Notes under the pieces: model-generated
The model's database searches: none
The model's input: only the letters and a program-made list of their open reading frames with translations
What the model was told of the DNA's origin: nothing
Shown: piece by piece, positions 1-64,000 of the stretch
Numbering within the stretch: position 1 is the first letter of the stretch
Layout of the letters: every line of letters starts with the position of its first letter
NCBI RefSeq assembly: GCF_002240355.1
Contig: NZ_CP016353.1
Span: forward strand, 372,001-436,000
Direction: 5' to 3'
DNA from: Prauserella marina
Lineage (GTDB): Bacteria; Actinomycetota; Actinomycetes; Mycobacteriales; Pseudonocardiaceae
DNA length: 64,000 bases
Program-made: the position numbers and the translations under genes

Positions 1-1
1 C

Positions 2-877
2 GACAGTCTTGCCTTCCGGATCGCCAACGTGCTGGTCGGCAACGAACCAGGCTGCGCGGCGCTGGAGATTCCCGCGGGCCGCTTCACGGCGAGGGCACAC
101 TTCACCGGCCTCATCGCCATGTGCGGCGCCGAAGGCGCCTCGCCGACGCTGGGCGGCGCGCCGCTGCCGCTGTGGGAGAGCGTCGAGGTGCGCCCGGGCG
201 ACATCGTGTCGGCCGGAAGTACGAAGGGCAGGGGATTCCGGCTCTACCTCGCGGTTTCCGGCGGCGGGTTCGACGTGCCCACGGTGCTCGGCTCGCGCGC
301 ACTGCACACCGGCGGTGCCATCGGAGGGCTGGAAGGCAGGGAGCTCATCCGAGGCGACGTGCTGGCCACCTCGGCGGAACCGGGACCGCGACTGCGCCTC
401 CCGCAGGTGTTGCGGCCCGCGTACCACCGGCATTGGGAGCTGGAGGTACTGCGTGGTCCACACGCCGACCCGGAATTCCTCACCGCGCGGGATTGGCGGG
501 ATTTCACGTCACTCACCTGGCGGGTGAACCTGACCTCGAACCGGCTCGCGGTACCGCTCAACCGCCACCGGTTCGCGTGGGCGAGAAGTGACGGCGGGGT
601 AGCGGGCGACCATCCGTCCAATGTGCTCGACGGCAGCTTCCCGTTCGGCGGGGTGATCGTCAACGGCGACGTGCCGACCATCCTCGGCCCCGACGGAGCG
701 ACGTCAGGCGGATTCACCGTCGTCGCCACGCTCGCCCGCGCGAGTCTGTGGAAGGCAGGCCAACTGCGGCCGGGCACCGACACGGTGCGGTTCAGGGAAA
801 TCGACATCGACGAGGCCGGTGCGCTCGCCCGCCTTGTCGAGTATCCGCTGGACCCGAGGCACCTCGAACGCCTTTAA
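2..877 (+). CDS. pxpC: 5-oxoprolinase subunit C (biotin-dependent carboxyltransferase family), 5'-partial
   Basis: Subunit of the ATP-dependent 5-oxoprolinase PxpABC, which opens 5-oxoproline to glutamate; the family is related to allophanate hydrolase subunit 2 and KipA. The frame is open from the first bases and reads DSLAFRIANVLVGN, the usual N-terminal region of the family, so the true start lies left of the window and only a short N-terminus is missing. Family signatures follow: LEIPAG near the start, then a GRGFRLYLAVSGGGFDVP stretch with the substrate-domain LGSRA, and VNGDVPTILGPDGATSGGF near the C-terminus. The stop overlaps the 3' end of convergent pxpA by 4 bp. PxpB would be expected just outside the window. 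The family call is secure; the substrate is inferred from linkage to pxpA. Confidence 0.88.
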   Translation, partial: DSLAFRIANVLVGNEPGCAALEIPAGRFTARAHFTGLIAMCGAEGASPTLGGAPLPLWESVEVRPGDIVSAGSTKGRGFRLYLAVSGGGFDVPTVLGSRALHTGGAIGGLEGRELIRGDVLATSAEPGPRLRLPQVLRPAYHRHWELEVLRGPHADPEFLTARDWRDFTSLTWRVNLTSNRLAVPLNRHRFAWARSDGGVAGDHPSNVLDGSFPFGGVIVNGDVPTILGPDGATSGGFTVVATLARASLWKAGQLRPGTDTVRFREIDIDEAGALARLVEYPLDPRHLERL

Positions 878-1641
878 CGCCCGGAAAGCACCTCGCGCAT
901 GGGGGCGATGCGCACACCCTCGGCTGCGAACCGCTCCCTGATCGCCGTGGCGATCTCGACCGCGTTGGGCCGGTCGCCGTGCACACAGATGGTGTCGGCA
1001 TCGACGTCGAGCCAGGTTCCCGAGGTCGAGGCGACCCTGCCCTCGACGATGCCGAACGCCTTGTCGGCGCACGCCCTGGGATCCTTTGGCAGCGGGTCGG
1101 GTTCGATGATGATGTTGCCTTCCTCGTCGTATTCGAGGTCGGCGAACGCTTCCCTCGCGACGCGCGACCCCCGCGCGGCGACCCGGTCGGCGGTCGGACC
1201 GGCGAGCAGCACCGTGATCAGTTCGGGGGACACCGAGGCGACCGCCTCGGCGACCGCGTCGGCGACGGCGGGATCGCGCATGGTCAGGCCATAGAACGCG
1301 CCATGCGGTTTGACGTGCGTGATCTCGGCGCCGATCGCGTCGGCGAAGCCGCGCAACGCGCCGTACTGGTACAGGCACGCGTCGGCGGCCTCGCTCGGGG
1401 AGAGCGCGAGCGCCCTGCGCCCGAAACCGGCGAGGTCGGGAAGGCCGGGGTGGGCGCCGAGCGCGGTACCGGCCTCGGCGGCAAGCCGCGTCGACGTGCG
1501 CATCGTCGCCGGGTCGCCCGCGTGCCAGCCACAGGCGACGTTGACGGAGCTGACCAGCGGCAACAGTGCCTCGTCATTGCCGAGCCGCCAGCGCCCGAAG
1601 CTCTCTCCCGCGTCGGCGTTCAGATCGATCACCGTCTTCAT
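874..1641 (-). CDS. pxpA: 5-oxoprolinase subunit A (LamB/YcsF family)
   Basis: Cytoplasmic subunit of ATP-dependent 5-oxoprolinase. The 255-aa length and motifs are typical of LamB/YcsF: DLNADAGESFG at the N-terminus, SSVNVACGWHAGD around residue 32, GAHPGLPDLAGFGRR, then THVKPHGAFYGL at about residue 108 and CVHGDRPNA near the C-terminus. The ATG is followed directly by the family's conserved N-terminus. The orientation is unusual: pxpA normally runs in the same direction as pxpB and pxpC, but here it faces pxpC and overlaps it by 4 bp, so the locus has been rearranged or is read as two converging transcripts. The family is certain; that both subunits act together here is inference. Confidence 0.92.
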   Translation of the reverse strand: MKTVIDLNADAGESFGRWRLGNDEALLPLVSSVNVACGWHAGDPATMRTSTRLAAEAGTALGAHPGLPDLAGFGRRALALSPSEAADACLYQYGALRGFADAIGAEITHVKPHGAFYGLTMRDPAVADAVAEAVASVSPELITVLLAGPTADRVAARGSRVAREAFADLEYDEEGNIIIEPDPLPKDPRACADKAFGIVEGRVASTSGTWLDVDADTICVHGDRPNAVEIATAIRERFAAEGVRIAPMREVLSGR

Positions 1642-1681
1642 CTCTTCACCCTGCGGTGTCAGAGCGGGCGCGGCAATTCAT

Positions 1682-1720
1682 CGGTTTGGACAATGGCGGG
1701 CAGGGTCGCTGTCCAAACCG
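1682..1720. promoter_or_regulatory. 10-bp inverted repeat upstream of pxpA
   Basis: CGGTTTGGAC at 1682-1691 is repeated exactly inverted as GTCCAAACCG at 1711-1720, with a 19-nt spacer. It lies about 40 bp upstream of the pxpA start and before the biotin carboxylase remnant, so an operator is the natural reading. No T-tract follows either arm, which argues against a terminator. A regulator is not identifiable from this window. Confidence 0.4.
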
Positions 1721-1784
1721 GCCAATAGGCGCGGGGCGCGGCCGAGGTGAAGGTGTTCCAAACCCGCAACATCGAGGAGGGTGG

Positions 1785-2411
1785 CTCGAGGAGGCGCCCG
1801 CCGCCGATCTTGGTGACACGCTCCGCGCCGCGATCACGTCGGCCGCGGTCCGGCTCGCGGAATACGTCGGCTATCGCAACGCGGGCACCGTCGAGTTCCT
1901 GCTCGCTCCGGACGGCGAGTTCTACTTCATGGAGATGAACACCAGGATCCAGGTCGAACACCCGGTCACCGAGGTCGTCACGGGCGTCGACCTGCTCGCC
2001 GAGCAGTTGCGCATCGCGGGTGGTGAACGGCTTTCCTTCGCACAGAGCGACATCGCGCTGGAGGGCGCGGCCGTCGAGTTGCGGATCAACGCCGAGGATC
2101 CCGGCAACAACTTCATGCCGACCCCCGGCGAACTCGCGCGCTTCGACCTTCCCGGCGGTCCCGGGGTCAGGGTGGACAGTGGGTTCGTCGCGGGCGACCG
2201 CATCAGCCCCTTCTACGATTCGATGCTGGCGAAGTTGATCTGCTGGGGCGCCGACCGGCGGCAGGCGCTCGCCAGGGCGAGGCAAGCGCTTGCCGAGCTG
2301 CGGATCGAGGGCGTCAGCAGTACGGCGAGTCTGCACGGCGAACTGCTCGGCGACCGGGAACTCATCGGCGGCCCTGTACACACGCGATGGCTGGAAGAAC
2401 GGCTCGGCTAG
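1785..2411 (+). pseudogene. biotin carboxylase (AccC-like) remnant, N-terminal half missing
   Basis: From LEEAPAADLG onward the frame matches the C-terminal half of acetyl-/acyl-CoA carboxylase biotin carboxylase. It has GTVEFL, FMEMNTRIQVEHPVTE (active-site and metal-binding region), AVELRINAEDP, and a C-terminal STASLHGELL region, giving about 208 residues where an intact subunit has about 450. The N-terminal ATP-grasp part and the glycine-rich loop are absent. Upstream of position 1785 the same frame reads low-complexity sequence unlike any carboxylase and runs antisense into pxpA. No RBS or convincing start precedes the conserved part. The stop is 45 bp before the next start. Interpreted as a deletion product; the junction lies near 1780. 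Confidence 0.75.
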
Positions 2412-2455
2412 ATCGGAGCATTGACCGTCCCCTGGGAAAGGTCGAAGCTCGGTGC

Positions 2456-4003
2456 ATGCCGGGTGATCTTTCGTTCGAGCCGCTGACCCCCGTCTCGTTT
2501 CTCGATCGGGCCGCATCGGCTCACGGTGACCGGGTCGCCGTCGTCGACGGCGACCTGCGCTGGACCTACGCCGAGCTGCGTGAGCGCTGCCGGAGACTCG
2601 CCGGTGGCCTCGCGCCGCTCGCGGATGGCAAGCCAGTCGCGGTACTCGCGCCCAACACCCACGTGCTGCTCGAAGCGAACTTCGGCGTCCCGTGGGCAGG
2701 AGTGCCGCTGGTGGCGATCAACACCAGGCTCGCGGCGGCCGAGATCGCCTACATTCTCGACCATTCCGAGGCCGGGGTACTGATTTACGACCCGGTTTTC
2801 GAAGAGGTGGCCGGTGCCGCGCTCGCCCTGTCGAGCACTCGGCCGAAGACGGTGTGCGTCGGCGAGCAGTACGAGAAACTGCTCACCTCCGCCTCCCCGC
2901 TCGCGCTCGCCCCCGACGACGAGCGCGCGCTGCTTTCGATTAACTACACATCAGGCACGACCGGCAAGCCGAAAGGCGTGATGTACCACCATCGCGGTGC
3001 TTTTTTGCAGGCGCTGGCCATGGTTGGACACACGGGACTCACCCCTTCTTCGGTTCACCTGTGGACGTTGCCGATGTTCCACTGCAACGGCTGGTGCTTT
3101 CCGTGGGCGGTGACGGCAGCCGCCGCGACGCACGTGTGCCTGCCGAAGGTCGAGCCGTCCGAAGTGTGGCGGCTGCTCGGCGACGAGGGTGTCACCCACC
3201 TCAACGGTGCTCCCACGGTGCTGTCGATGCTGGCTTACGCGAAGGAAGCCGAGCCGCTGACGCGCACGGTGCGGGTGGCGACGGGCGGCGCGCCGCCGAG
3301 CCCGGCGATCCTGCGGCGGATGGGGGAGCTTGGGTTCGACGTGACCCATCTCTACGGTCTCACCGAGACTTTCGGGCCCGCGATGATCTGCGATTGGCGG
3401 CCGGAGTGGGACGGCCTTTGCCCTGGGGAGCAAGCCAGACTCAAGGCGAGGCAGGGAGTCGGCAACATGATCGCCTGCATGGCGAGGGTGATCGGGTTCG
3501 ACGGTGAGGACGTGCCTGCCGACGGTGTCTCGATTGGCGAGATCGCCTTGCGCGGCAACAATGTCATGCTCGGCTACTTCAAGGACGAGGAGGCGACGAG
3601 GCTCGCCGCGCCGGACGGCTGGTTCCGGACGGGCGATCTCGGCGTGCTCCACCCCGACGGCTACGTCGAACTCAAGGACCGCAGCAAGGACGTGATCATC
3701 TCGGGAGGGGAGAACATCGCCTCAGTCGAGGTGGAGCAGGCGATAGCCGATCATCCCGCGGTGCTGGAGGCCGCCGTCGTCGCCGTTCCCCATGAGCACT
3801 GGGGCGAGGTACCCGCCGCGTTCGTGACGCTCCACGAAGGGGCCGTCGCCACCGAGGCGGAGATCATCGAGCACGTTCGCGGCAGGCTCGCGCGCTTCAA
3901 GGCGCCGCACTCGGTCGAGTTCACCGAGCTGCCGAAGACGTCGACGGGCAAGGTCCGGAAGTACGTGTTGCGGGAACAGGCGAGGGAATCAAGCGCCCGA
4001 TAG
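2456..4003 (+). CDS. acyl-CoA synthetase (AMP-dependent ligase)
   Basis: Activates a carboxylic acid as acyl-AMP and transfers it to CoA. All ANL-superfamily motifs are present: the P-loop YTSGTTGKPKGVMYHH at about residue 167, the hinge and gate region FHCNGWCFPW, LYGLTETFGP at about residue 300, the adenylate-binding GWFRTGDLG, DVIISGGENIAS, and the C-terminal catalytic lysine in PKTSTGKVRKYVL. At 515 aa the length is normal. An upstream in-frame ATG at 2387 would overlap the carboxylase remnant; ATG 2456, which starts MPGDLSFEPLTP, is the family-like start. The HCNGWCFPW signature resembles short- to medium-chain acyl-activating enzymes related to plant peroxisomal AAEs. The substrate is not deducible. 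Confidence 0.88.
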   Translation: MPGDLSFEPLTPVSFLDRAASAHGDRVAVVDGDLRWTYAELRERCRRLAGGLAPLADGKPVAVLAPNTHVLLEANFGVPWAGVPLVAINTRLAAAEIAYILDHSEAGVLIYDPVFEEVAGAALALSSTRPKTVCVGEQYEKLLTSASPLALAPDDERALLSINYTSGTTGKPKGVMYHHRGAFLQALAMVGHTGLTPSSVHLWTLPMFHCNGWCFPWAVTAAAATHVCLPKVEPSEVWRLLGDEGVTHLNGAPTVLSMLAYAKEAEPLTRTVRVATGGAPPSPAILRRMGELGFDVTHLYGLTETFGPAMICDWRPEWDGLCPGEQARLKARQGVGNMIACMARVIGFDGEDVPADGVSIGEIALRGNNVMLGYFKDEEATRLAAPDGWFRTGDLGVLHPDGYVELKDRSKDVIISGGENIASVEVEQAIADHPAVLEAAVVAVPHEHWGEVPAAFVTLHEGAVATEAEIIEHVRGRLARFKAPHSVEFTELPKTSTGKVRKYVLREQARESSAR

Positions 4004-4231
4004 CGCGGCTCGTCCTCTCAAAAAACCGCTGCAAATCGGAATGATATTCCCGGAGGCCGAGTGAGGTACTTCCCGGTTCGAGGTCGGCGCGTTTCAGGTG
4101 GTCGCTTCCCGTTCCACCCATCCGAATAGTCGCCTGACGAATCGGAATAGGGCTCGCACTCGCGTTCGTGGCTGACGACAGGGCCGGGCAGACAGCCCTC
4201 AAGAGCGAGACACGGCAACCACGCTGAACCG

Positions 4232-6160
4232 TCACCGGTTGACCGGAGCGCCCTGTCGCAGCGAATCGAGGTACTCGGCCAGCGCCTCGTAGGATTCGTC
4301 GACCTGGGTGCGTAGTGTCGCCGTTTCCCCTCCCGCGAACTGGAGCGCGACCTTGCCGCCGCCGGTGAAGAACTTCTTCTTGTCGCCACCGAGGATCGTC
4401 GTCGTGGCAAGCCACTGGACGCCCTGCTGCTGAAAGAGCGCCGGTGCGCCGAGTTCGAGCAGTTCGGTGATGCGCTTGCGCAGGGCCTGCCCGCCCTGGC
4501 CGACGAGCCCTGCCAGATTCTGCCCAGCCATCTTGCCCGTCTTGAGCGGAACCAACAGCAGGCCCGCCTCGGTCACGAACACGTCCCAGTTCTTCTTGAA
4601 CGCGGTGATGACCGGCGCGACGGCAAGGAGTTCGGGGAAGTTCTGTGCCGAACCTTGCTGTTGCTGTGGCTGCTGGGGTTGTGCGTCCGGAACCCTCACG
4701 AAGTCCAGCGGCACCCCCATCGTCGTGAGGTGCTGGACGAATTGCGGGATCACCGCCGGGTTGGCCACGGCTGGCGTCACGAGTTGCCTGACGTCGATCA
4801 CACCCGAGGGCCCCACGACGCGCCAGCCGCCGCCCCAGTCGAGTTCGTGCCTCGCCTTTCCCTGTGAGATGAGTGCGCAGACGATGACGTCACCGAGCAG
4901 TTCGGTAAGTCCCTCACCGATCGCCTGCCGCATCTGCTGCGGGTCGCCGCCGCCGTTCAGCAGCGGCTGCATGATGCGGGGTGCTTCGCCCCGGTGCACA
5001 GCTTGCAGGATCTCGCCGAGAGTCCCGCTCGGCGCCGCCCCCGACGCGTTGGCGGCCTTCGCGAGCAGCTGTGCGCCGTGCTCGGAATCCTTGGCACCGG
5101 CGAGCCGCACGATTTCCTCCCAGCTCGCCTTGGGGCCAAGTTCGCCGTTGATGTAGAGCAGCGTCTCGGCGGCAGGGACCACCTGCGCGGCATTGGTCAG
5201 GACCATCCACGCCGGGCGGGTGTCGGGCATGACGGGGACGTCGGGAAGCGCCTCGATCGCGGCGATCCTGCGCCGGATGGTCGGGTGCGAGTCGAGCAGC
5301 GAGCTCGGCTGGGAGTCGAGTACCTTCGGCTCGATTTCGGCGAGTGCCCGCTGCTGGTTGGGGTGGTCGAGGAACAAGCGGAATCCGAGCAGGATGTCCG
5401 GAGTGCGCCGCGCCGTGCTGGGCAGGCGAAGATAGCGCTCGGCGAATGCCTCCCACACGAGATCCATGGTGGCGATCTTGCGAAGGGCCGATGCGGCCGT
5501 CATCCGTCCGGCCGCGGCGACGGAATACGCGTCGGCCTGCAATTCCTGAGCGCGGTTGGCCGAGCGTGAAAGCACCGCGTACAACCACGAGTAGACGTTC
5601 AGAATCCATCGCGCGGGTCCACTGTCGAGCCGCGAGACGGTGCGCCCCAACGTTTCCGCGCCCCGGTAGCTCACCGCGAGCAGCCGGGTGTGCCCACCGC
5701 CGTAGTGCCCCAGTTCGTGGGCGAGTACCGAGCGCAACTCCGACACGTTCAAGCCGGCCAGCAAAGGAAGGCCGATCATCATGTACCGCGTTCCCGGCTT
5801 GAGACCGAGTGCTCTCGCGTCTTCGGAAACGGCGGCGTTGATCTCCGGAACGAGCACGATGTGATCGGGCGGCCGGGTTTGGGCCCGTGCGGCCAGTTCG
5901 TCCACGAGCCGCCACAGCCCCGGCTGCTCGTGCCGGGTCATGACGGCACCCTCCGGCGGCTTCATTTTCGTGCGCAGCGCCTGTACGAGTGCGAGCGAGA
6001 GCGCCAGCATCATGCCGAAGCTCAGAATCGCGATGTAGATCCCGGTCCGGTGGCCGGTGACGAAACCGAAAACGATGCCGGTGACGCCGAGCCCCACGAC
6101 GAAGAACGGGAACAGGACGAGTAGTGCTATAGCGAGGAATGCGCGTATCGAGCCACGCAC
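4232..6160 (-). CDS. M48 family metalloprotease (HtpX-like), membrane-bound
   Basis: Zinc metallopeptidase with the HELGH motif in VLAHELGHYGGGH at about residue 148 and a downstream acidic ligand in RAQELQADAYSV. Two hydrophobic segments (residues about 6-35 and 42-62) anchor it in the membrane ahead of the protease domain. Unlike HtpX (about 290 aa) this protein is 642 aa. The extra 350 residues contain a Gln-rich linker (QPQQPQQQQG) and a region mentioning repeated KTGK and GGDKKKFFTGGG elements, of unknown role and perhaps a phospholipid- or protein-binding module. Upstream on the same strand is the DoxX gene, separated by a hairpin. The peptidase family is certain; a quality-control role is inferred from HtpX relatives. 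Confidence 0.88.
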   Translation of the reverse strand: MRGSIRAFLAIALLVLFPFFVVGLGVTGIVFGFVTGHRTGIYIAILSFGMMLALSLALVQALRTKMKPPEGAVMTRHEQPGLWRLVDELAARAQTRPPDHIVLVPEINAAVSEDARALGLKPGTRYMMIGLPLLAGLNVSELRSVLAHELGHYGGGHTRLLAVSYRGAETLGRTVSRLDSGPARWILNVYSWLYAVLSRSANRAQELQADAYSVAAAGRMTAASALRKIATMDLVWEAFAERYLRLPSTARRTPDILLGFRLFLDHPNQQRALAEIEPKVLDSQPSSLLDSHPTIRRRIAAIEALPDVPVMPDTRPAWMVLTNAAQVVPAAETLLYINGELGPKASWEEIVRLAGAKDSEHGAQLLAKAANASGAAPSGTLGEILQAVHRGEAPRIMQPLLNGGGDPQQMRQAIGEGLTELLGDVIVCALISQGKARHELDWGGGWRVVGPSGVIDVRQLVTPAVANPAVIPQFVQHLTTMGVPLDFVRVPDAQPQQPQQQQGSAQNFPELLAVAPVITAFKKNWDVFVTEAGLLLVPLKTGKMAGQNLAGLVGQGGQALRKRITELLELGAPALFQQQGVQWLATTTILGGDKKKFFTGGGKVALQFAGGETATLRTQVDESYEALAEYLDSLRQGAPVNR

Positions 6161-6195
6161 GCCGACCTCCCAAGGCCAGGTTCAGACAAACGGAC

Positions 6196-6224
6196 ACCCC
6201 TCGGCCGTAGGACGGCCAAGGGGT
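6196..6224 (-). terminator. hairpin terminator after the DoxX gene
   Basis: ACCCCTCGGCCGT (6196-6208) pairs with ACGGCCAAGGGGT (6212-6224) with one mismatch and a 3-nt loop. On the minus strand it follows the DoxX stop by about 60 nt. The downstream bases (TGTCCGTTTGTCTG) are T-rich but not a clean tract. It separates DoxX from the M48 gene. Confidence 0.55.
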
Positions 6225-6287
6225 GGCGATGGTTCCTCAGCGTGCGTTGATTTTGGCAATTGTGGCTCTGCGCAACCAAAACACAGC

Positions 6288-6767
6288 TCAGTGTTGTGTC
6301 CTGTGCCGGCGGCGCAGATTGTCAAGCGCCATCGAACCAGGACCGATCACCGCGATCAGTAGGAAGATCCAACTGTATAACGCGGCTTGTTCGCCGAGGT
6401 TCTGCAGGGGCAGCAACGCCATCGGCTGGTGCACCGTGAAATAGGCGTAAGCCATGGCGCCCGAGCACAACAGCGCGGCAGGTCGCGTGAAGAGGCCGAG
6501 GCCGACGAGCGCTCCCGCGACGATGTGCAGCAGGCTTCCCCACCAGCCTGGCCACGAACCGAACGGGACCCCGGTACCGGCTCCGTCGATGCCGCCGAAG
6601 GCGCCGAATCCCTGTAGCCCGTGCAGTGTGAACAGGAACGACACGACGATGCGGGTCGCGGCGAGCACGGCACTCCGCGCCCTTTCCGGCGTGCGTGGCC
6701 GCACTGCCGTGGCGTGCTCCGAGTTCGCGGTGCCGGGGGTCCTTGTCGTGAGGGCTGTCGCGTTCAT
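6288..6767 (-). CDS. DoxX family membrane protein
   Basis: A 159-aa integral membrane protein of the DoxX family. After a 35-residue polar N-terminus come four hydrophobic segments: RIVVSFLFTLHGLQGFGAFG, LLHIVAGALVGLGLFTRPAAL, SGAMAYAYFTV and the ALYSWIFLLIAVIGPGSMALD segment. The HGLQGF and GLFTRPAA elements are typical of the family. Members are linked to redox or sulfur metabolism and, in mycobacteria, to a membrane-associated oxidoreductase complex; a specific role cannot be read here. It stands alone as a transcript, with a hairpin downstream. The start ATG at 6767 precedes a polar, low-complexity leader, so a later start is possible. Confidence 0.82.
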   Translation of the reverse strand: MNATALTTRTPGTANSEHATAVRPRTPERARSAVLAATRIVVSFLFTLHGLQGFGAFGGIDGAGTGVPFGSWPGWWGSLLHIVAGALVGLGLFTRPAALLCSGAMAYAYFTVHQPMALLPLQNLGEQAALYSWIFLLIAVIGPGSMALDNLRRRHRTQH

Positions 6768-6860
6768 CGCCGGTGTCCTTCCCAGTGGATTCGGTTGTCA
6801 TCCATTCGTCGAACGGATGACAGCCGGATCGACATCGCGGGAAGCGATTTCCGGGAAACT

Positions 6861-7082
6861 TCAGTGAGGCTGCTTCTCGTCGACATCACGGGAGGGGCGG
6901 GCCGCCGCGAAGCCGCAGCCGATCGCGGCGAGCGTGAGCGCGACCGCGACGGGCACCGGCCACCATTCGGTCATCGAACGGGCGAGCATGAGCTGAAGCG
7001 CCGCCGTCGCAGCGAAGGTGAGCGCCACGAGCGACAGGATCAGTCTTCGGGCGAGCGACGACTTGCCGGCACGGTCCACCAT
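6861..7082 (-). CDS. small two-helix membrane protein, unknown function
   Basis: Not recognised. A 73-aa protein with a basic N-terminus (KSSLARR), two hydrophobic segments (LILSLVALTFAATAALQLML and VPVAVALTLAAIGCGFAAA) and an acidic tail (DVDEKQ). It reads towards the DoxX gene 93 bp away and may be cotranscribed with it. The ATG at 7082 gives the whole hydrophobic pattern. Support comes from the membrane-protein pattern and a coherent frame; no family name is assigned. Confidence 0.55.
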   Translation of the reverse strand: MVDRAGKSSLARRLILSLVALTFAATAALQLMLARSMTEWWPVPVAVALTLAAIGCGFAAARPSRDVDEKQPH

Positions 7083-7400
7083 GGGGCACCGGCCTCCTCG
7101 GTACGAAATGTGCGGAACAAAAAAGGGGTTCGCACTGGTATCGCCATCTTGCGTTGTTCAGTTACTGGTCCACAGTGGATTTAATTGTTCCGCTTCGCGT
7201 CTGCTTGGCTGCGCTGCGTGAAAATGATCTTGTTTGCGATTGCGATGAACTTGCTCACCATGCGCTAGATCACGCCCCGCCGACCTGGGCATGGTTGACC
7301 AGCGGTTGAGCATGATCCGTGCCGGAAACCTCCTGATCGGCCGGACGGAGTAGCGATGTTGACGGTGTTTGTGACGCTGCCTAATCTCCCTGACTAAGCG
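7083..7400. other. divergent intergenic region upstream of the conservon
   Basis: About 320 bp without a gene between the small membrane protein and the histidine kinase. It holds an 11-bp palindrome TCCACAGTGGA (7169-7179), an AT-rich stretch after it, and the promoter described separately at 7359-7387. No RNA gene or ORF with protein-like composition was seen. Confidence 0.6.
7359..7387 (+). promoter_or_regulatory. sigma70-type promoter of the conservon
   Basis: TTGACG (7359-7364), a 17-nt spacer and TAATCT (7382-7387) match the actinobacterial housekeeping -35/-10 elements well. Transcription would begin near 7394, just before the first in-frame GTG of cvnA (7401). It is read from sequence only. 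Confidence 0.6.
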
Positions 7401-7496
7401 GTGGCTTACGTTTTCCTCAAGCGAAGCTTCAGCTCCGGGTTTCGGGGGCCCACACCGATTACCACGAGTCGTTGTCGAAAGGGCCTTGGAGCGCTG

Positions 7497-9911
7497 TTGT
7501 CGAAGAAAAACCTCGGGTCGCGCACCCGGCGTTCGTCGATCAAAGCCAGGGTGCTCGCGATCGCGTTCGTCCCGAGCATCGTTCTGCTGGCCGGCGGCGC
7601 CGCGCTCGCCGGGTACCTCGTCTACGACGCCGTTCAGGCGCGGGACTTCTCGACCAGCGTCCACGACGCCGCCGAGCCTGGGGCCCGCTTCTTCGCCGCG
7701 GTGCGCGAGGAACGAAGGCTGACGCTGGAAGACCTGGCAAGTGGCGGTGACCACAGACCGGAGCTTGACGAGCAGCGGGTCGAGACCGATCGGGCCGCGG
7801 CTGGCATCAGCGCCGAACTACAGGGCATGGTCGACAAGGTGCCCGACAACGTGCGGGCCAGCATCGTCTCGACCACGGAACAGTTCACCAGACTGCCCTC
7901 CTTCCGCGAGCAGGTCGACGCCGGAGGCCCCTCGTTGCAGGAGGCATACGACTTCTACAACCGGCTCATCGACCAGTTCGCGACCGGGCTCAACGGTGTC
8001 GCGCAGGAAGCACCCGACGCGGAGACCGCGTACCTGAGGGTCACCGCGATGCCGCTGTTCAACAGCGCTGACGGGATGTCGCGCGGTGACGCGCTCGCCG
8101 CCGCGGGGCTCATCAGGGGAGGGCTCACCGAACAGGAGTTCCGCACCTACGTCGGCCAGATCGGCGCCTACCACGCACAGCTCGAAGCCGCCGTCCCCGA
8201 GATGATCCCCTCGGTAAGGCAACAGTACGAACAGCTCATCGGCAGCGAAGCGTGGCAGCGGCTCACCGCCGTCGAGAACGCTTTCCTTCGTGGCAACCAG
8301 ACCGACCTCCCGATCGGCGACGCGGAATGGCGCTCCGCCGCTCGCGAGGTCGGTGGCGCGCTGATGATGATCTACATCCAGCAGAGTTCCAACGCCACCC
8401 AGGTCGCTCTCGACGACGCCGACCGGACCCTGGTCACCTCGATCGTCGCCGGTGCGGCCGTACTCATCGTCTCGGCCGGTGTGTTCGTCGTCGCGTGGCG
8501 GCTTTCCAACCGGCTCGTGCGGCGGCTGTCGCTGCTCAGACAGGAAACCCTCGACATAGCCGACAAGAAGATGCCGGAGATCGTCGAAAGGGTGCGCGAG
8601 GGCGAGCAGGTCGACCTCGACACCGAGGTGTCGTTGCTCGATCACGGCAACGACGAGATCGGCGAGGTCGCCGACGCGTTCAACAAGGCACAGCAGACGG
8701 CGATCGCCGCCGCTGTGGAAGAGGCGAAGACGCGAGAGGGCACCAAGAGGGTGTTCCTCAACATCGCGCACCGCAGCCAGGTCATCGTGCACCGGCAACT
8801 ACAGGCGCTCGACGCGGCCGAACGCAAGCAGGAAGACCCCGATCAGCTCGACATGCTGTTCCGGCTCGACCACCTTTCGACAAGGGCGAGGCGCAACGCG
8901 GAGAACCTGATCATCCTCGGCGGCGAGCAGCCGGGAAGGCAGTGGCGCAACCCGGTCGCCGTCGACGACCTCGTGCGCGCGGCCACGGCGGAGACCGAGG
9001 ACTACACCCGCGTTCGCGTCGGCGCTTTCCCTTCGACCGCCGTCGCGGGGCCGGTCGTCGGCGACCTCGTGCACCTGCTCGCCGAACTGATCGACAACGC
9101 GACGTCGTTCTCCCCTCCGCAGTCGAGGGTCGAGGTGCGCGGCGAGATCGTCGGTCGTGGCGTCGTCATCGAGGTCGAGGACCAGGGCATCGGCATGGAG
9201 CCAGAGCAGGCCGACGACTTCAACGAGATGTTGCGCAACCCGCCCGACTTCAGCTTCATGGCGCTGTCGGAGGAGCCGAGACTCGGCCTTTTCGTCGTGG
9301 CAAGGCTCGCGTCGAAGCACGGCATCATGGTCACGTTGCGTGATTCGGCCTACGGCGGGATGAGGGCGATCGTGCTGGTGCTCAGCGATCTGCTCAGTCC
9401 GCTTCCCGAACCCGACGACGTCCCGCCCGTCCGCGAACCTTCCCCGGTGCCTGCCGCCGTACCTCCGGCGGCGCAGCCACCGCAGGCGGCGCAGGGTCAG
9501 GCAGGCCAGCCCGCACTACCGGTTCGGCGGCGGCCGAGGCAACTCGACCGGCTCGAAGGTTCCGGCGACAACGGGACGGCCACGCACAATGGGTCAGGGG
9601 CCCAGAACGGGGCAGCCGCGCCGCCGAGCCATCCGCGCTCGCCGCAGCACCCTCCGCAGGAGGCGCGGCGGCAACCGGAGCCGAGACAGGACCAGTTCGG
9701 CCCCATGTCGCAGGGAAGGCCGACGTTGCCGAGACGGCGCAGGCAGCAGAGCCTCGCTCCTCAGCTGATGGAGAGGAGCGAAGAACCTCGGCAGGCCGAG
9801 GAAGCGACCGCGACGCCGGAGCAGGCAAGGAGCAGGCTCTCGGCGTTCCAGCGCGGCACGAGGCAGGCCCGTCGGCAGGATTCCGCGGCCGACGAACTTT
9901 CGGGAGACTGA
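7497..9911 (+). CDS. cvnA: conservon sensor histidine kinase with nitrate/nitrite-sensing domain (CvnA)
   Basis: Membrane sensor at the head of a cvnABCD conservon. In order: TM1 (AIAFVPSIVLLAGGAALAG), an extracytoplasmic helical NIT-type domain containing REERRLTLEDLASG, TM2 (LVTSIVAGAAVLIVSAGVF), a HAMP linker, a degenerate dimerisation region with RRNAENLIIL, and a HATPase domain (ELIDNATSFSPP, DQGIGM). A 150-residue Pro/Gln/Arg-rich tail follows, common in conservon kinases. The first open start is GTG 7401, but residues 1-32 from it look non-coding. TTG 7497 has GAAAGGG 13 nt upstream and starts a basic leader before TM1, so it is preferred with modest certainty. CvnB follows 4 nt after the stop. 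Conservon kinases are thought to signal to the small GTPase CvnD. Confidence 0.85.
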   Translation: MSKKNLGSRTRRSSIKARVLAIAFVPSIVLLAGGAALAGYLVYDAVQARDFSTSVHDAAEPGARFFAAVREERRLTLEDLASGGDHRPELDEQRVETDRAAAGISAELQGMVDKVPDNVRASIVSTTEQFTRLPSFREQVDAGGPSLQEAYDFYNRLIDQFATGLNGVAQEAPDAETAYLRVTAMPLFNSADGMSRGDALAAAGLIRGGLTEQEFRTYVGQIGAYHAQLEAAVPEMIPSVRQQYEQLIGSEAWQRLTAVENAFLRGNQTDLPIGDAEWRSAAREVGGALMMIYIQQSSNATQVALDDADRTLVTSIVAGAAVLIVSAGVFVVAWRLSNRLVRRLSLLRQETLDIADKKMPEIVERVREGEQVDLDTEVSLLDHGNDEIGEVADAFNKAQQTAIAAAVEEAKTREGTKRVFLNIAHRSQVIVHRQLQALDAAERKQEDPDQLDMLFRLDHLSTRARRNAENLIILGGEQPGRQWRNPVAVDDLVRAATAETEDYTRVRVGAFPSTAVAGPVVGDLVHLLAELIDNATSFSPPQSRVEVRGEIVGRGVVIEVEDQGIGMEPEQADDFNEMLRNPPDFSFMALSEEPRLGLFVVARLASKHGIMVTLRDSAYGGMRAIVLVLSDLLSPLPEPDDVPPVREPSPVPAAVPPAAQPPQAAQGQAGQPALPVRRRPRQLDRLEGSGDNGTATHNGSGAQNGAAAPPSHPRSPQHPPQEARRQPEPRQDQFGPMSQGRPTLPRRRRQQSLAPQLMERSEEPRQAEEATATPEQARSRLSAFQRGTRQARRQDSAADELSGD

Positions 9912-9915
9912 GACC

Positions 9916-10326
9916 ATGGCGAACACGGGAGTCAACGAACTCGACTGGCTGCTCGATGACCTGCTCCGGCAGATCGCCGGTGCCAACAGGGCGGTCGTGC
10001 TGTCGGCCGACGGCCTGCTCATCGGCCGGTCGAGCAACATGACCGAGCAGGATGGCGAGCACCTTTCCGCCGTCGCTTCCGCATTCCAGAGCCTCGCCAA
10101 GGGCACGGGAAGGCACTTCGGCGGCGGGCAGGTGCGGCAAACCGTCGTCGAGATGGACCAGGCTTTCCTCTTCGTCACCGCGGCGGGGCGGGGCGCCTGC
10201 CTCGCGCTGCTCACCTCGGAGGAAGCGGACATGGGCATGGTCGCCTACGCCATGAACATGATGGTCAAACGGGTCGGCGCGGTTCTCTCCGCCGCGCCGA
10301 GGGTTGAGCAACATACCGCGACATGA
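9916..10326 (+). CDS. cvnB: roadblock/LC7 domain protein (CvnB)
   Basis: A 136-aa roadblock/LC7 fold protein, the second conservon component. Family signatures are LDWLLDDLLRQIAGANRAVVLSADGLLIG at the N-terminus (shown here as LDWLLDDLL and VLSADGLLIG), a central RHFGGGQVRQTVVEM, and the C-terminal MGMVAYAMNMMVKRVG. In bacteria such proteins act as GTPase-activating or scaffolding partners of MglA/CvnD-like small GTPases. The stop overlaps the cvnC start in ATGA, indicating translational coupling. Confidence 0.93.
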   Translation: MANTGVNELDWLLDDLLRQIAGANRAVVLSADGLLIGRSSNMTEQDGEHLSAVASAFQSLAKGTGRHFGGGQVRQTVVEMDQAFLFVTAAGRGACLALLTSEEADMGMVAYAMNMMVKRVGAVLSAAPRVEQHTAT

Positions 10327-10694
10327 ACGCGCGAGGAGAAGCATGGTTCGACGAGGCTGCGGGGCCGTTGGTGCGCCCTTACGCGGTCTCCGGCGGTCGC
10401 ACGCGTTCCGACAAGTTCGGCCTCGACCTGATCACACTCGTCGTCGCGCTTCCCTCCGCGATGGAAGTAGGGCACCTGCCGGGTGAGTACGCGAGAATCG
10501 TGCGGCTGTGCCAGCATCCGATGTCGGTCGCGGAGGTCGGAGCGCGGGTCGACCTACCCCTGCCGGTGGTGAAAGTATTGCTCGGTGATTTGATCGAGCA
10601 GAATTATGTGATCTACCGCAGGGCGGCACCGGCGGGTGAGGCCCCCAACAAACACGTACTTCAGGCGGTTCTCGATGGCATCCGAAAACTCTGA
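10323..10694 (+). CDS. cvnC: DUF742 protein (CvnC)
   Basis: A 123-aa DUF742 protein, always the third conservon gene. It has the family's RPYAVSGGRTR near the N-terminus, GEYARIVRLCQHPMSVAEVGA in the middle, which forms a winged-helix-like region, and PLPVVKVLLGDLIEQNYV. Start and stop overlap the neighbours (ATGA with cvnB, 20 nt with cvnD), so translation is coupled. In Streptomyces, conservon components form a membrane-associated complex; the DUF742 protein's biochemical role is not established. Confidence 0.93.
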   Translation: MNARGEAWFDEAAGPLVRPYAVSGGRTRSDKFGLDLITLVVALPSAMEVGHLPGEYARIVRLCQHPMSVAEVGARVDLPLPVVKVLLGDLIEQNYVIYRRAAPAGEAPNKHVLQAVLDGIRKL

Positions 10695-11271
10695 TCCGCG
10701 CGGCGGTCTGAAGGCGACCGCGGTGAAGCTACTGGTCGCCGGTGGCTTCGGGGTGGGAAAGACGACGATGGTCGGTTCGGTGAGCGAGGTTCCACCGCTG
10801 CGTACCGAGGAAGTACTCACCTCCGCGTCGGAAGGTGTCGACGACCTCAGGGGCGTCGAAGCCAAGACGACAACGACGGTCGCGCTCGACTTCGGCAGGA
10901 TCACGATCAGTCCCGACCTGATCCTGTACCTGTTCGGCACGCCGGGGCAGGACCGGTTCTGGTTCATGTGGGACGAGCTCGCGCACGGTGCGCTCGGCGC
11001 GGTCGTTCTCGCCGACACCCGCAGGCTGGACAGCTGCTTTCCCGCTGTGGACTTCTTCGAGCAGCGGGGGTTGCCCTTCGTCGTCGGCGTCAACTGTTTC
11101 GACGGCGCCCACCGCTACGGCACCGAGGAGGTCAGGGCGGCGCTCGACGTCGATCAGACCGTGCCGATGCTGTTGTGCGACGCGCGGGACAGGGAGTCGA
11201 CCAAGCAGGTGCTCGTCACCCTCATCCAGCACGTGATGCGCAACGCCGACCTCGTTCCGGCCGGCCGCTGA
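10675..11271 (+). CDS. cvnD: conservon small GTPase (CvnD)
   Basis: A 198-aa Ras-like GTP-binding protein. G1 is GGFGVGKTT at about residue 21, G2 the TTTTVALDFG region, G3 GTPGQDRFWFMWDEL, and G4 sits in GVNCFDGAH, where the usual NKxD is replaced by NCFD as in other conservon GTPases. G5 is CDARDR. The ATG at 10675 lies inside cvnC and starts MASENSDPRG; an earlier ATG at 10636 is less likely. With CvnA-C it would form a GPCR-like signalling unit at the membrane. No cytochrome P450 follows directly, unlike some Streptomyces conservons. Confidence 0.92.
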   Translation: MASENSDPRGGLKATAVKLLVAGGFGVGKTTMVGSVSEVPPLRTEEVLTSASEGVDDLRGVEAKTTTTVALDFGRITISPDLILYLFGTPGQDRFWFMWDELAHGALGAVVLADTRRLDSCFPAVDFFEQRGLPFVVGVNCFDGAHRYGTEEVRAALDVDQTVPMLLCDARDRESTKQVLVTLIQHVMRNADLVPAGR

Positions 11272-11281
11272 GGGCGGAGCG

Positions 11282-11902
11282 TCAAGCGGGCCGGGGTTGG
11301 GCGCTGCCCTGCAACATCGTTCTGATCAGTGCCCATTTCGGCAGCGGCGTGAACTCTTCGACCTCGTCGAAGTCGAAACCCGCTTCCTCGATCGCCTGCC
11401 TGGTGTGCCGGTTGGGCCTGCAATTCGCGGTGAACGCGGCCCACAGCGGGGCGAGCCGGTCTTGCCAGCGGCCGAGCCGGTTCTCGCCGCGCACGTGTTC
11501 GAGCACCACGAGTTTGCCTCCTGGCCGCAGGACCCTGCGGATCTCGGCGAGCGCCGCGGCGGGATCGGTCACCGTGCACAGTACGAAGGTGCACACCACC
11601 GCGTCGAAGGACGCGGTGTCGAAAGGCAGTGACTCGGCCGTGGCTTCACTGACGTCGACGGGGATGCTCGTCGTCTTGAGTTTCGCCACCAGTTTCGCGC
11701 GCATCGCGGGGTCGGGTTCCGTCGCGACGATGCGGTCGGCAGCCCGGTAGTGCGGGAAATTGGCTCCCGTCCCGGCACCGACGTCGAGTACGACACCGGT
11801 AAGTCCGCCGACGAGATGTGCCCGCCGCTGGCCGATGAATGCTCGCTCCGCCGACGCGTTGGTCCTGTCGTAGACGGCGGCGAATACCCGGTGTGTCCGC
11901 AT
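11282..11902 (-). CDS. class I SAM-dependent methyltransferase
   Basis: A 206-aa Rossmann-fold methyltransferase. Motif I is VLDVGAGTGANFPHY, followed by the acidic residue in VATEPDP, then SFDAVVCTFVLCTV and LRPGGKLVVLEHV, typical of the UbiE/type 11 group. The chosen ATG (11902) starts MRTHRVFAAVYDR, the usual N-terminus; an upstream GTG adds 21 unconserved residues. The YDR...ER and WxAxTANCRPNRHTRQAIEEAGF pattern resembles the human METTL7-like and mycobacterial lipid methyltransferase families. The gene ends 10 bp from convergent cvnD. The substrate is unknown. Confidence 0.85.
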   Translation of the reverse strand: MRTHRVFAAVYDRTNASAERAFIGQRRAHLVGGLTGVVLDVGAGTGANFPHYRAADRIVATEPDPAMRAKLVAKLKTTSIPVDVSEATAESLPFDTASFDAVVCTFVLCTVTDPAAALAEIRRVLRPGGKLVVLEHVRGENRLGRWQDRLAPLWAAFTANCRPNRHTRQAIEEAGFDFDEVEEFTPLPKWALIRTMLQGSAQPRPA

Positions 11903-12008
11903 CGGGGACAGATTAGCCGTTGGGAAAAACCCGCGACCAGGCACGCCGACGGGATGTGCGGCCACGTGTGGCCCTTGTGAAATCCCGGCTGAAAAACGGT
12001 GTCGGGAA

Positions 12009-12048
12009 ATGTCACCTTCGGCGGGTGAGTGTCCGCCGAAGGTGACAT
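12009..12048 (-). terminator. strong 16-bp hairpin between DUF305 gene and methyltransferase
   Basis: ATGTCACCTTCGGCGG (12009-12024) and its exact inverse (12033-12048) form a perfect 16-bp stem with an 8-nt loop. It sits 12 nt after the DUF305 stop. On the minus strand it is followed by a CCGTTTTT run about 15 nt on. Best read as the terminator of the DUF6153-DUF305 unit. Confidence 0.8.
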
Positions 12049-12060
12049 CGGATCATCGCG

Positions 12061-12699
12061 TCAGCGGTTGCCGAGCAGGCCGTTCATCGTGTCGATCTCC
12101 GCCTGCTGCGCCGAGATGATGTCCTCGGCGAGCTCGGTCGCTCCGGTGTGGACACCGTCCTTCAGTTCGGATTCCGCCATGTCGACGGCACCCTCGTGGT
12201 GCTCGATCATCATCTCCAGCCAGCGTCGGTCGAACTCCGCGCCGGACAGCGAACCGAGCGCGGCCATGTCCTCCTCTGTCATCATTCCCGACATGCCTGG
12301 CATGTCCCCGTGGCCGCCGTGGCCGCCTTCGCCTTGTTGGTCGTCGACCGGCTGACCCCATTCGGAGAGCCAGGCGGTCAGCCGGTCGATCTCGGGACCT
12401 TGTGCCTGCCGGATCTGCTCGGCGAGCGTGACGAGTTCGGCGTTGTCGGTGCGGCTTTCCACGAGGTCGGCCATCTCGATGGCCTGCTGGTGGTGGGGAA
12501 TCATCTGCTGGGCGAAGTTCACGTCAGCCTCGTCGTGGGCCGCGGCCGGGTCGGTCTTGTCGGTGCTGGGTTGTGCCGAGCTCGCGCCGTGGGAAGGGCC
12601 GGTGTGATCCTGCTCCGTGGTCCCCGAGCAACCGCCGAGAACCGCGATGGCCACGAAGGCCACGGCGGGCAGCACAACGCGAGATGTGTTGCTGTGCAT
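12061..12699 (-). CDS. DUF305 lipoprotein
   Basis: A secreted 212-aa lipoprotein. The signal peptide ends in a lipobox (AIAVLGGC, Cys at about residue 24). Two copies of the DUF305 four-helix signature follow: FAQQMIPHHQQAIEMADL and LEMMIEHHEGAVDMAESEL, separated by a His/Gly/Met-rich linker (GGHGGHGDMPGMSGMM) that could bind metal. DUF305 proteins are ferritin-like in fold and often occur beside copper-handling genes. Here it follows a DUF6153 gene, the usual partner. A metal-related role is an inference from the His/Met-rich linker and neighbours. Confidence 0.9.
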   Translation of the reverse strand: MHSNTSRVVLPAVAFVAIAVLGGCSGTTEQDHTGPSHGASSAQPSTDKTDPAAAHDEADVNFAQQMIPHHQQAIEMADLVESRTDNAELVTLAEQIRQAQGPEIDRLTAWLSEWGQPVDDQQGEGGHGGHGDMPGMSGMMTEEDMAALGSLSGAEFDRRWLEMMIEHHEGAVDMAESELKDGVHTGATELAEDIISAQQAEIDTMNGLLGNR

Positions 12700-12755
12700 G
12701 AGAATTCTTGCCTTTCACCTGATGTTGGTCTGGTCCGCGTTGGTTTCGCGGTTGA

Positions 12756-13151
12756 TCAGACCCTGATCACGCAGGTGAGGTGTTTGATGTCGCGGCCGCT
12801 TCTGACCGGGGGCGCACGCGCGCCGGTGCCGCCGGTCAGCGGGTTTCGCGTGCGGGATGCCGATTCGGTGCGACGGCCCAGAAAGACGACGGCGAGCAGG
12901 ATTCCGCCGAGCGCGGTCAGTACCGCGAGGCACAGGTGCAGCAGTGCGTCGTGGGTGCCGTGGGAACCGGACTTGTCGTCCGCGGTGTCCTGGTGGCCAG
13001 CAGAGGTTTGTGCTTGGTGTTTCTCGGAGGTGGCCTGGTGACCGGTGTGTCCCCCTGGGTTGGTCCCGACGTGGTGCATGGCGACGACGCCCAGCGCGAG
13101 AGCGCACAACAGCGCCCAGCGCGCGAGCAGCACGGCACCACGAGGGGTCAT
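12756..13151 (-). CDS. DUF6153 family membrane protein
   Basis: A 131-aa protein with two hydrophobic segments (VLLARWALLCALALGVVAM and LLHLCLAVLTALGGILLAVVF) flanking a His-rich extracytoplasmic loop with HHVGTNPGGHTGHQA and SEKHQAQTSAGHQ. This architecture is that of DUF6153, generally found directly upstream of DUF305 genes. ATG 13151 starts MTPRGAVLLARW and is preferred over an upstream start that adds an Arg/Pro-rich stretch. The His cluster suggests metal contact. The C-terminus is basic and probably cytoplasmic. It is likely cotranscribed with the DUF305 gene 56 bp downstream. Confidence 0.82.
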   Translation of the reverse strand: MTPRGAVLLARWALLCALALGVVAMHHVGTNPGGHTGHQATSEKHQAQTSAGHQDTADDKSGSHGTHDALLHLCLAVLTALGGILLAVVFLGRRTESASRTRNPLTGGTGARAPPVRSGRDIKHLTCVIRV

Positions 13152-13219
13152 GACGCCACGGTAACTGACGACGAACGCGGCCGGGGGCACGGATGCGCGC
13201 TTCCGTGCCCCCGGCCGCA

Positions 13220-13912
13220 TTACCAGTCCAGCGGGTAGGTGTGGTCGTAGTTGACCGTGCACACCAGTGCGTCGCGCTGTGCGTGCCCCTCTTCGGGATC
13301 CAGCAGCGGGGTCACCCCGTGCCGGAATCTGGCGTCTTCGAAGACGAGCAGGTCACCGGGTTTCAGCGTTCCCCTGAACACGGGCGCCGTTTCCGACTCG
13401 TCCAGCCCGTACAACCAGGTCTCCGCTCCGCTGCCGATCTTGTCGACGACGTAGATGAAGACGAACCGCTCGCCGTCCTGGTGAGGTTTGGTGACGACGT
13501 TGGTGAACGTACGGAAGAGATTGACCCCGAAGGTGCCACGGGGACTGCGCCACTGAGGCGGGATCAGGCCGAGGGCCGACCGGATCCATCGTTCGAAGAG
13601 GGCGTCGGTAAGGACCTCGACCCTGCCGTACTCACGGGCTTCGGGCCGCTCACCGCGATTTTCGATGGTGATCGTGTCGTGTTCGGACAGTGTCAGTTCG
13701 TCGTCGGCCCACTCGTATCGCAGGACGTCTCGTGCTCTTTCCCTGTCGACAGGAAGATCGTTCTCGTAGCGTTTGAGCACTCCACTGTGGAAGAAGGTGT
13801 CTCGCAGGTGTTGCCGTGCGGCTGCCGGAAAGCCGAATTCGCGCTCGGAGAGCACGATGTAGCCGTCGGTGCTGAGCTTTTTCCAGCTCAGCTTCGCAGC
13901 TTCGAATGCCAT
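13220..13912 (-). CDS. 2-oxoglutarate-Fe(II) dioxygenase family protein
   Basis: A 230-aa member of the 2OG-Fe dioxygenase family that includes amino-acid hydroxylases such as L-isoleucine dioxygenase. The metal triad is visible as KPHQDGERFVFIY (HxD, at about residue 140) and the distal His in FEDARFRHGVTPL. An Arg in QRDALVCTV would bind 2-oxoglutarate. The gene lies 16 bp downstream of an XRE/DUF5753 regulator on the same strand and is probably cotranscribed with it. A free amino acid or a peptide-bound residue could be the substrate; this cannot be told from sequence. Confidence 0.82.
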   Translation of the reverse strand: MAFEAAKLSWKKLSTDGYIVLSEREFGFPAAARQHLRDTFFHSGVLKRYENDLPVDRERARDVLRYEWADDELTLSEHDTITIENRGERPEAREYGRVEVLTDALFERWIRSALGLIPPQWRSPRGTFGVNLFRTFTNVVTKPHQDGERFVFIYVVDKIGSGAETWLYGLDESETAPVFRGTLKPGDLLVFEDARFRHGVTPLLDPEEGHAQRDALVCTVNYDHTYPLDW

Positions 13913-13928
13913 GGGAGTCCTATGTGGG

Positions 13929-14795
13929 CTATACGAAGTGTTCGTTCTTGACAGCGCGAATCAGTGCCCTCGTCTCCTCGGGAGACAGGGAGTCGCGGTA
14001 AAGGGAATCATGGTACTCCCGGTACCGCTCAACAGCTTTCGGTCGTTCGATGTGTCGGATTCCGGCGTGCGTCTCGATGTGCACGACGTCGCGGTCGATC
14101 TCTTCGCTGAATTCGAAATAGGCGTACATGCAGGTGAGCGTGAACAACGGCTGGGAAGAGAACGGGAACACCCTGAGCTCGATATTCGGCCGGGTGGAAC
14201 ACTCGATCAGATGGTCCAGTTGTGCACGCATGATCTGGGGTGAACCGACAAGCTGTCGAATACTCGATTCGTGCGTGACCGCGACCAGTTTGAGCGGGGG
14301 TAGTTCGCCGCGCTGGTCGAGGGCTTCTTGACGTTTCATGCGCAACTCGACGAGTTGCTCGACGTCGGCCGCCCGCGAAGGCTCGGTGCTGAGGTAGTAG
14401 GCGCGCGCGTAGTCGGCCGTCTGTAGCAACACCGGAATCGCGGGGATGGTGTAGACGCGGGCGACGGACGCCTCGGTCTCGTAGGCGACGTGTGCGCCGA
14501 GTTCGTCGGAGATGGTTCCGCTGTAGTCGGTCCACCAGCCCTGCGACTGGGACGCTTTGGTCCATCGCTCAAGGCGGCTTGCGACCTGGGTGTCCTCGAT
14601 CCGGTAGAAGCGGACGAGGTCCCTGATATCGCGCAGTTGGGGGCGGCCCTGCGCGTTTTCGAGGCGGGACAACTTCGACGTGGAGATCAGCAGCGCTTCC
14701 GCCACCTCTTCGAGGGTGCGGTTCGCCTCGCCGCGCAGCCTGCGCAGCTCTTCGGCGATGCGTCGGCGCGGTACCACGGGGCCTGGGTCTGGCAT
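13929..14795 (-). CDS. XRE-family regulator with DUF5753 (Scr1-like antitoxin family)
   Basis: A 288-aa helix-turn-helix regulator. The N-terminal HTH contains RTLEEVAEALLISTSKLSRLE (HTH core at about residues 21-45). The C-terminal DUF5753 domain contains YTIPAIPVLLQTADYARA and the end motif LSPEETRALIRAVKNE. Such proteins are abundant in actinomycetes, usually paired with a DUF397 protein in putative toxin-antitoxin or signalling pairs. Here no DUF397 partner is present and the following gene is a 2OG dioxygenase, so the dioxygenase may be the regulated target. ATG 14795 (MPDPGPVVPRRR) is chosen over a longer, poorly conserved extension. Confidence 0.87.
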   Translation of the reverse strand: MPDPGPVVPRRRIAEELRRLRGEANRTLEEVAEALLISTSKLSRLENAQGRPQLRDIRDLVRFYRIEDTQVASRLERWTKASQSQGWWTDYSGTISDELGAHVAYETEASVARVYTIPAIPVLLQTADYARAYYLSTEPSRAADVEQLVELRMKRQEALDQRGELPPLKLVAVTHESSIRQLVGSPQIMRAQLDHLIECSTRPNIELRVFPFSSQPLFTLTCMYAYFEFSEEIDRDVVHIETHAGIRHIERPKAVERYREYHDSLYRDSLSPEETRALIRAVKNEHFV

Positions 14796-15183
14796 GGGAC
14801 CTCGTTCGGGGTTCGGGCCACGGGTCTTTCGGGGTGGGATATCTTCGTGGGAATCCCAATCCGAGGATTGTAAGCCATCTCCGCGAATCGGCAACGGCTT
14901 GGGGTGAGGCGTCGAGTTTCACTGCGCCATATGGGTGGACCACCGAAGGTAACTGGTGGAATTCGCGAGGCTGGCGGTGACATTTGGTTGTTCCGTTCGA
15001 GTGACGGAGGTGGGATCAGAAAAATGGGAATTGCACAGTGGGCGCTCGCTACGGGACACTCGGTCTTGTAGTTCCCAGCGATCTCGCTTGTCCACCACGT
15101 TGCGAAGGAAGAGGTACGGCACGAACGTCGGCGCGATCGAACGGGAACGACAAGCAAGCCCGTCGAGCGGAGGGAGGTCGACA
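14796..15183. other. divergent intergenic region between XRE regulator and SH3-like gene
   Basis: About 390 bp with no supported gene. A perfect small palindrome GGTGGACCACC (14934-14944) is followed 10 nt later by another GGTGG, a possible operator for the XRE protein. An RBS (GGAGG at about 15172) serves the SH3-like gene. No convincing -35/-10 pair and no RNA gene was seen. Confidence 0.45.
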
Positions 15184-15621
15184 ATGTTCGTATCGTTGCG
15201 ACTGGGATTGCTCGTTCGTGTCCTGCTGGTTGCCGCCGCCGTGGCCGGTGTGCTGGTTCTCGCGCTCAGCGCGGGCAGTCAAATCGGCGCGAGTCAGTCC
15301 GGTGATCGAGGTTCGCCGACCGGCTCGGTGCTCGCGAAGAACGCACCGGCAGGCACCAATTACCGGGTCATGGGTACGGATGGTGCGGGCTTGAACGTCC
15401 GCGCTTGCCCTGACGCCGACTGCGTCAAGGTCGGCTGGGTCGAAGAGGGAGACCGGTTCGTCGCCGATTGCTGGCAGCGGGGGGCTGTCGTCGGCGGAAA
15501 TCCCATGTGGCTCAACGGTTCGGTCGACGGACGCTCCGGTTTCGCCGCAGGCCACTACCTGCGGCCCGACACCGGAGTAGGCGCGCCCGCCTGCGCCGAC
15601 CCCGTCAGGTTGACCGAATAA
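15184..15621 (+). CDS. secreted SH3-like domain protein
   Basis: A 145-aa exported protein. Residues 1-32 form a signal or anchor segment (VRVLLVAAAVAGVLVLALSAG). The rest is a bacterial SH3-like domain with NYRVMGTDGAGLNVRACPD, VGWVEEGDRFVADCWQRG and a final SGFAAGHYLRPD. Two Cys pairs (RACPDADC; DCWQ and PACAD) suggest extracytoplasmic disulfides. Such domains usually bind cell-wall material. ATG 15184 has a clear GGAGG RBS 9 nt upstream; the frame is open further upstream without protein-like composition. A strong terminator follows directly. Confidence 0.82.
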   Translation: MFVSLRLGLLVRVLLVAAAVAGVLVLALSAGSQIGASQSGDRGSPTGSVLAKNAPAGTNYRVMGTDGAGLNVRACPDADCVKVGWVEEGDRFVADCWQRGAVVGGNPMWLNGSVDGRSGFAAGHYLRPDTGVGAPACADPVRLTE

Positions 15622-15627
15622 CACCAC

Positions 15628-15664
15628 GGCGACCCGTTTCGAGCGAAACGGGTCGCCTTCTTCT
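15628..15664 (+). terminator. rho-independent terminator of the SH3-like gene
   Basis: GGCGACCCGTTTC (15628-15640), loop GAGC, GAAACGGGTCGCC (15645-15657), then TTCTTCT. A perfect 13-bp stem 6 nt after the stop codon; a textbook intrinsic terminator. Confidence 0.92.
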
Positions 15665-15679
15665 GGCCCGAGTAGTCAG

Positions 15680-15760
15680 CGAGTCCCGCGTCCGTGCGGG
15701 CGAGTCCCGCACTCAGGCCGTCGACTTCCGCACTCAGGCCGTCGAGATCCGCATCCGGCT
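15680..15760. repeat. 21-bp tandem repeat array at a convergent gene junction
   Basis: Four units with a strict 21-bp period start at 15680, 15701, 15722 and 15743 (the last shortened). The approximate unit is CGAGTCCCGCACTCAGGCCGT. The array lies between the SH3 terminator and the glcF stop. A matching 21-bp array occurs at 42667-42752, also between convergent genes. Confidence 0.8.
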
Positions 15761-15787
15761 ACCACCGCCCTTTGACCATGAGTGCCC

Positions 15788-17065
15788 TCAGCGGATGTCG
15801 CGTCCCTCGATGGAGGCCGCGAGGAGTTGTACCGGGTGCAACATCGGTATCTCGTCACCGAGGTACCGGCGGATCTGCAACAGGCAGCCGGGGTTGGCCG
15901 TGACAAGCAGATCCGGCTTCACGGCACGGATGTTGCCTGCTTTGCGCTCACCGAGTTCGGCCGCCGGTTCCGGCTGCACCATGTTGTAGATCCCCGCCGA
16001 GCCGCAGCACAGTTCGGCTTCCGGCAGGTCGACGAGGTCGACACCGGGGATGGTGCGCAACACCTTTCGTGGCGCCTGCCTCACTCCTTGCGCGTGGCCG
16101 AGGTGGCACGCGTCGTGGTAGGCGACCTTCGCCGTGATCGGATGTCGTTCGGCCACGGGCGAAAGGTCGGCGAGCACTTCGCTGATGTCCTTGACCTTCG
16201 CGGAGAACGCGGCGGCTCGCCGCGCCCATTCGGGATCGTCGGCCAGCAACGCGCCGTATTCCTTCATCGACGAACCGCAGCCGGCCACGTTGACGACGAT
16301 GTCGTCGACGGGCAGTTTCTCGAACGTCGCGATGGTGTCCTTCGCGCGGGCCGTCGCGTGATCCGCCCTGCCCGCGTGCAGGCCGAGTGCCCCGCAGCAG
16401 CCCTGTTCCCTCGGCGTCAGCACTTCGCAGCCCTCCGCGGCGAGCACCCGCTGGGTCGCCACGTTGACGTCGTGGAAGAACACGTCCTGCACACAGCCGG
16501 AGAGCAACGCGACCCTGCGCCTCACCGGTGTCCTCGCCCGAACCCTGCGCGGCAGTTTCGCGAACGCCGAGCGCAACCGCACCGGTGGCAGCAGCGCCTG
16601 CGCGGCGGCGAGCCTGGGCGGCAGCACCTTCTCCGCGACCTTGCTCAGTCCGAGTTTCTGGTATGCGAGACCGAGAATGGCAGCGGCCCTGAGCCGCCGC
16701 CGGTAGGGGAACAACGCGAAGATGCCGTCCCTGAACAGTTTGTCCGATCGCTGCCGGGGCACGTTGCGCTCGATCTGCGGCCTCGTCGCCTCAAGCAACC
16801 TGTCGTACTGGACCCCGGAAGGACACGAGGTCACGCACGCCATGCAGCCGAGGCAGGCGTCGATGTGCTCGGTGAACGCGCCTTCGAGTTCGATCTCACC
16901 CCGTTCGGCGAGATCCATCAGGTAGATCCGGCCGCGGGGCGAGTCCATTTCCTCGCCCCACAACTGGTAGGTCGGGCAGGTGGGCAGGCAGAACCCGCAG
17001 TGAACACAATCGTCGAGCAGCTCACGTTCCGGAGGGTGGGTAGCGTCGAAACTCGACTCGGTCAC
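15788..17065 (-). CDS. glcF: glycolate oxidase iron-sulfur subunit-like (Fe-S)-binding protein
   Basis: A 425-aa subunit of a GlcDEF-type glycolate (2-hydroxyacid) oxidase, carrying electrons from the flavin subunit. Two 4Fe-4S motifs are at the N-terminus: CVHCGFCLPTCP at about residue 20 and CLGCMACVTSCPSG at about residue 70. Two CCG-type domains follow, EQGCCGALGLHAG and AELCCGSAGIYN, each with an upstream Cys (SGCVQDVFF; DACHLGHAQG). GTG 17065 overlaps the glcE stop (GTGA), so translation is coupled. The open frame extends another 375 bp upstream antisense-like inside glcE and was rejected. Confidence 0.9.
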   Translation of the reverse strand: MTESSFDATHPPERELLDDCVHCGFCLPTCPTYQLWGEEMDSPRGRIYLMDLAERGEIELEGAFTEHIDACLGCMACVTSCPSGVQYDRLLEATRPQIERNVPRQRSDKLFRDGIFALFPYRRRLRAAAILGLAYQKLGLSKVAEKVLPPRLAAAQALLPPVRLRSAFAKLPRRVRARTPVRRRVALLSGCVQDVFFHDVNVATQRVLAAEGCEVLTPREQGCCGALGLHAGRADHATARAKDTIATFEKLPVDDIVVNVAGCGSSMKEYGALLADDPEWARRAAAFSAKVKDISEVLADLSPVAERHPITAKVAYHDACHLGHAQGVRQAPRKVLRTIPGVDLVDLPEAELCCGSAGIYNMVQPEPAAELGERKAGNIRAVKPDLLVTANPGCLLQIRRYLGDEIPMLHPVQLLAASIEGRDIR

Positions 17066-18198
17066 GAGGTCGCCTCCTCGGTGAACTCGGGTGCTGACTG
17101 TTCGTCGGTGAACCAGTTGTCGAAGCGCCCACGGCACAACCTGCCGCCTGGATCCAGTGCCGCTCGCAAATCCCGCAGTGTTCTCAATGCGGAGGGCCGC
17201 TGGCCCCACGCTCGGCCCGGCGAGCGAGAGCGCCGTCTCGTGACCGACGTGCCGCCAACGGCGGTGACGGCGTCGTGCACCGCCCCGACGGCCTCTGGCG
17301 GCACCGCCGTGGTTCCGATGCCGGTGCCGAGCCCAGCGACAGCGGTGCCTCCCGAAGCGGCGAGAATTCCTGGCAGTCTGCTCGGCCTGCACCCGATCCG
17401 CACGACCGCCTCGTCGACGAGGGCGGCGTGCCGCTTCCACGCCGCCAAAGCCTCTTGCTCAGGCAGCACCGAACCGCCGAGCAGTTCGGCGAGCCTGCCC
17501 GCTCTCGTCTCGCACCCCGCCTCGGTGCCCTCGACCCTGGTCAGCAAGATCCCTTCGGCCCATTCGAGAGCCACCGGTTCGAACGCGCTCGCCAGTACCG
17601 TCCTCGCGTGCTCGGCGGCCGTGTTCAGCCCGCAGTCGAGTCGCACCGTCGCAGTGGCCGCAGCCACCGGGTGCAGCCGCAGCACGATCTCGGCGAGCAG
17701 TCCGAAGCATCCGTAGGAACCGTGCAGCAGCTTCGCGAGGTCGTAACCGGCCACGTTCTTGATGACATGACCACCGGTTCGCGCCACGGTGCCGTCGGCG
17801 AGCACCACCGTCGCACCGATCACGAGATCGCGCATCGAACCGTGCGCGAGCGCGAGCGGCCCCGAATCGGCCGTGGCGACAAGCCCGCCGACCGTCGCGC
17901 CGCTTGCCACCCTCGCCGGGTCGAACGCGACCCGCTGGCCCTGTTCGGCCAGCTCGGCCTGTAGCTCAAGCAGCGGGGTTCCCGCACGCACCGCGACGGT
18001 CATGTCGGCGGGGTTGTAGGCGAGTACGCCGGTGAGCTTGCCGGTGTCGAGCACGATGTCGGCTGGTTCCTGTGCGCCTGCCCAGCTCGTGGCCGTTCCC
18101 GCGCCCCTGACCTCGACCGTGCCGGTGGTGTCGGCGAGCGCTTCGCGCGCGGTTCGCAGGTCGGTCGGTGCGACCGTCATCGCCTCCGTGCCCGTCAT
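17062..18198 (-). CDS. glcE: glycolate oxidase FAD-binding subunit GlcE-like
   Basis: A 378-aa PCMH-type FAD-binding protein, middle gene of glcDEF. The FAD-binding half shows VEVRGAGTATSWAG, TVAVRAGTPLLELQAEL, FDPARVASGATVGGLVATADSGPLALAHGS and GGHVIKNVAGYDLAKLLHGSYG, diagnostic of GlcE. The last 60 residues are basic and look poorly conserved but keep the terminal PGGRLCRGRFDNWF. It overlaps glcF by 4 bp and the glcD stop by 4 bp, so the three genes form one operon. It would form the GlcD-E-F complex that oxidises glycolate to glyoxylate. Confidence 0.9.
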   Translation of the reverse strand: MTGTEAMTVAPTDLRTAREALADTTGTVEVRGAGTATSWAGAQEPADIVLDTGKLTGVLAYNPADMTVAVRAGTPLLELQAELAEQGQRVAFDPARVASGATVGGLVATADSGPLALAHGSMRDLVIGATVVLADGTVARTGGHVIKNVAGYDLAKLLHGSYGCFGLLAEIVLRLHPVAAATATVRLDCGLNTAAEHARTVLASAFEPVALEWAEGILLTRVEGTEAGCETRAGRLAELLGGSVLPEQEALAAWKRHAALVDEAVVRIGCRPSRLPGILAASGGTAVAGLGTGIGTTAVPPEAVGAVHDAVTAVGGTSVTRRRSRSPGRAWGQRPSALRTLRDLRAALDPGGRLCRGRFDNWFTDEQSAPEFTEEATS

Positions 18199-19646
18199 AG
18201 CCGCTCGATCACTCCAGCCTCCTCAAGAGGGTGTGGCCGGTAGCGGCCCGGTTTCTCGCCGCACAGCCGTGGGGTCGGCAGCAGCTTTCCGGGGTTGCTC
18301 AGCTTGTCGGCGTCGAACCCGGCCCGCACCCGATCCATCACGGCGAGGTCGTCCTCGCCGAACATGCGCGGCATCGAGCACGCCTTGTCGGTGCCGATCC
18401 CGTGCTCGCCGGACAGTGATCCGCCCAGTTCGACGCACAGTTCGGTGATGTCCTTGGAAAGGTTCTCCGCCCGTTCCGATTCCCCAGCGTCGGCGTCGAA
18501 AAGCACGAGCGGGTGAAGGTTGCCGTCACCGGCGTGGAAGACGTTGGCGACCCGGAGTCCCGCCGCGTTGCCCATGGCCTCGATGCGCCCGAGTACTTCG
18601 GCGAGTCTCGTTCGCGGCACGACCCCGTCCTGCACGATGTAGTCGGGGCTGATGCGGCCGACCGCCGCGAAGGCGGCTTTGCGCCCCTGCCAGATTTTCG
18701 CCCGCTCGCCCGCGTCCTTCGCGATGTGCAGCCTGGTGCAGCCGTGCCGGTCGCAAATGGCCTTGACCTGCTCGAACTGGTTGCCGCATTCGGCGGCGGG
18801 GCCGTCGAGTTCGACGACGAGCGCGGCGGGCGTCGTCAGCGTGTATCCGGCGCCGACCGCTTTCTCCGCGGCCTCGATGGCGAGGTTGTCCATCATCTCG
18901 ACGGCGGCCGGAACGATACCCGCCGCGATGATGTCGCTGACTACTTCGCCGGCTGCCGTCACCGAAGGGAAGTCGGCGAGCAGGGTCCGGACGGTTTCCG
19001 GGACCGTGAGCAGCCGGACGGTGATGTCGCAGGCGATGCCGAGTGTGCCTTCCGAGCCGATGAAAACGCCCCGCAGATCGGGACCGAGTTGTTCACCCGT
19101 GTCGCCACCGAGCGTCACGACCTCGCCGTCGGGGAGTACGACGGTCATGGAGAGCACGTGGTTGGTCGTGAAGCCGTACTTCAGGCAATGTGCGCCTCCC
19201 GAGTTCTCGGCGACGTTGCCGCCGATGGTGCACACCTGCTGGCTCGAAGGGTCAGGCGCGTAGTAAAGGCCGTACTGTGCGGTCGCTTTGGTGATGTCGA
19301 GGTTCGTGACACCCGGTTGGACGACCGCTATGCGGTCGACGGGATCGACCTCGACCACCTCGCGCAACCGCTGTAGGGAGATCACGACTCCGTCAGCGAC
19401 GGGCAGCGCTCCACCGGAAAGGCCGGTGCCTGCGCCCCTTGCCACGAAAGGGATGCCGTAGCGGTGGCACACCGTGACGGCGGCGGCGACGCTCGCGGTG
19501 TCGAGCGGCAACAAGACGAGCGAGGGAACCTGTTTGAAGCCGGTAAGCCCGTCGCATTCGTAACTGCGCAATCGCACGGGGTCGGAGACCACGTTGGCAG
19601 CCCCGACCGCGGAGGAAAACGCGTGCAGCACCTCCGCGTCGAGCAT
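18195..19646 (-). CDS. glcD: glycolate oxidase subunit GlcD-like (FAD-linked oxidase)
   Basis: A 483-aa catalytic flavoprotein of the GlcD/D-lactate dehydrogenase family. It has the PCMH FAD domain (PFVARGAGTGLSGGALP, YAPDPSSQQVCTIGGNVAENSGG, FIGSEGTLGI) and the C-terminal substrate domain with VFHAGDGNLHPLVLFD and SLSGEHGIGTDKA, the latter holding the catalytic His. It is first in the glcDEF operon. The start ATG at 19646 (MLDAEVLHAFSSAVG) fits the family. The 235-bp upstream gap to divergent Ku contains an imperfect inverted repeat (TACCGGTTTGAGGAAACGGTA split as ACCGGTTT and AAACGGT around 19688), a weak operator candidate. Confidence 0.92.
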   Translation of the reverse strand: MLDAEVLHAFSSAVGAANVVSDPVRLRSYECDGLTGFKQVPSLVLLPLDTASVAAAVTVCHRYGIPFVARGAGTGLSGGALPVADGVVISLQRLREVVEVDPVDRIAVVQPGVTNLDITKATAQYGLYYAPDPSSQQVCTIGGNVAENSGGAHCLKYGFTTNHVLSMTVVLPDGEVVTLGGDTGEQLGPDLRGVFIGSEGTLGIACDITVRLLTVPETVRTLLADFPSVTAAGEVVSDIIAAGIVPAAVEMMDNLAIEAAEKAVGAGYTLTTPAALVVELDGPAAECGNQFEQVKAICDRHGCTRLHIAKDAGERAKIWQGRKAAFAAVGRISPDYIVQDGVVPRTRLAEVLGRIEAMGNAAGLRVANVFHAGDGNLHPLVLFDADAGESERAENLSKDITELCVELGGSLSGEHGIGTDKACSMPRMFGEDDLAVMDRVRAGFDADKLSNPGKLLPTPRLCGEKPGRYRPHPLEEAGVIERL

Positions 19647-19881
19647 TTTCGCCCACCTCGCCAGCTTTCGCCTTTCGGAACCGAATTACCGGTTTGAGGA
19701 AACGGTACATCTGTCCGGTAGGAGCTAGTCAAGACTTTTCCCCCTCGTCGTGACTGGGGCAAACCGGCGGCCGAAAGGGCGCGGCGAAGAGCCCGATCGG
19801 CGCAGCGTGGCCGCGAGCAGAGGCAAAACGATGCGTCCAGGCCCCCGCGCCAGAGCGCTGAGCCGAGTAACGTTGCAGCGT

Positions 19882-20730
19882 ATGCGGGTTATGTGGAAGG
19901 GCGCGGTGTCTTTCGGGCTCGTGACGATCCCGATCCACCTTTACACCGCCACCGAGAACAAGAACGTCACGCTGCGGCAGGTGCACGAGGCCGACGGCGG
20001 GCGCATCCAATACAAGCGGTTCTGCACCGTCGACGGCGAGGAAGTGCCCTACGCCGACATCGCGAAGGGCTACGAACTGTCCGACGGCGGCATGGTCGTG
20101 CTCACCGACGGCGATCTCGCCGATCTGCCGCTTTCCACTTCGCGCACCATCGACGTGCACGAGTTCGTCCCACTCGAAGCCATCGATCCGCTCTACTACG
20201 ACAAGAGCTACTACCTCGAACCGCAGAAGCTCGCCGTCAAGCCGTACGTGCTGTTGCGCGACGCGTTGCAGAAGTCGGGTCAGGTCGCCATCGCGAAGGT
20301 GGCGATCAGGCAGCGGGAGGCGCTGGCCGTGATCCGCGTCGTCTCCGACGTCATGGTGCTCACCACGATGTTGTGGCCTGACGAGGTGCGCGATCCCGAG
20401 TTTCCCTTCCTGGAACAGGAAACACCCGAGGTGCGGTCGCAGGAGATGGCAATGGCCGCTTCCTTGATCGACTCGCTGTCCGACACCGTGTTCGAGCCGG
20501 ACAAATACCACGACAGCTACCGGGAAGCGCTCACCAAGCTGATCGAGGCGAAGATCGCGGGAGACGAGCTGGCCAAACCGAAGGCGGCGACGGCGGAAAC
20601 CGAGGTCACCGATTTGATGGCCGCGCTCGAAGCCAGCGTGTCCGCCGCGAAGAAGTCGCGGCAGCCGGGGTCCGCGAAGAAGAGCCCCGCGAAGAAGGCG
20701 GCAAAGACGAAGACCGAGGGCTCGCCATAG
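19882..20730 (+). CDS. ku: non-homologous end-joining protein Ku
   Basis: A 282-aa bacterial Ku that binds double-strand DNA ends and recruits ligase D. Core signatures are MWKGAVSFGLVTIPIHLYTAT at the N-terminus (given here in part), RQVHEADGGRIQYKRFC, EVPYADIAKGYE, and FEPDKYHDSYREALTKLIEAK before the tail. The C-terminus is Lys/Ala-rich (KKSPAKKAAKTKT), typical of actinobacterial Ku and involved in DNA binding and ligase contact. ATG 19882 (MRVMWKG) is preferred; an upstream open extension is Arg-rich and unlike the family. No ligD is adjacent in the window. Confidence 0.95.
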   Translation: MRVMWKGAVSFGLVTIPIHLYTATENKNVTLRQVHEADGGRIQYKRFCTVDGEEVPYADIAKGYELSDGGMVVLTDGDLADLPLSTSRTIDVHEFVPLEAIDPLYYDKSYYLEPQKLAVKPYVLLRDALQKSGQVAIAKVAIRQREALAVIRVVSDVMVLTTMLWPDEVRDPEFPFLEQETPEVRSQEMAMAASLIDSLSDTVFEPDKYHDSYREALTKLIEAKIAGDELAKPKAATAETEVTDLMAALEASVSAAKKSRQPGSAKKSPAKKAAKTKTEGSP

Positions 20731-20779
20731 CCCGGCGTGGCACCCCGACGCTGTCCCATGCCGGTGGTACCAAAGGGGC

Positions 20780-20992
20780 ATGACCTGCGTGAGCTGCGAG
20801 ACCGGCCTCGACCACTGTCACGGCACGCTCGTGCGGCACGAGGACGGCGCCGCCGACTGCACCGATCACGGGTGCACCGACCTGGAAGTGCTGCGCCACG
20901 ACCTCGTCATCGAGTGCGAGGACGTCGAAGGCGGCTGTGGTTGTGCCGAGCCTGCCGAAGTTGGTTACGCCGAATTCCGGCTCGCTTCCTGA
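20780..20992 (+). CDS. small Cys-rich protein, unknown function
   Basis: A 70-aa acidic protein with seven Cys residues: CVSCETGLDHCHGTLVRH at the N-terminus, DCTDHGC in the middle and GGCGCAEP near the end. CxxC and CxH spacing suggests a zinc site. Similar short proteins beginning with a CxxC and DHCHGTL element are familiar from Pseudonocardiaceae, without assigned function. AAAGGGG lies immediately upstream of the ATG. It follows ku by 49 bp in the same direction and could be cotranscribed with it. Family recognised by pattern only. Confidence 0.7.
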   Translation: MTCVSCETGLDHCHGTLVRHEDGAADCTDHGCTDLEVLRHDLVIECEDVEGGCGCAEPAEVGYAEFRLAS

Positions 20993-20994
20993 AG

Positions 20995-22320
20995 CTAGGC
21001 GAACCAGCCGAACCAGGTGAAGCGGAGCCCGAAGTTGTCCAGCGTCGCGGGCAGGGTTTCCCTCCGGTTCAGCGAGCGGGGTGCGAGCAGTCGGTATTCC
21101 GCGCGTCGCAACAGTTCCGCGAGCACCGTGCTGGTGACCAGAAGGACGAGATTCTCGCCGGGGCACCCCGCGGGCCCCGCGCTGAACGGTACGAGCGCGG
21201 GATAATCCTCGATCCGTCCGTCGAGCCACGCCTCAGGCTCGAATGAGTCGGCGAACGGCACGGTCTCCGGGTCCCGGTGGAAGTACGGGGTGAACACGAA
21301 GAACGTCGTTCCGGCCCGCCAGACCTCGCTGTCGCCGTTCCACGCCGTCGGCTCCGTGCTCTCCCTCAGCAGAACGGGAGTCGTCGGCCACAGCCTGACC
21401 GTGTCGAGCACGCAGGCGCGCAGGTAGCGGTGGTGTTCGTCGTCGAGGTCGTCCATCGCTTTCGCGGCCTGCCGCTGCCGCGTCGCCAGCAACGCGAGCG
21501 TGCGAAGCGTGCTCATGCCCGCCGCGTCGAAGGCGAACAGCCAGTGCGGAACCTGGCCTGCCGCGGCCACCCCTTCGGGGGCGGGAGTGTCGGCGATACT
21601 CGCCGCGAGGCTCCCGGCTTCGGCACGATCGAGCAGTTCGGTCAGCCGGTGCTGGAAGGCCGAGCGGCGGTTGCGCGCCTTCGGTGAGAGATAAGCCCAG
21701 TTCGCGCGCTTGCGCAGGCTGTCGAGCAGCGCCGTCGTGCTGACGTCGTCGCGGGCGGCATCACCGAAAACGAGCCTGCGCACGACGCGCCACCACATCT
21801 CGTTGAACGCAACCCAGTCGAGGCGCCCCGGATTGTGGGTCAGCAGCCATTCCGTTTCCTCGGCGACGACCGCTGTCACCCTTCCGGCGAGTGAATGCCG
21901 AGGTGAGTCCGATTCGAGAACACGTTCGTTGTAGCGCCGCCGGTCAGCCCGTCGTGGTCCGCCGGTGATGAGCACACCGTGTGGCTGGAAATGATCGAGC
22001 GCAGCGCGTTTCTCGATACTGGCAGGGGTGAACGGCGAAGGGGACCCTTCGAGCACGCGCTCGACATCGCCCGGATCGAGCACGAGTGCGATGTCCCGGC
22101 CTGGAATCCTCAGCCTCAGCGGACCTTTCCCGTATTTCGCGTGCAACGCGCGAAGCAGGCTGATCGCCGGTCGATCCCACTGAAACCGGTCCGCGACCGC
22201 CATCACCCACGGGCGCCGTTTGATGACGCCGGCTGCCAAGGTCGGTGCCACGACCTCGGCGGCCACCCTCGCGGTGTCCATCGTCGTGGCCCGCGTGGTC
22301 CCGGAGGGTGTTTGGGTCAC
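20995..22320 (-). CDS. cytochrome P450 with Asp in place of Glu in the ExxR motif
   Basis: A 441-aa P450. The heme-binding loop is intact (FSAGPAGCPGEN). The I-helix reads FAFDAAGMSTL with the usual acid-free AG(x)xT form. The K-helix motif reads DTVRLWP, so the nearly invariant Glu of ExxR is Asp; the codon is GAC. PERF-like elements (FHRDPETVPFADSFEPEAW) are normal. The start is GTG 22320, six bases after the stop of a 68-aa gene on the same strand, so the two form an operon. Neither substrate nor redox partner is apparent. Some actinomycete P450s (for example CYP157 members) also break ExxR; direct membership is not claimed. Confidence 0.88.
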   Translation of the reverse strand: MTQTPSGTTRATTMDTARVAAEVVAPTLAAGVIKRRPWVMAVADRFQWDRPAISLLRALHAKYGKGPLRLRIPGRDIALVLDPGDVERVLEGSPSPFTPASIEKRAALDHFQPHGVLITGGPRRADRRRYNERVLESDSPRHSLAGRVTAVVAEETEWLLTHNPGRLDWVAFNEMWWRVVRRLVFGDAARDDVSTTALLDSLRKRANWAYLSPKARNRRSAFQHRLTELLDRAEAGSLAASIADTPAPEGVAAAGQVPHWLFAFDAAGMSTLRTLALLATRQRQAAKAMDDLDDEHHRYLRACVLDTVRLWPTTPVLLRESTEPTAWNGDSEVWRAGTTFFVFTPYFHRDPETVPFADSFEPEAWLDGRIEDYPALVPFSAGPAGCPGENLVLLVTSTVLAELLRRAEYRLLAPRSLNRRETLPATLDNFGLRFTWFGWFA

Positions 22321-22326
22321 GGTCCG

Positions 22327-22533
22327 TCACTGGCTCCGCTGGGCAGGAATGCCCCGGCCCTCTTCGGGAGAAAGGCCGAGAGCTTCGAGCAGATCGGCGC
22401 AGTCCTGTGCGTCCTGCGCTGACGAAGCCACCGCCCGCACGGCTCGCTTTCGCTGCTCGGGAGTCGGTTCCTCGGTGTAGGGCACGACCGGTTTGGGACT
22501 GTGGCCCGAAGCGGTCGGACTGTGAACGTTCAC
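22327..22533 (-). CDS. small conserved actinobacterial protein upstream of the P450
   Basis: A 68-aa protein with the core PEQRKRAVRAVASSAQDAQDC followed by ADLLEALGLSPEEG. This RRAVR-VAS-DAxDCxxLLxxLGL pattern recurs in short hypothetical proteins of actinomycetes; no function is known to me. The start is GTG 22533, inside a perfect palindrome GTGAACGTTCAC (22522-22533). The P450 gene follows after 6 nt. Helical, acidic and basic mixed composition with no membrane segment or metal site. Confidence 0.7.
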   Translation of the reverse strand: MNVHSPTASGHSPKPVVPYTEEPTPEQRKRAVRAVASSAQDAQDCADLLEALGLSPEEGRGIPAQRSQ

Positions 22534-22687
22534 GGCTGCTCCAGAGGTCGATGGTCCGGTGGTTGTGCTGTTGGTGTCGCGTGCAGAGAGGCAGTTACCC
22601 GTTCGGTGCGCTCACTACACGTCGGTTTTCGGCAGGGCGAGCCGGGTACCCAAGTCCTTCGACCCAATGTCCTCGAAGGAGGGGAGC

Positions 22688-23158
22688 ATGACCACCAACA
22701 CGTACCTCGCGTTCCTCGGCCTTGGCGTTGTGATGGTGGTATTGGATGGGCAGATCCTTTATCACAGCGGCAAGCGCTATTTGTCCGCTGTGGACGGTGG
22801 GTCCGAGTCGTCGGGCTCGATGGCCAGGCTGGTCGCCGTGTTGTTCCATCTGGTGCTGTTCGGTGTACTCGCGTTGCTCTCCGTGCTCAATTTCAGTTTC
22901 GGAGGCGGAGCACTGCGCGCGGTCGTCGGGAACCTGGGGCTCCTGCTCGTGCTGATCGCCGGTGCGCACGCGGTGACGATGGCGGTCTTCGCGCACGTCC
23001 GCGACGCCAGGATGGCCGAGGAGGGTCTCTCCCGCCCCGCGAACACGGCGTACCCGGCCGGTTCGGCGAAGACAAGTGCGCCGGTTGTGACTCCGGTGCC
23101 GGGTCAGCCTGGCCGCGACCCCCGGATGAGTCCGACGATCGAGGACCGTTCCGGGTGA
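22688..23158 (+). CDS. membrane protein, unknown function
   Basis: A 156-aa protein with three hydrophobic segments: TYLAFLGLGVVMVVLDGQIL, LVAVLFHLVLFGVLALLSVL and VVGNLGLLLVLIAGAHAVTMAVF, then a polar Pro-rich cytoplasmic tail. ATG 22688 follows the strong RBS GGAGGGGAG. Not recognised beyond an actinobacterial small membrane protein. The 3' end overlaps by 55 bp with a convergent gene on the minus strand. Confidence 0.75.
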   Translation: MTTNTYLAFLGLGVVMVVLDGQILYHSGKRYLSAVDGGSESSGSMARLVAVLFHLVLFGVLALLSVLNFSFGGGALRAVVGNLGLLLVLIAGAHAVTMAVFAHVRDARMAEEGLSRPANTAYPAGSAKTSAPVVTPVPGQPGRDPRMSPTIEDRSG

Positions 23159-23526
23159 AGCAGCGCGGGCTTCGGTCCTCGTGGCTCGCGGGAGGCCAGT
23201 TCGTGGCACGCGAGCAGGCGGAGTCCGTACCACTCGTCGGCGGTCCACGCCGCTTCGTCGGAGGGTGGCCGCCACCCTGAGCGAAGGGCTTCCTGCCTCA
23301 GGTCGTAGGCGTGCCCCGCGATCAGTACGAGCCTGCTGGCCGGTACCGCGCGGTCGGTCAGCTCTTCGTCGGTGCGAATGGCGTCATCGACGCCGTGAAG
23401 GTGCTGGGTGAACCGCTGCCGCAGGGCAGGGCGCCCGAGCGCGGGCCAGCCGGATTTCAGCTCTTCGCTCATCCGGCTGAGCCAGCGGCGCGCGGAACGA
23501 TCCGTCGCGGAGTCCAACCAGCCCAC
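23104..23526 (-). CDS. DUF6401-like protein
   Basis: A 140-aa protein starting MGWLDSATDRSARRWLSRMSEEL, then a helical LTDRAVPASRLVLIAGHAYDLRQEALRSGW segment. The SARRWL start and YxxDLxQEAxxxGWxPP pattern match the DUF6401 family, annotated in some genomes as natural-product associated. The C-terminal 50 residues (WYGLRLLACHELASRE and on) extend beyond the usual length of about 110. It overlaps its convergent neighbour by 55 bp. The call rests on remembered family pattern and is moderate. Confidence 0.6.
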   Translation of the reverse strand: MGWLDSATDRSARRWLSRMSEELKSGWPALGRPALRQRFTQHLHGVDDAIRTDEELTDRAVPASRLVLIAGHAYDLRQEALRSGWRPPSDEAAWTADEWYGLRLLACHELASREPRGPKPALLHPERSSIVGLIRGSRPG

Positions 23527-23604
23527 ACCTGATGATGCACACGGCGTGTACGTGATCGCTACCCTGGGCCTCCAACCGGCCTAACGACCGTGTGACCGAA
23601 CGGC

Positions 23605-24465
23605 TCATCTCGACAGGAATTCGAGCAGGTGCCGTGCCGTCGATTCAGGTTGTTCCTCGGGGACGAAGTGGCCGCACGAGGGGACCGCCCTGCCGGTGAC
23701 ATCCGTGGCGTACTCCCGCCAGATCCGCTCACAGGGCAGCGTGCCGAGCAGGCCGCTCTCACCCCACATCGCCAGCACGGGCATGCCCAGCCTCCGGCCA
23801 GCCTCGAAGTCGGCGTCGTCGTGCTCGGCGTCGGCTGGGAACGAGGCCCGGTAGTCGTCGAAGCCCGCTCGCAGCGCGCCAGGTGCGGAGAAGGCGCGCA
23901 CGTACTCGGCGACGGCCTCCGGTTCGAGCGCGTCACGTCGGTGGGTCCAGCGTTCGAAGAAATACCCGAGATAACCGGCGACGTCCTGTCCGGCCAGCCG
24001 TTCGGGAAGGTCGGGTTGCAGGTGGAAAAGCCAATGCCAATAGCCACGGGCGAGTCCACCGTCCATGCGGGCCCACATCTCCCTGGTCGGGATGATGTCG
24101 AGTACCGCGAGCCGGTCGATCTCACCGGGGTTGTCGAGCGCCCAGCGATGACCGACCCTGCCGCCTCTGTCGTGGCCGACGACACTGACGACTGGGAAGC
24201 CCAGCTTTCGGGTCAGTTCGGACACGTCGGCAGCCATCGTGCGTTTGTCGTAGCCGTGACGTGGTTTGTCGCTGAGCCCGTATCCGCGCAGGTCGGGAAC
24301 GATGACGGTGTGCGAGGCCGCGAGCGGCTCCAGCACTTTGCGCCAGCAGTGTCCCGTCTGCGGCCAGCCGTGGAGCAGAACCACGGGCGACCCGTTTCCC
24401 GCGATCCGGTAGTGCATCCGGATCCCGTTCACCAGTTCCATGCCGGTTTCGATGTCCATCCGCAT
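23605..24465 (-). CDS. alpha/beta hydrolase, haloacetate (fluoroacetate) dehalogenase-like
   Basis: A 286-aa alpha/beta hydrolase. The oxyanion region is LLHGWPQTGHCWRKV. The nucleophile elbow VVGHDRGGRVGHRWALDNP carries Asp instead of Ser, as in haloacid and haloalkane dehalogenases and epoxide hydrolases. The downstream acid and base fit SCGHFVPEEQPE. LRGYGLSDKP is the family's substrate-pocket Arg region. The GHDRGGRVGHR signature is closest to fluoroacetate dehalogenases. It diverges from a CGNR regulator across a perfect inverted repeat, suggesting regulated expression. Epoxide hydrolase activity is the main alternative. Confidence 0.82.
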   Translation of the reverse strand: MRMDIETGMELVNGIRMHYRIAGNGSPVVLLHGWPQTGHCWRKVLEPLAASHTVIVPDLRGYGLSDKPRHGYDKRTMAADVSELTRKLGFPVVSVVGHDRGGRVGHRWALDNPGEIDRLAVLDIIPTREMWARMDGGLARGYWHWLFHLQPDLPERLAGQDVAGYLGYFFERWTHRRDALEPEAVAEYVRAFSAPGALRAGFDDYRASFPADAEHDDADFEAGRRLGMPVLAMWGESGLLGTLPCERIWREYATDVTGRAVPSCGHFVPEEQPESTARHLLEFLSR

Positions 24466-24472
24466 CCGGTAA

Positions 24473-24495
24473 TCTAACCGCATAAGACGGTTAGA
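24473..24495. promoter_or_regulatory. inverted-repeat operator between hydrolase and CGNR regulator
   Basis: TCTAACCG (24473-24480), a 7-nt spacer, and CGGTTAGA (24488-24495): perfect 8-bp arms in the 46-bp divergent gap. On the minus strand TTGTTT and TAGATT, 18 nt apart, straddle it and could be the hydrolase promoter. Likely bound by the adjacent CGNR protein. Confidence 0.65.
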
Positions 24496-24511
24496 AACAA
24501 GGAGTCTCGAC

Positions 24512-25084
24512 GTGGAGTGGGTTTTCGAAGGAGGGCGGCGCTGTCTCGACCTCGTGAACACGATGCGCGACCGGCACACGGGGGGCAGAGAGCTGCTCGT
24601 GGACGCGGACGCACTCGCGGAATGGCTTCGCCACGGCGGTTTCGCCGTCGATGTCGAGGAGCACCAGGTTTCCACGGTCCGCGCTCTCCGGGAGGCGATC
24701 GACCGCCTGACAAGGGCCGTTTCGGATCGGTGCCCGCCATCGGCAGCCGATGTCGCACTCGTCAACACCACCTCGGCGGCGATCCCAGCCCCCTCGCTGC
24801 ACCTCGCCGACGACGGTTCGCTCACTCTCGTCAGCGGAGAACGCACGCTGGATTCGGTGCTTGCCGTGTTCGCGGTGGATGCCATCGAACTGGTCACCGC
24901 TTCGCCAGTCGTTCGCGTATGTGCCGCCGCCGACTGCGGCATCCGGTTCCTCGACGCCTCACCGAAGCGCAACCGGCAGTGGTGCTCGATGGCCCGATGC
25001 GGCAACAGGGCGAAGGCACGGGCGCACTACGCGCGGCGAAAGCTCAGCGGTGAATCCCCGCGCGGCGGCGCAGGAACACGTTGA
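24512..25084 (+). CDS. CGNR zinc-finger transcriptional regulator (ABATE domain)
   Basis: A 190-aa protein of the CGNR family. The N-terminal ABATE domain starts FEGGRRCLDLVNTMRDR, the family's conserved opening. The C-terminal zinc finger reads VCAAADCGIRFLDASPKRNRQWCSMARCGNRAKARAHYAR (Cys ligands in CAAADC and CSMARCGNR). These are stress- or substrate-responsive regulators in actinobacteria. GTG 24512 follows AAGGAG. It diverges from a dehalogenase-like hydrolase, its probable target. The 3' end overlaps the convergent MpaB gene by 41 bp. Confidence 0.9.
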   Translation: MEWVFEGGRRCLDLVNTMRDRHTGGRELLVDADALAEWLRHGGFAVDVEEHQVSTVRALREAIDRLTRAVSDRCPPSAADVALVNTTSAAIPAPSLHLADDGSLTLVSGERTLDSVLAVFAVDAIELVTASPVVRVCAAADCGIRFLDASPKRNRQWCSMARCGNRAKARAHYARRKLSGESPRGGAGTR

Positions 25085-25883
25085 GCTTGCCGACACCACG
25101 CACGTGCGCCGACCGCATCCCGGTGGGAACACAGCGGCCGACCATGCGCATCGCCGTGCACAGCCGGTCGAACTTGCGTTGCCGGTCCGCCGACCACTCC
25201 AGCCCGAGCCGGTCGCGAAGCCGGGGAGGCAGGGTCGCCGCGATCAGGAAGAGCTGAAGTTCGGCGTGTGCCTTACGAAGCGGCGACCACAGTGCGTCCG
25301 GCAGCCACCTGACCGGCTTCGGCACCGTCCGGATGGTGCCGAACAGCGTGCTGATCGTGTCGTTGGGCCCGAAATCCGCGACCATGTCCGCGTAGTAGCG
25401 CTCGAACGAGGGCCAGTCGGCGGGAAGCTGCCCTTCGCGAAGGCCGAGCCGGTGACCGATGTCGGTGAGCTGCGCGTAGTACTCGTCCAGTTCCGCGCGA
25501 GAAAGCGGAGTGCCGAAAAACCGTTGCGCGTCGACTGCTTGCCTGACGAGTGTCGCGTGCACCCACGCGTATGCCCGCGCGTCGAGCGCCGAGTAGCGAC
25601 GGCCATCGCCGGTGATCCCGGTGAACCGCTTGTGCAGTGCGCGCAGCCGGTCGGCCTCGTACTGCGCGCCGACGGCATCGCCGTACACGTAGATCGACAG
25701 CGAGCCCGCCGTTCGCAGCAACCTGGTCCACGGATCGCGCTGGTAGTCCGAATGATCGCGGACACCGGCCGCGACAACGGGATGCGCGACCTGCAACACC
25801 AGCACCTGGCCCGCGAGCAGGCTCGCCCTGAAATCGCCGAAGTACCGCCACGCGGCGGTCCCCCTGACAACCGGCGGTGCCAC
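25044..25883 (-). CDS. oxygenase MpaB family protein (DUF2236)
   Basis: A 279-aa protein of the DUF2236/MpaB family, related to the latex-clearing oxygenase Lcp and to a fungal mycophenolic-acid cleavage enzyme. Conserved elements are QVAHPVVAAGVRDHSDYQRDPWTRLLRT at the N-terminus (with the heme-associated His), AYAWVHATLV in the middle, and the PDALWSPLR region. GTG 25883 follows GGAAGGAG; a longer open extension is Arg-rich and was rejected. It is the last gene of an apparent amidase-TetR-MpaB operon. Function is inferred as oxidative; the substrate is unknown. Confidence 0.8.
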   Translation of the reverse strand: MAPPVVRGTAAWRYFGDFRASLLAGQVLVLQVAHPVVAAGVRDHSDYQRDPWTRLLRTAGSLSIYVYGDAVGAQYEADRLRALHKRFTGITGDGRRYSALDARAYAWVHATLVRQAVDAQRFFGTPLSRAELDEYYAQLTDIGHRLGLREGQLPADWPSFERYYADMVADFGPNDTISTLFGTIRTVPKPVRWLPDALWSPLRKAHAELQLFLIAATLPPRLRDRLGLEWSADRQRKFDRLCTAMRMVGRCVPTGMRSAHVRGVGKLNVFLRRRAGIHR

Positions 25884-25897
25884 GGTGACTCCTTCCG

Positions 25898-26452
25898 CTA
25901 CCTTCCCGCTCCGCGAACGAGCATCATCAGCGCGTCGGCGGCGGGGGTCGCCGGTGCCTCGCCTGTCGCGAGCCTGCGAAGTTGCAGGCCGCCGATCAAC
26001 GCCACGACGGGACCGACGAGGCGTTCCGGTTCTCCGACGCCGAGGGTACGCAGAATGGTGAGTGCCAGTTCGTCGTAGGCCGCGAAGCATCGGGCGGTCA
26101 CGTCCCGGAGCCCCGGGTCCCTTCCGCCCTGCAAATACAGTTCGAGCGAGGCGATCTCGTCGATCGTCATCGGAAGCCCTTCGAGCACCCTGCCGACCGC
26201 GACGGCGGCGTCCTCGACGCTGAGTTCGTCGGCCTTCCGCGCTCGCGCCAATTCGCCGAGCCTGGCCGTCTCATCGGCCGCGAACAGCAACATCGCTTCC
26301 CGCAGCAGCGCGGTCTGACTGGGGAAGTGATAGGTGAGCGAGCCCAGCGAGACACCTGCCTCAGCGACGATCCTGCGATTGGTCAACCCCGCGACACCCT
26401 GTTCGCCGATGACGCGAAGCGCCGCCCGCAGAATGGCTTCCTTCGTGTTCAC
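25898..26452 (-). CDS. TetR family transcriptional regulator
   Basis: A 184-aa TetR repressor. The N-terminal HTH reads KEAILRAALRVIGEQGVAGLTNRRIVAEAGVSLGSLTYHFPSQ (shown as its two key parts, RAALRVIGEQG and VSLGSLTYHFPS). The C-terminal half is an all-helical ligand domain. GTG 26452 overlaps the upstream amidase stop (GTGA). It sits in the middle of a three-gene operon and probably controls it through the 18-bp palindrome upstream of the amidase. Confidence 0.9.
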   Translation of the reverse strand: MNTKEAILRAALRVIGEQGVAGLTNRRIVAEAGVSLGSLTYHFPSQTALLREAMLLFAADETARLGELARARKADELSVEDAAVAVGRVLEGLPMTIDEIASLELYLQGGRDPGLRDVTARCFAAYDELALTILRTLGVGEPERLVGPVVALIGGLQLRRLATGEAPATPAADALMMLVRGAGR

Positions 26453-27822
26453 GGTGTTCGATCGTGCCAGCGCTGGACGGTTTCCAGTTGCGCGGCAAGA
26501 GCGATCAACAGCTCCTCCGAATCCGACGGCCCCATGAGCTGGGCGCCCATCGGCAATCCGTTCTCCGTGAAACCGGCTGGGACGTTCACGGAAGGCCAGC
26601 CGAGCACGTTCCACGGCCAGGCATAGGGGCACGCGCCGACGATGGCCCTGTCGGTGCGCCAGTTCGGCAACCTGCCGAGCGTGTCCGCGGCAGGGGGAGG
26701 GGTCGCCGTCGTCGGCGTGAGCAGGACGTCGACGTCGGCGAAGACCGAGCCGATCCTCCGCCGCCAGAACGGTTCCGTCCTTCTGGCGAGCGGGAGTATT
26801 CCGCGCAGCAGTTCGCCCGTGCGGGCATTGGCCTGGGTGCGCTCGTCGAGCAGGTCACGCGAAGGCGCCTTCTCGATCCAGTCGGCGACACCGGTGAGCG
26901 AACGGGGAAGGAAGGTGAGCCCGATGAGGCCGTAGCGCGGTCGGACGGGAACCACGGTGTGCCCGAGCGCGGTGAGCGACCTCGCCAGCATCACGACCGC
27001 CGCCCGCACTCTCGGGTCGAGCTTGGCCGGCATCGCGGTGAACGGGCTGCGCAGGCTGATGCCGATGCGCAGTCGCCGGACGCCGGACCTCGCGGCGGCG
27101 AGGTAGGTGCCGTTCGTTCCAGCCGCGACATCGAGCAGCAGCGCCGCGTCGGCGACCGTTCGCGCGAGCGGCCCGTGCCCGGTAAGGCCGTGGAACAGTT
27201 CGGGTTCCGGCGCGGTGGGAATGCGGCCTCGCTGCGGTTTGATGCCGACGAGATGGGTCCAGGCCGCGGGGATGCGCACGGATCCGGCGCCGTCCGATCC
27301 GAGTGCGGCGCCGACGATCCCCGCCGCGACCGCCGCGGCCGAGCCGCCTGAGGACCCGCCTGGCGAATACGCGGTGTTCCACGGATTGCGCGTCACGCCG
27401 AACGCCGCGCCCTCGGTGAACGGCCACTGGCCGACCTCTGGGGTGTTCGTCTTTCCGATGATGACGGCGCCCGCGCGTTTGAGCATCGCGACGACCTCGG
27501 CGTCGGCCTCGGCCACCGGGAAGTCGCCCCGGCAGCCGAAAGCCGTCGGCAATCCGGCGATGTCGGTGTCGTCCTTGATCGCTATCGGGACGCCGAGCAG
27601 TGGCGCCCTTTCTCCCTCCGCGATCCGCCTGTCCGAGAGTTCGGCCTCACGGCGGGCTTCTCGCGCTCGCAGGTGACGGAAGGCGTTGAGCGTCGGCTGG
27701 GCGCGCTTCGCGCGTTCCAGCGCGGCACTCGTGAGTTCGACGGCGGAGACTTTTCCCTCGGCGACCAGCCTGGCCTGTTCGGCTGGTCCCGCGAACGCGA
27801 TGTCCCTCTCGGTGGCGCGCAT
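26449..27822 (-). CDS. amidase (amidase-signature family)
   Basis: A 457-aa amidase hydrolysing an amide bond. The Ser-cisSer-Lys triad is visible: Lys in PIAIKDDTDIAG at about residue 78, the Gly/Ser-rich signature SPGGSSGGSAAAVAAG, and the nucleophile in GSDGAGSVRIPA. The length is usual. ATG 27822 (MRATERDIAF) is chosen over a start 39 bp upstream because the operator palindrome occupies that space. First gene of the operon with TetR and MpaB genes. Substrate unknown; bacterial amidases of this type include enantioselective and peptide amidases. Confidence 0.9.
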   Translation of the reverse strand: MRATERDIAFAGPAEQARLVAEGKVSAVELTSAALERAKRAQPTLNAFRHLRAREARREAELSDRRIAEGERAPLLGVPIAIKDDTDIAGLPTAFGCRGDFPVAEADAEVVAMLKRAGAVIIGKTNTPEVGQWPFTEGAAFGVTRNPWNTAYSPGGSSGGSAAAVAAGIVGAALGSDGAGSVRIPAAWTHLVGIKPQRGRIPTAPEPELFHGLTGHGPLARTVADAALLLDVAAGTNGTYLAAARSGVRRLRIGISLRSPFTAMPAKLDPRVRAAVVMLARSLTALGHTVVPVRPRYGLIGLTFLPRSLTGVADWIEKAPSRDLLDERTQANARTGELLRGILPLARRTEPFWRRRIGSVFADVDVLLTPTTATPPPAADTLGRLPNWRTDRAIVGACPYAWPWNVLGWPSVNVPAGFTENGLPMGAQLMGPSDSEELLIALAAQLETVQRWHDRTP

Positions 27823-27836
27823 GGCTCGCTCCGTCT

Positions 27837-27854
27837 CGTTCGTTCGAACGAACG
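27837..27854. promoter_or_regulatory. 18-bp perfect palindrome, putative TetR operator
   Basis: CGTTCGTTCGAACGAACG is self-complementary across all 18 bases, 15 bp upstream of the amidase start and directly after the DUF998 stop. Size and symmetry suit a TetR dimer; the cognate regulator is the second gene of the operon. Confidence 0.8.
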
Positions 27855-27857
27855 GTA

Positions 27858-28559
27858 TCACCGTGGGCTGGTCAGGCGAAGTCTCGCGGCCCTTCCCGCG
27901 ACCACCAGCAACGCGGCGAGCAGGCAGAAGTAGCTGATGAAGACGATGCGCTGAGTGAACCCGACGGGCAGCGTCGAAGCCAGCATGGAGAAGACGGGAA
28001 CGCCGGGAACGGTGTCGAAGACGTAGCTGACACCGAACAGTCCGAGTCCGACGAGACTGACCTGTAGCAGCCTGACCAGCAGCTGGCGGCTCGCCGCCAT
28101 CGCGGGCAGGCCACGGAGCGTGTCGAGCAACGAGAACGCGATGGCCGGCAGCGAGGCGAACGCGATCACGCTGGCGTACTGGTGGATCTTGCCGCTCACC
28201 GGATTGATGTCCTCGGTGAAAGTCGCGGGAAAGAGGGCCGCGGCGACGAGGCCGAGCGCCGTCGCCCCCACGAGTACCGACGTGGTGCGGTTGATGCTGA
28301 TGCCTGCCGCGGCGAGTGCCCCGCGAACGGCCACCACCGCGAGCGCGAACGAGAGCAGGCTCGCCTCAAGCATTCCCGCGCCGTGATCGGAGAAGGCGTA
28401 CCGGCTGAGCGGATCGGTCAGCGGATTGAACGAGCTGATCGCGTGCAGGATGGTGAGCGTGAACAGTGCCCAGCCGAGTGAAGCCGACGCGACGATCGTC
28501 CACGTGCGGGTCTTCGCCGCGGTCGTGGTGCTCGCGGTCTTCGTTCTCAGCTCGGCCAT
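27858..28559 (-). CDS. DUF998 family membrane protein
   Basis: A 233-aa protein with about six membrane segments and the DUF998 pattern: LGWALFTLTILHAISSFNPLTDPLSRYAFSDHG (start GWALFTLTILHAISS), ALFPATFTEDINPVSGKIHQYASVIAF in the middle, with the conserved Asp and His near a membrane face. DUF998 proteins have no established function. ATG 28559 begins MAELRTKTAST. The stop is 3 bp from the operator of the amidase operon, so readthrough could link the two. Confidence 0.8.
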   Translation of the reverse strand: MAELRTKTASTTTAAKTRTWTIVASASLGWALFTLTILHAISSFNPLTDPLSRYAFSDHGAGMLEASLLSFALAVVAVRGALAAAGISINRTTSVLVGATALGLVAAALFPATFTEDINPVSGKIHQYASVIAFASLPAIAFSLLDTLRGLPAMAASRQLLVRLLQVSLVGLGLFGVSYVFDTVPGVPVFSMLASTLPVGFTQRIVFISYFCLLAALLVVAGRAARLRLTSPR

Positions 28560-28612
28560 GGTAGTAACTTTGGCCTGGCTCAGCTGATTTGTGATCAGGG
28601 GATGTCCCTGAA

Positions 28613-29392
28613 TCACCCCCTACATCGGGTGAAGTCGATCAACGCGAGCGCCTGGTCGTCGTGGCGTTTCGCGCGGGGCCACCTGATGCGGCCGGGGTCG
28701 CCGAGTTCGGCGGCCCGTACGGCGTCGAGCACACCGGCCGCTCCCCGCTCGCGGGCGATGCTCAGCACGGAGGGCCATTCGAGTACGCGGTAGTCGTCGA
28801 CGCCGACGGCGACCCCGTCGGTGGCGAGTACGACCGCTTCGATCTCCTCGCGTGCCCAGCTTCGGCGGAGCGCGCGGTTCGCCGCGCCGGGATCGGCTTC
28901 GGCGACCCAGAAGCCGCCCTCACTGTTGCGCAGCCGGTTGACCTCACCTCTCGTGCGCAGCCTCCCGCTTCCGCGCAGTTCGTCGAGTCTCGTGTCGGCG
29001 ACGACCTCGAAGCCCGACCGTCCGAATGCGACGATCGGGCTGTCGGCGAGCACGAGCGCGTCGATCCTGTCGTCGGTCCAGCGCAGCATGGCGACGGTGC
29101 TGGCAGGCGAATGCCTCCTCGTGAGTCCGCCTGCCTCCGTCACGTCGGCGATGGCCTTGCCGAGTACGGAGCCGAGATCGTCGTAGGGCGCGGCGAGTAA
29201 AAGGCTTTCGATTCGCTCGCCGAGCCGGGTGGCGTACCAGCCGCCGCTCGGCAGCCCCTCCCTGAACTCGGTGGCGCCGTCGAGTACCACGACGGCGTTG
29301 CCGGTGGTCACGACGACGTCTTCGGACGGTCTCGGCAGACCGTCGAGTCCGACGCCCGGCTGTTCGGCGATGTCGACGACTGGCTGGCTCAC
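28613..29392 (-). CDS. PP2C-type protein phosphatase-like protein
   Basis: A 259-aa protein resembling the PP2C/SpoIIE fold. The N-terminal PRPSEDVVVTTGNAVVVLDGATE has the metal-binding Asp of VxDG, and VVLATDGVAVGVDDY and RHDDQALALIDF match the later metal-binding motifs. HSPASTVAMLRW is the usual central strand. The start is taken as GTG 29392 (VSQPVVDIAEQPG). It diverges from an HTH-Clp_N pair across two tandem operator-like repeats, so it may share their control. Confidence 0.75.
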   Translation of the reverse strand: MSQPVVDIAEQPGVGLDGLPRPSEDVVVTTGNAVVVLDGATEFREGLPSGGWYATRLGERIESLLLAAPYDDLGSVLGKAIADVTEAGGLTRRHSPASTVAMLRWTDDRIDALVLADSPIVAFGRSGFEVVADTRLDELRGSGRLRTRGEVNRLRNSEGGFWVAEADPGAANRALRRSWAREEIEAVVLATDGVAVGVDDYRVLEWPSVLSIARERGAAGVLDAVRAAELGDPGRIRWPRAKRHDDQALALIDFTRCRG

Positions 29393-29408
29393 TCGTCGCA
29401 CCGTAGTC

Positions 29409-29452
29409 GTCAACTGGAGTTGACACGCGGGATGGCGTCAACTTTAATTGAC
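29409..29452. promoter_or_regulatory. two tandem operator repeats embracing a sigma70 promoter
   Basis: Two copies of GTCAA-N6-TTGAC: 29409-29424 (a perfect palindrome with 7-bp arms) and 29437-29452, 28 bp centre to centre. A promoter TTGACA (29420-29425), 17 nt, TTTAAT (29443-29448) is embedded in them, predicting a start near 29455, directly before the ATG at 29456. Repression by the downstream HTH protein is the simple reading. Confidence 0.75.
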
Positions 29453-29455
29453 GTC

Positions 29456-29665
29456 ATGACTGAGGCGACAGACCTCGCGGAGAGGGCGGGAGATCGCGAC
29501 CCGCGCGTCGGCCTCCGGGCCGTCGCCGCGTTGCGCAGGCTGCTGGAGCGTTTGGAGGCCGTGCAGGTGCGCAGTGCGCGCGTACACGGCTGGTCCTGGC
29601 AGGACATTGCCGACGAGCTCGGAGTGAGCAGGCAGGCAGTGCACAAGAAGTATGGGAGACGCTGA
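29456..29665 (+). CDS. small HTH regulator paired with a Clp_N protein
   Basis: A 69-aa protein: a helical N-terminus (GLRAVAALRRLLERLEAVQV) followed by an HTH, WSWQDIADELGVSRQAVHKKYG. Such small HTH proteins commonly precede Clp N-terminal domain proteins in actinomycetes. The predicted transcript starts at or next to the ATG, so it is probably leaderless. It overlaps the next gene by one base (TGATG). It probably binds the GTCAA-N6-TTGAC repeats that cover its promoter. Confidence 0.82.
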   Translation: MTEATDLAERAGDRDPRVGLRAVAALRRLLERLEAVQVRSARVHGWSWQDIADELGVSRQAVHKKYGRR

Positions 29666-30198
29666 TGTTCGAACGGTTCACCGGTGACGCGAGGGGGCTA
29701 GTCAAGGAAGCGGTGAGGGAGGCGGCCGAACTCGGCTCACCCGAGATCGACTCCCTGCACCTGCTCGCCGCGCTCGCCCGGTTTCCGGGAGGCGGCGCCG
29801 CGACTCTGCTTTCCGAGTTCGATGTCGCACTCGACGATGTCGTCGCGAGTGTCGCGGTCATCCGCAGGAGGGGCGACCTGAGCGAGGCCGACGCCGAGGC
29901 GCTCGGAAACCTGGGGATCGACGTCGATCAGGTCGTCGAGCGGGTCGAGCGGGAGCACGGCCGCGACGCGCTCGCGAGGCGAAAGCCGAAGAAACCGGGG
30001 CACATTCCGTTCGCCGCCGGTTCGAAGCGTCTTCTCGAACGCTGCCTCGAAGAGGTGGTCATGTTGCGGTCGAAGGAGATCGGCGGCGAGCACATCCTGC
30101 TCGCGATGGCCGCCGTTCCCGGTCCTGCCGCCGACGTTCTCGCCGAGTTCGACGTCACGGCCGAGCGGATCAGGGCAGCGCTGCGGCGCGCGGCGTAG
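29665..30198 (+). CDS. Clp N-terminal domain protein
   Basis: A 177-aa protein made of two Clp_N repeats and no ATPase domain. Repeat one begins MFERFTGDARGLVKEAVREAAELG and has the IDSLHLLAALAR core; repeat two has FAAGSKRLLERCLEEVVMLRSKEIGGEHILLAMA. In ClpA/C this domain recruits adaptors and substrates, so a free copy could act as an adaptor or a ligand sensor. Coupled to the HTH gene by a one-base overlap. The 3' end overlaps convergent yczE by 29 bp. Confidence 0.85.
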   Translation: MFERFTGDARGLVKEAVREAAELGSPEIDSLHLLAALARFPGGGAATLLSEFDVALDDVVASVAVIRRRGDLSEADAEALGNLGIDVDQVVERVEREHGRDALARRKPKKPGHIPFAAGSKRLLERCLEEVVMLRSKEIGGEHILLAMAAVPGPAADVLAEFDVTAERIRAALRRAA

Positions 30199-30823
30199 CG
30201 GGCCGCCACACCGTCCACGGCAGGAAAATCTGGGTGAGCGGGCCGATCGCCAGTGCGTACAGCACGGTTCCCACCCCGACCGCTCCGCCGAGCAGCCAGC
30301 CTGCCGCGAGTACCGCGATCTCGATACCGGTGCGGACAAGCCGCACGGAGCGGCCGGTCCGTGCGGCGAGACCGGTCATCAAGCCGTCCCTCGGGCCCGG
30401 TCCGAGTCGCGCCCCGACGTAGACGGCCGTGGCAAGCCCGTTGAGTGCCACCCCGCCGACGAGCAGCGTGATTTGCCAGCCGAGCAGGTCCTGCTCAGGG
30501 AGTACGAGTCGCACGAGGTCGACGGTGACCGAGACGATCACGACGTTGGCGATCGTGCCGACGCCGGGTCGTTGCCTGAGCGGGATCCAGAGCAGCAGTA
30601 CCACGAGCGACGCGACCGCGACGGCCGTGCCGAAGCTCAGCCCGGTGTGGTTCGTGATCCCTTCGTGCAGCGCGTTCCACGGGTTGAGGCCCAGCTCGGC
30701 CCTGGTCAGCATGGCCGTGCTCGCACCGTAGAGCGCGAGTCCCGCGAAGAGCTGGCTAAGCCTGCGGGTGGGTGCCACCGTGACGGATACCGGGTGAAGG
30801 TCGATCTGTTGGTTTCGGGCCAC
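30170..30823 (-). CDS. YczE-like integral membrane protein
   Basis: A 217-aa protein with about five membrane segments. Family elements are LGLNPWNALHEGITNHTGLSFG near the first helices, RPGVGTIANVVIVSVTVD, and ARLGPGPRDGLMTGLAARTG, typical of the YczE/YyaS/YitT-related group. It diverges from a MocR-type regulator 62 bp away, the arrangement seen for YczR-YczE, in which the regulator controls the membrane protein. GTG 30823 is the likely start; the frame extends further but antisense to the regulator. Confidence 0.82.
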   Translation of the reverse strand: MARNQQIDLHPVSVTVAPTRRLSQLFAGLALYGASTAMLTRAELGLNPWNALHEGITNHTGLSFGTAVAVASLVVLLLWIPLRQRPGVGTIANVVIVSVTVDLVRLVLPEQDLLGWQITLLVGGVALNGLATAVYVGARLGPGPRDGLMTGLAARTGRSVRLVRTGIEIAVLAAGWLLGGAVGVGTVLYALAIGPLTQIFLPWTVWRPATPRAAALP

Positions 30824-30835
30824 CGGATCACTATC

Positions 30836-30881
30836 AAGGTCCAATGCTTGAGTTGACCATAGCCAATTTGCAAGAATTGGC
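30836..30881. promoter_or_regulatory. repeat-rich MocR binding region between yczE and the regulator
   Basis: GCCAATT (30862-30868), a 6-nt spacer and AATTGGC (30875-30881) form a perfect inverted repeat. AAGGTCCAAT (30836-30845) supplies a further CCAAT in direct orientation, 21 bp before the first. MocR-family regulators typically bind direct and inverted repeats of this kind. The right arm touches the start codon of the regulator. Confidence 0.65.
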
Positions 30882-30884
30882 CTT

Positions 30885-32321
30885 GTGAACGCTCCTTTTC
30901 CGTTGGGTGGACGGGTAGCTGGCCCCCGATTGGCCGAGTTGCTGGGTGACTGGCGACGAAATGGTTCCCGGCAGGGCGCCGGTGACCTCGCCGCTGCCGT
31001 CCGGTTGTGCGTGCTCGACGGGCGCCTTCTTCCCGGGACGAGGCTGCCGGCCGAACGCGAGGTCGCCGAATCGCTCGGCGTCAGCAGGACGCTCATCGGC
31101 TCCGCGCTCGACCGGCTCCGCTCCGAAGGGCTCGTCGCGAGCAGGCAGGGTGCCGGTTCGTGGATCACGGCACCCGAGGCGGAGGCATTCGAACCGGCTG
31201 GCGCCGATCTCGACCTCATCGACCTCACCCGCGCCGCTCCGCCCGCCGTTCCCGGCCTGCTCGGCGCCATGGACGCGGCAAGGAGCACGCTGACCCCGGA
31301 GTTGCTGGACACCGGCTACCTCGTCAGGGGACTGCCGATATTGCGGGAACGCATCGCCCGCCGCTACACCGAGCGGGGGTTGCCGACCGACCCCGACCAG
31401 ATCGTCGTCACGGGTGGCGCGCAGAACGCGTTCGCGATCGTGCTCCGCGCCCTCACCAGTCCCGGCGACAGGGTGCTCCTCGAACAGCCGTGCTATCCCA
31501 ACACCCCGGAAGCGATCCGCGCGGCGAGCATCCTGCCGGTGGTGGTCGCCGTCGACCCCGAGGTGGGCTGGGACGTCACCGGCATCGAGGCCGCGCTGCG
31601 GCAGGCAGGCCCGAGACTCGCCTACTTCGTGGTCGACTTCCACAACCCGACCGGTCTGCGGATGCCGGTGGAACAGCGCGAACACCTCGCCGCCGTGCTC
31701 GCGAACACCCGCACGCTCGCCGTTGTCGACGAGACGGTCGCCGAACTCGGCCTCGAAGAAGACGGCGAGCCCGTGCCCCCACTCGCCGCTTTCGCGGGGG
31801 ACTGGGCCATCACCATCGGATCGGCCGCGAAGTCGCACTGGGGCGGACTCCGCCTCGGCTGGTTGCGGGCTTCGGAGGAACTGGTCGGCCGAATCGTGTC
31901 GGCGCGGCATTCACTCGACCTCGGCTCACCGGTGTTCGAACAACTCGTACTCGCGGAACTGCTCGCGGCCGATCACATCCTTTCCCGTCGAAGGGCGGTC
32001 ATCCGACCGCGAAGGGACGCGCTCGTCGCCGCCGTGCGCGAGCACTGCCCAGAGTGGACATTCCGGATTCCAGAGGGCGGGTTGTCCTTGTGGTGCAAGC
32101 TTCCCGAGCCGATGAGCACCCGGCTGAGCGTCGCTGCCGTCAATCACGGAGTGCGGATCGTGCCCGGCGCGCGGTTCGGTGTACACGGTGGACTCGAACG
32201 GTGGCTTCGCCTGCCCTACACGCAGGAGGCCGACCGGCTCGACGAAGCGGTTCGCAGGCTCGGTCTCGCCGCTTCCGCGTTGCGGCCCGCTCCCCGCGTC
32301 ACGGAGAGCACGGTCACCTGA
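30885..32321 (+). CDS. MocR family regulator (GntR HTH fused to PLP aminotransferase domain)
   Basis: A 478-aa fusion. The winged-helix GntR domain covers about residues 30-100 (PGTRLPAEREVAESLGVSRT, SEGLVASRQGAGSWI). A fold-type I aminotransferase domain follows, with GGAQNAFAIVLRAL, DFHNPTGLRMP and the PLP-binding Lys in SAAKSHWGGLRLGW. MocR proteins are regulators sensing PLP or amino compounds. Facing yczE, this is most like YczR. GTG 30885 is chosen as the first start after the inverted repeat. The gene ends before the structured gap at 32322-32780. Confidence 0.9.
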   Translation: MNAPFPLGGRVAGPRLAELLGDWRRNGSRQGAGDLAAAVRLCVLDGRLLPGTRLPAEREVAESLGVSRTLIGSALDRLRSEGLVASRQGAGSWITAPEAEAFEPAGADLDLIDLTRAAPPAVPGLLGAMDAARSTLTPELLDTGYLVRGLPILRERIARRYTERGLPTDPDQIVVTGGAQNAFAIVLRALTSPGDRVLLEQPCYPNTPEAIRAASILPVVVAVDPEVGWDVTGIEAALRQAGPRLAYFVVDFHNPTGLRMPVEQREHLAAVLANTRTLAVVDETVAELGLEEDGEPVPPLAAFAGDWAITIGSAAKSHWGGLRLGWLRASEELVGRIVSARHSLDLGSPVFEQLVLAELLAADHILSRRRAVIRPRRDALVAAVREHCPEWTFRIPEGGLSLWCKLPEPMSTRLSVAAVNHGVRIVPGARFGVHGGLERWLRLPYTQEADRLDEAVRRLGLAASALRPAPRVTESTVT

Positions 32322-32780
32322 GCGGAGCGCGGCGGCGGGAACACAACGAAGCCGGTGCGCCGGATGGAAGGTCTGCCGTCTCTCCAGGGATATGGACGGT
32401 GTTGTCATCCAGCGCACCGGCTCCGTGCCGTGCCCGGGGGTCCGATCGGGCACGGGTGCTGCGGACCCTTCCCGGCATCGCCCCTCGCCATGCCGGGAAG
32501 GTCCGCCAGCTCAGGTACTCATCGGGGAGGTGTCCCTGTTCGGCGCGGTGAACAAGAACGCCCGGTGAGTACCCGGTAAGGGCCCCGGCGCCGCAGGGGC
32601 AATGCGACGCCGGGACCAGGCCCCGACACGGCCGGGCGCGGTCGGCCGAGCGGGAAGACTTGAATGCACTGAAAAGCCCCTTGGCAAACAGGTATGCGGG
32701 AAATGCACCTTTACCGGGGATGCGAACAGCGCTAGTTGATCTTGATCTGGGCGTGGCTGTCCCCGGCGTTCTCGCCGAGG
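32322..32780. other. 459-bp gene-free region rich in inverted repeats
   Basis: Lies between the ends of two convergent genes. Four inverted repeats follow each other. (1) GCCGGTGCGCCGGATG at 32351-32366 with 32406-32421 (one mismatch), enclosing a smaller CCGTC/GACGG pair. (2) CCGTGCCCG at 32428-32436 with CGGGCACGG at 32447-32455. (3) 32461-32478 with 32490-32506, 17 bp with one bulge. (4) CCCGGCGCCGC at 32584-32594 with 32604-32614, one mismatch. No ORF here has protein-like composition. Tandem terminators or a structured RNA are the candidates. Confidence 0.65.
32461..32506. terminator. long GC-rich hairpin in the convergent gap
   Basis: The left arm (32461-32478) pairs with the right arm (32490-32506) over 17 bp with a single bulged C and an 11-nt loop. 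There is no T-tract on either side, so it may act as a bidirectional transcription or mRNA end without being a classical intrinsic terminator. Confidence 0.45.
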
Positions 32781-34025
32781 TCAGTCAGGCGATGTGGCGG
32801 GCAGAGCCGCTTCTCTGCCCGCGCCTGCCGTGTCGTGATCACGGCTGGCGGCGATGAACCTGAGCTGGGTCAGCGTCGGCGCCCAGGAAAGGACGCCGTG
32901 AACGGACTTGCCACTCGCGGCACCGTCGTGCGCGGCGACGAAGCCGCTCGACGTGCTGGTCAAGCCTGCTGGAGCAGCGGGCTTCGGTGCGGTTCCACCG
33001 TCACCGGAGCCGCCGCCACCGGCAACGGTGGCCTCGCCCTTCGCGGGCGGTTCCGGAGGTGCGAGCGGGGTGTTCCCGTACGACTCGAAGGGGACGGTGG
33101 TGATCAAGGGCAGAATCTGCGCCCTGCCGGACGAGGGTGCCGTCGTGGCCGGAGTCTTGGTGCCGCCCGTGACATCGGTACTGCCGGTGCCGTCCGTGCC
33201 AGTGCGGTCGGCGGGCCTCGGACCGGTCTCCGCGATTCCGTCTGGCAGCGGCTCGTGTCCGAACAGGTCGGGAAGAAGGGCGTCGAGGTCGGGAATCGGC
33301 GTGGGGATCGGGACCGTGACTCCCGGAGCGATGCCGGGCAGTGTCGACGTGACGTGCTGGACGGTGTTGGTCACGCTGTCGACGGTCCCGGTGAGCCCTG
33401 CGACCGTGGCGTTCAGCGTCGAACCGAGCCCTGTCGTGCCGAGGGGCGTCGAACCGAGGGTGGAGTCCAGTGTCGACGTCGCGGTGCCGAGGATTCCGCC
33501 GAGCAACGGCCGCTGGGGAGCTGGCGCGACTGGTTCGGCTGGCTCGGCGGGTGGCACAGGGGCCGCGGTGACGGCGGCGTTCGCGGTGCCTTCGGGCAGG
33601 TTTTGGCTCTCCACGGCGGCGAACGGTGTCGCGCTGTGCCGGATTTTCGCTTCCGCGACCGGTTCGCGGTCCACTTCGGCCTGCGTCGTGTCCGTGTCCT
33701 GGATGTCGTGGGTGTCCTGCGTGGACAGCTCGTCGACAGCTTGTTCTCTGCGGTCGGCGACCTCGTCGGACACGGAGGCGGGCTCGTCACCTGCCTCGAC
33801 CTCAGGCGCGCCGGGATCGGTGACGTCGCTCGGCTGAACCTCTGCCGAGTGCCGGTTGCCGTGGGGGCCCTGACCTGACGGTGATTCCTGCGCCATGGCC
33901 GAGGAGCCGAACAGCGCGGCGAGCACCCAGCCCACGATGGCGAAGCCGACTACGACCAGCAGGCGGGCGACGGTCGGCGAGACCGAGGCGCGTACGGCAC
34001 CCAACCCCTGCACCGCCACCACCAC
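32781..34025 (-). CDS. secreted or membrane-anchored Pro/Thr-rich protein, unknown function
   Basis: A 414-aa protein. One hydrophobic segment (LLVVVGFAIVGWVLAALFGSSAMA, residues about 22-45) with a possible signal-peptidase site (AMAQ) is followed by 350 residues rich in Pro, Thr, Ala and Gly without clear domains. A Leu/Gly/Thr segment (LGGILGTATSTLDSTLGSTPLG and on) may be amphipathic, and the end contains a short conserved-looking SVHGVLSWAPTLTQLRF. It resembles extracellular linker-type proteins of Pseudonocardiaceae. No function is assigned. Upstream is the aminotransferase gene, 86 bp away on the same strand. Confidence 0.7.
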   Translation of the reverse strand: MVVAVQGLGAVRASVSPTVARLLVVVGFAIVGWVLAALFGSSAMAQESPSGQGPHGNRHSAEVQPSDVTDPGAPEVEAGDEPASVSDEVADRREQAVDELSTQDTHDIQDTDTTQAEVDREPVAEAKIRHSATPFAAVESQNLPEGTANAAVTAAPVPPAEPAEPVAPAPQRPLLGGILGTATSTLDSTLGSTPLGTTGLGSTLNATVAGLTGTVDSVTNTVQHVTSTLPGIAPGVTVPIPTPIPDLDALLPDLFGHEPLPDGIAETGPRPADRTGTDGTGSTDVTGGTKTPATTAPSSGRAQILPLITTVPFESYGNTPLAPPEPPAKGEATVAGGGGSGDGGTAPKPAAPAGLTSTSSGFVAAHDGAASGKSVHGVLSWAPTLTQLRFIAASRDHDTAGAGREAALPATSPD

Positions 34026-34111
34026 CGTCCAACGTGATCTTTCCCGATCGGCCGTTTCACCAGGCCGTCAGCAATCCTGGATTGCTCTTTTTAGCACCGG
34101 TGGGGAGTGTT

Positions 34112-35314
34112 TCATTTTGTGCGTCCACGATCCACCCCGGACGGCCCAATCGTTGCGAGCTTGTGCAGCCGCGAGATCGCTTCATCAAGCACGTTGTCAC
34201 GCTTACAGAAGGCGAAGCGCAACACGTGATTCCACTCGGCAGGGTGATCGGTGAACACCTTGACGGGGACCGCGGCGACACCGACGCGCTCCGGAAGCCG
34301 CCACGCCAGCTCCTCGGCGTCGTCGAAACCGAGCGGCCGGACATCGGCGCAGACGAAGTAGGTGCCAGCGCTCGGCCACACCGAGAAGCCCGCTTCGGCC
34401 AGCCCGTTCGCGAGCCGGTCTCGCTTTTTCTCCAGTGAGCGGCGCAGCTCGCCGACCCAGTCCAGTTCGTTGTCGAGCGCGTATGCCACGGCCGGCTGGA
34501 GCGGCCCTCCCGACACGAAGGTCATGAACTGCTTCGCGGCTTTGACCGCTGCCACCAGTTCGGGCGTGGAGCACACCCAGCCGATCTTCCAGCCGGTGCA
34601 GTTGAACGTCTTGCCCGCGCTGGAGATCGAGACGGTCCGCGAACCCATCCCCGGCATCGTGGAAAGCGGCACGTGTTCGTTGTCGTCGAAGACGAGGTGC
34701 TCGTACACCTCGTCGGTGATCGCGATGAGGTCGTGCTCGACGCAGACGGCCGCGAGCGCGGACAGCTCGTCCCTCGTGAAGACCGTTCCGGTCGGGTTGT
34801 GCGGTGAGTTCACGAGAACGGCCCTCGTCCGAGGGGTCACCGCTGACCTGACGGCGTCGGCGTCGAGCGCGAAGCGCCCCTCGCGCTGGACGAGCGAAAC
34901 GACCTTTCGCGTCGCACCGGCCATCGCGACCGCCGCCGCGTAGGAGTCGTAGTACGGCTCGATCACGATCACCTCGTCGCCGGGTTCGGTGAGCGCGAGC
35001 AGGCTCGCCGACACCGCCTCGGTCGCGCCCGCGGTGACCAGGATTTCGGTATCCGGGTCGTAGTCGGTGCCGTAGCGCGCGCGGTGCTTCGCGATGGCGG
35101 CCCGCAACTCCGGCCTTCCCGGACCTGGCGGATACTGGTTGGCTCCGCCGTACAACGCGTCCTTCGCGGCGGCGAGCATCCCGGAAGGCCCGTCGGTGTC
35201 GGGGAAACCCTGGCCGAGGTTCACCGCCCCCGTTCGCGCTGCCAGCGCCGTCATCTCGGCGAATATGGTCGAGGTGAAGGGCCGGAGGCGGGGGACGAGT
35301 ACAGGTTCGCGCAC
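34112..35314 (-). CDS. class I/II PLP aminotransferase (DapC-like)
   Basis: A 400-aa fold-type I aminotransferase. It has NLGQGFPDTDGP near the N-terminus, VTAGATEAVSASLLAL, NSPHNPTGTVFTRDEL, TDEVYEHLVFD and the PLP-Lys in SSAGKTFNCTGWKIGW. The closest named actinobacterial relatives are N-succinyldiaminopimelate aminotransferase DapC (M. tuberculosis Rv0858c type) and methionine/kynurenine aminotransferases. GTG 35314 (VREPVLVPRLRPF) has GAGG 10 nt upstream; the upstream TTG is too close to that RBS. It diverges from the DUF445 gene. Lysine biosynthesis is probable but not certain. Confidence 0.85.
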   Translation of the reverse strand: MREPVLVPRLRPFTSTIFAEMTALAARTGAVNLGQGFPDTDGPSGMLAAAKDALYGGANQYPPGPGRPELRAAIAKHRARYGTDYDPDTEILVTAGATEAVSASLLALTEPGDEVIVIEPYYDSYAAAVAMAGATRKVVSLVQREGRFALDADAVRSAVTPRTRAVLVNSPHNPTGTVFTRDELSALAAVCVEHDLIAITDEVYEHLVFDDNEHVPLSTMPGMGSRTVSISSAGKTFNCTGWKIGWVCSTPELVAAVKAAKQFMTFVSGGPLQPAVAYALDNELDWVGELRRSLEKKRDRLANGLAEAGFSVWPSAGTYFVCADVRPLGFDDAEELAWRLPERVGVAAVPVKVFTDHPAEWNHVLRFAFCKRDNVLDEAISRLHKLATIGPSGVDRGRTK

Positions 35315-35343
35315 GATGGCCAATCCTCACGGACAATGGCCGT

Positions 35344-36642
35344 GTGGAGCAACCGACCCCTGTCACGCCGACCGCCGCCGACCCTCTCGACGCGACCGCG
35401 CGTGAGGAGAGCAAACGGCGCGGCCTTCGCAGGATGAAGCTCGTCGCGCTGTCCTTCCTGCTCGGCGCGACCGTCATCTTCCTGTTCATGAGATGGGCCG
35501 AGTCCCAGGGCTGGCCCGCGTGGGTCGGATACGTGCGGGCCGCCGCGGAGGCGGGCATGATCGGCGCGCTCGCCGACTGGTTCGCCGTCACCGCCCTTTT
35601 CCGGCACCCGCTGGGGATCAAGATCCCGCACACGGCGATCATCCCGAACAAGAAGAACGTGCTGGGCAGCAGCCTCGGCGACTTCGTCGGCTCCAACTTC
35701 CTTTCCGAGACGGTGATTCGCGACAAACTGCGCAGGGTCGAGATCGCGCGCAGGGGTGGCGAATGGCTTTCCCGTGAGGAGAACGCGGAGCGGGTCACCG
35801 CCGAGTTGGCAACCGTCGTCAGGGGAGCGGTCACGATCCTGCGGGACGAGGATGTGCAGGCGGTCCTCGAACAAGCCGTCGTCCGCAGGGTCATCGAGCG
35901 GCAGTGGGGGCCTCCCGTCGGCAAACTGCTCGAACAGGTGCTGACCGACGGCGCCCACTACCGGCTCGTCGACATGATGTGCGACAGGGCTTACGAGTGG
36001 GTGCGCGACAACCACACCGCCGTACTCAGAGTCGTGTCGGACAGGGCGCCTTCCTGGTCGCCGAAGTTCGTCGACGAGATGCTCGCCGACAAGGTCTACG
36101 GCGAGGTGCTTGCCTTCACGTGGGCGGTGAAGACCGACGTCAACCACCCCATGCGGCTCGCGCTCGACCGGTTCCTCGGCGAATTTGCCCAGGATCTGCA
36201 AAAGGACCCCGAGACGATGGCGCGGGCCGAGCAGGTGAAGATGCAGCTCGTCGAGCACCCCGAGGTGCAAAAGCTGATCGGCTCCGCGTGGACGACGGCG
36301 AAGGACATGCTGCTGACGGCGGCGGAGGACCCTTCGAGCGAGTTGCGCAAGCGGGTCACCGACGGCTTGCGTTCGCTCGGCGAGCGCTTGATCTCCGATG
36401 CCACGCTGTCGGCGAAGGTCGACGGCTGGGTGGAGAGCGCGGCCACCTACGTCGTGAACCACTACTCGGCCGAGATCACCACGATCATCACCGACACGGT
36501 CGAGCGCTGGGATGCCGATGAGACCTCCCGCAAGGTCGAGCTACAAGTCGGCCGCGATCTGCAATTCATCAGGATCAACGGCACCGTGGTCGGCGCGCTC
36601 GCCGGACTCGTCATCTACTCCGTGGCGCAGGCGGTGTTCTGA
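35344..36642 (+). CDS. DUF445 family membrane-associated protein
   Basis: A 432-aa DUF445 protein. An N-terminal membrane segment (MKLVALSFLLGATVIFLFM) is followed by the diagnostic AAAEAGMIGALADWFAVTALFRHPLGIKIPHTAIIPNKK (in part: GALADWFAVTALFRHPLG). A long helical domain follows, and a C-terminal membrane segment (GTVVGALAGLVIYSVAQAVF). Function is unknown; the topology suggests an inner-membrane protein with a large helical body. It is followed after 4 nt by the cyclo-ligase family gene, so the two are cotranscribed. Confidence 0.88.
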   Translation: MEQPTPVTPTAADPLDATAREESKRRGLRRMKLVALSFLLGATVIFLFMRWAESQGWPAWVGYVRAAAEAGMIGALADWFAVTALFRHPLGIKIPHTAIIPNKKNVLGSSLGDFVGSNFLSETVIRDKLRRVEIARRGGEWLSREENAERVTAELATVVRGAVTILRDEDVQAVLEQAVVRRVIERQWGPPVGKLLEQVLTDGAHYRLVDMMCDRAYEWVRDNHTAVLRVVSDRAPSWSPKFVDEMLADKVYGEVLAFTWAVKTDVNHPMRLALDRFLGEFAQDLQKDPETMARAEQVKMQLVEHPEVQKLIGSAWTTAKDMLLTAAEDPSSELRKRVTDGLRSLGERLISDATLSAKVDGWVESAATYVVNHYSAEITTIITDTVERWDADETSRKVELQVGRDLQFIRINGTVVGALAGLVIYSVAQAVF

Positions 36643-36646
36643 GGCC

Positions 36647-37387
36647 ATGGCCGAACTCGACACCGGGGTCAGCGCCGCGAAGCAGGCGGTGAAGGAACAC
36701 GTGTGGGACACCCTCGAACAGGAAAGGGTCGCGCTCTTTCCGGGTGCGAGGAGGCGAATTCCGAACTTCGTCACCGCGGAGGAGGCCGCGGCGATGCTCG
36801 CGGCGCAACCGGAGTGGGCAGCGGCGACGGTCGTGAAGGCCAATCCGGACAGTCCCCAGCTGCCGGTGCGCTCCAGGGTGCTCGCCTCAGGCAAGTACCT
36901 CTACATGGCGGTGCCGAAGCTCGCGGCCTCTCAGCCCTTCGTACTGGTCGATCCGGCAAGGCTGACCATCAGTCCCCGTAGGGCGGCTGCCAAGGACTGG
37001 GCGCTCTCGGTCGGAGAGCCGGTCGCCGTCGCCGACCTGCGGCCCGTCGATCTGGTGGTGTGCGGTTCGGTCGCGGTCAACCGGCTCGGCGCGAGGATCG
37101 GCAAGGGCGGAGGCTACGCGGACATCGAGTTCGCGCTGCTCGTCGACGCGGGCCTCGTCGACGAGCGCACCACGATCGTGACGACGGTGCACGAATCGCA
37201 GGTCTTCGACGAGCCGCTGCCGGAGACCGACCACGACTTCCGGGTCGACGTGATCGTGACCCCGGACGAGGTCATCAGGGTGCCGGTGACGAAGCCGAGG
37301 CCGGGACTGATGTGGGACCAGCTCTCCGAGGAGAAGATCGCGAGCATTCCGGTGCTCGCCGCGCTGCGGCCCGAACAGCCCGAGTAA
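36647..37387 (+). CDS. 5-formyltetrahydrofolate cyclo-ligase family protein
   Basis: A 246-aa protein of the 5-FTHF cyclo-ligase-like fold. The N-terminus has AAKQAVKEHVWDTLEQERVALFPGARRRIPNF and VVKANPDSPQ; the C-terminal half has VDLVVCGSVAVNRLGARIGKGGGYADIEFALL, the family's GKGGGYxDxE nucleotide-binding signature. This is the longer variant common in actinobacteria rather than the canonical 190-aa enzyme, so folate activity is uncertain. Downstream lie DnaA-box repeats. Start ATG 36647 is 4 nt after the DUF445 stop. Confidence 0.85.
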   Translation: MAELDTGVSAAKQAVKEHVWDTLEQERVALFPGARRRIPNFVTAEEAAAMLAAQPEWAAATVVKANPDSPQLPVRSRVLASGKYLYMAVPKLAASQPFVLVDPARLTISPRRAAAKDWALSVGEPVAVADLRPVDLVVCGSVAVNRLGARIGKGGGYADIEFALLVDAGLVDERTTIVTTVHESQVFDEPLPETDHDFRVDVIVTPDEVIRVPVTKPRPGLMWDQLSEEKIASIPVLAALRPEQPE

Positions 37388-37425
37388 CTGCTGATACTCG
37401 GAAGTGGCCACCCGCCCGGGGGAGG

Positions 37426-37474
37426 TTATCCACAGTTCGCCCAGTTATCCACGGAGTTATCCACAGGTGGATAG
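37426..37474 (+). promoter_or_regulatory. cluster of three DnaA boxes
   Basis: TTATCCACA at 37426-37434 and 37457-37465, and TTATCCACG at 37445-37453, all on the same strand within 40 bp. An imperfect inverted box (CTATCCACC read on the minus strand, 37466-37474) follows. A perfect palindrome CCTGTGCACAGG lies 15 bp on (37490-37501). The cluster sits between two convergent genes, so a promoter role is unlikely; DnaA titration is the simplest reading. dnaA and dnaN are not nearby, so this is not evidence for oriC. Confidence 0.7.
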
Positions 37475-37516
37475 CGCGATCGGGGCGACCTGTGCACAGG
37501 GAGCGACCAGGCCCGC

Positions 37517-38014
37517 TCAGGGGCGAGTCGCGTCCCCGCCCGACCGCTTGCGGAAGGCGCGGGCTTTCTCCCTGTTCCCGCACACCGCCATCGAGCACCA
37601 GGTGCGAGAGCGGTTGCGGGAGTTGTCGAAGAACGCCCACCGGCAGGTGTGGGCCGGGCAGATCTTGAATCGTCGCCAGTCGCCTCGGATGGCGATCCTC
37701 GCCGCGGCCGCGAACACCGCTCCCGCCGCCGTCGACGCGGTCAGGTCGGGGCCATGCTCGGTCAGCACGATTCCGACCGGAACGGCGGACTGCTCGCCGG
37801 GTCGCTCCTCGATGTGAACGGTGTCGTCCCCGATCGCGGCGCGCAATCCGGCCCTGAGTCGCATGGCCTCCGGCAGCGGATCGGGCGTGAGGTGCCGGTC
37901 GTGTGCCCACGCGTGCCACTCGTGCCGGGTGAGCAGCACGTCGGTGCCTTCCTCCAGGTCGAAGGTGTTGAGGAATTCGATCACGAGCTCGACATCGCCC
38001 GAGTGCGCCGCCAC
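37517..38014 (-). CDS. CGNR zinc-finger regulator (second copy)
   Basis: A 165-aa CGNR protein. The ABATE-type N-terminus begins VELVIEFLNTFDLEEGTD. The zinc finger reads FKICPAHTCRWAFFDNSRNRSRTWCSMAVCGNREKARAFRKR, with Cys ligands in CPAHTC and CSMAVC. GTG 38014 is assumed; an upstream extension runs into the operator-like repeat. It diverges from a VOC family gene 83 bp away, mirroring the CGNR-hydrolase pair at 24.5 kb. The VOC gene is its probable target. Confidence 0.88.
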   Translation of the reverse strand: MAAHSGDVELVIEFLNTFDLEEGTDVLLTRHEWHAWAHDRHLTPDPLPEAMRLRAGLRAAIGDDTVHIEERPGEQSAVPVGIVLTEHGPDLTASTAAGAVFAAAARIAIRGDWRRFKICPAHTCRWAFFDNSRNRSRTWCSMAVCGNREKARAFRKRSGGDATRP

Positions 38015-38036
38015 GTCACCAGTGTAAGTCGAATGA

Positions 38037-38061
38037 TGGTTGCGCCCAGGATGCGTAACCA
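38037..38061. promoter_or_regulatory. inverted repeat between second CGNR regulator and VOC gene
   Basis: TGGTTGCGC (38037-38045) pairs with GCGTAACCA (38053-38061) with one mismatch and a 7-nt spacer. The same 7-nt spacing and AACC/GGTT core occurs at the other CGNR locus. Probably the autoregulatory operator. Confidence 0.55.
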
Positions 38062-38097
38062 CCATAATTCTTTAGCAAGTTACTTGGAGGTCAAGAT

Positions 38098-38490
38098 ATG
38101 AGTGCACCGACGCAGGCAACCGAGCCGAGGTCGATCACACTGGGGGCTGTCGCGCTGGACTGTCCCGAGCCCTACCGGCTCGCCGGGTTCTACGGCTCAC
38201 TGCTCGGCTGGAAGATTCAAGAGGGAGACAAACCGGACGACGACTGGGTCACGCTCGTCAATCCCGACGGTGGCACCGACATTTGTTTCCAGCGCGACCC
38301 CGAGTACAAGCCGTCCACCTGGCCTTCTCGCGAGCGCCAGCAGATGCTGCACCTCGATTTCCACATTCCGGATCTGCTGGCCGAGCGGGAAAGGGTCCTC
38401 GCGCTGGGTGCGACCCTGCTCGACGACAAGCCCGAGCGGTTCCACGTCTACGCCGATCCCGACGGGCACCCGTTCTGCCTGTGCTCCTGA
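38098..38490 (+). CDS. VOC (glyoxalase/bleomycin-resistance) family protein
   Basis: A 130-aa vicinal-oxygen-chelate protein with ITLGAVALDCPEPYRLAGFYGSLLGWKI (start GAVALDCPEP) and the metal-side residues in MLHLDFHIPDL and HVYADPDGHPFCLC. This subgroup (DUF/Glyoxalase_6-like) usually has unknown substrate. GGAGG precedes ATG 38098. Its divergent CGNR regulator suggests substrate- or stress-induced expression. Confidence 0.88.
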   Translation: MSAPTQATEPRSITLGAVALDCPEPYRLAGFYGSLLGWKIQEGDKPDDDWVTLVNPDGGTDICFQRDPEYKPSTWPSRERQQMLHLDFHIPDLLAERERVLALGATLLDDKPERFHVYADPDGHPFCLCS

Positions 38491-38497
38491 TCGGCGG

Positions 38498-39682
38498 TCA
38501 GAACTTGGGAAGGGCTCGCGATTGCTTGGTCGCCGCGCTGTCCGTGAACGCGAATTCGCTTCCCCTCGTGCGGTACAGCCGGGCGTAGCGTTCGATCCGG
38601 TCCTGATCGAGGGTCACGCCGAGGCCCGGTTTCGTGGGAACGGGCAGGCAGCCTTCGTCGTAGGAATCGATGCCGCCGCCGAAGCCGACCGTGACGTCGT
38701 CGGAGAGCAGCGCGCCGTACGCCTGGTTCGCGTAGGTGAAGTTCGGGGTTGCCGCAATCGTGTGCACGGCGGCAGCCAACGCGATACCCAGCTCGCCGAG
38801 GCTGTGCTTCACGACTGGAAGCCCAGCGGCCTCGCACAGTCCTGCTGAGCGCTTCACGTTCAGCAGGCCGCCGTCGAGCTGGTTGTCAACGGACACCGCG
38901 TCGGCGGCACCGGCCCTGATGACGGCGAGCTGGTCGGACCTCGTCCAGCTCGCCTCGTTGGCAAGCAACGGCACCTCGCTGCGGTTGCGCACGTAGGCCA
39001 TCTCGCTCAGGTTGCGCCCGGACACGGGTTGTTCGACGAGTTCGAGCCCGAACCGCCCCAGTTCCCTGATCATCCGCACGGCTGAGCCTGGCGACCACGC
39101 TTCGTTGGCGTCGATTCGGAGTTTCGCTTCGGGCCCTGCGCCGGCGCGCGACGCCTCGACCCTGTCGATGTCAAGGTGGGGATTGTCGGACCCGACCTTG
39201 AGATAACAGGTGCCGAAGCCGGTCCTCGTCGCCAGCTCCGCTTCGGAGGCGACGTCGTCCGGGCTGCCGGCCGCGACGTAGTAGAAGCATTCGACGCGGT
39301 CGCGGAAGCGTCCGCCGAGCAGGTTTACCAGCGGTTGCGCGCAGCTCTTGCCGACGATGTCCCAGCAGGCCATTTCGACGGCCGCGATCGCGGGGCTTGT
39401 CGCCCGCACGTGGTGCCACGTCCCGACGAGCTCGATCCGGCGCACGAGCCGTTCGATCGAGAACGGGTCCTCGCCGATCACCAGGCTCTTGATGCTGTCG
39501 AGTACGGCGAGCACGATGTCGGCAGAGGGATAGGCCGCCGCCTCGCCGACTCCGACGATCCCGTCGTCGGTCGTCAGCTCGATCAGTACGCTCACGCAGC
39601 CGAGCCGCCTGCCGAACGCCCAGTGCTCCTCATGCCGGTACGGAACGGCGACCGGGGTCGCTTTGATGCCCGTGATGCGCAT
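38498..39682 (-). CDS. enolase superfamily enzyme (mandelate racemase/muconate lactonizing group)
   Basis: A 394-aa enolase-superfamily protein. The N-terminal capping domain is normal (IELTTDDGIVGVGEA, AVEMACWDIVGKSCAQPLVNLLGG). The barrel has YLKVGS, in which the Lys would be the catalytic base, the metal ligands in LRIDANEAW, ELVEQPV and LANEA, and DNQLDGGL. The HSLGELGIALAAAVH segment fits the muconate-lactonizing subgroup. It is 1 bp downstream of the damaged M24 peptidase gene and would be cotranscribed. Its role in a now-broken pathway is an inference. Confidence 0.87.
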   Translation of the reverse strand: MRITGIKATPVAVPYRHEEHWAFGRRLGCVSVLIELTTDDGIVGVGEAAAYPSADIVLAVLDSIKSLVIGEDPFSIERLVRRIELVGTWHHVRATSPAIAAVEMACWDIVGKSCAQPLVNLLGGRFRDRVECFYYVAAGSPDDVASEAELATRTGFGTCYLKVGSDNPHLDIDRVEASRAGAGPEAKLRIDANEAWSPGSAVRMIRELGRFGLELVEQPVSGRNLSEMAYVRNRSEVPLLANEASWTRSDQLAVIRAGAADAVSVDNQLDGGLLNVKRSAGLCEAAGLPVVKHSLGELGIALAAAVHTIAATPNFTYANQAYGALLSDDVTVGFGGGIDSYDEGCLPVPTKPGLGVTLDQDRIERYARLYRTRGSEFAFTDSAATKQSRALPKF

Positions 39683-39683
39683 G

Positions 39684-40789
39684 TCAACTCACCGCCACGA
39701 GTTCGCGGGAGGCGTCGGTCAGCCGCTCGGCACCATCGGCAAGCACGGTCACAGTGTCCGAGACGACGTGCCGGGGTGTCCAGGACATCAGGTGAAACAC
39801 CATTCCTTCCACGATCCGTGTTTCGCCGTTCTCGGCGATGCCGAGTACCCGCCCGCCGCCGACCCAGCTCGGGGGAAACCCGATCCCGACGAGGTAGCCG
39901 CAGTGGTGCCGGAGCCCGCAACGGCCCGCGTCCCGCCACGCCGCGTAGACATCGCCGGTGACGGAACCGGGCCGCATCGCGGCTCGCGCGGCTTCCCATG
40001 CCGTCTCGGTCCTCGCCTTGTCCTCGGCCGCGCCTGGCGGCGCCGAGCCCGCGAACACGGTGCGCGAGAGCGGGGCGTGATAGCGCGCATGGCAGCCCGA
40101 CAGTTCGATGAACACCCCTTCGCCTTCCGTGATTCCAGTATCCACAGTGGACGAATGAGCGGAGGGAATCCCGGTGGTGACCCGCCTCGCGAGTACATGG
40201 CGGTGTGCGCGGCCGTGGCCACCTCCCACTCGGTACCTCCTGGGCGGACGGCCGCCACGGCGGCGGCCATGGCGGCATCGGACAGCGCGGCTGCCTTCGC
40301 GACGTGCGCGAGCTCGGCCCGCGACTTCACGGCCATCGCTCCCGCCAGCAGCGGAGTGGCCCCGGTCCACGCGCGACCCCGCAGCCGCTGCCTGATCCCG
40401 GTGTACACGGCGGGAGGAAAGTACATCGCCGCATCCTCGATGGCGATGAGTGCGCCTACCCCGGTCGAATCGGCGAGCACGGCGGCGACCTCGTCCTCGG
40501 CTCGCGCTCCTTCGGCGACACCGACGTGCACGCAGTTCGGAACCTGGGCACGGACCGTCGGCCGCTCCATCATCCTCGTGATCAGCGCCGGTTCCCCGCG
40601 CAGCGGCACGACGAGCATCGTGAACGCGAAGTATCCGAGATGATCGAGCCCGGTCAGGTAGTACACGGTTTCCGGACTCGCGAACGCCACGGCCGAGATG
40701 CCGCGCTCGGCCATCCTCGCCCGCAGCCCGGCGATCCGGGATGCGTGTTCGTGGCGGGAGGTCGCCGGTTCGATCAATTCAGCGGTCAC
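39684..40789 (-). pseudogene. M24 family peptidase-like protein (ectoine hydrolase/DddP-type), frameshifted
   Basis: The N-terminal creatinase domain (ARMAERGISAVAFASPETVYYLTGLDHLGYFAF) and the C-terminal pita-bread domain are in different frames. The first frame carries on to AAHTAMYSRG; the matching continuation VTTGIPSAHSSTVDTGITEG lies in another frame. The switch is near 40180-40192. The second part has ELSGCHARYHAPLSRTVFAG, the form of the metal site found in ectoine hydrolase- and DddP-type members, where canonical Asp ligands are replaced. The start is uncertain: GTG 40861 abuts the divergent LysR start, and GTG 40789 is more plausible. One lost base explains the shift; a sequencing error would also fit. 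Confidence 0.75.
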
Positions 40790-40861
40790 CAGAGCAGGAT
40801 CGGCCGAAAATCTCGTGGAGAACAAGTTATGTTTTCCGATGCCTGGCGTTAGCGTCTCCAC

Positions 40862-41561
40862 ATGTACGACGTACGCCGGTTACGTCTGCTCAGGCAGCTT
40901 TCGCTACACGGGACGATCGCGGAGACCGCGAGGGTGTGCTCGCTGACCCCTTCTGCCGTTTCCCAGCAGCTTTCGTTGCTGGAAAGGGGAAGTCGGCACC
41001 ACGCTGCTGAGGAGAACCGGAAGGCTGCTCGTGCTCACGGAAGCGGCGCGAGTACTCGTCGAGCACACCGAAGTGGTGCTCGCCGACCTCGAAAAGGCGG
41101 AAGCCGCCGTCGCCGAGCTGGCTTCCACGGTCGGGGGCACGCTGGCTCTGGCCGCGTTCCCCACTGCCGCCAGAGCGCTCGCTCCCGGCGCCATCGCGCT
41201 GTGCGGCAACGCCCATCCGGGGTTGCGCGTGACCCTCGCCGAGTTGCCGACACCGGAAGCCCTCGACGCGGTGAAGGCAGGAACGATCGACATCGCGCTC
41301 AGCTACGGCTACAACCTGCTTCCCCGGCAACGCGATGCCGGTATCGAGGTCGTTCCGCTGCTGACCGAGCCGTTGCTGGCGGCGCTTCCCGCTGGTTTCC
41401 GCGATCGTGGTTCGCCGATCGCCCTCGCCGAACTCACCGAACCGAGGTTGACGAGAACCGTGTCTGCCGCCATCAGAGCGGGCAGCGCGAAGCAGCCGTC
41501 GATCGAGGCCATGCTCGCGGCGTTACGGACGACAGCGGCGGAGCGGCACCGGTATGCGTAA
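40862..41561 (+). pseudogene. LysR family regulator, frameshifted and internally deleted
   Basis: The first frame gives the LysR HTH (LRLLRQLSLHGTIAETARVCSLTPSAVSQQLSLLER), then fails. An extra G in the G-run at 40986-40989 restores the sequence VGTTLLRRTGRLLVLTEAARVLVEHTE in the next frame. The effector domain then runs to ALAELTEP and jumps to RTVSAAIRAGSAKQPSIEAMLAALR, skipping roughly 70-80 residues of the usual second subdomain. The total is about 233 codons against the usual 300. It diverges from the M24 pseudogene, its likely former target. Two independent lesions make a sequencing error unlikely as the whole explanation. Confidence 0.78.
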
Positions 41562-41991
41562 GCTTTCCCTCGTGATTTGTCCCAAGTGTCAGAACGTGAT
41601 GAAGACCGTCGACAAAGGCGGCATCCACCTTGAGCAGTGCGATGGCTGCCGGGGCATCTTCCTCGACCACGGGGAGCTTGAGCAGATCGTCAGGGCGGAG
41701 AACGCCTTCTACGGAGCGCCCGCGGCGGGACCGCCGCCTTACCGGCCCTCCGGTGGAGTTCCGCCCACCGCGCAATACGGTGGTGGCTACCGGGATTCGC
41801 CGAGGCCCCACCGTGGCGGCGGTGGCTACGCCGACTCGCCCCGTCCTTATCGAGGCGGCGGCTACGGGGATTCCCCCCGGCCCTATCGCGGCGGCGGTTA
41901 CGGGGATTCGCCGAGGCCGTACGGCGGCCACGGCTACGGACACGGGCACAAACGGCGCAAGCGGAGCTTCCTCGAAAACCTTTTCGACTGA
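41554..41991 (+). CDS. zinc-ribbon (TFIIB-type) protein with Gly/Tyr-rich tandem repeats
   Basis: A 145-aa protein. The N-terminal zf-TFIIB ribbon is ICPKCQNVMKTVDKGGIHLEQCDGCRGIFLDHGELEQI (CPKC and CDGC, with the family's FLDxGEL). The second half is a low-complexity tail with four 12-residue repeats of the type GGGYGDSPRPYR, ending in GHGYGHGHKRRKR, a His/Lys/Arg cluster. The start ATG 41554 overlaps the end of the LysR remnant by 8 bp. Likely a small nucleic-acid or protein-binding factor; the function is unknown. Confidence 0.85.
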   Translation: MRKLSLVICPKCQNVMKTVDKGGIHLEQCDGCRGIFLDHGELEQIVRAENAFYGAPAAGPPPYRPSGGVPPTAQYGGGYRDSPRPHRGGGGYADSPRPYRGGGYGDSPRPYRGGGYGDSPRPYGGHGYGHGHKRRKRSFLENLFD

Positions 41992-42015
41992 TTCTTCACC
42001 GGAATCTCACGCCCA

Positions 42016-42660
42016 ATGCTCGATCTGAAGATCTGTCCTTCCTGCGGCGATCGCGCCGACTTTCCTCAGGTGCGCGACGAACGGCTCGTCTGCGGGGAAT
42101 GCGGGCACGGGTGGAGTTTCCGGCGATTGCCGCTGTTCGCGGTGACGGGGCCGAGCGCCGGAGGCAAGTCGACGGTCGGCCCCGTGCTCGCCGATCGGCT
42201 GCGGGACACCGTGGTGGCCCTCGAACAGGACGTGCTGTGGACCGGTGGGCTGCGTGACGACGTCGAAGGGCATCCGCTGTTCCGGTCGACGTGGTTGCGG
42301 ATGGCGGCGATGATCGGACAGAGCGGGCGGCCCGTCGTGCTTTGCGGAACGGTCGTCCCCGCCGAGTTCGAGCCGCTGCCGGAGCGAGTGTTCTTCTCGC
42401 GAATCCACTACCTCGCGCTTGTCGCGGAACCGGACGTGCTCGCGGCCCGGTTGCGGGCAAGACCGGCGTGGCGGGAATGGGACGAACCGCGCATCGCGGA
42501 AATGCTCGCGTTCAACGAGTGGCTGCGTGCCGACGCGGCGACGATGTCGCCGCCCGTCGACCTGCTCGACACCACGGACGCGCCGGTGGCCGACATCGCG
42601 TCGAGGGTGACCGAGTGGATCAAGGCTCGCCTGCCGCCCGATCCGCGTGAGCCCACGTAA
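42016..42660 (+). CDS. P-loop nucleoside/nucleotide kinase-like ATPase with zinc ribbon
   Basis: A 214-aa protein. The N-terminal zinc ribbon is KICPSCGDRADFPQVRDERLVCGECGHGW (CPSC, CGEC). A P-loop kinase domain follows with GPSAGGKSTVG (Walker A at about residue 47), EQDVLWTGG, and LRARPAWREWDE in the lid region, like AAA-type nucleoside or gluconate kinases. It follows the zinc-ribbon protein by 24 bp on the same strand and is probably cotranscribed with it. The phosphate acceptor is unknown. Confidence 0.8.
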   Translation: MLDLKICPSCGDRADFPQVRDERLVCGECGHGWSFRRLPLFAVTGPSAGGKSTVGPVLADRLRDTVVALEQDVLWTGGLRDDVEGHPLFRSTWLRMAAMIGQSGRPVVLCGTVVPAEFEPLPERVFFSRIHYLALVAEPDVLAARLRARPAWREWDEPRIAEMLAFNEWLRADAATMSPPVDLLDTTDAPVADIASRVTEWIKARLPPDPREPT

Positions 42661-42666
42661 GCCGTG

Positions 42667-42752
42667 CGCGATTCCCCCGTCCAGGACGCCGAGATCCGCG
42701 TCCGGCCGCGCGAGATCCGCACTCGGGCACCCGAGAGCCCCGCTCGGACCTC
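42667..42752. repeat. second 21-bp tandem repeat array at a convergent junction
   Basis: Units begin at 42667, 42690, 42711 and 42732; the last three have a strict 21-bp period. Examples are CGAGATCCGCGTCCGGCCGCG and CGAGATCCGCACTCGGGCACC (each 21 bp; given in shortened form, CGAGATCCGC core). The same core CGAGATCCGC occurs in the 15680-15760 array. The array lies between the kinase stop and the convergent methyltransferase stop. Confidence 0.78.
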
Positions 42753-42778
42753 CCGCCAACCGGCCTGAGCAACCGGGC

Positions 42779-43915
42779 CTAAGCGAGCGGCCAGCGCAGT
42801 GTGCCGAGCCGGAACTCCTGCCGGTCACCTCTGATGCTGACGGTGAACCGGTCTCGGGCCGGTTTCCCGAGCGCGTACCAGCGTCGGTGCGTGGCCTCGA
42901 CGGTGTCCCATAGCCTGCGCGGGCCGCCCTGTTCCACAAGGTACTCACCGGCGACCGTCCGGTGGCTTGCCCATGAGCCGTCGGGGTGTGCGAGGTAGCA
43001 GGTGTCGCCGCCGCTTGGGTCGGGAAAGGGGACCGTGCCCGGGAGTTCGAGGCTGAGGAAGAACTCGAACGGATGCGCCGGGTCCAGCGTGTCGGCGAGC
43101 GACAGTTCGGTCACCGTCGTCGAGGCGACCTCGCGGTCGGCGATGACGGCGGAGACGTCGGGACGCCGGTGCGCGCGCATCGGCATGAATCTGCCGTTGC
43201 GCGCGAGTACCCTGCCCTCGCCGTCGTCGCCGGAACCCGCGACGATGCGCACGAGACCGGAGCCGATCGGGCGGTTGAGCGTGGTGAGTACGAGTCCGCC
43301 CTCTCTAGTCTGCGCGAGCCAGCTCTTGGGGATGCCGGACACCGCGCAGGTGCACAGCACCCTGTCGTATGGCGCGTCGTCGGGAAATCCGTTGGCGCCG
43401 TCGGCGAGTTCGCACCTTGGCCGGTAGTCGAGCGCGTTCAGCGCGGCGCGGGCCGAGGGCAGAAGTACGGGATCGATGTCCACTGTGGATACATTCGCGT
43501 CGCCGAGGCGGTCGCACAGCAGCGCGGCGTTGTACCCGGTTCCGGTCCCGATCTCCAGCACCCTGTCGCCTTCGCGCACGCGCAGCTCTTCGAGCATGAC
43601 GGCCATGATTCCCGGCATGCTCGACGAGCACGTGGGAATGCCGGTCACCGGTCCTTCCTCTCGGGCGGTGAGCCAGCGATGTGGGTCGTCGTCGAGTTGG
43701 GTGACGAGAACGATGTCGGAATAGCAGGCGTCGAGCCAGCCTTCGTCGCCTTCCTCCACGGCCACCCAGCGTTGGCCGTCCGGGAGGAAGAACCTCGGAA
43801 GGAAGGCGTGCCGGGGAACGCGGCGGAATGCCTCGGCCCACAGCGGGTCGGTCAGCACACCGTCGCGGCGAAGCCTGGCGATGAGGCGCTTGCGTTCGCG
43901 GGCGGCGAAACCCAT
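42779..43915 (-). CDS. PCMT-like protein methyltransferase
   Basis: A 378-aa protein resembling protein-L-isoaspartate O-methyltransferase with a long C-terminal extension. PCMT features are FRRVPRHAFLPRFF near the N-terminus, SSSMPGIMAVMLEEL (PCMT pre-motif), VLEIGTGTGYNAALL (SAM motif I), DAPYDRVLCTCAV and LVLTTLNRPIGSGLV. The last 170 residues are a substrate-specific region (TLDPAHPFEFFLSLELPG). Such long PCMT homologues in actinomycetes can act on proteins or modified peptides; no precursor peptide was seen nearby. ATG 43915 (MGFAARERKRL) is preferred. Confidence 0.82.
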   Translation of the reverse strand: MGFAARERKRLIARLRRDGVLTDPLWAEAFRRVPRHAFLPRFFLPDGQRWVAVEEGDEGWLDACYSDIVLVTQLDDDPHRWLTAREEGPVTGIPTCSSSMPGIMAVMLEELRVREGDRVLEIGTGTGYNAALLCDRLGDANVSTVDIDPVLLPSARAALNALDYRPRCELADGANGFPDDAPYDRVLCTCAVSGIPKSWLAQTREGGLVLTTLNRPIGSGLVRIVAGSGDDGEGRVLARNGRFMPMRAHRRPDVSAVIADREVASTTVTELSLADTLDPAHPFEFFLSLELPGTVPFPDPSGGDTCYLAHPDGSWASHRTVAGEYLVEQGGPRRLWDTVEATHRRWYALGKPARDRFTVSIRGDRQEFRLGTLRWPLA

Positions 43916-43943
43916 GAGCCCAAGCCTAGTCACACCCGATCGG

Positions 43944-43986
43944 TGCAAGCAGTGTGCTTGCAAAAGCTAGCACTTGGGCGTACCTT
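43944..43986 (+). promoter_or_regulatory. palindrome and promoter upstream of the XRE-HbhA operon
   Basis: TGCAAGCA (43944-43951), 3-nt spacer, TGCTTGCA (43955-43962) is a perfect inverted repeat. It overlaps a possible -35 TTGCAA (43959-43964), with TACCTT (43981-43986) 16 nt downstream as -10. A partially overlapping GTGCT/AGCAC pair lies at 43954-43973. Autoregulation by the XRE protein is plausible. Confidence 0.55.
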
Positions 43987-44017
43987 CGAAATTGCCGTGA
44001 GGAGGTGGCAAAGCCAG

Positions 44018-44455
44018 TTGACGGAGACATCGGCTGCCGAGCACGAAGAGGGTGGCTCGGGGCCCATCGACAAGGTTGCCGACCTCGGTCGGGACATCGG
44101 GGTCTACATCCGTCAGCAGCGCAACAACGCCAAGATCTCGTTACGGCAGCTGTCGAAACTGGCCGGTGTTTCCAACCCCTACCTGAGTCAGATCGAACGC
44201 GGGGTCCGCAAACCGAGCGCGGAGATCCTGCAACAGATCGCCAAGGGGCTGCGAATCTCGGCGGAGGCGCTTTACGTGCAGGCCGGAATTCTCGACCTGC
44301 CGAAAGGTGGCCCGGTCGTCGACGCCGTGCGCGCCGACACCGAGCTGTCAGAGCGCCAGAAACAGGTTCTGCTCGACGTGTACGAGTCGTTTCGCCGGGA
44401 GAACCGAGCAGCGTCATCCGAGTCATCAGAACCCGAGCCGGAAGCCAAGGAGTAA
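44018..44455 (+). CDS. XRE family regulator of the Rv0474 type
   Basis: A 145-aa protein with an HTH (IRQQRNNAKISLRQLSKLAGVSNPYLSQIERG; recognition helix SNPYLSQIERG) and a helical tail ending ELSERQKQVLLDVYESFRREN. Order and sequence match M. tuberculosis Rv0474, which precedes hbhA. The start is uncertain: TTG 44018 has AGGAGG 12 nt upstream and begins LTETSAAEHEE; GTG 43997 lacks an RBS. The HbhA-like gene follows 5 nt after the stop, so they are cotranscribed. Confidence 0.87.
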   Translation: MTETSAAEHEEGGSGPIDKVADLGRDIGVYIRQQRNNAKISLRQLSKLAGVSNPYLSQIERGVRKPSAEILQQIAKGLRISAEALYVQAGILDLPKGGPVVDAVRADTELSERQKQVLLDVYESFRRENRAASSESSEPEPEAKE

Positions 44456-44460
44456 TCATC

Positions 44461-45123
44461 ATGGCGAGCACCACACCAGAGGATGTTCGCAAGGCTGTGA
44501 ACACTGCCTTCGAGCAGGTCAAGACGTCGTTGCTGGCCGCGCTCGGCGCGGGCAACCTTGCCAGTCAGGCCGTTGCCGACGCCGTGAACAAGGCCAAGGA
44601 GCGGGTAACCGAAAGCAGTGAGACGGCACGGAAGAACATCGAGGAACTGCCGTCCGAGGTCGAGAGTTTCCGCGAGAAGCTGGAGCCGACCGAGCTGCGC
44701 AAGCTGCTCGACGAGTACACCGACGCGGCGCTGAAGCTCTACCACAAGCTCGCCGAGTCCGGCGAGGAGACGTGGGAGAAGATCCGCACCCAGCCGCAGG
44801 TCAAGAAGAGCTTCGACCAGCTCGAAGAGGCTCTGCACGCCGCGCAGGGCAGGGTTGACGGCGTCGCGTCGGACGCGAAGGAGCGGGTCGACGAGGTCTT
44901 CACGCGGGTCACCGGCCGCACCAGGGAAGCGGGCGAAGAGGTCGCGACCAAGGTCGAAGACGTCGCTGCCAAGGTCGAGGACGTCGCCAACGAGGTGGCC
45001 GACAAGGTCGAGGACGCCGCGCCGAAGGCCACGGAGAAGGACGCGCCGAAGACGGGGACCGCCCGCAAGAGTGGTAGCCCCGCGCGCAAGACCAACGGCT
45101 CCGCCGCCAAAACCGACAAGTAG
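44461..45123 (+). CDS. heparin-binding haemagglutinin (HbhA)-like protein
   Basis: A 220-aa helical surface-associated protein. The N-terminal region (TPEDVRKAVNTAFEQVKTSLLAALGAGNLASQAV) and coiled-coil core (ETARKNIEELPSEVESFREKL, ELRKLLDEYTDAALKLYHKLAE) match mycobacterial HbhA. The C-terminus has the Lys/Ala-rich tail (KNGSAAKTDK type: AKTDK), preceded by repeats of AAKVEDVANEVADKVEDAA, which replace the mycobacterial heparin-binding repeats. AAGGAG precedes ATG 44461. In mycobacteria HbhA is an adhesin and also associates with lipid inclusions; a non-pathogen role such as lipid or cell-surface organisation is inferred. Confidence 0.85.
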   Translation: MASTTPEDVRKAVNTAFEQVKTSLLAALGAGNLASQAVADAVNKAKERVTESSETARKNIEELPSEVESFREKLEPTELRKLLDEYTDAALKLYHKLAESGEETWEKIRTQPQVKKSFDQLEEALHAAQGRVDGVASDAKERVDEVFTRVTGRTREAGEEVATKVEDVAAKVEDVANEVADKVEDAAPKATEKDAPKTGTARKSGSPARKTNGSAAKTDK

Positions 45124-45137
45124 GACACGTGTTCGAT

Positions 45138-45175
45138 CAGTGCCCCGGTCCCGCGACAGCGGCGCCGGGGCACTG
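45138..45175 (+). terminator. 11-bp hairpin after hbhA-like gene
   Basis: CAGTGCCCCGG (45138-45148) pairs perfectly with CCGGGGCACTG (45165-45175), 15 nt after the stop, with a 16-nt loop. No long T-tract follows, so it is a GC-rich terminator of the kind common in actinomycetes. It would uncouple hbhA from the DUF2516 gene. Confidence 0.75.
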
Positions 45176-45206
45176 TGATCGTCTCGCACTGACGTAGTCT
45201 GGGTGA

Positions 45207-45503
45207 GTGCCGCTCCCTGCGCTATGGATCGTTTGGGCCATCGACTGGGCCGGGACCCTGGTGGGTCTCGTCGCCTTCATCCATGCCCTCACGCAAAGAG
45301 CCGACGCCTACACCGCCGCCGATCGCATGACGAAGCCGGTCTGGCTCGCGATCACCGGTGGCTCGACGGCCGCGATGCTCCTGTTCGGTTTCTACGGAGC
45401 GGGCATGATCTTCTGGCTGGCCGGGATGGTCGCCTCGCTCGTGTACATCGTCGATGTGCGGCCGAAGCTCATCGACGTGCAGCGCGGCGGTCAGAGCTGG
45501 TAG
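45207..45503 (+). CDS. DUF2516 family membrane protein
   Basis: A 98-aa protein with two or three membrane segments (ALWIVWAIDWAGTLVGLVAFIHAL, VWLAITGGSTAAMLLFGFYG, MIFWLAGMVASLVYIVD) and the terminal VRPKLIDVQRG typical of DUF2516. M. tuberculosis Rv0476 occupies the same position after hbhA. GTG 45207 is the start. No known function. Confidence 0.87.
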   Translation: MPLPALWIVWAIDWAGTLVGLVAFIHALTQRADAYTAADRMTKPVWLAITGGSTAAMLLFGFYGAGMIFWLAGMVASLVYIVDVRPKLIDVQRGGQSW

Positions 45504-45524
45504 CACCTTGAGTACGGTGGCGGT

Positions 45525-46073
45525 GTGAGCACCTGGAGTATCGCGGGAACACTGCCGGTCGAACCTGCCGCTGCCCGGCCTGACCTGGTCGCCGAGCCGG
45601 TGGCGAAGGCACTCGCCGGTGTCACCGCGCCAGTGGGCATCGCCGAAATCGATCCTGACCTCGCCGACACCGCGGAGTTCTGCTCGGCATACGGCTCGCC
45701 GCTTTCGGCTTCGGCCAACTGCGTCGTCGTCGCCGGTAAGCGCGGGGGCGAGGTCAAGTACGCGGCGGTCATGATCCTCGCTACCACCCGTGCCGACGTC
45801 AACAACGTGGTCAGGCGCAGGCTCGATGTGAGGAAGGCGTCGTTCGCGCCCATGGTCGAGGCCGTCGAACTGACCGCGATGGAGTACGGCGGCATCACTC
45901 CGATCGGGTTGCCCGATGGCTGGCCGATCCTGGTCGACAAGGCGGTCGCCGACTCACCCGAACTGGTGGTGGGCAGCGGTGTCCGGGGCAGCAAACTGCT
46001 GGTTACCGGCGCGTTCCTGGCTTCACTTCCCGGTGCCGAGGTGATTGAAGGGCTTGCCACCGAGGCAATCTAG
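45525..46073 (+). CDS. YbaK/EbsC family (aminoacyl-tRNA deacylase-like) protein
   Basis: A 182-aa protein with the YbaK/ProX-like fold: VAKALAGVTAPVGIAEIDPDLADTAEFC near the N-terminus, CVVVAGKRGGEVKYAAVMILATTRADVNNVVRRRLDVRKASFAP in the middle and MEYGGITPIGLP, the substrate-loop GGITPxGLP signature. Family members clear misacylated tRNA; the catalytic Lys would be the one in GKRGG or VRKASF. GTG 45525 is 21 nt after the DUF2516 stop. Trans-editing activity is inferred. Confidence 0.85.
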   Translation: MSTWSIAGTLPVEPAAARPDLVAEPVAKALAGVTAPVGIAEIDPDLADTAEFCSAYGSPLSASANCVVVAGKRGGEVKYAAVMILATTRADVNNVVRRRLDVRKASFAPMVEAVELTAMEYGGITPIGLPDGWPILVDKAVADSPELVVGSGVRGSKLLVTGAFLASLPGAEVIEGLATEAI

Positions 46074-46125
46074 GACACTGCCTTCCTCTGTTCACGACGA
46101 AATCTTGACGACAACGGGAGAGCGC

Positions 46126-46581
46126 ATGGGAAAGGTCACGGCAACGGCGGAGCGCACCATCGACGCACCGGCGGACAGGGTGCGCGGTCTTGTCGCCGAC
46201 TACTCGGAGGCACGGCCGAAGATCCTCACCGAGCAGTACCGCGACTACGAGGTCACCGAGGGCGGCAAGGGTGCTGGCACCGTAGCCAAGTGGAAGCTTC
46301 AGGCGACCTCGAAACGGGTGAGGGACGTGGCGGCCACCGTGACGGAACCCGAACCGGGAACGCTCGTCGAGACCGACGCGAACTCCAGCATGGTCACGAC
46401 GTGGACGGTGAGGGAGGCCGGTGACGGCGGCAAGCGCAGCCTGGTGAGGGTCGAAACGAGCTGGGACGGCGCGGGCGGCATCGGCGGTTTCTTCGAGAAG
46501 ACGTTCGCGCCCGGCGGGTTGAAGCGCATCTACGACGGCGTGCTCGCCAAACTGGAGGAGCAGGCGAGGGTTTCGTCATGA
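46126..46581 (+). CDS. SRPBCC family protein
   Basis: A 151-aa START/Bet v 1-like protein: VTATAERTIDAPADRVRGLVADYSEARPKIL at the N-terminus, YEVTEGGKGAGTVAKWKLQA, and a long C-terminal helix (FEKTFAPGGLKRIYDGVLAKLEEQA). Such proteins bind hydrophobic ligands; here no ligand is indicated. It ends overlapping the next gene's ATG (ATGA), so it is translationally coupled to an oxidoreductase. AACGGGAGAGC serves as a weak RBS. Confidence 0.85.
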   Translation: MGKVTATAERTIDAPADRVRGLVADYSEARPKILTEQYRDYEVTEGGKGAGTVAKWKLQATSKRVRDVAATVTEPEPGTLVETDANSSMVTTWTVREAGDGGKRSLVRVETSWDGAGGIGGFFEKTFAPGGLKRIYDGVLAKLEEQARVSS

Positions 46582-47576
46582 AGGCAACCGAGGTCAGGCT
46601 CGCCTCCCGGCCGCACGGAGAGCCGACGCCGGACAACTTCGACATCGTGGATGTCGAGGTTCCCAGCGCGGGCGAGGGACAGATGCTCGTGCGCAACACG
46701 TGGATCTCGGTCGATCCCTACATGCGCGGCCGGATGAGTTCGGCCAAGTCGTACGCGGCGCCTTACGAGGTCGGCAAGGTCATGCACGGCGGGGCGCTCG
46801 GCGAGGTCGTCGAGTCCAAGGCGGACGGATTCGCCGAGGGCGACATCGTGTTGCACGGCCTCGGCTGGAGGACGCACGCGGTGCTCGACGCCAACCAGGC
46901 GACCGTCGTCGATCCCGACGCGGCACCGGTGACGGCCTACCTCGGCGTGCTGGGCATGACCGGGCTCACCGCGTACGCGGGCCTTGTCGATGTTGCTCTG
47001 CAAGCACCGGGCGACACCGTGTTCGTCTCAGGTGCCGCTGGCGCGGTCGGTTCGGTCGTCGGCCAGCTCGCGAAGCGCAGGGGCGCGGCCAAAGTCATCG
47101 GCAGCGCCGGTTCCGACGACAAGGTCAGGTGGCTCGTCGACGAACTCGGCTTCGACGCTGCCTTCAACTACAAGCACGCCCCGGTCGCCGAACAGCTTGC
47201 CGCCGCGGCAACCGATGGTGTCGACGTCTACTTCGACAACGTCGGCGGCGACCACCTCGAAGCCGCGATCGACTCGCTCAATCTGCACGGCCGGATCGCC
47301 GTGTGCGGCATGATCTCGCAGTACAACCTGACCGAGCCTGGCGCGGCGCCGCGTAACCTCGCGCAGATCATCGCGAAGCGATTCACGATGCGCGGATTCC
47401 TCGTCGCCGATCACGTCGACGCGCGGCCGAGGTTTCTCGCCGAGGTGGCGCCGCTCGTGGCCGAGGGAAAGCTGAAGTACTCGGAGACCGTCGTCGACGG
47501 AATTCGTCAAGCACCACAAGCCTTCCTCGATCTCATGATCGGCGCCAACACCGGCAAAATGCTCGTCCGCCTCTGA
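46578..47576 (+). CDS. NADP-dependent oxidoreductase of the MDR superfamily (curcumin/alkenal reductase-like)
   Basis: A 332-aa zinc-independent medium-chain reductase. It has ISVDPYMRGRM (family hallmark) at about residue 50, VLGMTGLTAYAGLVDVA, the NADP-binding VSGAAGAVGSVVGQLAK at about residue 150, and DVYFDNVGGDHLEAAI, then GRIAVCGMISQYN. These enzymes reduce enones, prostaglandins or alkenals. It overlaps the SRPBCC gene by 4 bp. It ends 6 bp before the end of the convergent formyltransferase gene, the left border of the siderophore locus. Confidence 0.9.
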   Translation: MKATEVRLASRPHGEPTPDNFDIVDVEVPSAGEGQMLVRNTWISVDPYMRGRMSSAKSYAAPYEVGKVMHGGALGEVVESKADGFAEGDIVLHGLGWRTHAVLDANQATVVDPDAAPVTAYLGVLGMTGLTAYAGLVDVALQAPGDTVFVSGAAGAVGSVVGQLAKRRGAAKVIGSAGSDDKVRWLVDELGFDAAFNYKHAPVAEQLAAAATDGVDVYFDNVGGDHLEAAIDSLNLHGRIAVCGMISQYNLTEPGAAPRNLAQIIAKRFTMRGFLVADHVDARPRFLAEVAPLVAEGKLKYSETVVDGIRQAPQAFLDLMIGANTGKMLVRL

Positions 47577-47582
47577 GGATTG

Positions 47583-48524
47583 TCAGCCGGCGCCGAGGTA
47601 GCCGCCCATGGTGCGGAAATAGTCCGTTGCCTTGTAGTCGGTGCCGTCCTCGGTCCGGACCGCCTCGATGGTGAGCCCGTGATTGCGGCCGTAGCGCGCG
47701 TCGGCGCCCGCGACGATCACGACGCCGTCGCCTTCGGGGATGAAGATCCGGCCGGGGGTACCGCCGTAGCGGCCATCGGACACCGAGGCTTTGGTGACGC
47801 GGATGCGCTCGCCCTTGTGGAACGTGTAGGCGTTGGGATAGGGGTCCGACTGTGCACGTACCAAGCGCTCGATGTCCTCGGCCGGCCAGCTCCAGTCGAT
47901 GCGACTGTCCACAAGGGAGCGTTTGTGAAAGAAGCTGGCCTTGTCGCGGTCCTGCGGAGTTCCCTCCGTCCTGCCTTCCGCGATGTCGGCAATGGCTTCG
48001 CGCACAACGGGTTCGATGAGGTCGACGGTCCGGTGGAAGAGATCCGTCGCGGTGTCCTTCGGGCCGACCTCGACGGCGCGCTGCCTGATGATCGGTCCCG
48101 CGTCGAGCTCGACATCCATCATGTGCGCGGTGACGCCGACTTCCCGTTCTCCGTTGATGAGCGCCCAGATGAGCGGTGAAAAGCCCGCGTAGGCAGGCAG
48201 TAGCGAGTCGTGGACGTTGAGCGTGCCGTACCGGGGAAGGGTGAAGATCTCCGGTGGCAACCAGGTTCGCCAGTTGTTGGCGACGATGAGGTCAGGACGC
48301 AGTTCGGTGAGTCGCGCGGTGAGTTCCGCGTCGGGGCGGTTGCGCAGCACCACGTCGACGTCGTGTTCGGTAGCAAGGTCGGCGACGGAGTCGGCCCAGA
48401 TCCGTTCGTAGGCGTGGTCGGACTTGGGGTGGGTGACCACCAGTACGACCTCGTGCTCCGAGTCGAGCAACGCGCGCAGGGTCCGGTGCCCCCACGTCTG
48501 ATACCCGAACATGACGACCCGCAT
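47583..48524 (-). CDS. N5-hydroxyornithine formyltransferase of siderophore biosynthesis (CchA-like)
   Basis: A 313-aa formyltransferase of the methionyl-tRNA formyltransferase fold. It has FGYQTWGHRTLRALL, ANNWRTWLPPEIF, the catalytic region LNVHDSLLPAYAGFSPLIWALINGE (N, H and D of the Fmt triad), and DRIDWSWPAEDIERLVRA-type elements (RIDWSWPAEDI). It differs from housekeeping Fmt in its start (MRVVMFGYQTWG) and its position: it diverges from an ornithine monooxygenase across two IdeR-like boxes. It would transfer formyl from formyl-THF to N5-hydroxyornithine, the step seen in coelichelin biosynthesis (CchA). Iron repression is inferred. Confidence 0.87.
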   Translation of the reverse strand: MRVVMFGYQTWGHRTLRALLDSEHEVVLVVTHPKSDHAYERIWADSVADLATEHDVDVVLRNRPDAELTARLTELRPDLIVANNWRTWLPPEIFTLPRYGTLNVHDSLLPAYAGFSPLIWALINGEREVGVTAHMMDVELDAGPIIRQRAVEVGPKDTATDLFHRTVDLIEPVVREAIADIAEGRTEGTPQDRDKASFFHKRSLVDSRIDWSWPAEDIERLVRAQSDPYPNAYTFHKGERIRVTKASVSDGRYGGTPGRIFIPEGDGVVIVAGADARYGRNHGLTIEAVRTEDGTDYKATDYFRTMGGYLGAG

Positions 48525-48559
48525 CGGCTCTCCAGTACCTCGACGGCAAACGGCCTTAG

Positions 48560-48578
48560 TGAAGCAAGCCTTACCTAA
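48560..48578 (-). promoter_or_regulatory. IdeR/DmdR-type iron box, formyltransferase side
   Basis: TTAGGTAAGGCTTGCTTCA on the minus strand agrees with the actinobacterial consensus TTAGGTTAGGCTAACCTAA at 14 of 19 positions by hand count. It lies 36 bp upstream of the formyltransferase start. Confidence 0.72.
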
Positions 48579-48636
48579 GATCGCAACCCCGTCCAGGCAC
48601 GAGATGTATCACCCACGAATGTACTAACTGAGGGGG

Positions 48637-48662
48637 ACCTAAGTTAGGTTAGGGTTGCCTCC
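48637..48662 (+). promoter_or_regulatory. IdeR/DmdR-type iron box, monooxygenase side
   Basis: TTAGGTTAGGGTTGCCTCC (48644-48662) matches the consensus at 14 of 19 positions. It overlaps a perfect small palindrome ACCTAA-G-TTAGGT (48637-48649), giving two overlapping candidate registers. It lies 30 bp upstream of the monooxygenase start. Confidence 0.75.
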
Positions 48663-48691
48663 GTCTGGCTGGAAGCGGCGATTGGACGGGT

Positions 48692-50029
48692 ATGGCAGAG
48701 GGATTGCTTGCGCAAGGAACGCCGGTATACGACCTGATCGGTGTTGGTTTCGGACCGGCCAACCTTGCGCTGGCGATCGCGGTGGCCGAGCACAACGCCA
48801 CCACGAACGATCCGGTGACAGCGCACTTCCTTGAACGGCAGGAACGTTTCGGCTGGCACAGAGGCATGCTCATCGACGACGCCACCATGCAGGTCTCCTT
48901 TCTCAAGGACCTGGTGACCCTGCGCAATCCGGCCAGCGACTTCAGCTTTCTCGCTTATCTCAAGGCCAAAGAGCGGCTTGTCGACTTCGTGAACCACAAG
49001 ACGCTGTTCCCGCTGCGGGTCGAGTTCCACGACTACTTCGAATGGGCCGCGGCAAAGGTCGACGACATGGTGACCTACGCGCACGAGGTCGAGCGAGTTC
49101 TACCGGTGCGTTCCGCCGAAGGTGAGGTGGTCTTCTTCGATGTCGTGACACCGAATGGCGAGACGTACCGGGCGCGCAACCTCGTGATGGCCACCGGTTT
49201 GTCGCCGTCGTTGCCCGATGGCATCGACCGGTCGGAGCGCATCTGGCACAACAGCGAACTGCTCCACCGGGTCGGCGATATCGGCTCCGCTGAACGATTT
49301 GTCGTTGTCGGCGCCGGGCAGAGCGCGGCCGAGGTCACCGCGTTCCTGCACGGAAGGTTCGCCGAAGCCGAGGTGTGCTCCGTGTTCTCGCGCTTCGGGT
49401 ACAGCCCCTCGGACGACAGTGCCTTCGCCAACCGGATCTTCGACCCCGCGGCCGTCGACGAGTTCTACGCCGCGCCCGACGAGGTCAAGCGCAGGCTCAT
49501 GGGCTACCACGCCAACACCAACTACTCGGTGGTCGACATCGAGTTGATCGACGATCTCTACCGTCGGCTGTACCGGGAAAAAGTCTTGGGGGACAACCGG
49601 TTGCGGATCTTCAACGCGGCGAGGCTGACCGAGGTGGTGGACACCGGCTCGGGTGTCAGGGCGACCGTCGAATCGCTCACCAGCGGCGAGAAGACCGTGC
49701 TCGACGCCGACATCGCGGTGTACGCGACGGGATACCGGCCGAGCGACTTCCTGTCGGCCTTCGGTGAACTCGCGCCGTGCTGCCGCAGGGACGATTCCGG
49801 AAGGCCCCGCGTCGAGCGTGACTATCAGGTGCGCACGAGCGACGACGTCGTCGGCGGGATCTATCTGCAAGGCGGCAACACCGAGCACACGCACGGCATC
49901 ACCTCGTCCCTACTGTCGAACAACGCCGTTCGTTCAGGGGAGATTCTTGCCTCGGTGCTCGATCTTCGATCGTCCAACAAGGACGCTCAGGCTGCCGCGC
50001 GGTACGCGGTCAGTGGCAGCGGTGCTTAA
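48692..50029 (+). CDS. L-ornithine N5-monooxygenase (siderophore, CchB-like)
   Basis: A 445-aa flavin-dependent N-hydroxylating monooxygenase. The FAD site is DLIGVGFGPANLALAIAV at the N-terminus; MQVSFLKDLVTLRNPASDFSFLAYL is the family hallmark. The NADPH site is FVVVGAGQSAAEVTAFL at about residue 205, and the C-terminal ATGY motif reads DIAVYATGYRPSDF. It makes N5-hydroxyornithine for the NRPS downstream. First gene of the monooxygenase-SBP-NRPS operon, behind an iron box. Confidence 0.93.
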   Translation: MAEGLLAQGTPVYDLIGVGFGPANLALAIAVAEHNATTNDPVTAHFLERQERFGWHRGMLIDDATMQVSFLKDLVTLRNPASDFSFLAYLKAKERLVDFVNHKTLFPLRVEFHDYFEWAAAKVDDMVTYAHEVERVLPVRSAEGEVVFFDVVTPNGETYRARNLVMATGLSPSLPDGIDRSERIWHNSELLHRVGDIGSAERFVVVGAGQSAAEVTAFLHGRFAEAEVCSVFSRFGYSPSDDSAFANRIFDPAAVDEFYAAPDEVKRRLMGYHANTNYSVVDIELIDDLYRRLYREKVLGDNRLRIFNAARLTEVVDTGSGVRATVESLTSGEKTVLDADIAVYATGYRPSDFLSAFGELAPCCRRDDSGRPRVERDYQVRTSDDVVGGIYLQGGNTEHTHGITSSLLSNNAVRSGEILASVLDLRSSNKDAQAAARYAVSGSGA

Positions 50030-50065
50030 CCGCTGACTCTCTTGGTGAGAAGGAAGGCAAACCCC

Positions 50066-51091
50066 ATGTCCCCCAACAATCGCAGATCCGCAATGGAGCG
50101 GCTGCGTCTTCCGGTGTTGCTCGCCGGTGTGATGGTTCTGCTCGCCGTACTCGCCGGGTGCGGTGGTTCTTCGGAACCTGCCGAGCGGGATTCCGCGAGC
50201 GGTGGCCCTTTCCCGGTGACCATCGAGCACAAGTACGGCAGCACGGTGATCGAGCACAAACCGGAGCGGGTGATCACGCTCGGCCTTTCCGACCAGGACG
50301 CCGTTCTGGCGCTCGGGGTCAAGCCGGTCGGCGTCGTCGACTGGTTCAAGGAGCGGCCATACGGAAAGTGGCCGTGGACAAAGGAAAAGTGGGGGAATAC
50401 CGAGCCTGCGATCGTCGGTGAACGCGACGACTACAACATGGAACGGATCGGCGAGCTGGGGCCTGATCTCATCATCGCGCAGTACTCGGGGATGACGAAG
50501 CAGCAATACGACACTCTTTCCGAACTGGCGCCCGTTGTCGCACAGCCGAAAGGGTACCCCGACTACGCGGCACCATGGCAGGACATGGCGAGGCCGATCG
50601 GCAAGGCGCTCGGCCAGGAGGCCGAGATGAACGAGCTGATCGACGAGATGGATCAGCGCTATGCCGAGGTACGTGAGCAGCATCCCCAATTCGCCGAGCA
50701 GACCTTGATCGTCGCCGACAGCTTCGAGCCGGGAGTCTTCTCCGCGTTCACCGCCGCCGACCCGAAGGCGATTTTCTTCAAGGAACTGGGTTTCCGGCTC
50801 GACGGAAAGATCGACGAACTCGCCGAGGAAGGCGCCAACACCGTCGAACTGAGCGCCGAACAACTCAGCACATTGGACACCGACCGGCTCGTGTGGGTCA
50901 CCTCCAGCAAGGAAGCCAACGACCGCATCAGGGCCGAATCGCTCTACCAGAAGCTCAAGGTTCACCAGGAAGGGCGCGATCTGTTCGTTCCGTACGAGAA
51001 CCCGGACATCGGTGCCGCCTTCTCGTTCAACACCGTGCTTTCGATCCCTTACGCCATTGACGAGATGGTTCCCCGCCTGACCGGCCAGTGA
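50066..51091 (+). CDS. siderophore-binding ABC transporter lipoprotein
   Basis: A 341-aa periplasmic-binding-type lipoprotein (FecB/TroA_f fold). The lipobox is LAVLAGCGG (Cys at about residue 32). Then PFPVTIEHKYGSTVIEHKPERVITLGLSDQDAVLALGVKPVGVVDW (start IEHKYGSTVIEHKPERV), PDLIIAQYSGMTKQQYDTLS and the C-terminal SIPYAIDEMVPRL. ATG 50066 follows AAGGAAGG; it probably captures the ferric siderophore made by the cluster. Permease and ATPase genes are not in the window and are expected downstream of the NRPS. The NRPS starts 18 nt after the stop. Confidence 0.92.
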   Translation: MSPNNRRSAMERLRLPVLLAGVMVLLAVLAGCGGSSEPAERDSASGGPFPVTIEHKYGSTVIEHKPERVITLGLSDQDAVLALGVKPVGVVDWFKERPYGKWPWTKEKWGNTEPAIVGERDDYNMERIGELGPDLIIAQYSGMTKQQYDTLSELAPVVAQPKGYPDYAAPWQDMARPIGKALGQEAEMNELIDEMDQRYAEVREQHPQFAEQTLIVADSFEPGVFSAFTAADPKAIFFKELGFRLDGKIDELAEEGANTVELSAEQLSTLDTDRLVWVTSSKEANDRIRAESLYQKLKVHQEGRDLFVPYENPDIGAAFSFNTVLSIPYAIDEMVPRLTGQ

Positions 51092-51109
51092 GGTTGAGAG
51101 GTGGCTGTT

Positions 51110-54100
51110 GTGCCCGTCACGGAAGCGAATCAGGACCCGAACGATCCCGGAAATCCGCTCACCGAGGCGCAAACCGGGATCTGGCGGGCACAGCAGCTGG
51201 CTCAGGGAGACCCTTCCTACGTCATCGCCTGGTGCGTCGAGCTGCGGGATCCCGCGCTCGCCTGCGAGGCGGGGTTCGGCAGGCTGACCGCCGCCGTGAG
51301 CAAGGCAATGGCGGAGGCCGAGAGCGTGCATGTGCGGTTCGTCGAGGTCGAAGGCGAACCACGACAGCGCAACGTTTCCAGCGATCCGGCTCCGCTCGTA
51401 CTGGATTTCGGTGGAGAGGCCGATCCGGCGGCCTCGGCGAGGGCGTGGATGCGAGCCGACCGGCTGCGCGGATTCGACCTCGCCGGAGAGCCGCCGTTCC
51501 GGCACGCGCTGCTGCGGGTCGGCGAGCAGTCATTCTGGTGGTACCAGCGCTACCACCACCTCGTCATGGACGGTTTCGGCAGTCAGCTCGTGATGGAGCG
51601 AGCGGCGGCGTTGTACTCGGCGGAAGGGCAGGCAGCACGGGTATTCGGCGGGCTTGCCGAGCTGACGGAGGCCGAGACCACCTACCGCTCTTCGAACCAG
51701 TACACCGACGATCGCGCGTATTGGCTCGATCTGCTCGGGGACCGCCCCGAACCGGCGCGGATCATCGCGGCGAATCCAAATAGTGCCGTCGCGACCAGCT
51801 CCTTCGAACTCGGCGAGCGGGAAAGCCGTGCGCTGGCGGAGTTCGCGGCGAGCCGAGGCCAGCGGTTGTCGAGGGTCGTGGTCGCCGCCGTCGCCGCGTA
51901 CACCCATCGCATGACCGGTGCCACCGATCTCGTGCTCGGACTTCCGGTGACGGCGAGGAGCGAACCGGCGACGCTGACCGTGCCTGGCATGGCATCCAAC
52001 GTGGTTCCGCTGCGGGTGAAGGCCGATCAGTGGACGACCCCGGCCGAACTCCTGACGCGGGTGGCCGACGCGCTCGCGGACCTCGCGGGGCACAGTAGGT
52101 TCAGGGGCGAGGAGATCGCTCGCGAGCTTGGTGTCCTGGGTGGACTGAGCAGGCTCATCGGTCCCACGGTGAATTATCTCGGCTTCGGCACGCATCCTCG
52201 ATTCGGCGAAGCGAACGTGAGAGTGCGCGATCTCGCGCTCGGCCCCGTCCCCGACCTTTCGATCGCCTGCCGGAGGGAGGCGGAGAGCGGCGAGTTGACC
52301 GTCGAGCTTGCCGCACCGGTGTCCGAAGCCGAGCTTGCGAGGCACGCGGCGGGGTTCGCCGCCGTGCTCTCGGCCATGACCAGGTCTCCGGAGGCGCCGC
52401 TCGGGCGCGTCGAGAGGGGAGCCGGCGAGCTTCCCCGCTTCGATGGAAGGCAGGTCGCCGAGCTGACCTGGCACGGCATGGTCGAACGGCAGGCGGAGCT
52501 GACGCCGGACGCGATCGCCGTCGTGTGCGAGGAAAGGCAGCTCGGCTACGCCGAACTGAATGCCGAGGCCAACCGGCTCGCCAGAATGCTCGTGGCCAAG
52601 GGAATCGGTACCGAGGACGTCGTCGCGCTCGCCGTACCGAGGTCGATCGAACTCGTGATCGCGATCCTCGGCGTCCTCAAGGCAGGCGCGGCCTACCTGC
52701 CACTCGATCCCGAGCACCCGGCTAGCAGGATCGACTTCATGGTCGCCGATTCCGGCGCGAAGCTCACTGTGTCCACAGTGGACCAAGGCGAGCTCGCGCA
52801 TTACTCCGGCACCAACCTCGACCGTGCCGTCGCGCTCGACAACGCCGCCTACGTCATCTACACCTCGGGCTCGACGGGGACGCCGAAGGGAGTCGTCGTC
52901 ACGCACGAGGGCATCGGCAGCCTCGTCGCCACCGCCGTCGACCGGCTCGGGGTCGACGAGCACAGCAGGGTCGCCCAGTTCGCTTCGTCCGGTTTCGACG
53001 TGGCCGTATGGGACCTGACGATGTCGCTCGGAACGGGAGCCCGCAGCGTGATCGTTCCCGCCGAACGCAGGGTCGCGGGAAGAGAACTGACCGACTACCT
53101 CACTCGGCACGGTGCGACACACTTCATTCTGCCGCCCTCGCTCGTGTCGGCGTTGCCTTCGGACTGCCTGCTGCCGGAGGGCGCGGTGCTGGTCGTGGGA
53201 ACGGAAACGGTGCCGCCGGAACTCGTCGCCCGCTGGGCAGGCAGGCTTCGAGTCGTCGCGGCGTACGGGCTCACCGAGGCGACCGTGAACTCCACCCTGT
53301 GGCTCGCGCGAGAAGGCGAGCACGACCGGGTGCCCATCGGCGAAGCTGATCCGAACACTCGCGCCTACGTGCTCGACTCCGCGCTGCGCCCGGTCCACAA
53401 GGGAGAGATCGGCGAGCTGTACATCGGCGGAAGCGGGCTTGCCCGTGGTTACCTCGGCAGGCACGGATTGACCGCGTCGCGCTTCGTCGCGGACCCGTTC
53501 ACGGGAGCCCGGATGTATCGCACCGGCGACAGGGTGCGGCTGCGGTGGGACGGTCTTCTCGACTTCGTCGGCAGGGTGGACAGTCAGTTCAAGATCCGCG
53601 GCCACCGGATCGAACCTGGCGAGGTCGAGGCGGCGTTGCTCGCTCACCCCGGAATAGCGCAAGCCGCCGTCGTCGGCAGAAGCGACCATCGCGGTGCGCC
53701 CAGGCTTGTCGGATACGTCGTCGGCGAACCAGCCCCGGCCGAGGTCAAAGAGTTCCTGGCGGCGAGATTGCCCGAGCACCTCGTTCCCGGCGTCGTCGTT
53801 GCGCTGGAGTCGTTGCCGCTGACCCCGAACGGCAAAGTGGACAGAGCGGCACTGCCGGATCCGGAGTGGACGGCGCTCGCGGGGCAAGCCGAACCTCGCA
53901 CCCCGCGAGAACACACACTGGCCGCGCTCTTCGCGGAAGTACTCGACCTCCCGGCCGTCGGCGTCGAGGACAGCTTCTTCGAACTCGGCGGTGACAGCAT
54001 CGTCGCGATCCGCCTGCTTGGCAGAGCGCGCGAGGCGGGTATCGCCTTGAGACAGCGGGACATCTTCCAGCAGCGCACCGTCGCTGGGCTCGCGCGGGTG

Positions 54101-57100
54101 GCGAGGACCGTCGAGCATTCGGACAGCGCCCATGTCGGTTCGTGGCCGACGTCGGCTCCGGTTTCCCCTTTGCAGCGTGGGTTCTACTTCCACGCGGCTG
54201 ACAGCGGGACGGCCGAAGACCCGTACGTCGTGCGGCTCGTGCTGGAACTCGCCGACGGGGTGCCGGTCGAGACCGCGCGAGCACGATTGCAGCGCATGCT
54301 CGACCGGCATCCCTTGCTACGCGCGCGCTTTACGACCCACGACGACGGCACCGTCGTGCAGTGGATAGACGAGAACGTCGTGTTGCCGTGGCGGGAGGCG
54401 ACCGATGTCGCCGAGGTACTTGCGGAGGAAAAGGCGGGATTCGATCTCGCCGTTGCCCCGGCGATGCGCGCCACCGCGGTAGGGACGAAGACGATCGTGC
54501 TCACCCTGCACCACATCGTCGCCGACGGCTGGTCGCTCGCGCGCCTGGTCGCGGAGTCGGAGGCCGACGATCCGGAACCGGCCACCGATCCCCGCCCGTA
54601 CCTGGACTGGCTCGGCTCCCGGAACGTCCATGCCGCGCTTGCCGCGTGGGAAACGGCGCTCGACGGTGCCGAACCCACGATCGCGGTCGGTGCTCAGTCC
54701 GAAGCGGACACCGTCGTTCTCGACGTACCCGCGCGCCTCGACGAGGCACTGACGTCGGCCGGAAGGGACGCGGGACTCACGAAGAGCACTCTGCTACACG
54801 GCGCGTGGGGATTGCTGCTGTGCGCGCTCACCGGTCGCACCGATGTCGTTTTCGGTACGACGGTGTCCGGTCGTACCGCTCCCGTCGATGGCATCGAGTC
54901 GATGGTCGGCCTGTTCAGCAACACGGTTCCCGCGAGATTCCGGTTGCATGGCAGGGACACGACGGCTTCCGCCCTCGCGCGCTGGCAAGCGGAACAGGCC
55001 GAGTTGCTTGATCATCAGCATCTCCCGCTCGGTGACATTCAGCGTGGTCATGGCGATCTGTTCGACACTCTCGTCGTGGTCGAGAACCAGCCGGACATCG
55101 CAGGGACGGCCGTGTTCGGCAGTCGTACCGTGCTCGACGAGGTGCACTACCCACTCGCGCTCATCGCCCGTCCGGCGAAGGCCGGTCTCCGGCTGGTGTT
55201 GAAACACCGGATCGACGGCGTACTCGCCGAACGGATCGGTGCGCGGTACCTTGATCTGCTCGCCACCGTCGCCGCGCGGCCACGACCCGTCACCGAACTC
55301 GCCACGCTGTCACCTGAGCAATGGCAACGCATCGCTGAACTGAATGACACGGCGCGGGCGGTCTCCTTGGCGTCTATCGTGGACCGCTTCGCCGCGAATG
55401 TCGCCCGCGATCCCGATGCCATCGCTGTCGTCGCCGACGATGCCGAGTTGAGCTACCGCGAGCTCGACGAGAGGTCGGATCGGCTCGCCGCGAGGTTGCG
55501 GGAACACGGTTCGGGGCCGGAACAATTCGTCGCCGTCGCGATTCCCCGTTCGGCCGAACTCGTGGTCGCATTGCTCGGAGTGCTCAAGAGCGGCGCGGCT
55601 TACCTGCCGCTCGACCTCGACTATCCCGCCGACCGCATCGCGTTCATGTTGGCCGATTCAGGGGCACGGATCGCCGTCGCGGCTCCCGACGTGATGTTGC
55701 CGCCAGAAGTACGGCGAGTCGAGGTCGACATGCCGGAGGAGGCTCCGCCGTACGACCGGCCGGAGTCCACACCGGACCAGCCCGCGTACCTGATCTACAC
55801 CTCGGGATCGACGGGAAGGCCGAAAGGTGTCGTGGTGTCGCACAGGGCGATCGGCAACCGGCTCGCCTGGATGCAAGGGGCGTTCGGGCTCGCGCCGGAC
55901 GACAGGGTGCTGCACAAGACGCCTTCCAGCTTCGACGTCTCGGTATGGGAGTTCTTCTGGCCACTACTCGAAGGCGCCGCCATCGTCGTCGCGGAACCCG
56001 GAGGGCACGCCGATCCGGCCTACCTCGCCGAGTTGATCGCCGCACGAGGCGTCACCACACTCCACTTCGTACCGTCGATGCTGACCGCGTTCCTCGGTGC
56101 CGTGCCTGCCGGGCCGTGGTCGGCGAGCCTGCGCAGGGTATTCGCCAGCGGTGAGGCGCTGCCTTCCGCGACGGCGGCCAACTGGCAAGCGGCGACCGGT
56201 GTGCCGCTGCACAACTTGTACGGGCCGACGGAAGCCGCCGTCGACGTCACGTGGTTCGCGCTGGAAGGCCCGCCACGGTCGAAAATTCCCATCGGCAAGC
56301 CGGTGTGGAACACGGCGACCTACGTGCTCGACCCGTTGCTGCGGCCCGTCGCCGACGGCGTCGCCGGTGAGTTGTACCTCGGCGGTGTTCAACTCGCGCG
56401 CGGTTACCACGGCCGTCCTTCGTTGACCGCGAGCCGGTTCGTCGCTAATCCGTTCGGGCGAGGGAGGCTCTACCGCACCGGCGACCTGGTGTGCCGCGAC
56501 ACGGAGGGCGAACTCGAATACCTCGGGCGCGCCGACAGGCAGGTCAAGGTGCGGGGTGTCCGGATCGAACTCGGCGAGATCGAGGCGGTGCTGGCCGAGT
56601 GGCGGGGCATCGCGGCCTCGGCTGTGGCGGTCAAGGACGATGCCCTTGTCGGCTACCTCGTTCCCGCAGGAGCCTGGGAAACAGTCGACACCGATGCACT
56701 GCGCGAGGCATTGGGAACCTGCCTTCCCACGAGCATGGTTCCCTCGGCATTCGTCGTACTGGACGCTCTTCCACTGACGCCGAGCGGCAAACTCGATCAT
56801 TCCGCTTTGCCCTCACCCGCGATGCGGACCGGCGAAGGAAGGGCACCAGAAAGCCGTGGGGAGCGCCTGTTCTGCGACATCGTCGCCGCCGTTCTCGGCC
56901 TGCCGGAGGTCGCGGCCGACGCCGACTTCTTCGTACTCGGTGGCGACAGCATCACCGCCATCGCCGTGTCCTCGGCCGCCCGTGAACACGGCATCGAATT
57001 GCGTCCCCACGAACTGTTCGAACTGCGTACTCCCCGCGCACTCGCCGCTGCGGGCCTGCGGGCCGCGACCGAACTGCGGCGGGAGGCGGGCGCCGTCCGA

Positions 57101-60100
57101 CTGACGCCACGGCAGTGGCAGCACGTGCGATCGCTGACCACACATCCCGTGTCGCACGTATGGCCGCTGTCGCCGTTGCAGGAGGGCCTCTACTTCCACG
57201 CGACCTACGATCCGGATGCCGTCGACGTCTACCTTTCCCAGGAGTCGCTTGATTTCGCCGACCGGGTCGATGCCGAGCGGCTACGGAAAGCGGCGAACAT
57301 CCTGCTTCGCAGGCACCCGAGCCTGAGGGCGGGATTCACGGCCGATGGAGTCGCGGAACCTGTTCAGTTCATTGTGGACGATGTAGAGATGCCCGTCGAG
57401 GTCGCCGATCTTTCCTCGGCGGCACCGGAGGACGTCGACGCGCTGCTCGCCGCCGACCGGAGGAAGCGGTTCGATCTGCTTGAACCTCCGCTGTGCCGGT
57501 TGCTGGTGATCCGGCTTCCCGATGGCCGCGACCGGCTCGTGATCACCCATCACCTCGTATTGTGGGACGGTTGGTCGGCATGGCTTTTCCTCGAACAGCT
57601 TCTGGCGCTGTACGCCTCGGATGGGAACGAAACCGAGCTGGCGGCCCCGGGGTCCTATCAGGACTATCTCGCTTGGCTGTGGCAACAGGACTCCACGGGT
57701 GCCGATGCCGCGTGGCGGAGCGCGCTGTCCGGAATCGAAGAGCCGACCCTGGTTTCGTCGGCTGACCGGGAACCCGCCATTCCCGCCGATCACGACATGG
57801 AACTGAGCGCCGAGGCGACGGCCGCATTGAGGGAAACGGCGCGGGTGCACGGCCTGACCCTCAACACCGTGCTGAGCACGACGTGGGGTCTTGTCTTGTC
57901 GAGCATGGTCGGCAGAACCGACGTCGTTTTCGGAACCGTCGTCGCAGGGCGGCCGGCCGACGTCCCCGGCGTGGCAGACGTGATCGGCATGTTCCTCAAC
58001 ACCGTGCCGACCAGGATCGTCCAATGTCCCGGCGAGACCGTGCTCGACCTGCTCCGCAGAGTGCAGGGCGAGAGGGTCGCGCTGATGCCCCACGAGTACG
58101 TGGGACTCGGCGAACTACAGCAAATCTCGGGGCACCGGAAGCTGTTCGACACCCTGTTCGTGCTCCGCACCGACGACGGCGAGCACCGAGTGGCAGAACT
58201 CAAGCGCGCACATGGGGTTCTTGAGTTATCCAATGTGGATGGAACGCACTTCCCGCTCGCGCTCATCGTGACTCCTGGAAATCGACTGCGCATTACTCTC
58301 GCCGCACGTGAGGAGGAGTTTCCCGCGGCGAAGGCGATCACGGTACTTGACCGGTTCGTCGCCGTTCTGGACCGTGTCACGTCGGGGATCGGGCAGCGCC
58401 TCGCCGCGCTCGACCTGCTCACCGGCGAGGAGCGGGCGTCGCTCGCCGAGGAGTGGTCGGCCGTCGAACAGCGGATCGGAACGGAGTCCGTCGCCGACGA
58501 GCTGGCCACCCGAGCCGCGCTCTCTCCCGATGCCACGGCGCTCGTGTTCGGACAGACCCGGTTGACTTTCGCCGAGTTGGATGCGCGAATCAACAGGCTT
58601 GCCAGATTCCTGCTCTCCCGTGGCGCGGAACCGGAAACGGTTGTCGCGCTTGAATTGCCGAGGTCCATCGACATGGTCGTCGCGCTGTTCGCGGTCTTGC
58701 GTACCGGTGCCGCGTACCTGCCGCTCGACCTCGATCATCCCGAACGACGCAGGCGAGCGATGGTCGAGGACGTCGCGCCGGTGTGCGTGCTCACCGCTGG
58801 GCTGTTGGCTGATCCCGCCGTCGAGGCCGAGCTGTCGGCGCTCAGCACGCTGCCCATCGCCGACGCGGAACGGCCCGCGTTCGCGAAAAGCGTCGATCAT
58901 CGGCTCGATCACCCCGCCTACGTGATCTTCACGTCGGGCTCGACCGGAACCCCGAAAGGGGTCGTGACCCCCTACCGCGGGTTGACGAACATGCTCGTCA
59001 ACCACAGGGAAACCATCTTCGCGCCTGCCATCGCCTCGGCTGGCGGACGTCGGCTGAGAATCGCCCACACCGTGTCGTTCGCCTTCGACATGTCGTGGGA
59101 GGAACTGCTGTGGCTCGTGGAAGGGCACGAGGTACACGTGTGCGACGAGGATCTTCGGCGCGACGCCGACGCGTTGGTGGCCTACTGCGAACAGCACCGT
59201 ATCGACGTGGTCAATGTGACGCCGACCTACGCCCAGTTGCTGGTCGAGCAAGGACTGCTCGAAGGCCACGTGCCGCCGCTCGTGCTGCTCGGAGGTGAAG
59301 CCGTCCCCGATTCACTGTGGCGGACGCTCGCGGACACCGACGGTACCTACGGCTACAACCTCTACGGACCCACCGAATACACGATCAACACGCTCGGCGC
59401 GTCTACAGCAGACAGTGCGACGGCGGCAGTAGGCCGGCCCATCAAGAACACCAAGGCCCACGTGCTCGATCCCTGTCTCCGCAGACTTCCGCCCGGCGCG
59501 GTAGGCGAGTTGTACATCGCGGGGATCGGCCTCGCGAGGGGGTATCACCGGAGGCCCGGGCTCACCGCCGAACGGTTTGTCGCCGACCCCTTCGGGGAAC
59601 CGGGTACGCTGATGTACCGCACCGGCGACCTCGTCCGCAGGCGCGAGGACGGGATCATCGACTTCCTCGGTCGCACCGACAACCAGTTCAAGATCCGTGG
59701 CTACCGGGTCGAGCTCGGCGAGATCGAAGCGGCGCTCACCGCTCATCCCTCGGTCAGCCAGGCTGCCGTCGTGCCTTCCGGTAGCCGGCTCGTCGGCTAC
59801 GTTGTCGCCACGGAACCGTTCCCATGGCGGGATTTCCTCGCCGACACGCTGCCGGACTACCTGATTCCCGCAACGGTCATCACCGTCGACCGGCTGCCGT
59901 TGACCGTCAACGGAAAGCTCGACGTCGCGGCGCTTCCGGCGCCGACGGTCGATTCGGCGGCGCACAGGACGCCGAGAACCGAGCGGGAACGCATCCTGTG
60001 TGGACTCTTCGCCGACGTGCTCGGCATTTCCGGGCACGACCGGATCGGTATCGATGACAACTTCTTCGAACTCGGAGGGCATTCACTGCTGGCGACCCGG

Positions 60101-63100
60101 CTCGTCAGCAGGATCAGGACCACGCTCGATGTGGAGCTGAGCATTCGTGACCTTTTCGAGGCGCCGACCATCGCGGAGTTGGTTACGAGAGCGGGCGGCA
60201 CGGCGCGGCCCGCGCTCACGGCTACCGGTGAGCACGGTGAAGTCGTCGCATCGCCCGCCCAGCAACGATTGTGGGTCGTGCAGCAGATTTCCGGCGGCTC
60301 GGCGGCCTACAACTTCCCGCTCGTCATGCGCCTGCGAGGGGAACTCGACCTCGAAGCGTGGCAGGCGGCGCTTGCCGACGTCGTCGCGCGTCACGAGAGC
60401 CTGCGCACGGTGTTCACCGAACACGACGGCATCCCGTACCAGCGGGTTCTCCCGCCGGGGCCCTTCGATGTGGAAATCAGCCCGGTTACCGAGAACCAGC
60501 TTCCGGACCGGCTACGCGCGGTGACCGGCCGACCCTTCGACCTCGGTGCCGAGGCACCGATCCGGTGCTGGATCGGTGAACTGTCCCAGCAGGAGCACGT
60601 CGTCGCACTGGTACTACACCACATCACGACCGACGAGTGGTCGGATCGGCCGTTCCTGCGCGACCTCGCTCACGCCTACGCCGCCCGCCGCGAGGGCAAG
60701 AATCCGAAGTGGATCCCGCTTCCCGTGCGGTACTCCGACTACACGGTGTGGCAACAAAAGCTACTTGAGGCCGTCGGCGATGAACAGCTCGCGTACTGGG
60801 AGTCCACACTGGCCGGACTCCCGGAAGAGCTCGAACTTCCCTTCGACAGGGCGCGCAGCGCGAGACCGGCATTTCACGGCGCCGAAACCGGCTTCCGCAT
60901 CGAAAAGGACACGACGGAAAGTCTGCGACGGCTCGCGGACGGGGCAGGCGCGAGCATGTTCATGGTCGCGCACGCGGCCGTCGCCGCCCTGCTGCACAGG
61001 CTGGGAGCCGGGGCCGACATACCGCTGGGTGCTCCCATCGCGGGCCGCGCCGACGAAGCGCTCGACGAGATCGTCGGATTCTTCGTCAACACGCTCGTCC
61101 TGCGCGCCGATCTTTCCGGCGAGCCGAGCTTCATTGATCTGCTCGACCGGGTCAGGAAGACCGACCTCGCCGCGTTCGCGCATGCCGACGTGCCTTTCGA
61201 AACCGTGGTAGAACGCGTCAATCCGGCGCGCTCGCTCACCCGCAACCCGTTGTTCCAGGTCATGGTCGGCCATCACGTGCGAACAGGGGAGGAGGCGCGG
61301 TTCGCGGGCCTTTCCTCGGAATTCGTGGGGATACCCGTCGAAACCGCCAAGTTCGATCTCGTCTTCAGCTTCACCGAGCACCTTGACAAGGCGACATTGG
61401 ACTGCCGGATCGAGTACAGCACCGAGTTGTTCGACGCCGGGACAGTCCAGCGTCTCGCTCTATGCCTTGCCGCGCTTGTCGAATCCGTCGCCCACGATCC
61501 TCGGAGACCGGTGGCGGACATCGATGTAATTCCCAAGGGGGAGCGGCATACCGTGCTGCGAACCTTCAACGCGACGGCCCGGCCGGTCGAGGAACTTCCC
61601 CTGCCTTGGTTGTTCGCGAATCAGGTTTCGGCGAACCCCGACGCCGCCGCCGTTGTCTGTGGCGATCGGACGGTGAGCTATTCCGAACTGGACGGAAGGT
61701 CGGACCAGTTCGCCGCCATGCTCGCCGCGCGCGGCATCGGGCATGGTGACGTCGTCGGTATCGCGGTCGGTCGCTCGATCGACACGGTCGCGGCGGTACT
61801 GGCCGTTTCGAAGCTGGGAGCGGTATTCCTGCCGCTCGACCTGAGCCATCCCGCAGACCGGATCGGCTACTTCATCGAGGATTCGGGTGCGCGGCTCGTC
61901 GTCGCGGACACCGTGGATGCGGTACCCGCCGTCGTTCCGATCGTCACCGCTTCGTCGGCTGGGGACCATCCACAATCCTATGTGGATCCGGTAGACGTCG
62001 CGCTGGCCGATCCTGCCTACGTCATCTACACCTCGGGGTCGACTGGGCGGCCGAAGGGGACCGTCGTCTCCCACGACGGCATCGCAAGCCTGCTCGCGAC
62101 GGCGATCGACAGGATGGGGTTGCGGCAGGACTCCGTCGTCTCCCAGTTCGCGTCCATCGGATTCGACGTGTTCGTATTCGAGCTCGTCATGGCGCTGTGT
62201 CATGGGGGAAAACTTGTTCTGGTACCGGAGTCGGTACGGGGTGCTGGAGTGCCGCTCGTGGACTTCCTTCGCCAGCACGAGGTCACCCATATGATTCTGC
62301 CACCTTCCCTGATGGCAGCGCTGCCGCCGGAGTGCGTGCTCCCGGAAGACGCGACCATCCTCGTCGGCACCGAAACGGTTCCGCCCGAACTGGTCGAGAG
62401 GTGGGCAGGCAAGGTCAATCTCATCGCCGCGTACGGCCTCACCGAAGCGACCGTCAACTCGACGTTGTGGCCTGCCGAACCCGGCTGGCAGGGACCGATC
62501 CCGATAGGTTCTCCCGACCCCAACACGACCTGTTACGTACTCGATGACCGGCTCAGGCCGGTCCCGCCAGGCGTCACCGGTGAGCTGTACGTCGGTGGCA
62601 GGGGACTCGCTCTCGGCTATCTCGGCAGGCATGGTCTCACCGCGGGTCGCTTCGTCGCCGATCCGTTCGGTGCGCCGGGTTCGCGGCTCTATCGCACGGG
62701 CGACAGGGCGCGCTGGCGAGGGGGAGGCACGCTCGATTTCGCTGGACGCAGCGACAACCAGGTGAAGGTACGCGGTTTCCGCATCGAGCTCGGCGAGATC
62801 GAGTCCGCGTTGTCCTCGCATCCGGCCGTCCGGCAAGCCGCGGTCGTCGCGGACCGGAGGAGCGACATCGTGCGCCTCGCCGGTTACGTCGTCGTGGAAT
62901 CGGGAGCAGCGCGACCGATCGAGTGGCGCGAGCACCTTCGCCGCGTTCTCCCCGACTACATGATTCCCGGCCTGGTGACCGAAGTGGATGGTCCACTTCC
63001 GTTGACGCCGAACGGAAAACTGGACCGGTCCGCGCTTCCGGAGCCGGATTGGTCCGCGCTTTCCGGCGCGGCCAGACCGGCGACCGAACGACAGCGGGTG

Positions 63101-64000
63101 CTGGCGACGGTGTTCACGGACCTGCTCGAACTCGACGATGTCGGCGTGCACGACGACTTCTTCGTGCTGGGTGGGCATTCGATGGCCGCGATGCGATTGC
63201 TCGGCCGGATACGGTCGACGTTCGGTGTCAATCTAGCCGTCAGGGACGTTTTCGAGTCTCCGACCGTCGCCGGATTGTCGGAACTGCTGCGTGGCTCGAC
63301 CGGTTACCGTCCGGCTCCCCGGAGAACCGAACGACCGGACCGGCTGCCATTGGCTCCGGTTCAACGCTGGCTGTGGGAACTCGGTGGGGTGCAACCACGG
63401 TTCGACCACGCGCTGACGTTGCGGTCCACAGCGGGGTTCGACGTCGAGGCGATGTCTCTGGCATGGCGGGATGTCGCGGAGCGCCACGAGTCGTTGCGGA
63501 CGGTCTTTGTGGACGGTACGAAAGTGACGCAGGAAGTCGGCGAGGTCGTGCCGCTTGTCGTGGAATCCGTCGTGCCCGCCGCGGTCGACGGGCGAGTTTC
63601 CTCGCTGGCGACGGCGCCCGCGGAGCAGCCGTTGGTCGCTCACCTGCTGGTGTCGGACCGGGAACATGTGCTGGTGCTCGCGATGCGGTACCTGGTCTGT
63701 GACGAATGGTCTGTCGTACCGTTGTTCAGAGATCTGGGCGCCGCGTACTCGGCTCGACTGTCGGGGTCGGCGCCGAATTGGCAGGCGCTTCCACTGTCCT
63801 ATTCAGACTATGCGTGCTGGTCGGAGGAGCTGGCCAACGAAGTGGGAGAGCGGCAACTGGAGTACTGGAAGGACGCCTTGCGAGGTGTGTCGACGGTGCG
63901 GTTGCCGGAAAGCGGGAGCACGGCCGAGCCGGGCGCGGTGTCGTTCGGGTTGGCGGTTGAGCAGAACACCCGGCTCGTCACTTTCGCCAACCGGCACGGT
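51110..64000 (+). CDS. hydroxamate-siderophore non-ribosomal peptide synthetase, 3'-partial
   Basis: A single frame is open from GTG 51110 to the right edge (over 4,290 codons) with no stop, so the protein continues outside the window. Domain order: C1-A1-T1-C2-A2-T2-C3-A3-T3-C4-A4-T4-C5(partial). No epimerisation, methyltransferase or thioesterase domain is seen so far. Start MPVTEANQDPNDP leads into LTEAQTGIWRAQQL, the EntF/DhbF-type C opening. An in-frame GTG at 51101 is an alternative. Third gene of the monooxygenase-SBP-NRPS operon. Each module is described separately. Its product is inferred to be a hydroxamate siderophore containing Ser and hydroxyornithine. Confidence 0.95.
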   Translation, partial: MPVTEANQDPNDPGNPLTEAQTGIWRAQQLAQGDPSYVIAWCVELRDPALACEAGFGRLTAAVSKAMAEAESVHVRFVEVEGEPRQRNVSSDPAPLVLDFGGEADPAASARAWMRADRLRGFDLAGEPPFRHALLRVGEQSFWWYQRYHHLVMDGFGSQLVMERAAALYSAEGQAARVFGGLAELTEAETTYRSSNQYTDDRAYWLDLLGDRPEPARIIAANPNSAVATSSFELGERESRALAEFAASRGQRLSRVVVAAVAAYTHRMTGATDLVLGLPVTARSEPATLTVPGMASNVVPLRVKADQWTTPAELLTRVADALADLAGHSRFRGEEIARELGVLGGLSRLIGPTVNYLGFGTHPRFGEANVRVRDLALGPVPDLSIACRREAESGELTVELAAPVSEAELARHAAGFAAVLSAMTRSPEAPLGRVERGAGELPRFDGRQVAELTWHGMVERQAELTPDAIAVVCEERQLGYAELNAEANRLARMLVAKGIGTEDVVALAVPRSIELVIAILGVLKAGAAYLPLDPEHPASRIDFMVADSGAKLTVSTVDQGELAHYSGTNLDRAVALDNAAYVIYTSGSTGTPKGVVVTHEGIGSLVATAVDRLGVDEHSRVAQFASSGFDVAVWDLTMSLGTGARSVIVPAERRVAGRELTDYLTRHGATHFILPPSLVSALPSDCLLPEGAVLVVGTETVPPELVARWAGRLRVVAAYGLTEATVNSTLWLAREGEHDRVPIGEADPNTRAYVLDSALRPVHKGEIGELYIGGSGLARGYLGRHGLTASRFVADPFTGARMYRTGDRVRLRWDGLLDFVGRVDSQFKIRGHRIEPGEVEAALLAHPGIAQAAVVGRSDHRGAPRLVGYVVGEPAPAEVKEFLAARLPEHLVPGVVVALESLPLTPNGKVDRAALPDPEWTALAGQAEPRTPREHTLAALFAEVLDLPAVGVEDSFFELGGDSIVAIRLLGRAREAGIALRQRDIFQQRTVAGLARVARTVEHSDSAHVGSWPTSAPVSPLQRGFYFHAADSGTAEDPYVVRLVLELADGVPVETARARLQRMLDRHPLLRARFTTHDDGTVVQWIDENVVLPWREATDVAEVLAEEKAGFDLAVAPAMRATAVGTKTIVLTLHHIVADGWSLARLVAESEADDPEPATDPRPYLDWLGSRNVHAALAAWETALDGAEPTIAVGAQSEADTVVLDVPARLDEALTSAGRDAGLTKSTLLHGAWGLLLCALTGRTDVVFGTTVSGRTAPVDGIESMVGLFSNTVPARFRLHGRDTTASALARWQAEQAELLDHQHLPLGDIQRGHGDLFDTLVVVENQPDIAGTAVFGSRTVLDEVHYPLALIARPAKAGLRLVLKHRIDGVLAERIGARYLDLLATVAARPRPVTELATLSPEQWQRIAELNDTARAVSLASIVDRFAANVARDPDAIAVVADDAELSYRELDERSDRLAARLREHGSGPEQFVAVAIPRSAELVVALLGVLKSGAAYLPLDLDYPADRIAFMLADSGARIAVAAPDVMLPPEVRRVEVDMPEEAPPYDRPESTPDQPAYLIYTSGSTGRPKGVVVSHRAIGNRLAWMQGAFGLAPDDRVLHKTPSSFDVSVWEFFWPLLEGAAIVVAEPGGHADPAYLAELIAARGVTTLHFVPSMLTAFLGAVPAGPWSASLRRVFASGEALPSATAANWQAATGVPLHNLYGPTEAAVDVTWFALEGPPRSKIPIGKPVWNTATYVLDPLLRPVADGVAGELYLGGVQLARGYHGRPSLTASRFVANPFGRGRLYRTGDLVCRDTEGELEYLGRADRQVKVRGVRIELGEIEAVLAEWRGIAASAVAVKDDALVGYLVPAGAWETVDTDALREALGTCLPTSMVPSAFVVLDALPLTPSGKLDHSALPSPAMRTGEGRAPESRGERLFCDIVAAVLGLPEVAADADFFVLGGDSITAIAVSSAAREHGIELRPHELFELRTPRALAAAGLRAATELRREAGAVRLTPRQWQHVRSLTTHPVSHVWPLSPLQEGLYFHATYDPDAVDVYLSQESLDFADRVDAERLRKAANILLRRHPSLRAGFTADGVAEPVQFIVDDVEMPVEVADLSSAAPEDVDALLAADRRKRFDLLEPPLCRLLVIRLPDGRDRLVITHHLVLWDGWSAWLFLEQLLALYASDGNETELAAPGSYQDYLAWLWQQDSTGADAAWRSALSGIEEPTLVSSADREPAIPADHDMELSAEATAALRETARVHGLTLNTVLSTTWGLVLSSMVGRTDVVFGTVVAGRPADVPGVADVIGMFLNTVPTRIVQCPGETVLDLLRRVQGERVALMPHEYVGLGELQQISGHRKLFDTLFVLRTDDGEHRVAELKRAHGVLELSNVDGTHFPLALIVTPGNRLRITLAAREEEFPAAKAITVLDRFVAVLDRVTSGIGQRLAALDLLTGEERASLAEEWSAVEQRIGTESVADELATRAALSPDATALVFGQTRLTFAELDARINRLARFLLSRGAEPETVVALELPRSIDMVVALFAVLRTGAAYLPLDLDHPERRRRAMVEDVAPVCVLTAGLLADPAVEAELSALSTLPIADAERPAFAKSVDHRLDHPAYVIFTSGSTGTPKGVVTPYRGLTNMLVNHRETIFAPAIASAGGRRLRIAHTVSFAFDMSWEELLWLVEGHEVHVCDEDLRRDADALVAYCEQHRIDVVNVTPTYAQLLVEQGLLEGHVPPLVLLGGEAVPDSLWRTLADTDGTYGYNLYGPTEYTINTLGASTADSATAAVGRPIKNTKAHVLDPCLRRLPPGAVGELYIAGIGLARGYHRRPGLTAERFVADPFGEPGTLMYRTGDLVRRREDGIIDFLGRTDNQFKIRGYRVELGEIEAALTAHPSVSQAAVVPSGSRLVGYVVATEPFPWRDFLADTLPDYLIPATVITVDRLPLTVNGKLDVAALPAPTVDSAAHRTPRTERERILCGLFADVLGISGHDRIGIDDNFFELGGHSLLATRLVSRIRTTLDVELSIRDLFEAPTIAELVTRAGGTARPALTATGEHGEVVASPAQQRLWVVQQISGGSAAYNFPLVMRLRGELDLEAWQAALADVVARHESLRTVFTEHDGIPYQRVLPPGPFDVEISPVTENQLPDRLRAVTGRPFDLGAEAPIRCWIGELSQQEHVVALVLHHITTDEWSDRPFLRDLAHAYAARREGKNPKWIPLPVRYSDYTVWQQKLLEAVGDEQLAYWESTLAGLPEELELPFDRARSARPAFHGAETGFRIEKDTTESLRRLADGAGASMFMVAHAAVAALLHRLGAGADIPLGAPIAGRADEALDEIVGFFVNTLVLRADLSGEPSFIDLLDRVRKTDLAAFAHADVPFETVVERVNPARSLTRNPLFQVMVGHHVRTGEEARFAGLSSEFVGIPVETAKFDLVFSFTEHLDKATLDCRIEYSTELFDAGTVQRLALCLAALVESVAHDPRRPVADIDVIPKGERHTVLRTFNATARPVEELPLPWLFANQVSANPDAAAVVCGDRTVSYSELDGRSDQFAAMLAARGIGHGDVVGIAVGRSIDTVAAVLAVSKLGAVFLPLDLSHPADRIGYFIEDSGARLVVADTVDAVPAVVPIVTASSAGDHPQSYVDPVDVALADPAYVIYTSGSTGRPKGTVVSHDGIASLLATAIDRMGLRQDSVVSQFASIGFDVFVFELVMALCHGGKLVLVPESVRGAGVPLVDFLRQHEVTHMILPPSLMAALPPECVLPEDATILVGTETVPPELVERWAGKVNLIAAYGLTEATVNSTLWPAEPGWQGPIPIGSPDPNTTCYVLDDRLRPVPPGVTGELYVGGRGLALGYLGRHGLTAGRFVADPFGAPGSRLYRTGDRARWRGGGTLDFAGRSDNQVKVRGFRIELGEIESALSSHPAVRQAAVVADRRSDIVRLAGYVVVESGAARPIEWREHLRRVLPDYMIPGLVTEVDGPLPLTPNGKLDRSALPEPDWSALSGAARPATERQRVLATVFTDLLELDDVGVHDDFFVLGGHSMAAMRLLGRIRSTFGVNLAVRDVFESPTVAGLSELLRGSTGYRPAPRRTERPDRLPLAPVQRWLWELGGVQPRFDHALTLRSTAGFDVEAMSLAWRDVAERHESLRTVFVDGTKVTQEVGEVVPLVVESVVPAAVDGRVSSLATAPAEQPLVAHLLVSDREHVLVLAMRYLVCDEWSVVPLFRDLGAAYSARLSGSAPNWQALPLSYSDYACWSEELANEVGERQLEYWKDALRGVSTVRLPESGSTAEPGAVSFGLAVEQNTRLVTFANRHG
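51155..54110 (+). other. NRPS module 1: C1-A1-T1
   Basis: C1 (about 51155-52430) has the canonical HHLVMDG and resembles C domains of EntF/DhbF, which accept an aryl or acyl group from a separate carrier protein, so an external starter unit is possible. A1 (about 52480-53850) has TSGSTGTPKGV (52862 on) and KIRGHRIEPGEVE. By hand alignment to GrsA the pocket reads DVWIVGAVN(K); I cannot assign it to a substrate with confidence. T1 carries FFELGGDSI at about 53975. No epimerisation domain follows. Confidence 0.8.
54150..57060 (+). other. NRPS module 2: C2-A2-T2, serine predicted
   Basis: C2 (about 54150-55290) has SPLQRGFYFHA and HHIVADGWS, a canonical motif, but is short (about 380 residues; a gap lies after the motif). 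A2 (about 55375-56800) has TSGSTGRPKGV at 55802 and a pocket by hand alignment of DVWHFSLVD(K), a standard serine code. T2 carries FFVLGGDSI at about 56929. Serine is therefore well supported, though only by manual alignment. Confidence 0.82.
57160..60190 (+). other. NRPS module 3: C3-A3-T3, N5-hydroxyornithine predicted
   Basis: C3 (about 57160-58290) opens LSPLQEGLYFHATYD but its core reads THHLVLWDGWS: one residue longer than HHxxxDG, putting Leu where the second His should be. A3 (about 58490-59930) has TSGSTGTPKGV at 58933 and pocket DMENLGLIN(K), the code of the hydroxyornithine-activating domain of coelichelin synthetase. T3 carries FFELGGHSLLA at about 60062. With the monooxygenase gene upstream, N5-hydroxyornithine is a firm prediction. 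Confidence 0.85.
60245..63290 (+). other. NRPS module 4: C4-A4-T4
   Basis: C4 (about 60245-61540) reads HHITTDEWS, so HHxxxDG has Glu in place of Gly. A4 (about 61600-63030) has TSGSTGRPKGT at 62033 and a pocket of DVFILGAVN(K), differing from A1 at two positions only. T4 carries FFVLGGHSMAA at about 63160. A1 and A4 probably take the same or similar unit; formyl-hydroxyornithine is a candidate because a formyltransferase is encoded next door, but the code is not one I can name. Confidence 0.78.
63350..64000 (+). other. NRPS C5 domain, partial, without the His-His motif
   Basis: The N-terminal half of a C domain (LAPVQRWLWELGG, RHESLRTVF, PLSYSDYACW) in which the active-site motif reads MRYLVCDEWS (63683-63712): both His are replaced (Arg, Tyr) and the Gly is Glu. 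The codons (CGG TAC ... GAC GAA) are unambiguous. It may be inactive or a specialised domain; its end is outside the window. Confidence 0.8.

Follow-up and report, generated by a model that had tools for sequence, protein, structure and literature searches.

A conserved one-way triplet of DnaA boxes outside oriC in Pseudonocardiaceae, and its possible role in restraining replication initiation

Three DnaA boxes, recognised as such by sequence, lie in one direction within 40 bp of non-coding DNA outside oriC, and on balance this triplet is probably under selection as a site that binds DnaA with high affinity and restrains initiation in the manner of datA. The window analysed was the whole stretch of 64,000 nucleotides at C1:372001-436000, from a genome of 6.99 Mb in two contigs. 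Box 1 (37426-37434) and box 3 (37457-37465) are exact copies of TTATCCACA, and box 2 (37445-37453) is the near-consensus TTATCCACG; all are on the + strand. Steps of 19 bp from box 1 to box 2 and 12 bp from box 2 to box 3, 31 bp in all, leave spacers of 10 and 3 bp. The triplet sits in a 129-bp gap between a 5-formyl-THF cyclo-ligase-family gene on its left (36647-37387, +, Pfam PF01812) and a convergent CGNR zinc-finger gene on its right (37517-38065, -, Pfam PF11706). Upstream is a DUF445 gene (35344-36642, +, Pfam PF04286), which anchors the locus, and beyond CGNR is a glyoxalase-like (VOC) gene (38098-38490, +, Pfam PF18029). The G+C content of the cluster is 47.5%, against 66.8% for the window. 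A weak inverted box, CTATCCACC (37466-37474, -, two mismatches), and a 12-bp palindrome, CCTGTGCACAGG (37489-37500), follow box 3. All of these features, namely two exact boxes and one variant in a single orientation, the inverted box, the palindrome and the convergence of the flanking genes, had been described in a sequence-only reading of the locus, and each was found as described. The palindrome and the inverted box were absent from the corresponding sequence in three other genomes of the genus, and hence probably lie outside the element; the palindrome was rejected as a working part on these grounds.

Taken alone, the number of boxes in the window is unremarkable. Five sites with at most one mismatch were found, against a mean of 2.24 in shuffled sequence, and 13 of 100 shuffles reached five. 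First-order Markov simulation of the window, repeated 4000 times, never produced three such boxes on one strand within 40 bp and produced two such boxes 6 times, in agreement with the earlier judgement that the cluster is unlikely to be due to chance. Genome-wide, TTATCCACA occurs 23 times (reversed control, 7) and TTGTCCACA 74 times (reversed control, 32). The 22 TTATCCACA sites on contig C1 form 19 loci. Seven of these fall within 250 kb of the contig start (1.4 expected, P = 0.00025), a span that excludes the triplet, and eight within 420 kb (2.3 expected, P = 0.001), a span that includes it; both spans were of our choosing. Enrichment of TTGTCCACA near the contig start was weaker: the 250-kb span holds 11 of its 64 loci, where 4.7 would be expected (P = 0.006). 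A 2-kb piece of the second contig had no match in a plasmid search.

Poor conservation in close relatives had been named beforehand as a refutation, and the opposite was found. All four genomes of the genus keep the triplet at one junction, with steps of 19 and 12 bp throughout, and there are syntenic copies across seven genera. In the genus, a scan of both strands that made no requirement on orientation showed all three boxes pointing one way; in two of the three other genomes, C is the last base of box 2. Genomes of the family were then searched with the layout pattern TTRTCCACA-N10-TTRTCCACN-N3-TTRTCCACA, the reversed pattern serving as control. The layout was present in 32 of 390 genomes (9 of 46 genera), and the control in none. 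By genus label, matches were found in g1 (4/4), g33 (7/7), g24 (10/12), g66 (2/2), g20 (2/2), g63 (1/1), g15 (2/80), g19 (2/7) and g31 (2/6). A dispersed repeat was rejected, the layout being single-copy in every genome that has it. Twenty-eight of the 32 matches are syntenic, beside DUF445 or CGNR (27 in the flank examined, and G026 by way of a longer stretch), and the four from g19 and g31 (G153, G154, G082 and G297) lie at other loci. An order-wide search returned 12 of 397 genomes, comprising 12 of 79 within the family and 0 of 318 outside it. Since 358 of the 390 family genomes and the 318 outside genomes lack the strict layout, we regard it as a lineage-specific device.

The box letters of the layout matches are fixed by the search pattern, except, among those reported, for box 1 position 3 and the last base of box 2. 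Box columns in an alignment of 27 syntenic loci (leaving out the four non-syntenic matches and syntenic G026) are therefore no evidence, and the free columns and a test anchored on DUF445 were used instead. The base preceding each of the three boxes, an unfixed column, is G in 27 of 27 loci, the two bases after box 3 are each G in 26 of 27, and a G-rich run precedes box 1. Position 3 of box 1 is A in 24 loci and G in three; the unfixed last base of box 2 is C in 14, G in 12 and T in one, and never A. Outside an interval from ~30 bp before box 1 to ~60 bp past it, mean column conservation is ~0.40-0.47. Column conservation thus marks a footprint of ~52 bp around the three boxes (37418-37469, +), read from 27 rows that are not independent because the loci are related.

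As an anchor for the locus, DUF445 is better than the cyclo-ligase gene. The latter was matched in 42 of 60 relatives and was rejected as an anchor: among the closest 13 of these 42 loci, the four from the genus had the boxes and the nine from outside it had no triplet next to this gene. Its protein, used as query against a collection of 84,980 species genomes, gave no match. The best triplet downstream of DUF445 was instead scored in 70 of the 99 DUF445 matches. A triplet within two mismatches was found in 16 of the 70, of which 13 were perfect and three, all further g15 loci, carried two mismatches, both in box 2, and stood in the same position 44 bp past DUF445. The best of 140 reversed controls had eight mismatches. 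Two boxes 19 bp apart were kept in G012 (g10) and G089 (g26), and the other 52 loci were at or near background for the triplet, with G116, G071 and G021 holding single boxes or pairs near the gene end. G022 and G026, where 2-4 kb separates DUF445 and the cluster, were for that reason scored as misses. The retention of the triplet with fixed spacing in several related genera points to a role in restraining or tuning chromosome replication.

The layout pattern was also run against the 84,980 species genomes, where it found 40 stretches. DUF445, CGNR or an aminotransferase is nearby in 20 of them, and three are named Pseudonocardiaceae without these genes. The other 17 come from unrelated metagenome bins without a DUF445 neighbourhood; most bear the titles of other phyla, AT-rich spacers are frequent, and one (L293) adjoins a dnaA. 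Geometry alone therefore does not define the element, nor is it unique to the family. These bins, and the shortness of the element, are what would speak for a chance cluster or a decayed remnant without function. Against this stand the synteny in seven genera, the fixed spacing, the conserved free bases, the empty reversed controls and the absence of the triplet from all simulations, and we consider such an origin extremely improbable.

The sequence-only reading had placed the cluster outside any origin. In agreement with this, dnaA is at the start of C1 (DnaA-domain match at C1:667-1152) and the triplet is at C1:409426, ~409 kb downstream, and so not next to dnaA or dnaN as oriC would be. The position of dnaA was checked in 20 of the 28 syntenic genomes; six had it on a different contig from the triplet, and in all 14 with both on one contig the triplet lay 240-513 kb downstream in the reading direction of dnaA, or ~4-9% of the genome. 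The site is thus oriC-proximal at a conserved relative distance, a constancy that is not independent of gene synteny and arises partly from it. The non-syntenic copies in G082 and G297 are ~595 and ~552 kb away on the other side of dnaA. Between dnaA and dnaN this genome has eight boxes when up to two mismatches are allowed, all of them imperfect, against two perfect boxes in the triplet.

Several features of the boxes point to DnaA. The review table of PMC4285127 lists TTATCCACA for B. subtilis, and TTGTCCACA for M. tuberculosis and S. coelicolor, as the high-affinity box. In this genome the 12-bp step between boxes 2 and 3 is seen again in a tandem pair, TTGTCCACA and GTATCCACA, just upstream of dnaA, and one more time among the weak dnaA-dnaN boxes. 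Eleven loci read TTGTCCACAGAGTTRTCCACA; four are between dnaA and dnaN (G023, G084, G061 and G094), one is just upstream of dnaA (G008), and the remaining six had no DnaA or DnaN match within the stretch. The DnaA query was a 563-residue open frame on L130, L136, L140, L141, L144, L173-L176, L179-L181 and the 40 layout stretches, and its last 80 residues elsewhere. Of 14 loci retrieved for the pair formed by boxes 2 and 3, ten have the DUF445/VOC neighbourhood and four lack it (G082, G009, G073 and G004), among which G082 alone has the full triplet. From the 9-mer as a known high-affinity box, and from the 12-bp step at dnaA and some origins, we infer that DnaA reads the triplet. Separately, additional DnaA-domain matches besides dnaA were seen in G002 (seven) and G003 (four), on several contigs; we take these to be, perhaps, IstB-like transposon ATPases.

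The arrangement of the boxes was compared with those of known loci. In E. coli datA, as described in passages of PMC5742627, the essential boxes share one direction, two being strong and one weak, and trimeric DnaA-ATP oligomers are involved; the same source places the boxes of oriC arrays 2-4 bp apart. The triplet is like datA in being non-coding and outside but near oriC at a conserved relative distance (PMC5742627, PMC4585315), and in having one-way boxes under constrained spacing, two of them strong or consensus and one weaker (PMC5742627). It differs in size and in its known parts, in that functional datA spans 183 bp and needs an IHF site, whereas the triplet is known as three boxes in 40 bp. 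The sequence-only reading had offered titration or reactivation of DnaA, as at datA or DARS. The first of these fits the geometry and the oriC-proximal position. The second, an element that reactivates ADP-DnaA, is very unlikely: in the cores of DARS1 and DARS2, as treated in PMC5742627, box I is opposite to boxes II and III and a Fis/IHF region is present, whereas all three boxes of the triplet are on the + strand. This one-way arrangement is imposed by the search pattern in the layout matches, and was found by the unconstrained scan in the four genus genomes. Because all boxes point one way, a datA-like action is favoured over a DARS-like one.

Acting like datA, the triplet would bind three DnaA molecules head to tail: two close together across the 3-bp gap between boxes 2 and 3, and one on box 1, with about three turns of the helix separating boxes 1 and 3. 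Being near oriC, it would be copied soon after initiation. The doubled triplet might then draw DnaA off the weaker oriC boxes, or aid the turnover of DnaA-ATP, and re-initiation would thereby be restrained, as it is by datA in E. coli. Given the datA-like directionality, the two consensus boxes and one weaker box, the 3-bp gap and the misfit to DARS, capture or inactivation of DnaA soon after replication of the site appears the most likely action. Both DnaA as the binder and an effect on initiation are what we infer from these comparisons.

DnaA-box clusters near the oriC of Streptomyces coelicolor and Bacillus subtilis repress untimely initiation, according to passages of PMC5742627, PMC4585315 and PMC10950094. 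The earlier remark was that loci of this sort are little described in this family; for Gram-positive bacteria at large the kind is not undescribed, near-oriC clusters in these two species being reported in PMC5742627 and PMC4585315. The triplet resembles them in kind, as DnaA boxes outside but near oriC in a Gram-positive bacterium. It differs in standing beside DUF445 and in being supported by comparison rather than experiment. D78 is a name among clusters of the S. coelicolor and B. subtilis kind, with an affinity higher than that of oriC. If DnaA binds, the triplet would be a compact, conserved addition to the near-oriC clusters. In our view, the limits on initiation in high-GC Gram-positive bacteria are poorly known. 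The 52-bp footprint is a precise conserved target, open to deletion or relocation in a single step, and the species that keep it form a ready set for comparison. Were DnaA to bind, the group would have compact DnaA-box clusters outside oriC as a long-standing means of regulation, and these would not be peculiar to Streptomyces.

Signals for transcription were sought at 37100-37900. No sigma-70-type promoter pattern was found, in a scan limited to that type among actinomycete promoters, which accords with the earlier view that a promoter role is unlikely. There was also no intrinsic terminator (G+C stem and T run) in this interval, and no Rfam match up to E = 1. An RNA element, a promoter and a terminator were accordingly rejected. 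A convergent junction without an intrinsic terminator pattern might, nonetheless, be one at which DnaA on the boxes acts as a roadblock, ending transcription between the converging genes and not controlling initiation. A second cluster (below) also lies between convergent genes in this genome, and the title of a 1989 EMBO J paper, cited in PMC10950094, refers to orientation-dependent termination by a DnaA/box complex. However, the cluster outlasts changes in its neighbours. The cyclo-ligase gene is in the fetched flank of 7 of the 32 layout matches, and DUF445 is ~2.2 kb from the cluster in G022 and ~3.9 kb in G026. The fetched flanks of G384, G388 and G389 showed no CGNR, and the nearest right-hand gene tested there reads in the same direction as the boxes. 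The fixed spacing of 10 and 3 bp would, moreover, be unneeded for a pure terminator. We therefore think a roadblock unlikely.

Other clusters are present around dnaA. The second cluster, also with a 31-bp extent, is at C1:6842669-6842708, ~9 kb before dnaA and ~9.7-9.9 kb before the DnaA-domain match, and was kept in all four genus genomes. Its 3- and 10-bp spacers are in the opposite order, with CTGTGCACA as the middle site, and its neighbours here are convergent amidase-like and GNAT-like genes (named by eye). A third cluster (C1:36806-36827) is a TTATCCACA/TTGTCCACA pair 13 bp apart, found 24-37 kb after dnaA in all four genus genomes. It lies near a crgA-like gene (by eye) and is followed by CTGGGGATTAGTCACACTGTTGTAATTCGCTGTCAAGC, identical in the four genomes, which may be a separate element. 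Dense direct and inverted boxes, with a GAGTTATCCAC-AG-GTGGATAACTC inverted repeat, were also observed at C1:6664085-6664362.

The same 9-mer occurs in phased pairs elsewhere in this genome. Among 15 same-strand TTRTCCACA pairs within 60 bp on C1, ten have a step of exactly 18 bp, against an expectation of ~0.0003 at any one spacing. Genes after nine of the ten pairs were assigned from open reading frames of our choice and Pfam. The pairs precede genes for a DUF559 protein; UPF0102/YraN, with DprA farther downstream; an M23 peptidase; an SSB-family (ssb-like) protein; a ComEA-like protein, after which comes a Competence-domain (ComEC) gene; RecA; a SAF-domain protein (whose RcpC/CpaB match falls short of the curated cut-off); a T2SSE ATPase (TadA-like); and a CpaE/Ssd-like protein (by eye). 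Most pairs thus lead into DNA-uptake or recombination genes, and together they form a candidate competence/recombination regulon with a DnaA-box-like operator. Like the triplet, the pairs use the common 9-mer in same-strand tandem; they differ from it in the 18-bp spacing, in standing ahead of genes, and in a preference for G at position 3. This position is A in 66 of 81 cluster boxes and G in 16 of 20 promoter-pair boxes here (P = 4e-7, a value inflated because the cluster rows are related).

As the phased pairs precede DNA-uptake and recombination genes, another protein might read the 9-mer. The boxes of the triplet would then be operators of a regulator that reads 18-bp TTRTCCACA pairs, perhaps driving an unannotated RNA. 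The excess of exact 18-bp pairs and the genes that follow them are in favour of such a regulator, but the triplet has spacings of 19, 12 and 31 bp, and A where the promoter pairs have G. On the strand of the boxes no recognised gene start precedes the VOC gene, and the promoter and Rfam searches described above were negative. We hold this reading to be slightly less likely than the roadblock. A broader proposal is that the DnaA box is a shared code in Pseudonocardiaceae. Clusters near oriC would restrain DnaA, the 18-bp pairs would place comEA-comEC, yraN-dprA, ssb-like, recA and Flp-pilus genes under DnaA, and DnaA availability would link replication state to competence. This is speculative, and we rate it marginally below the separate regulator. 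Of these readings we continue to prefer a DnaA-binding site that restrains initiation. Among the papers listed there was no report of a DnaA-box motif before actinomycete uptake genes, which is a weak negative. The phased pairs before uptake genes raise a separate question, that of how competence is controlled in actinomycetes.

Pairs of this kind are widespread in the family. Box pairs within 41 bp were found in 98 of the 100 family genomes searched, with one control match overall. Among the matches listed, several genera often show steps of 17-19 bp, alongside other steps. The number of TTRTCCACA pairs within 41 bp was highest in G004 (108) and G073 (61), both of g2, and in G031 (87, g29); the next highest of the 100 genomes had 37.
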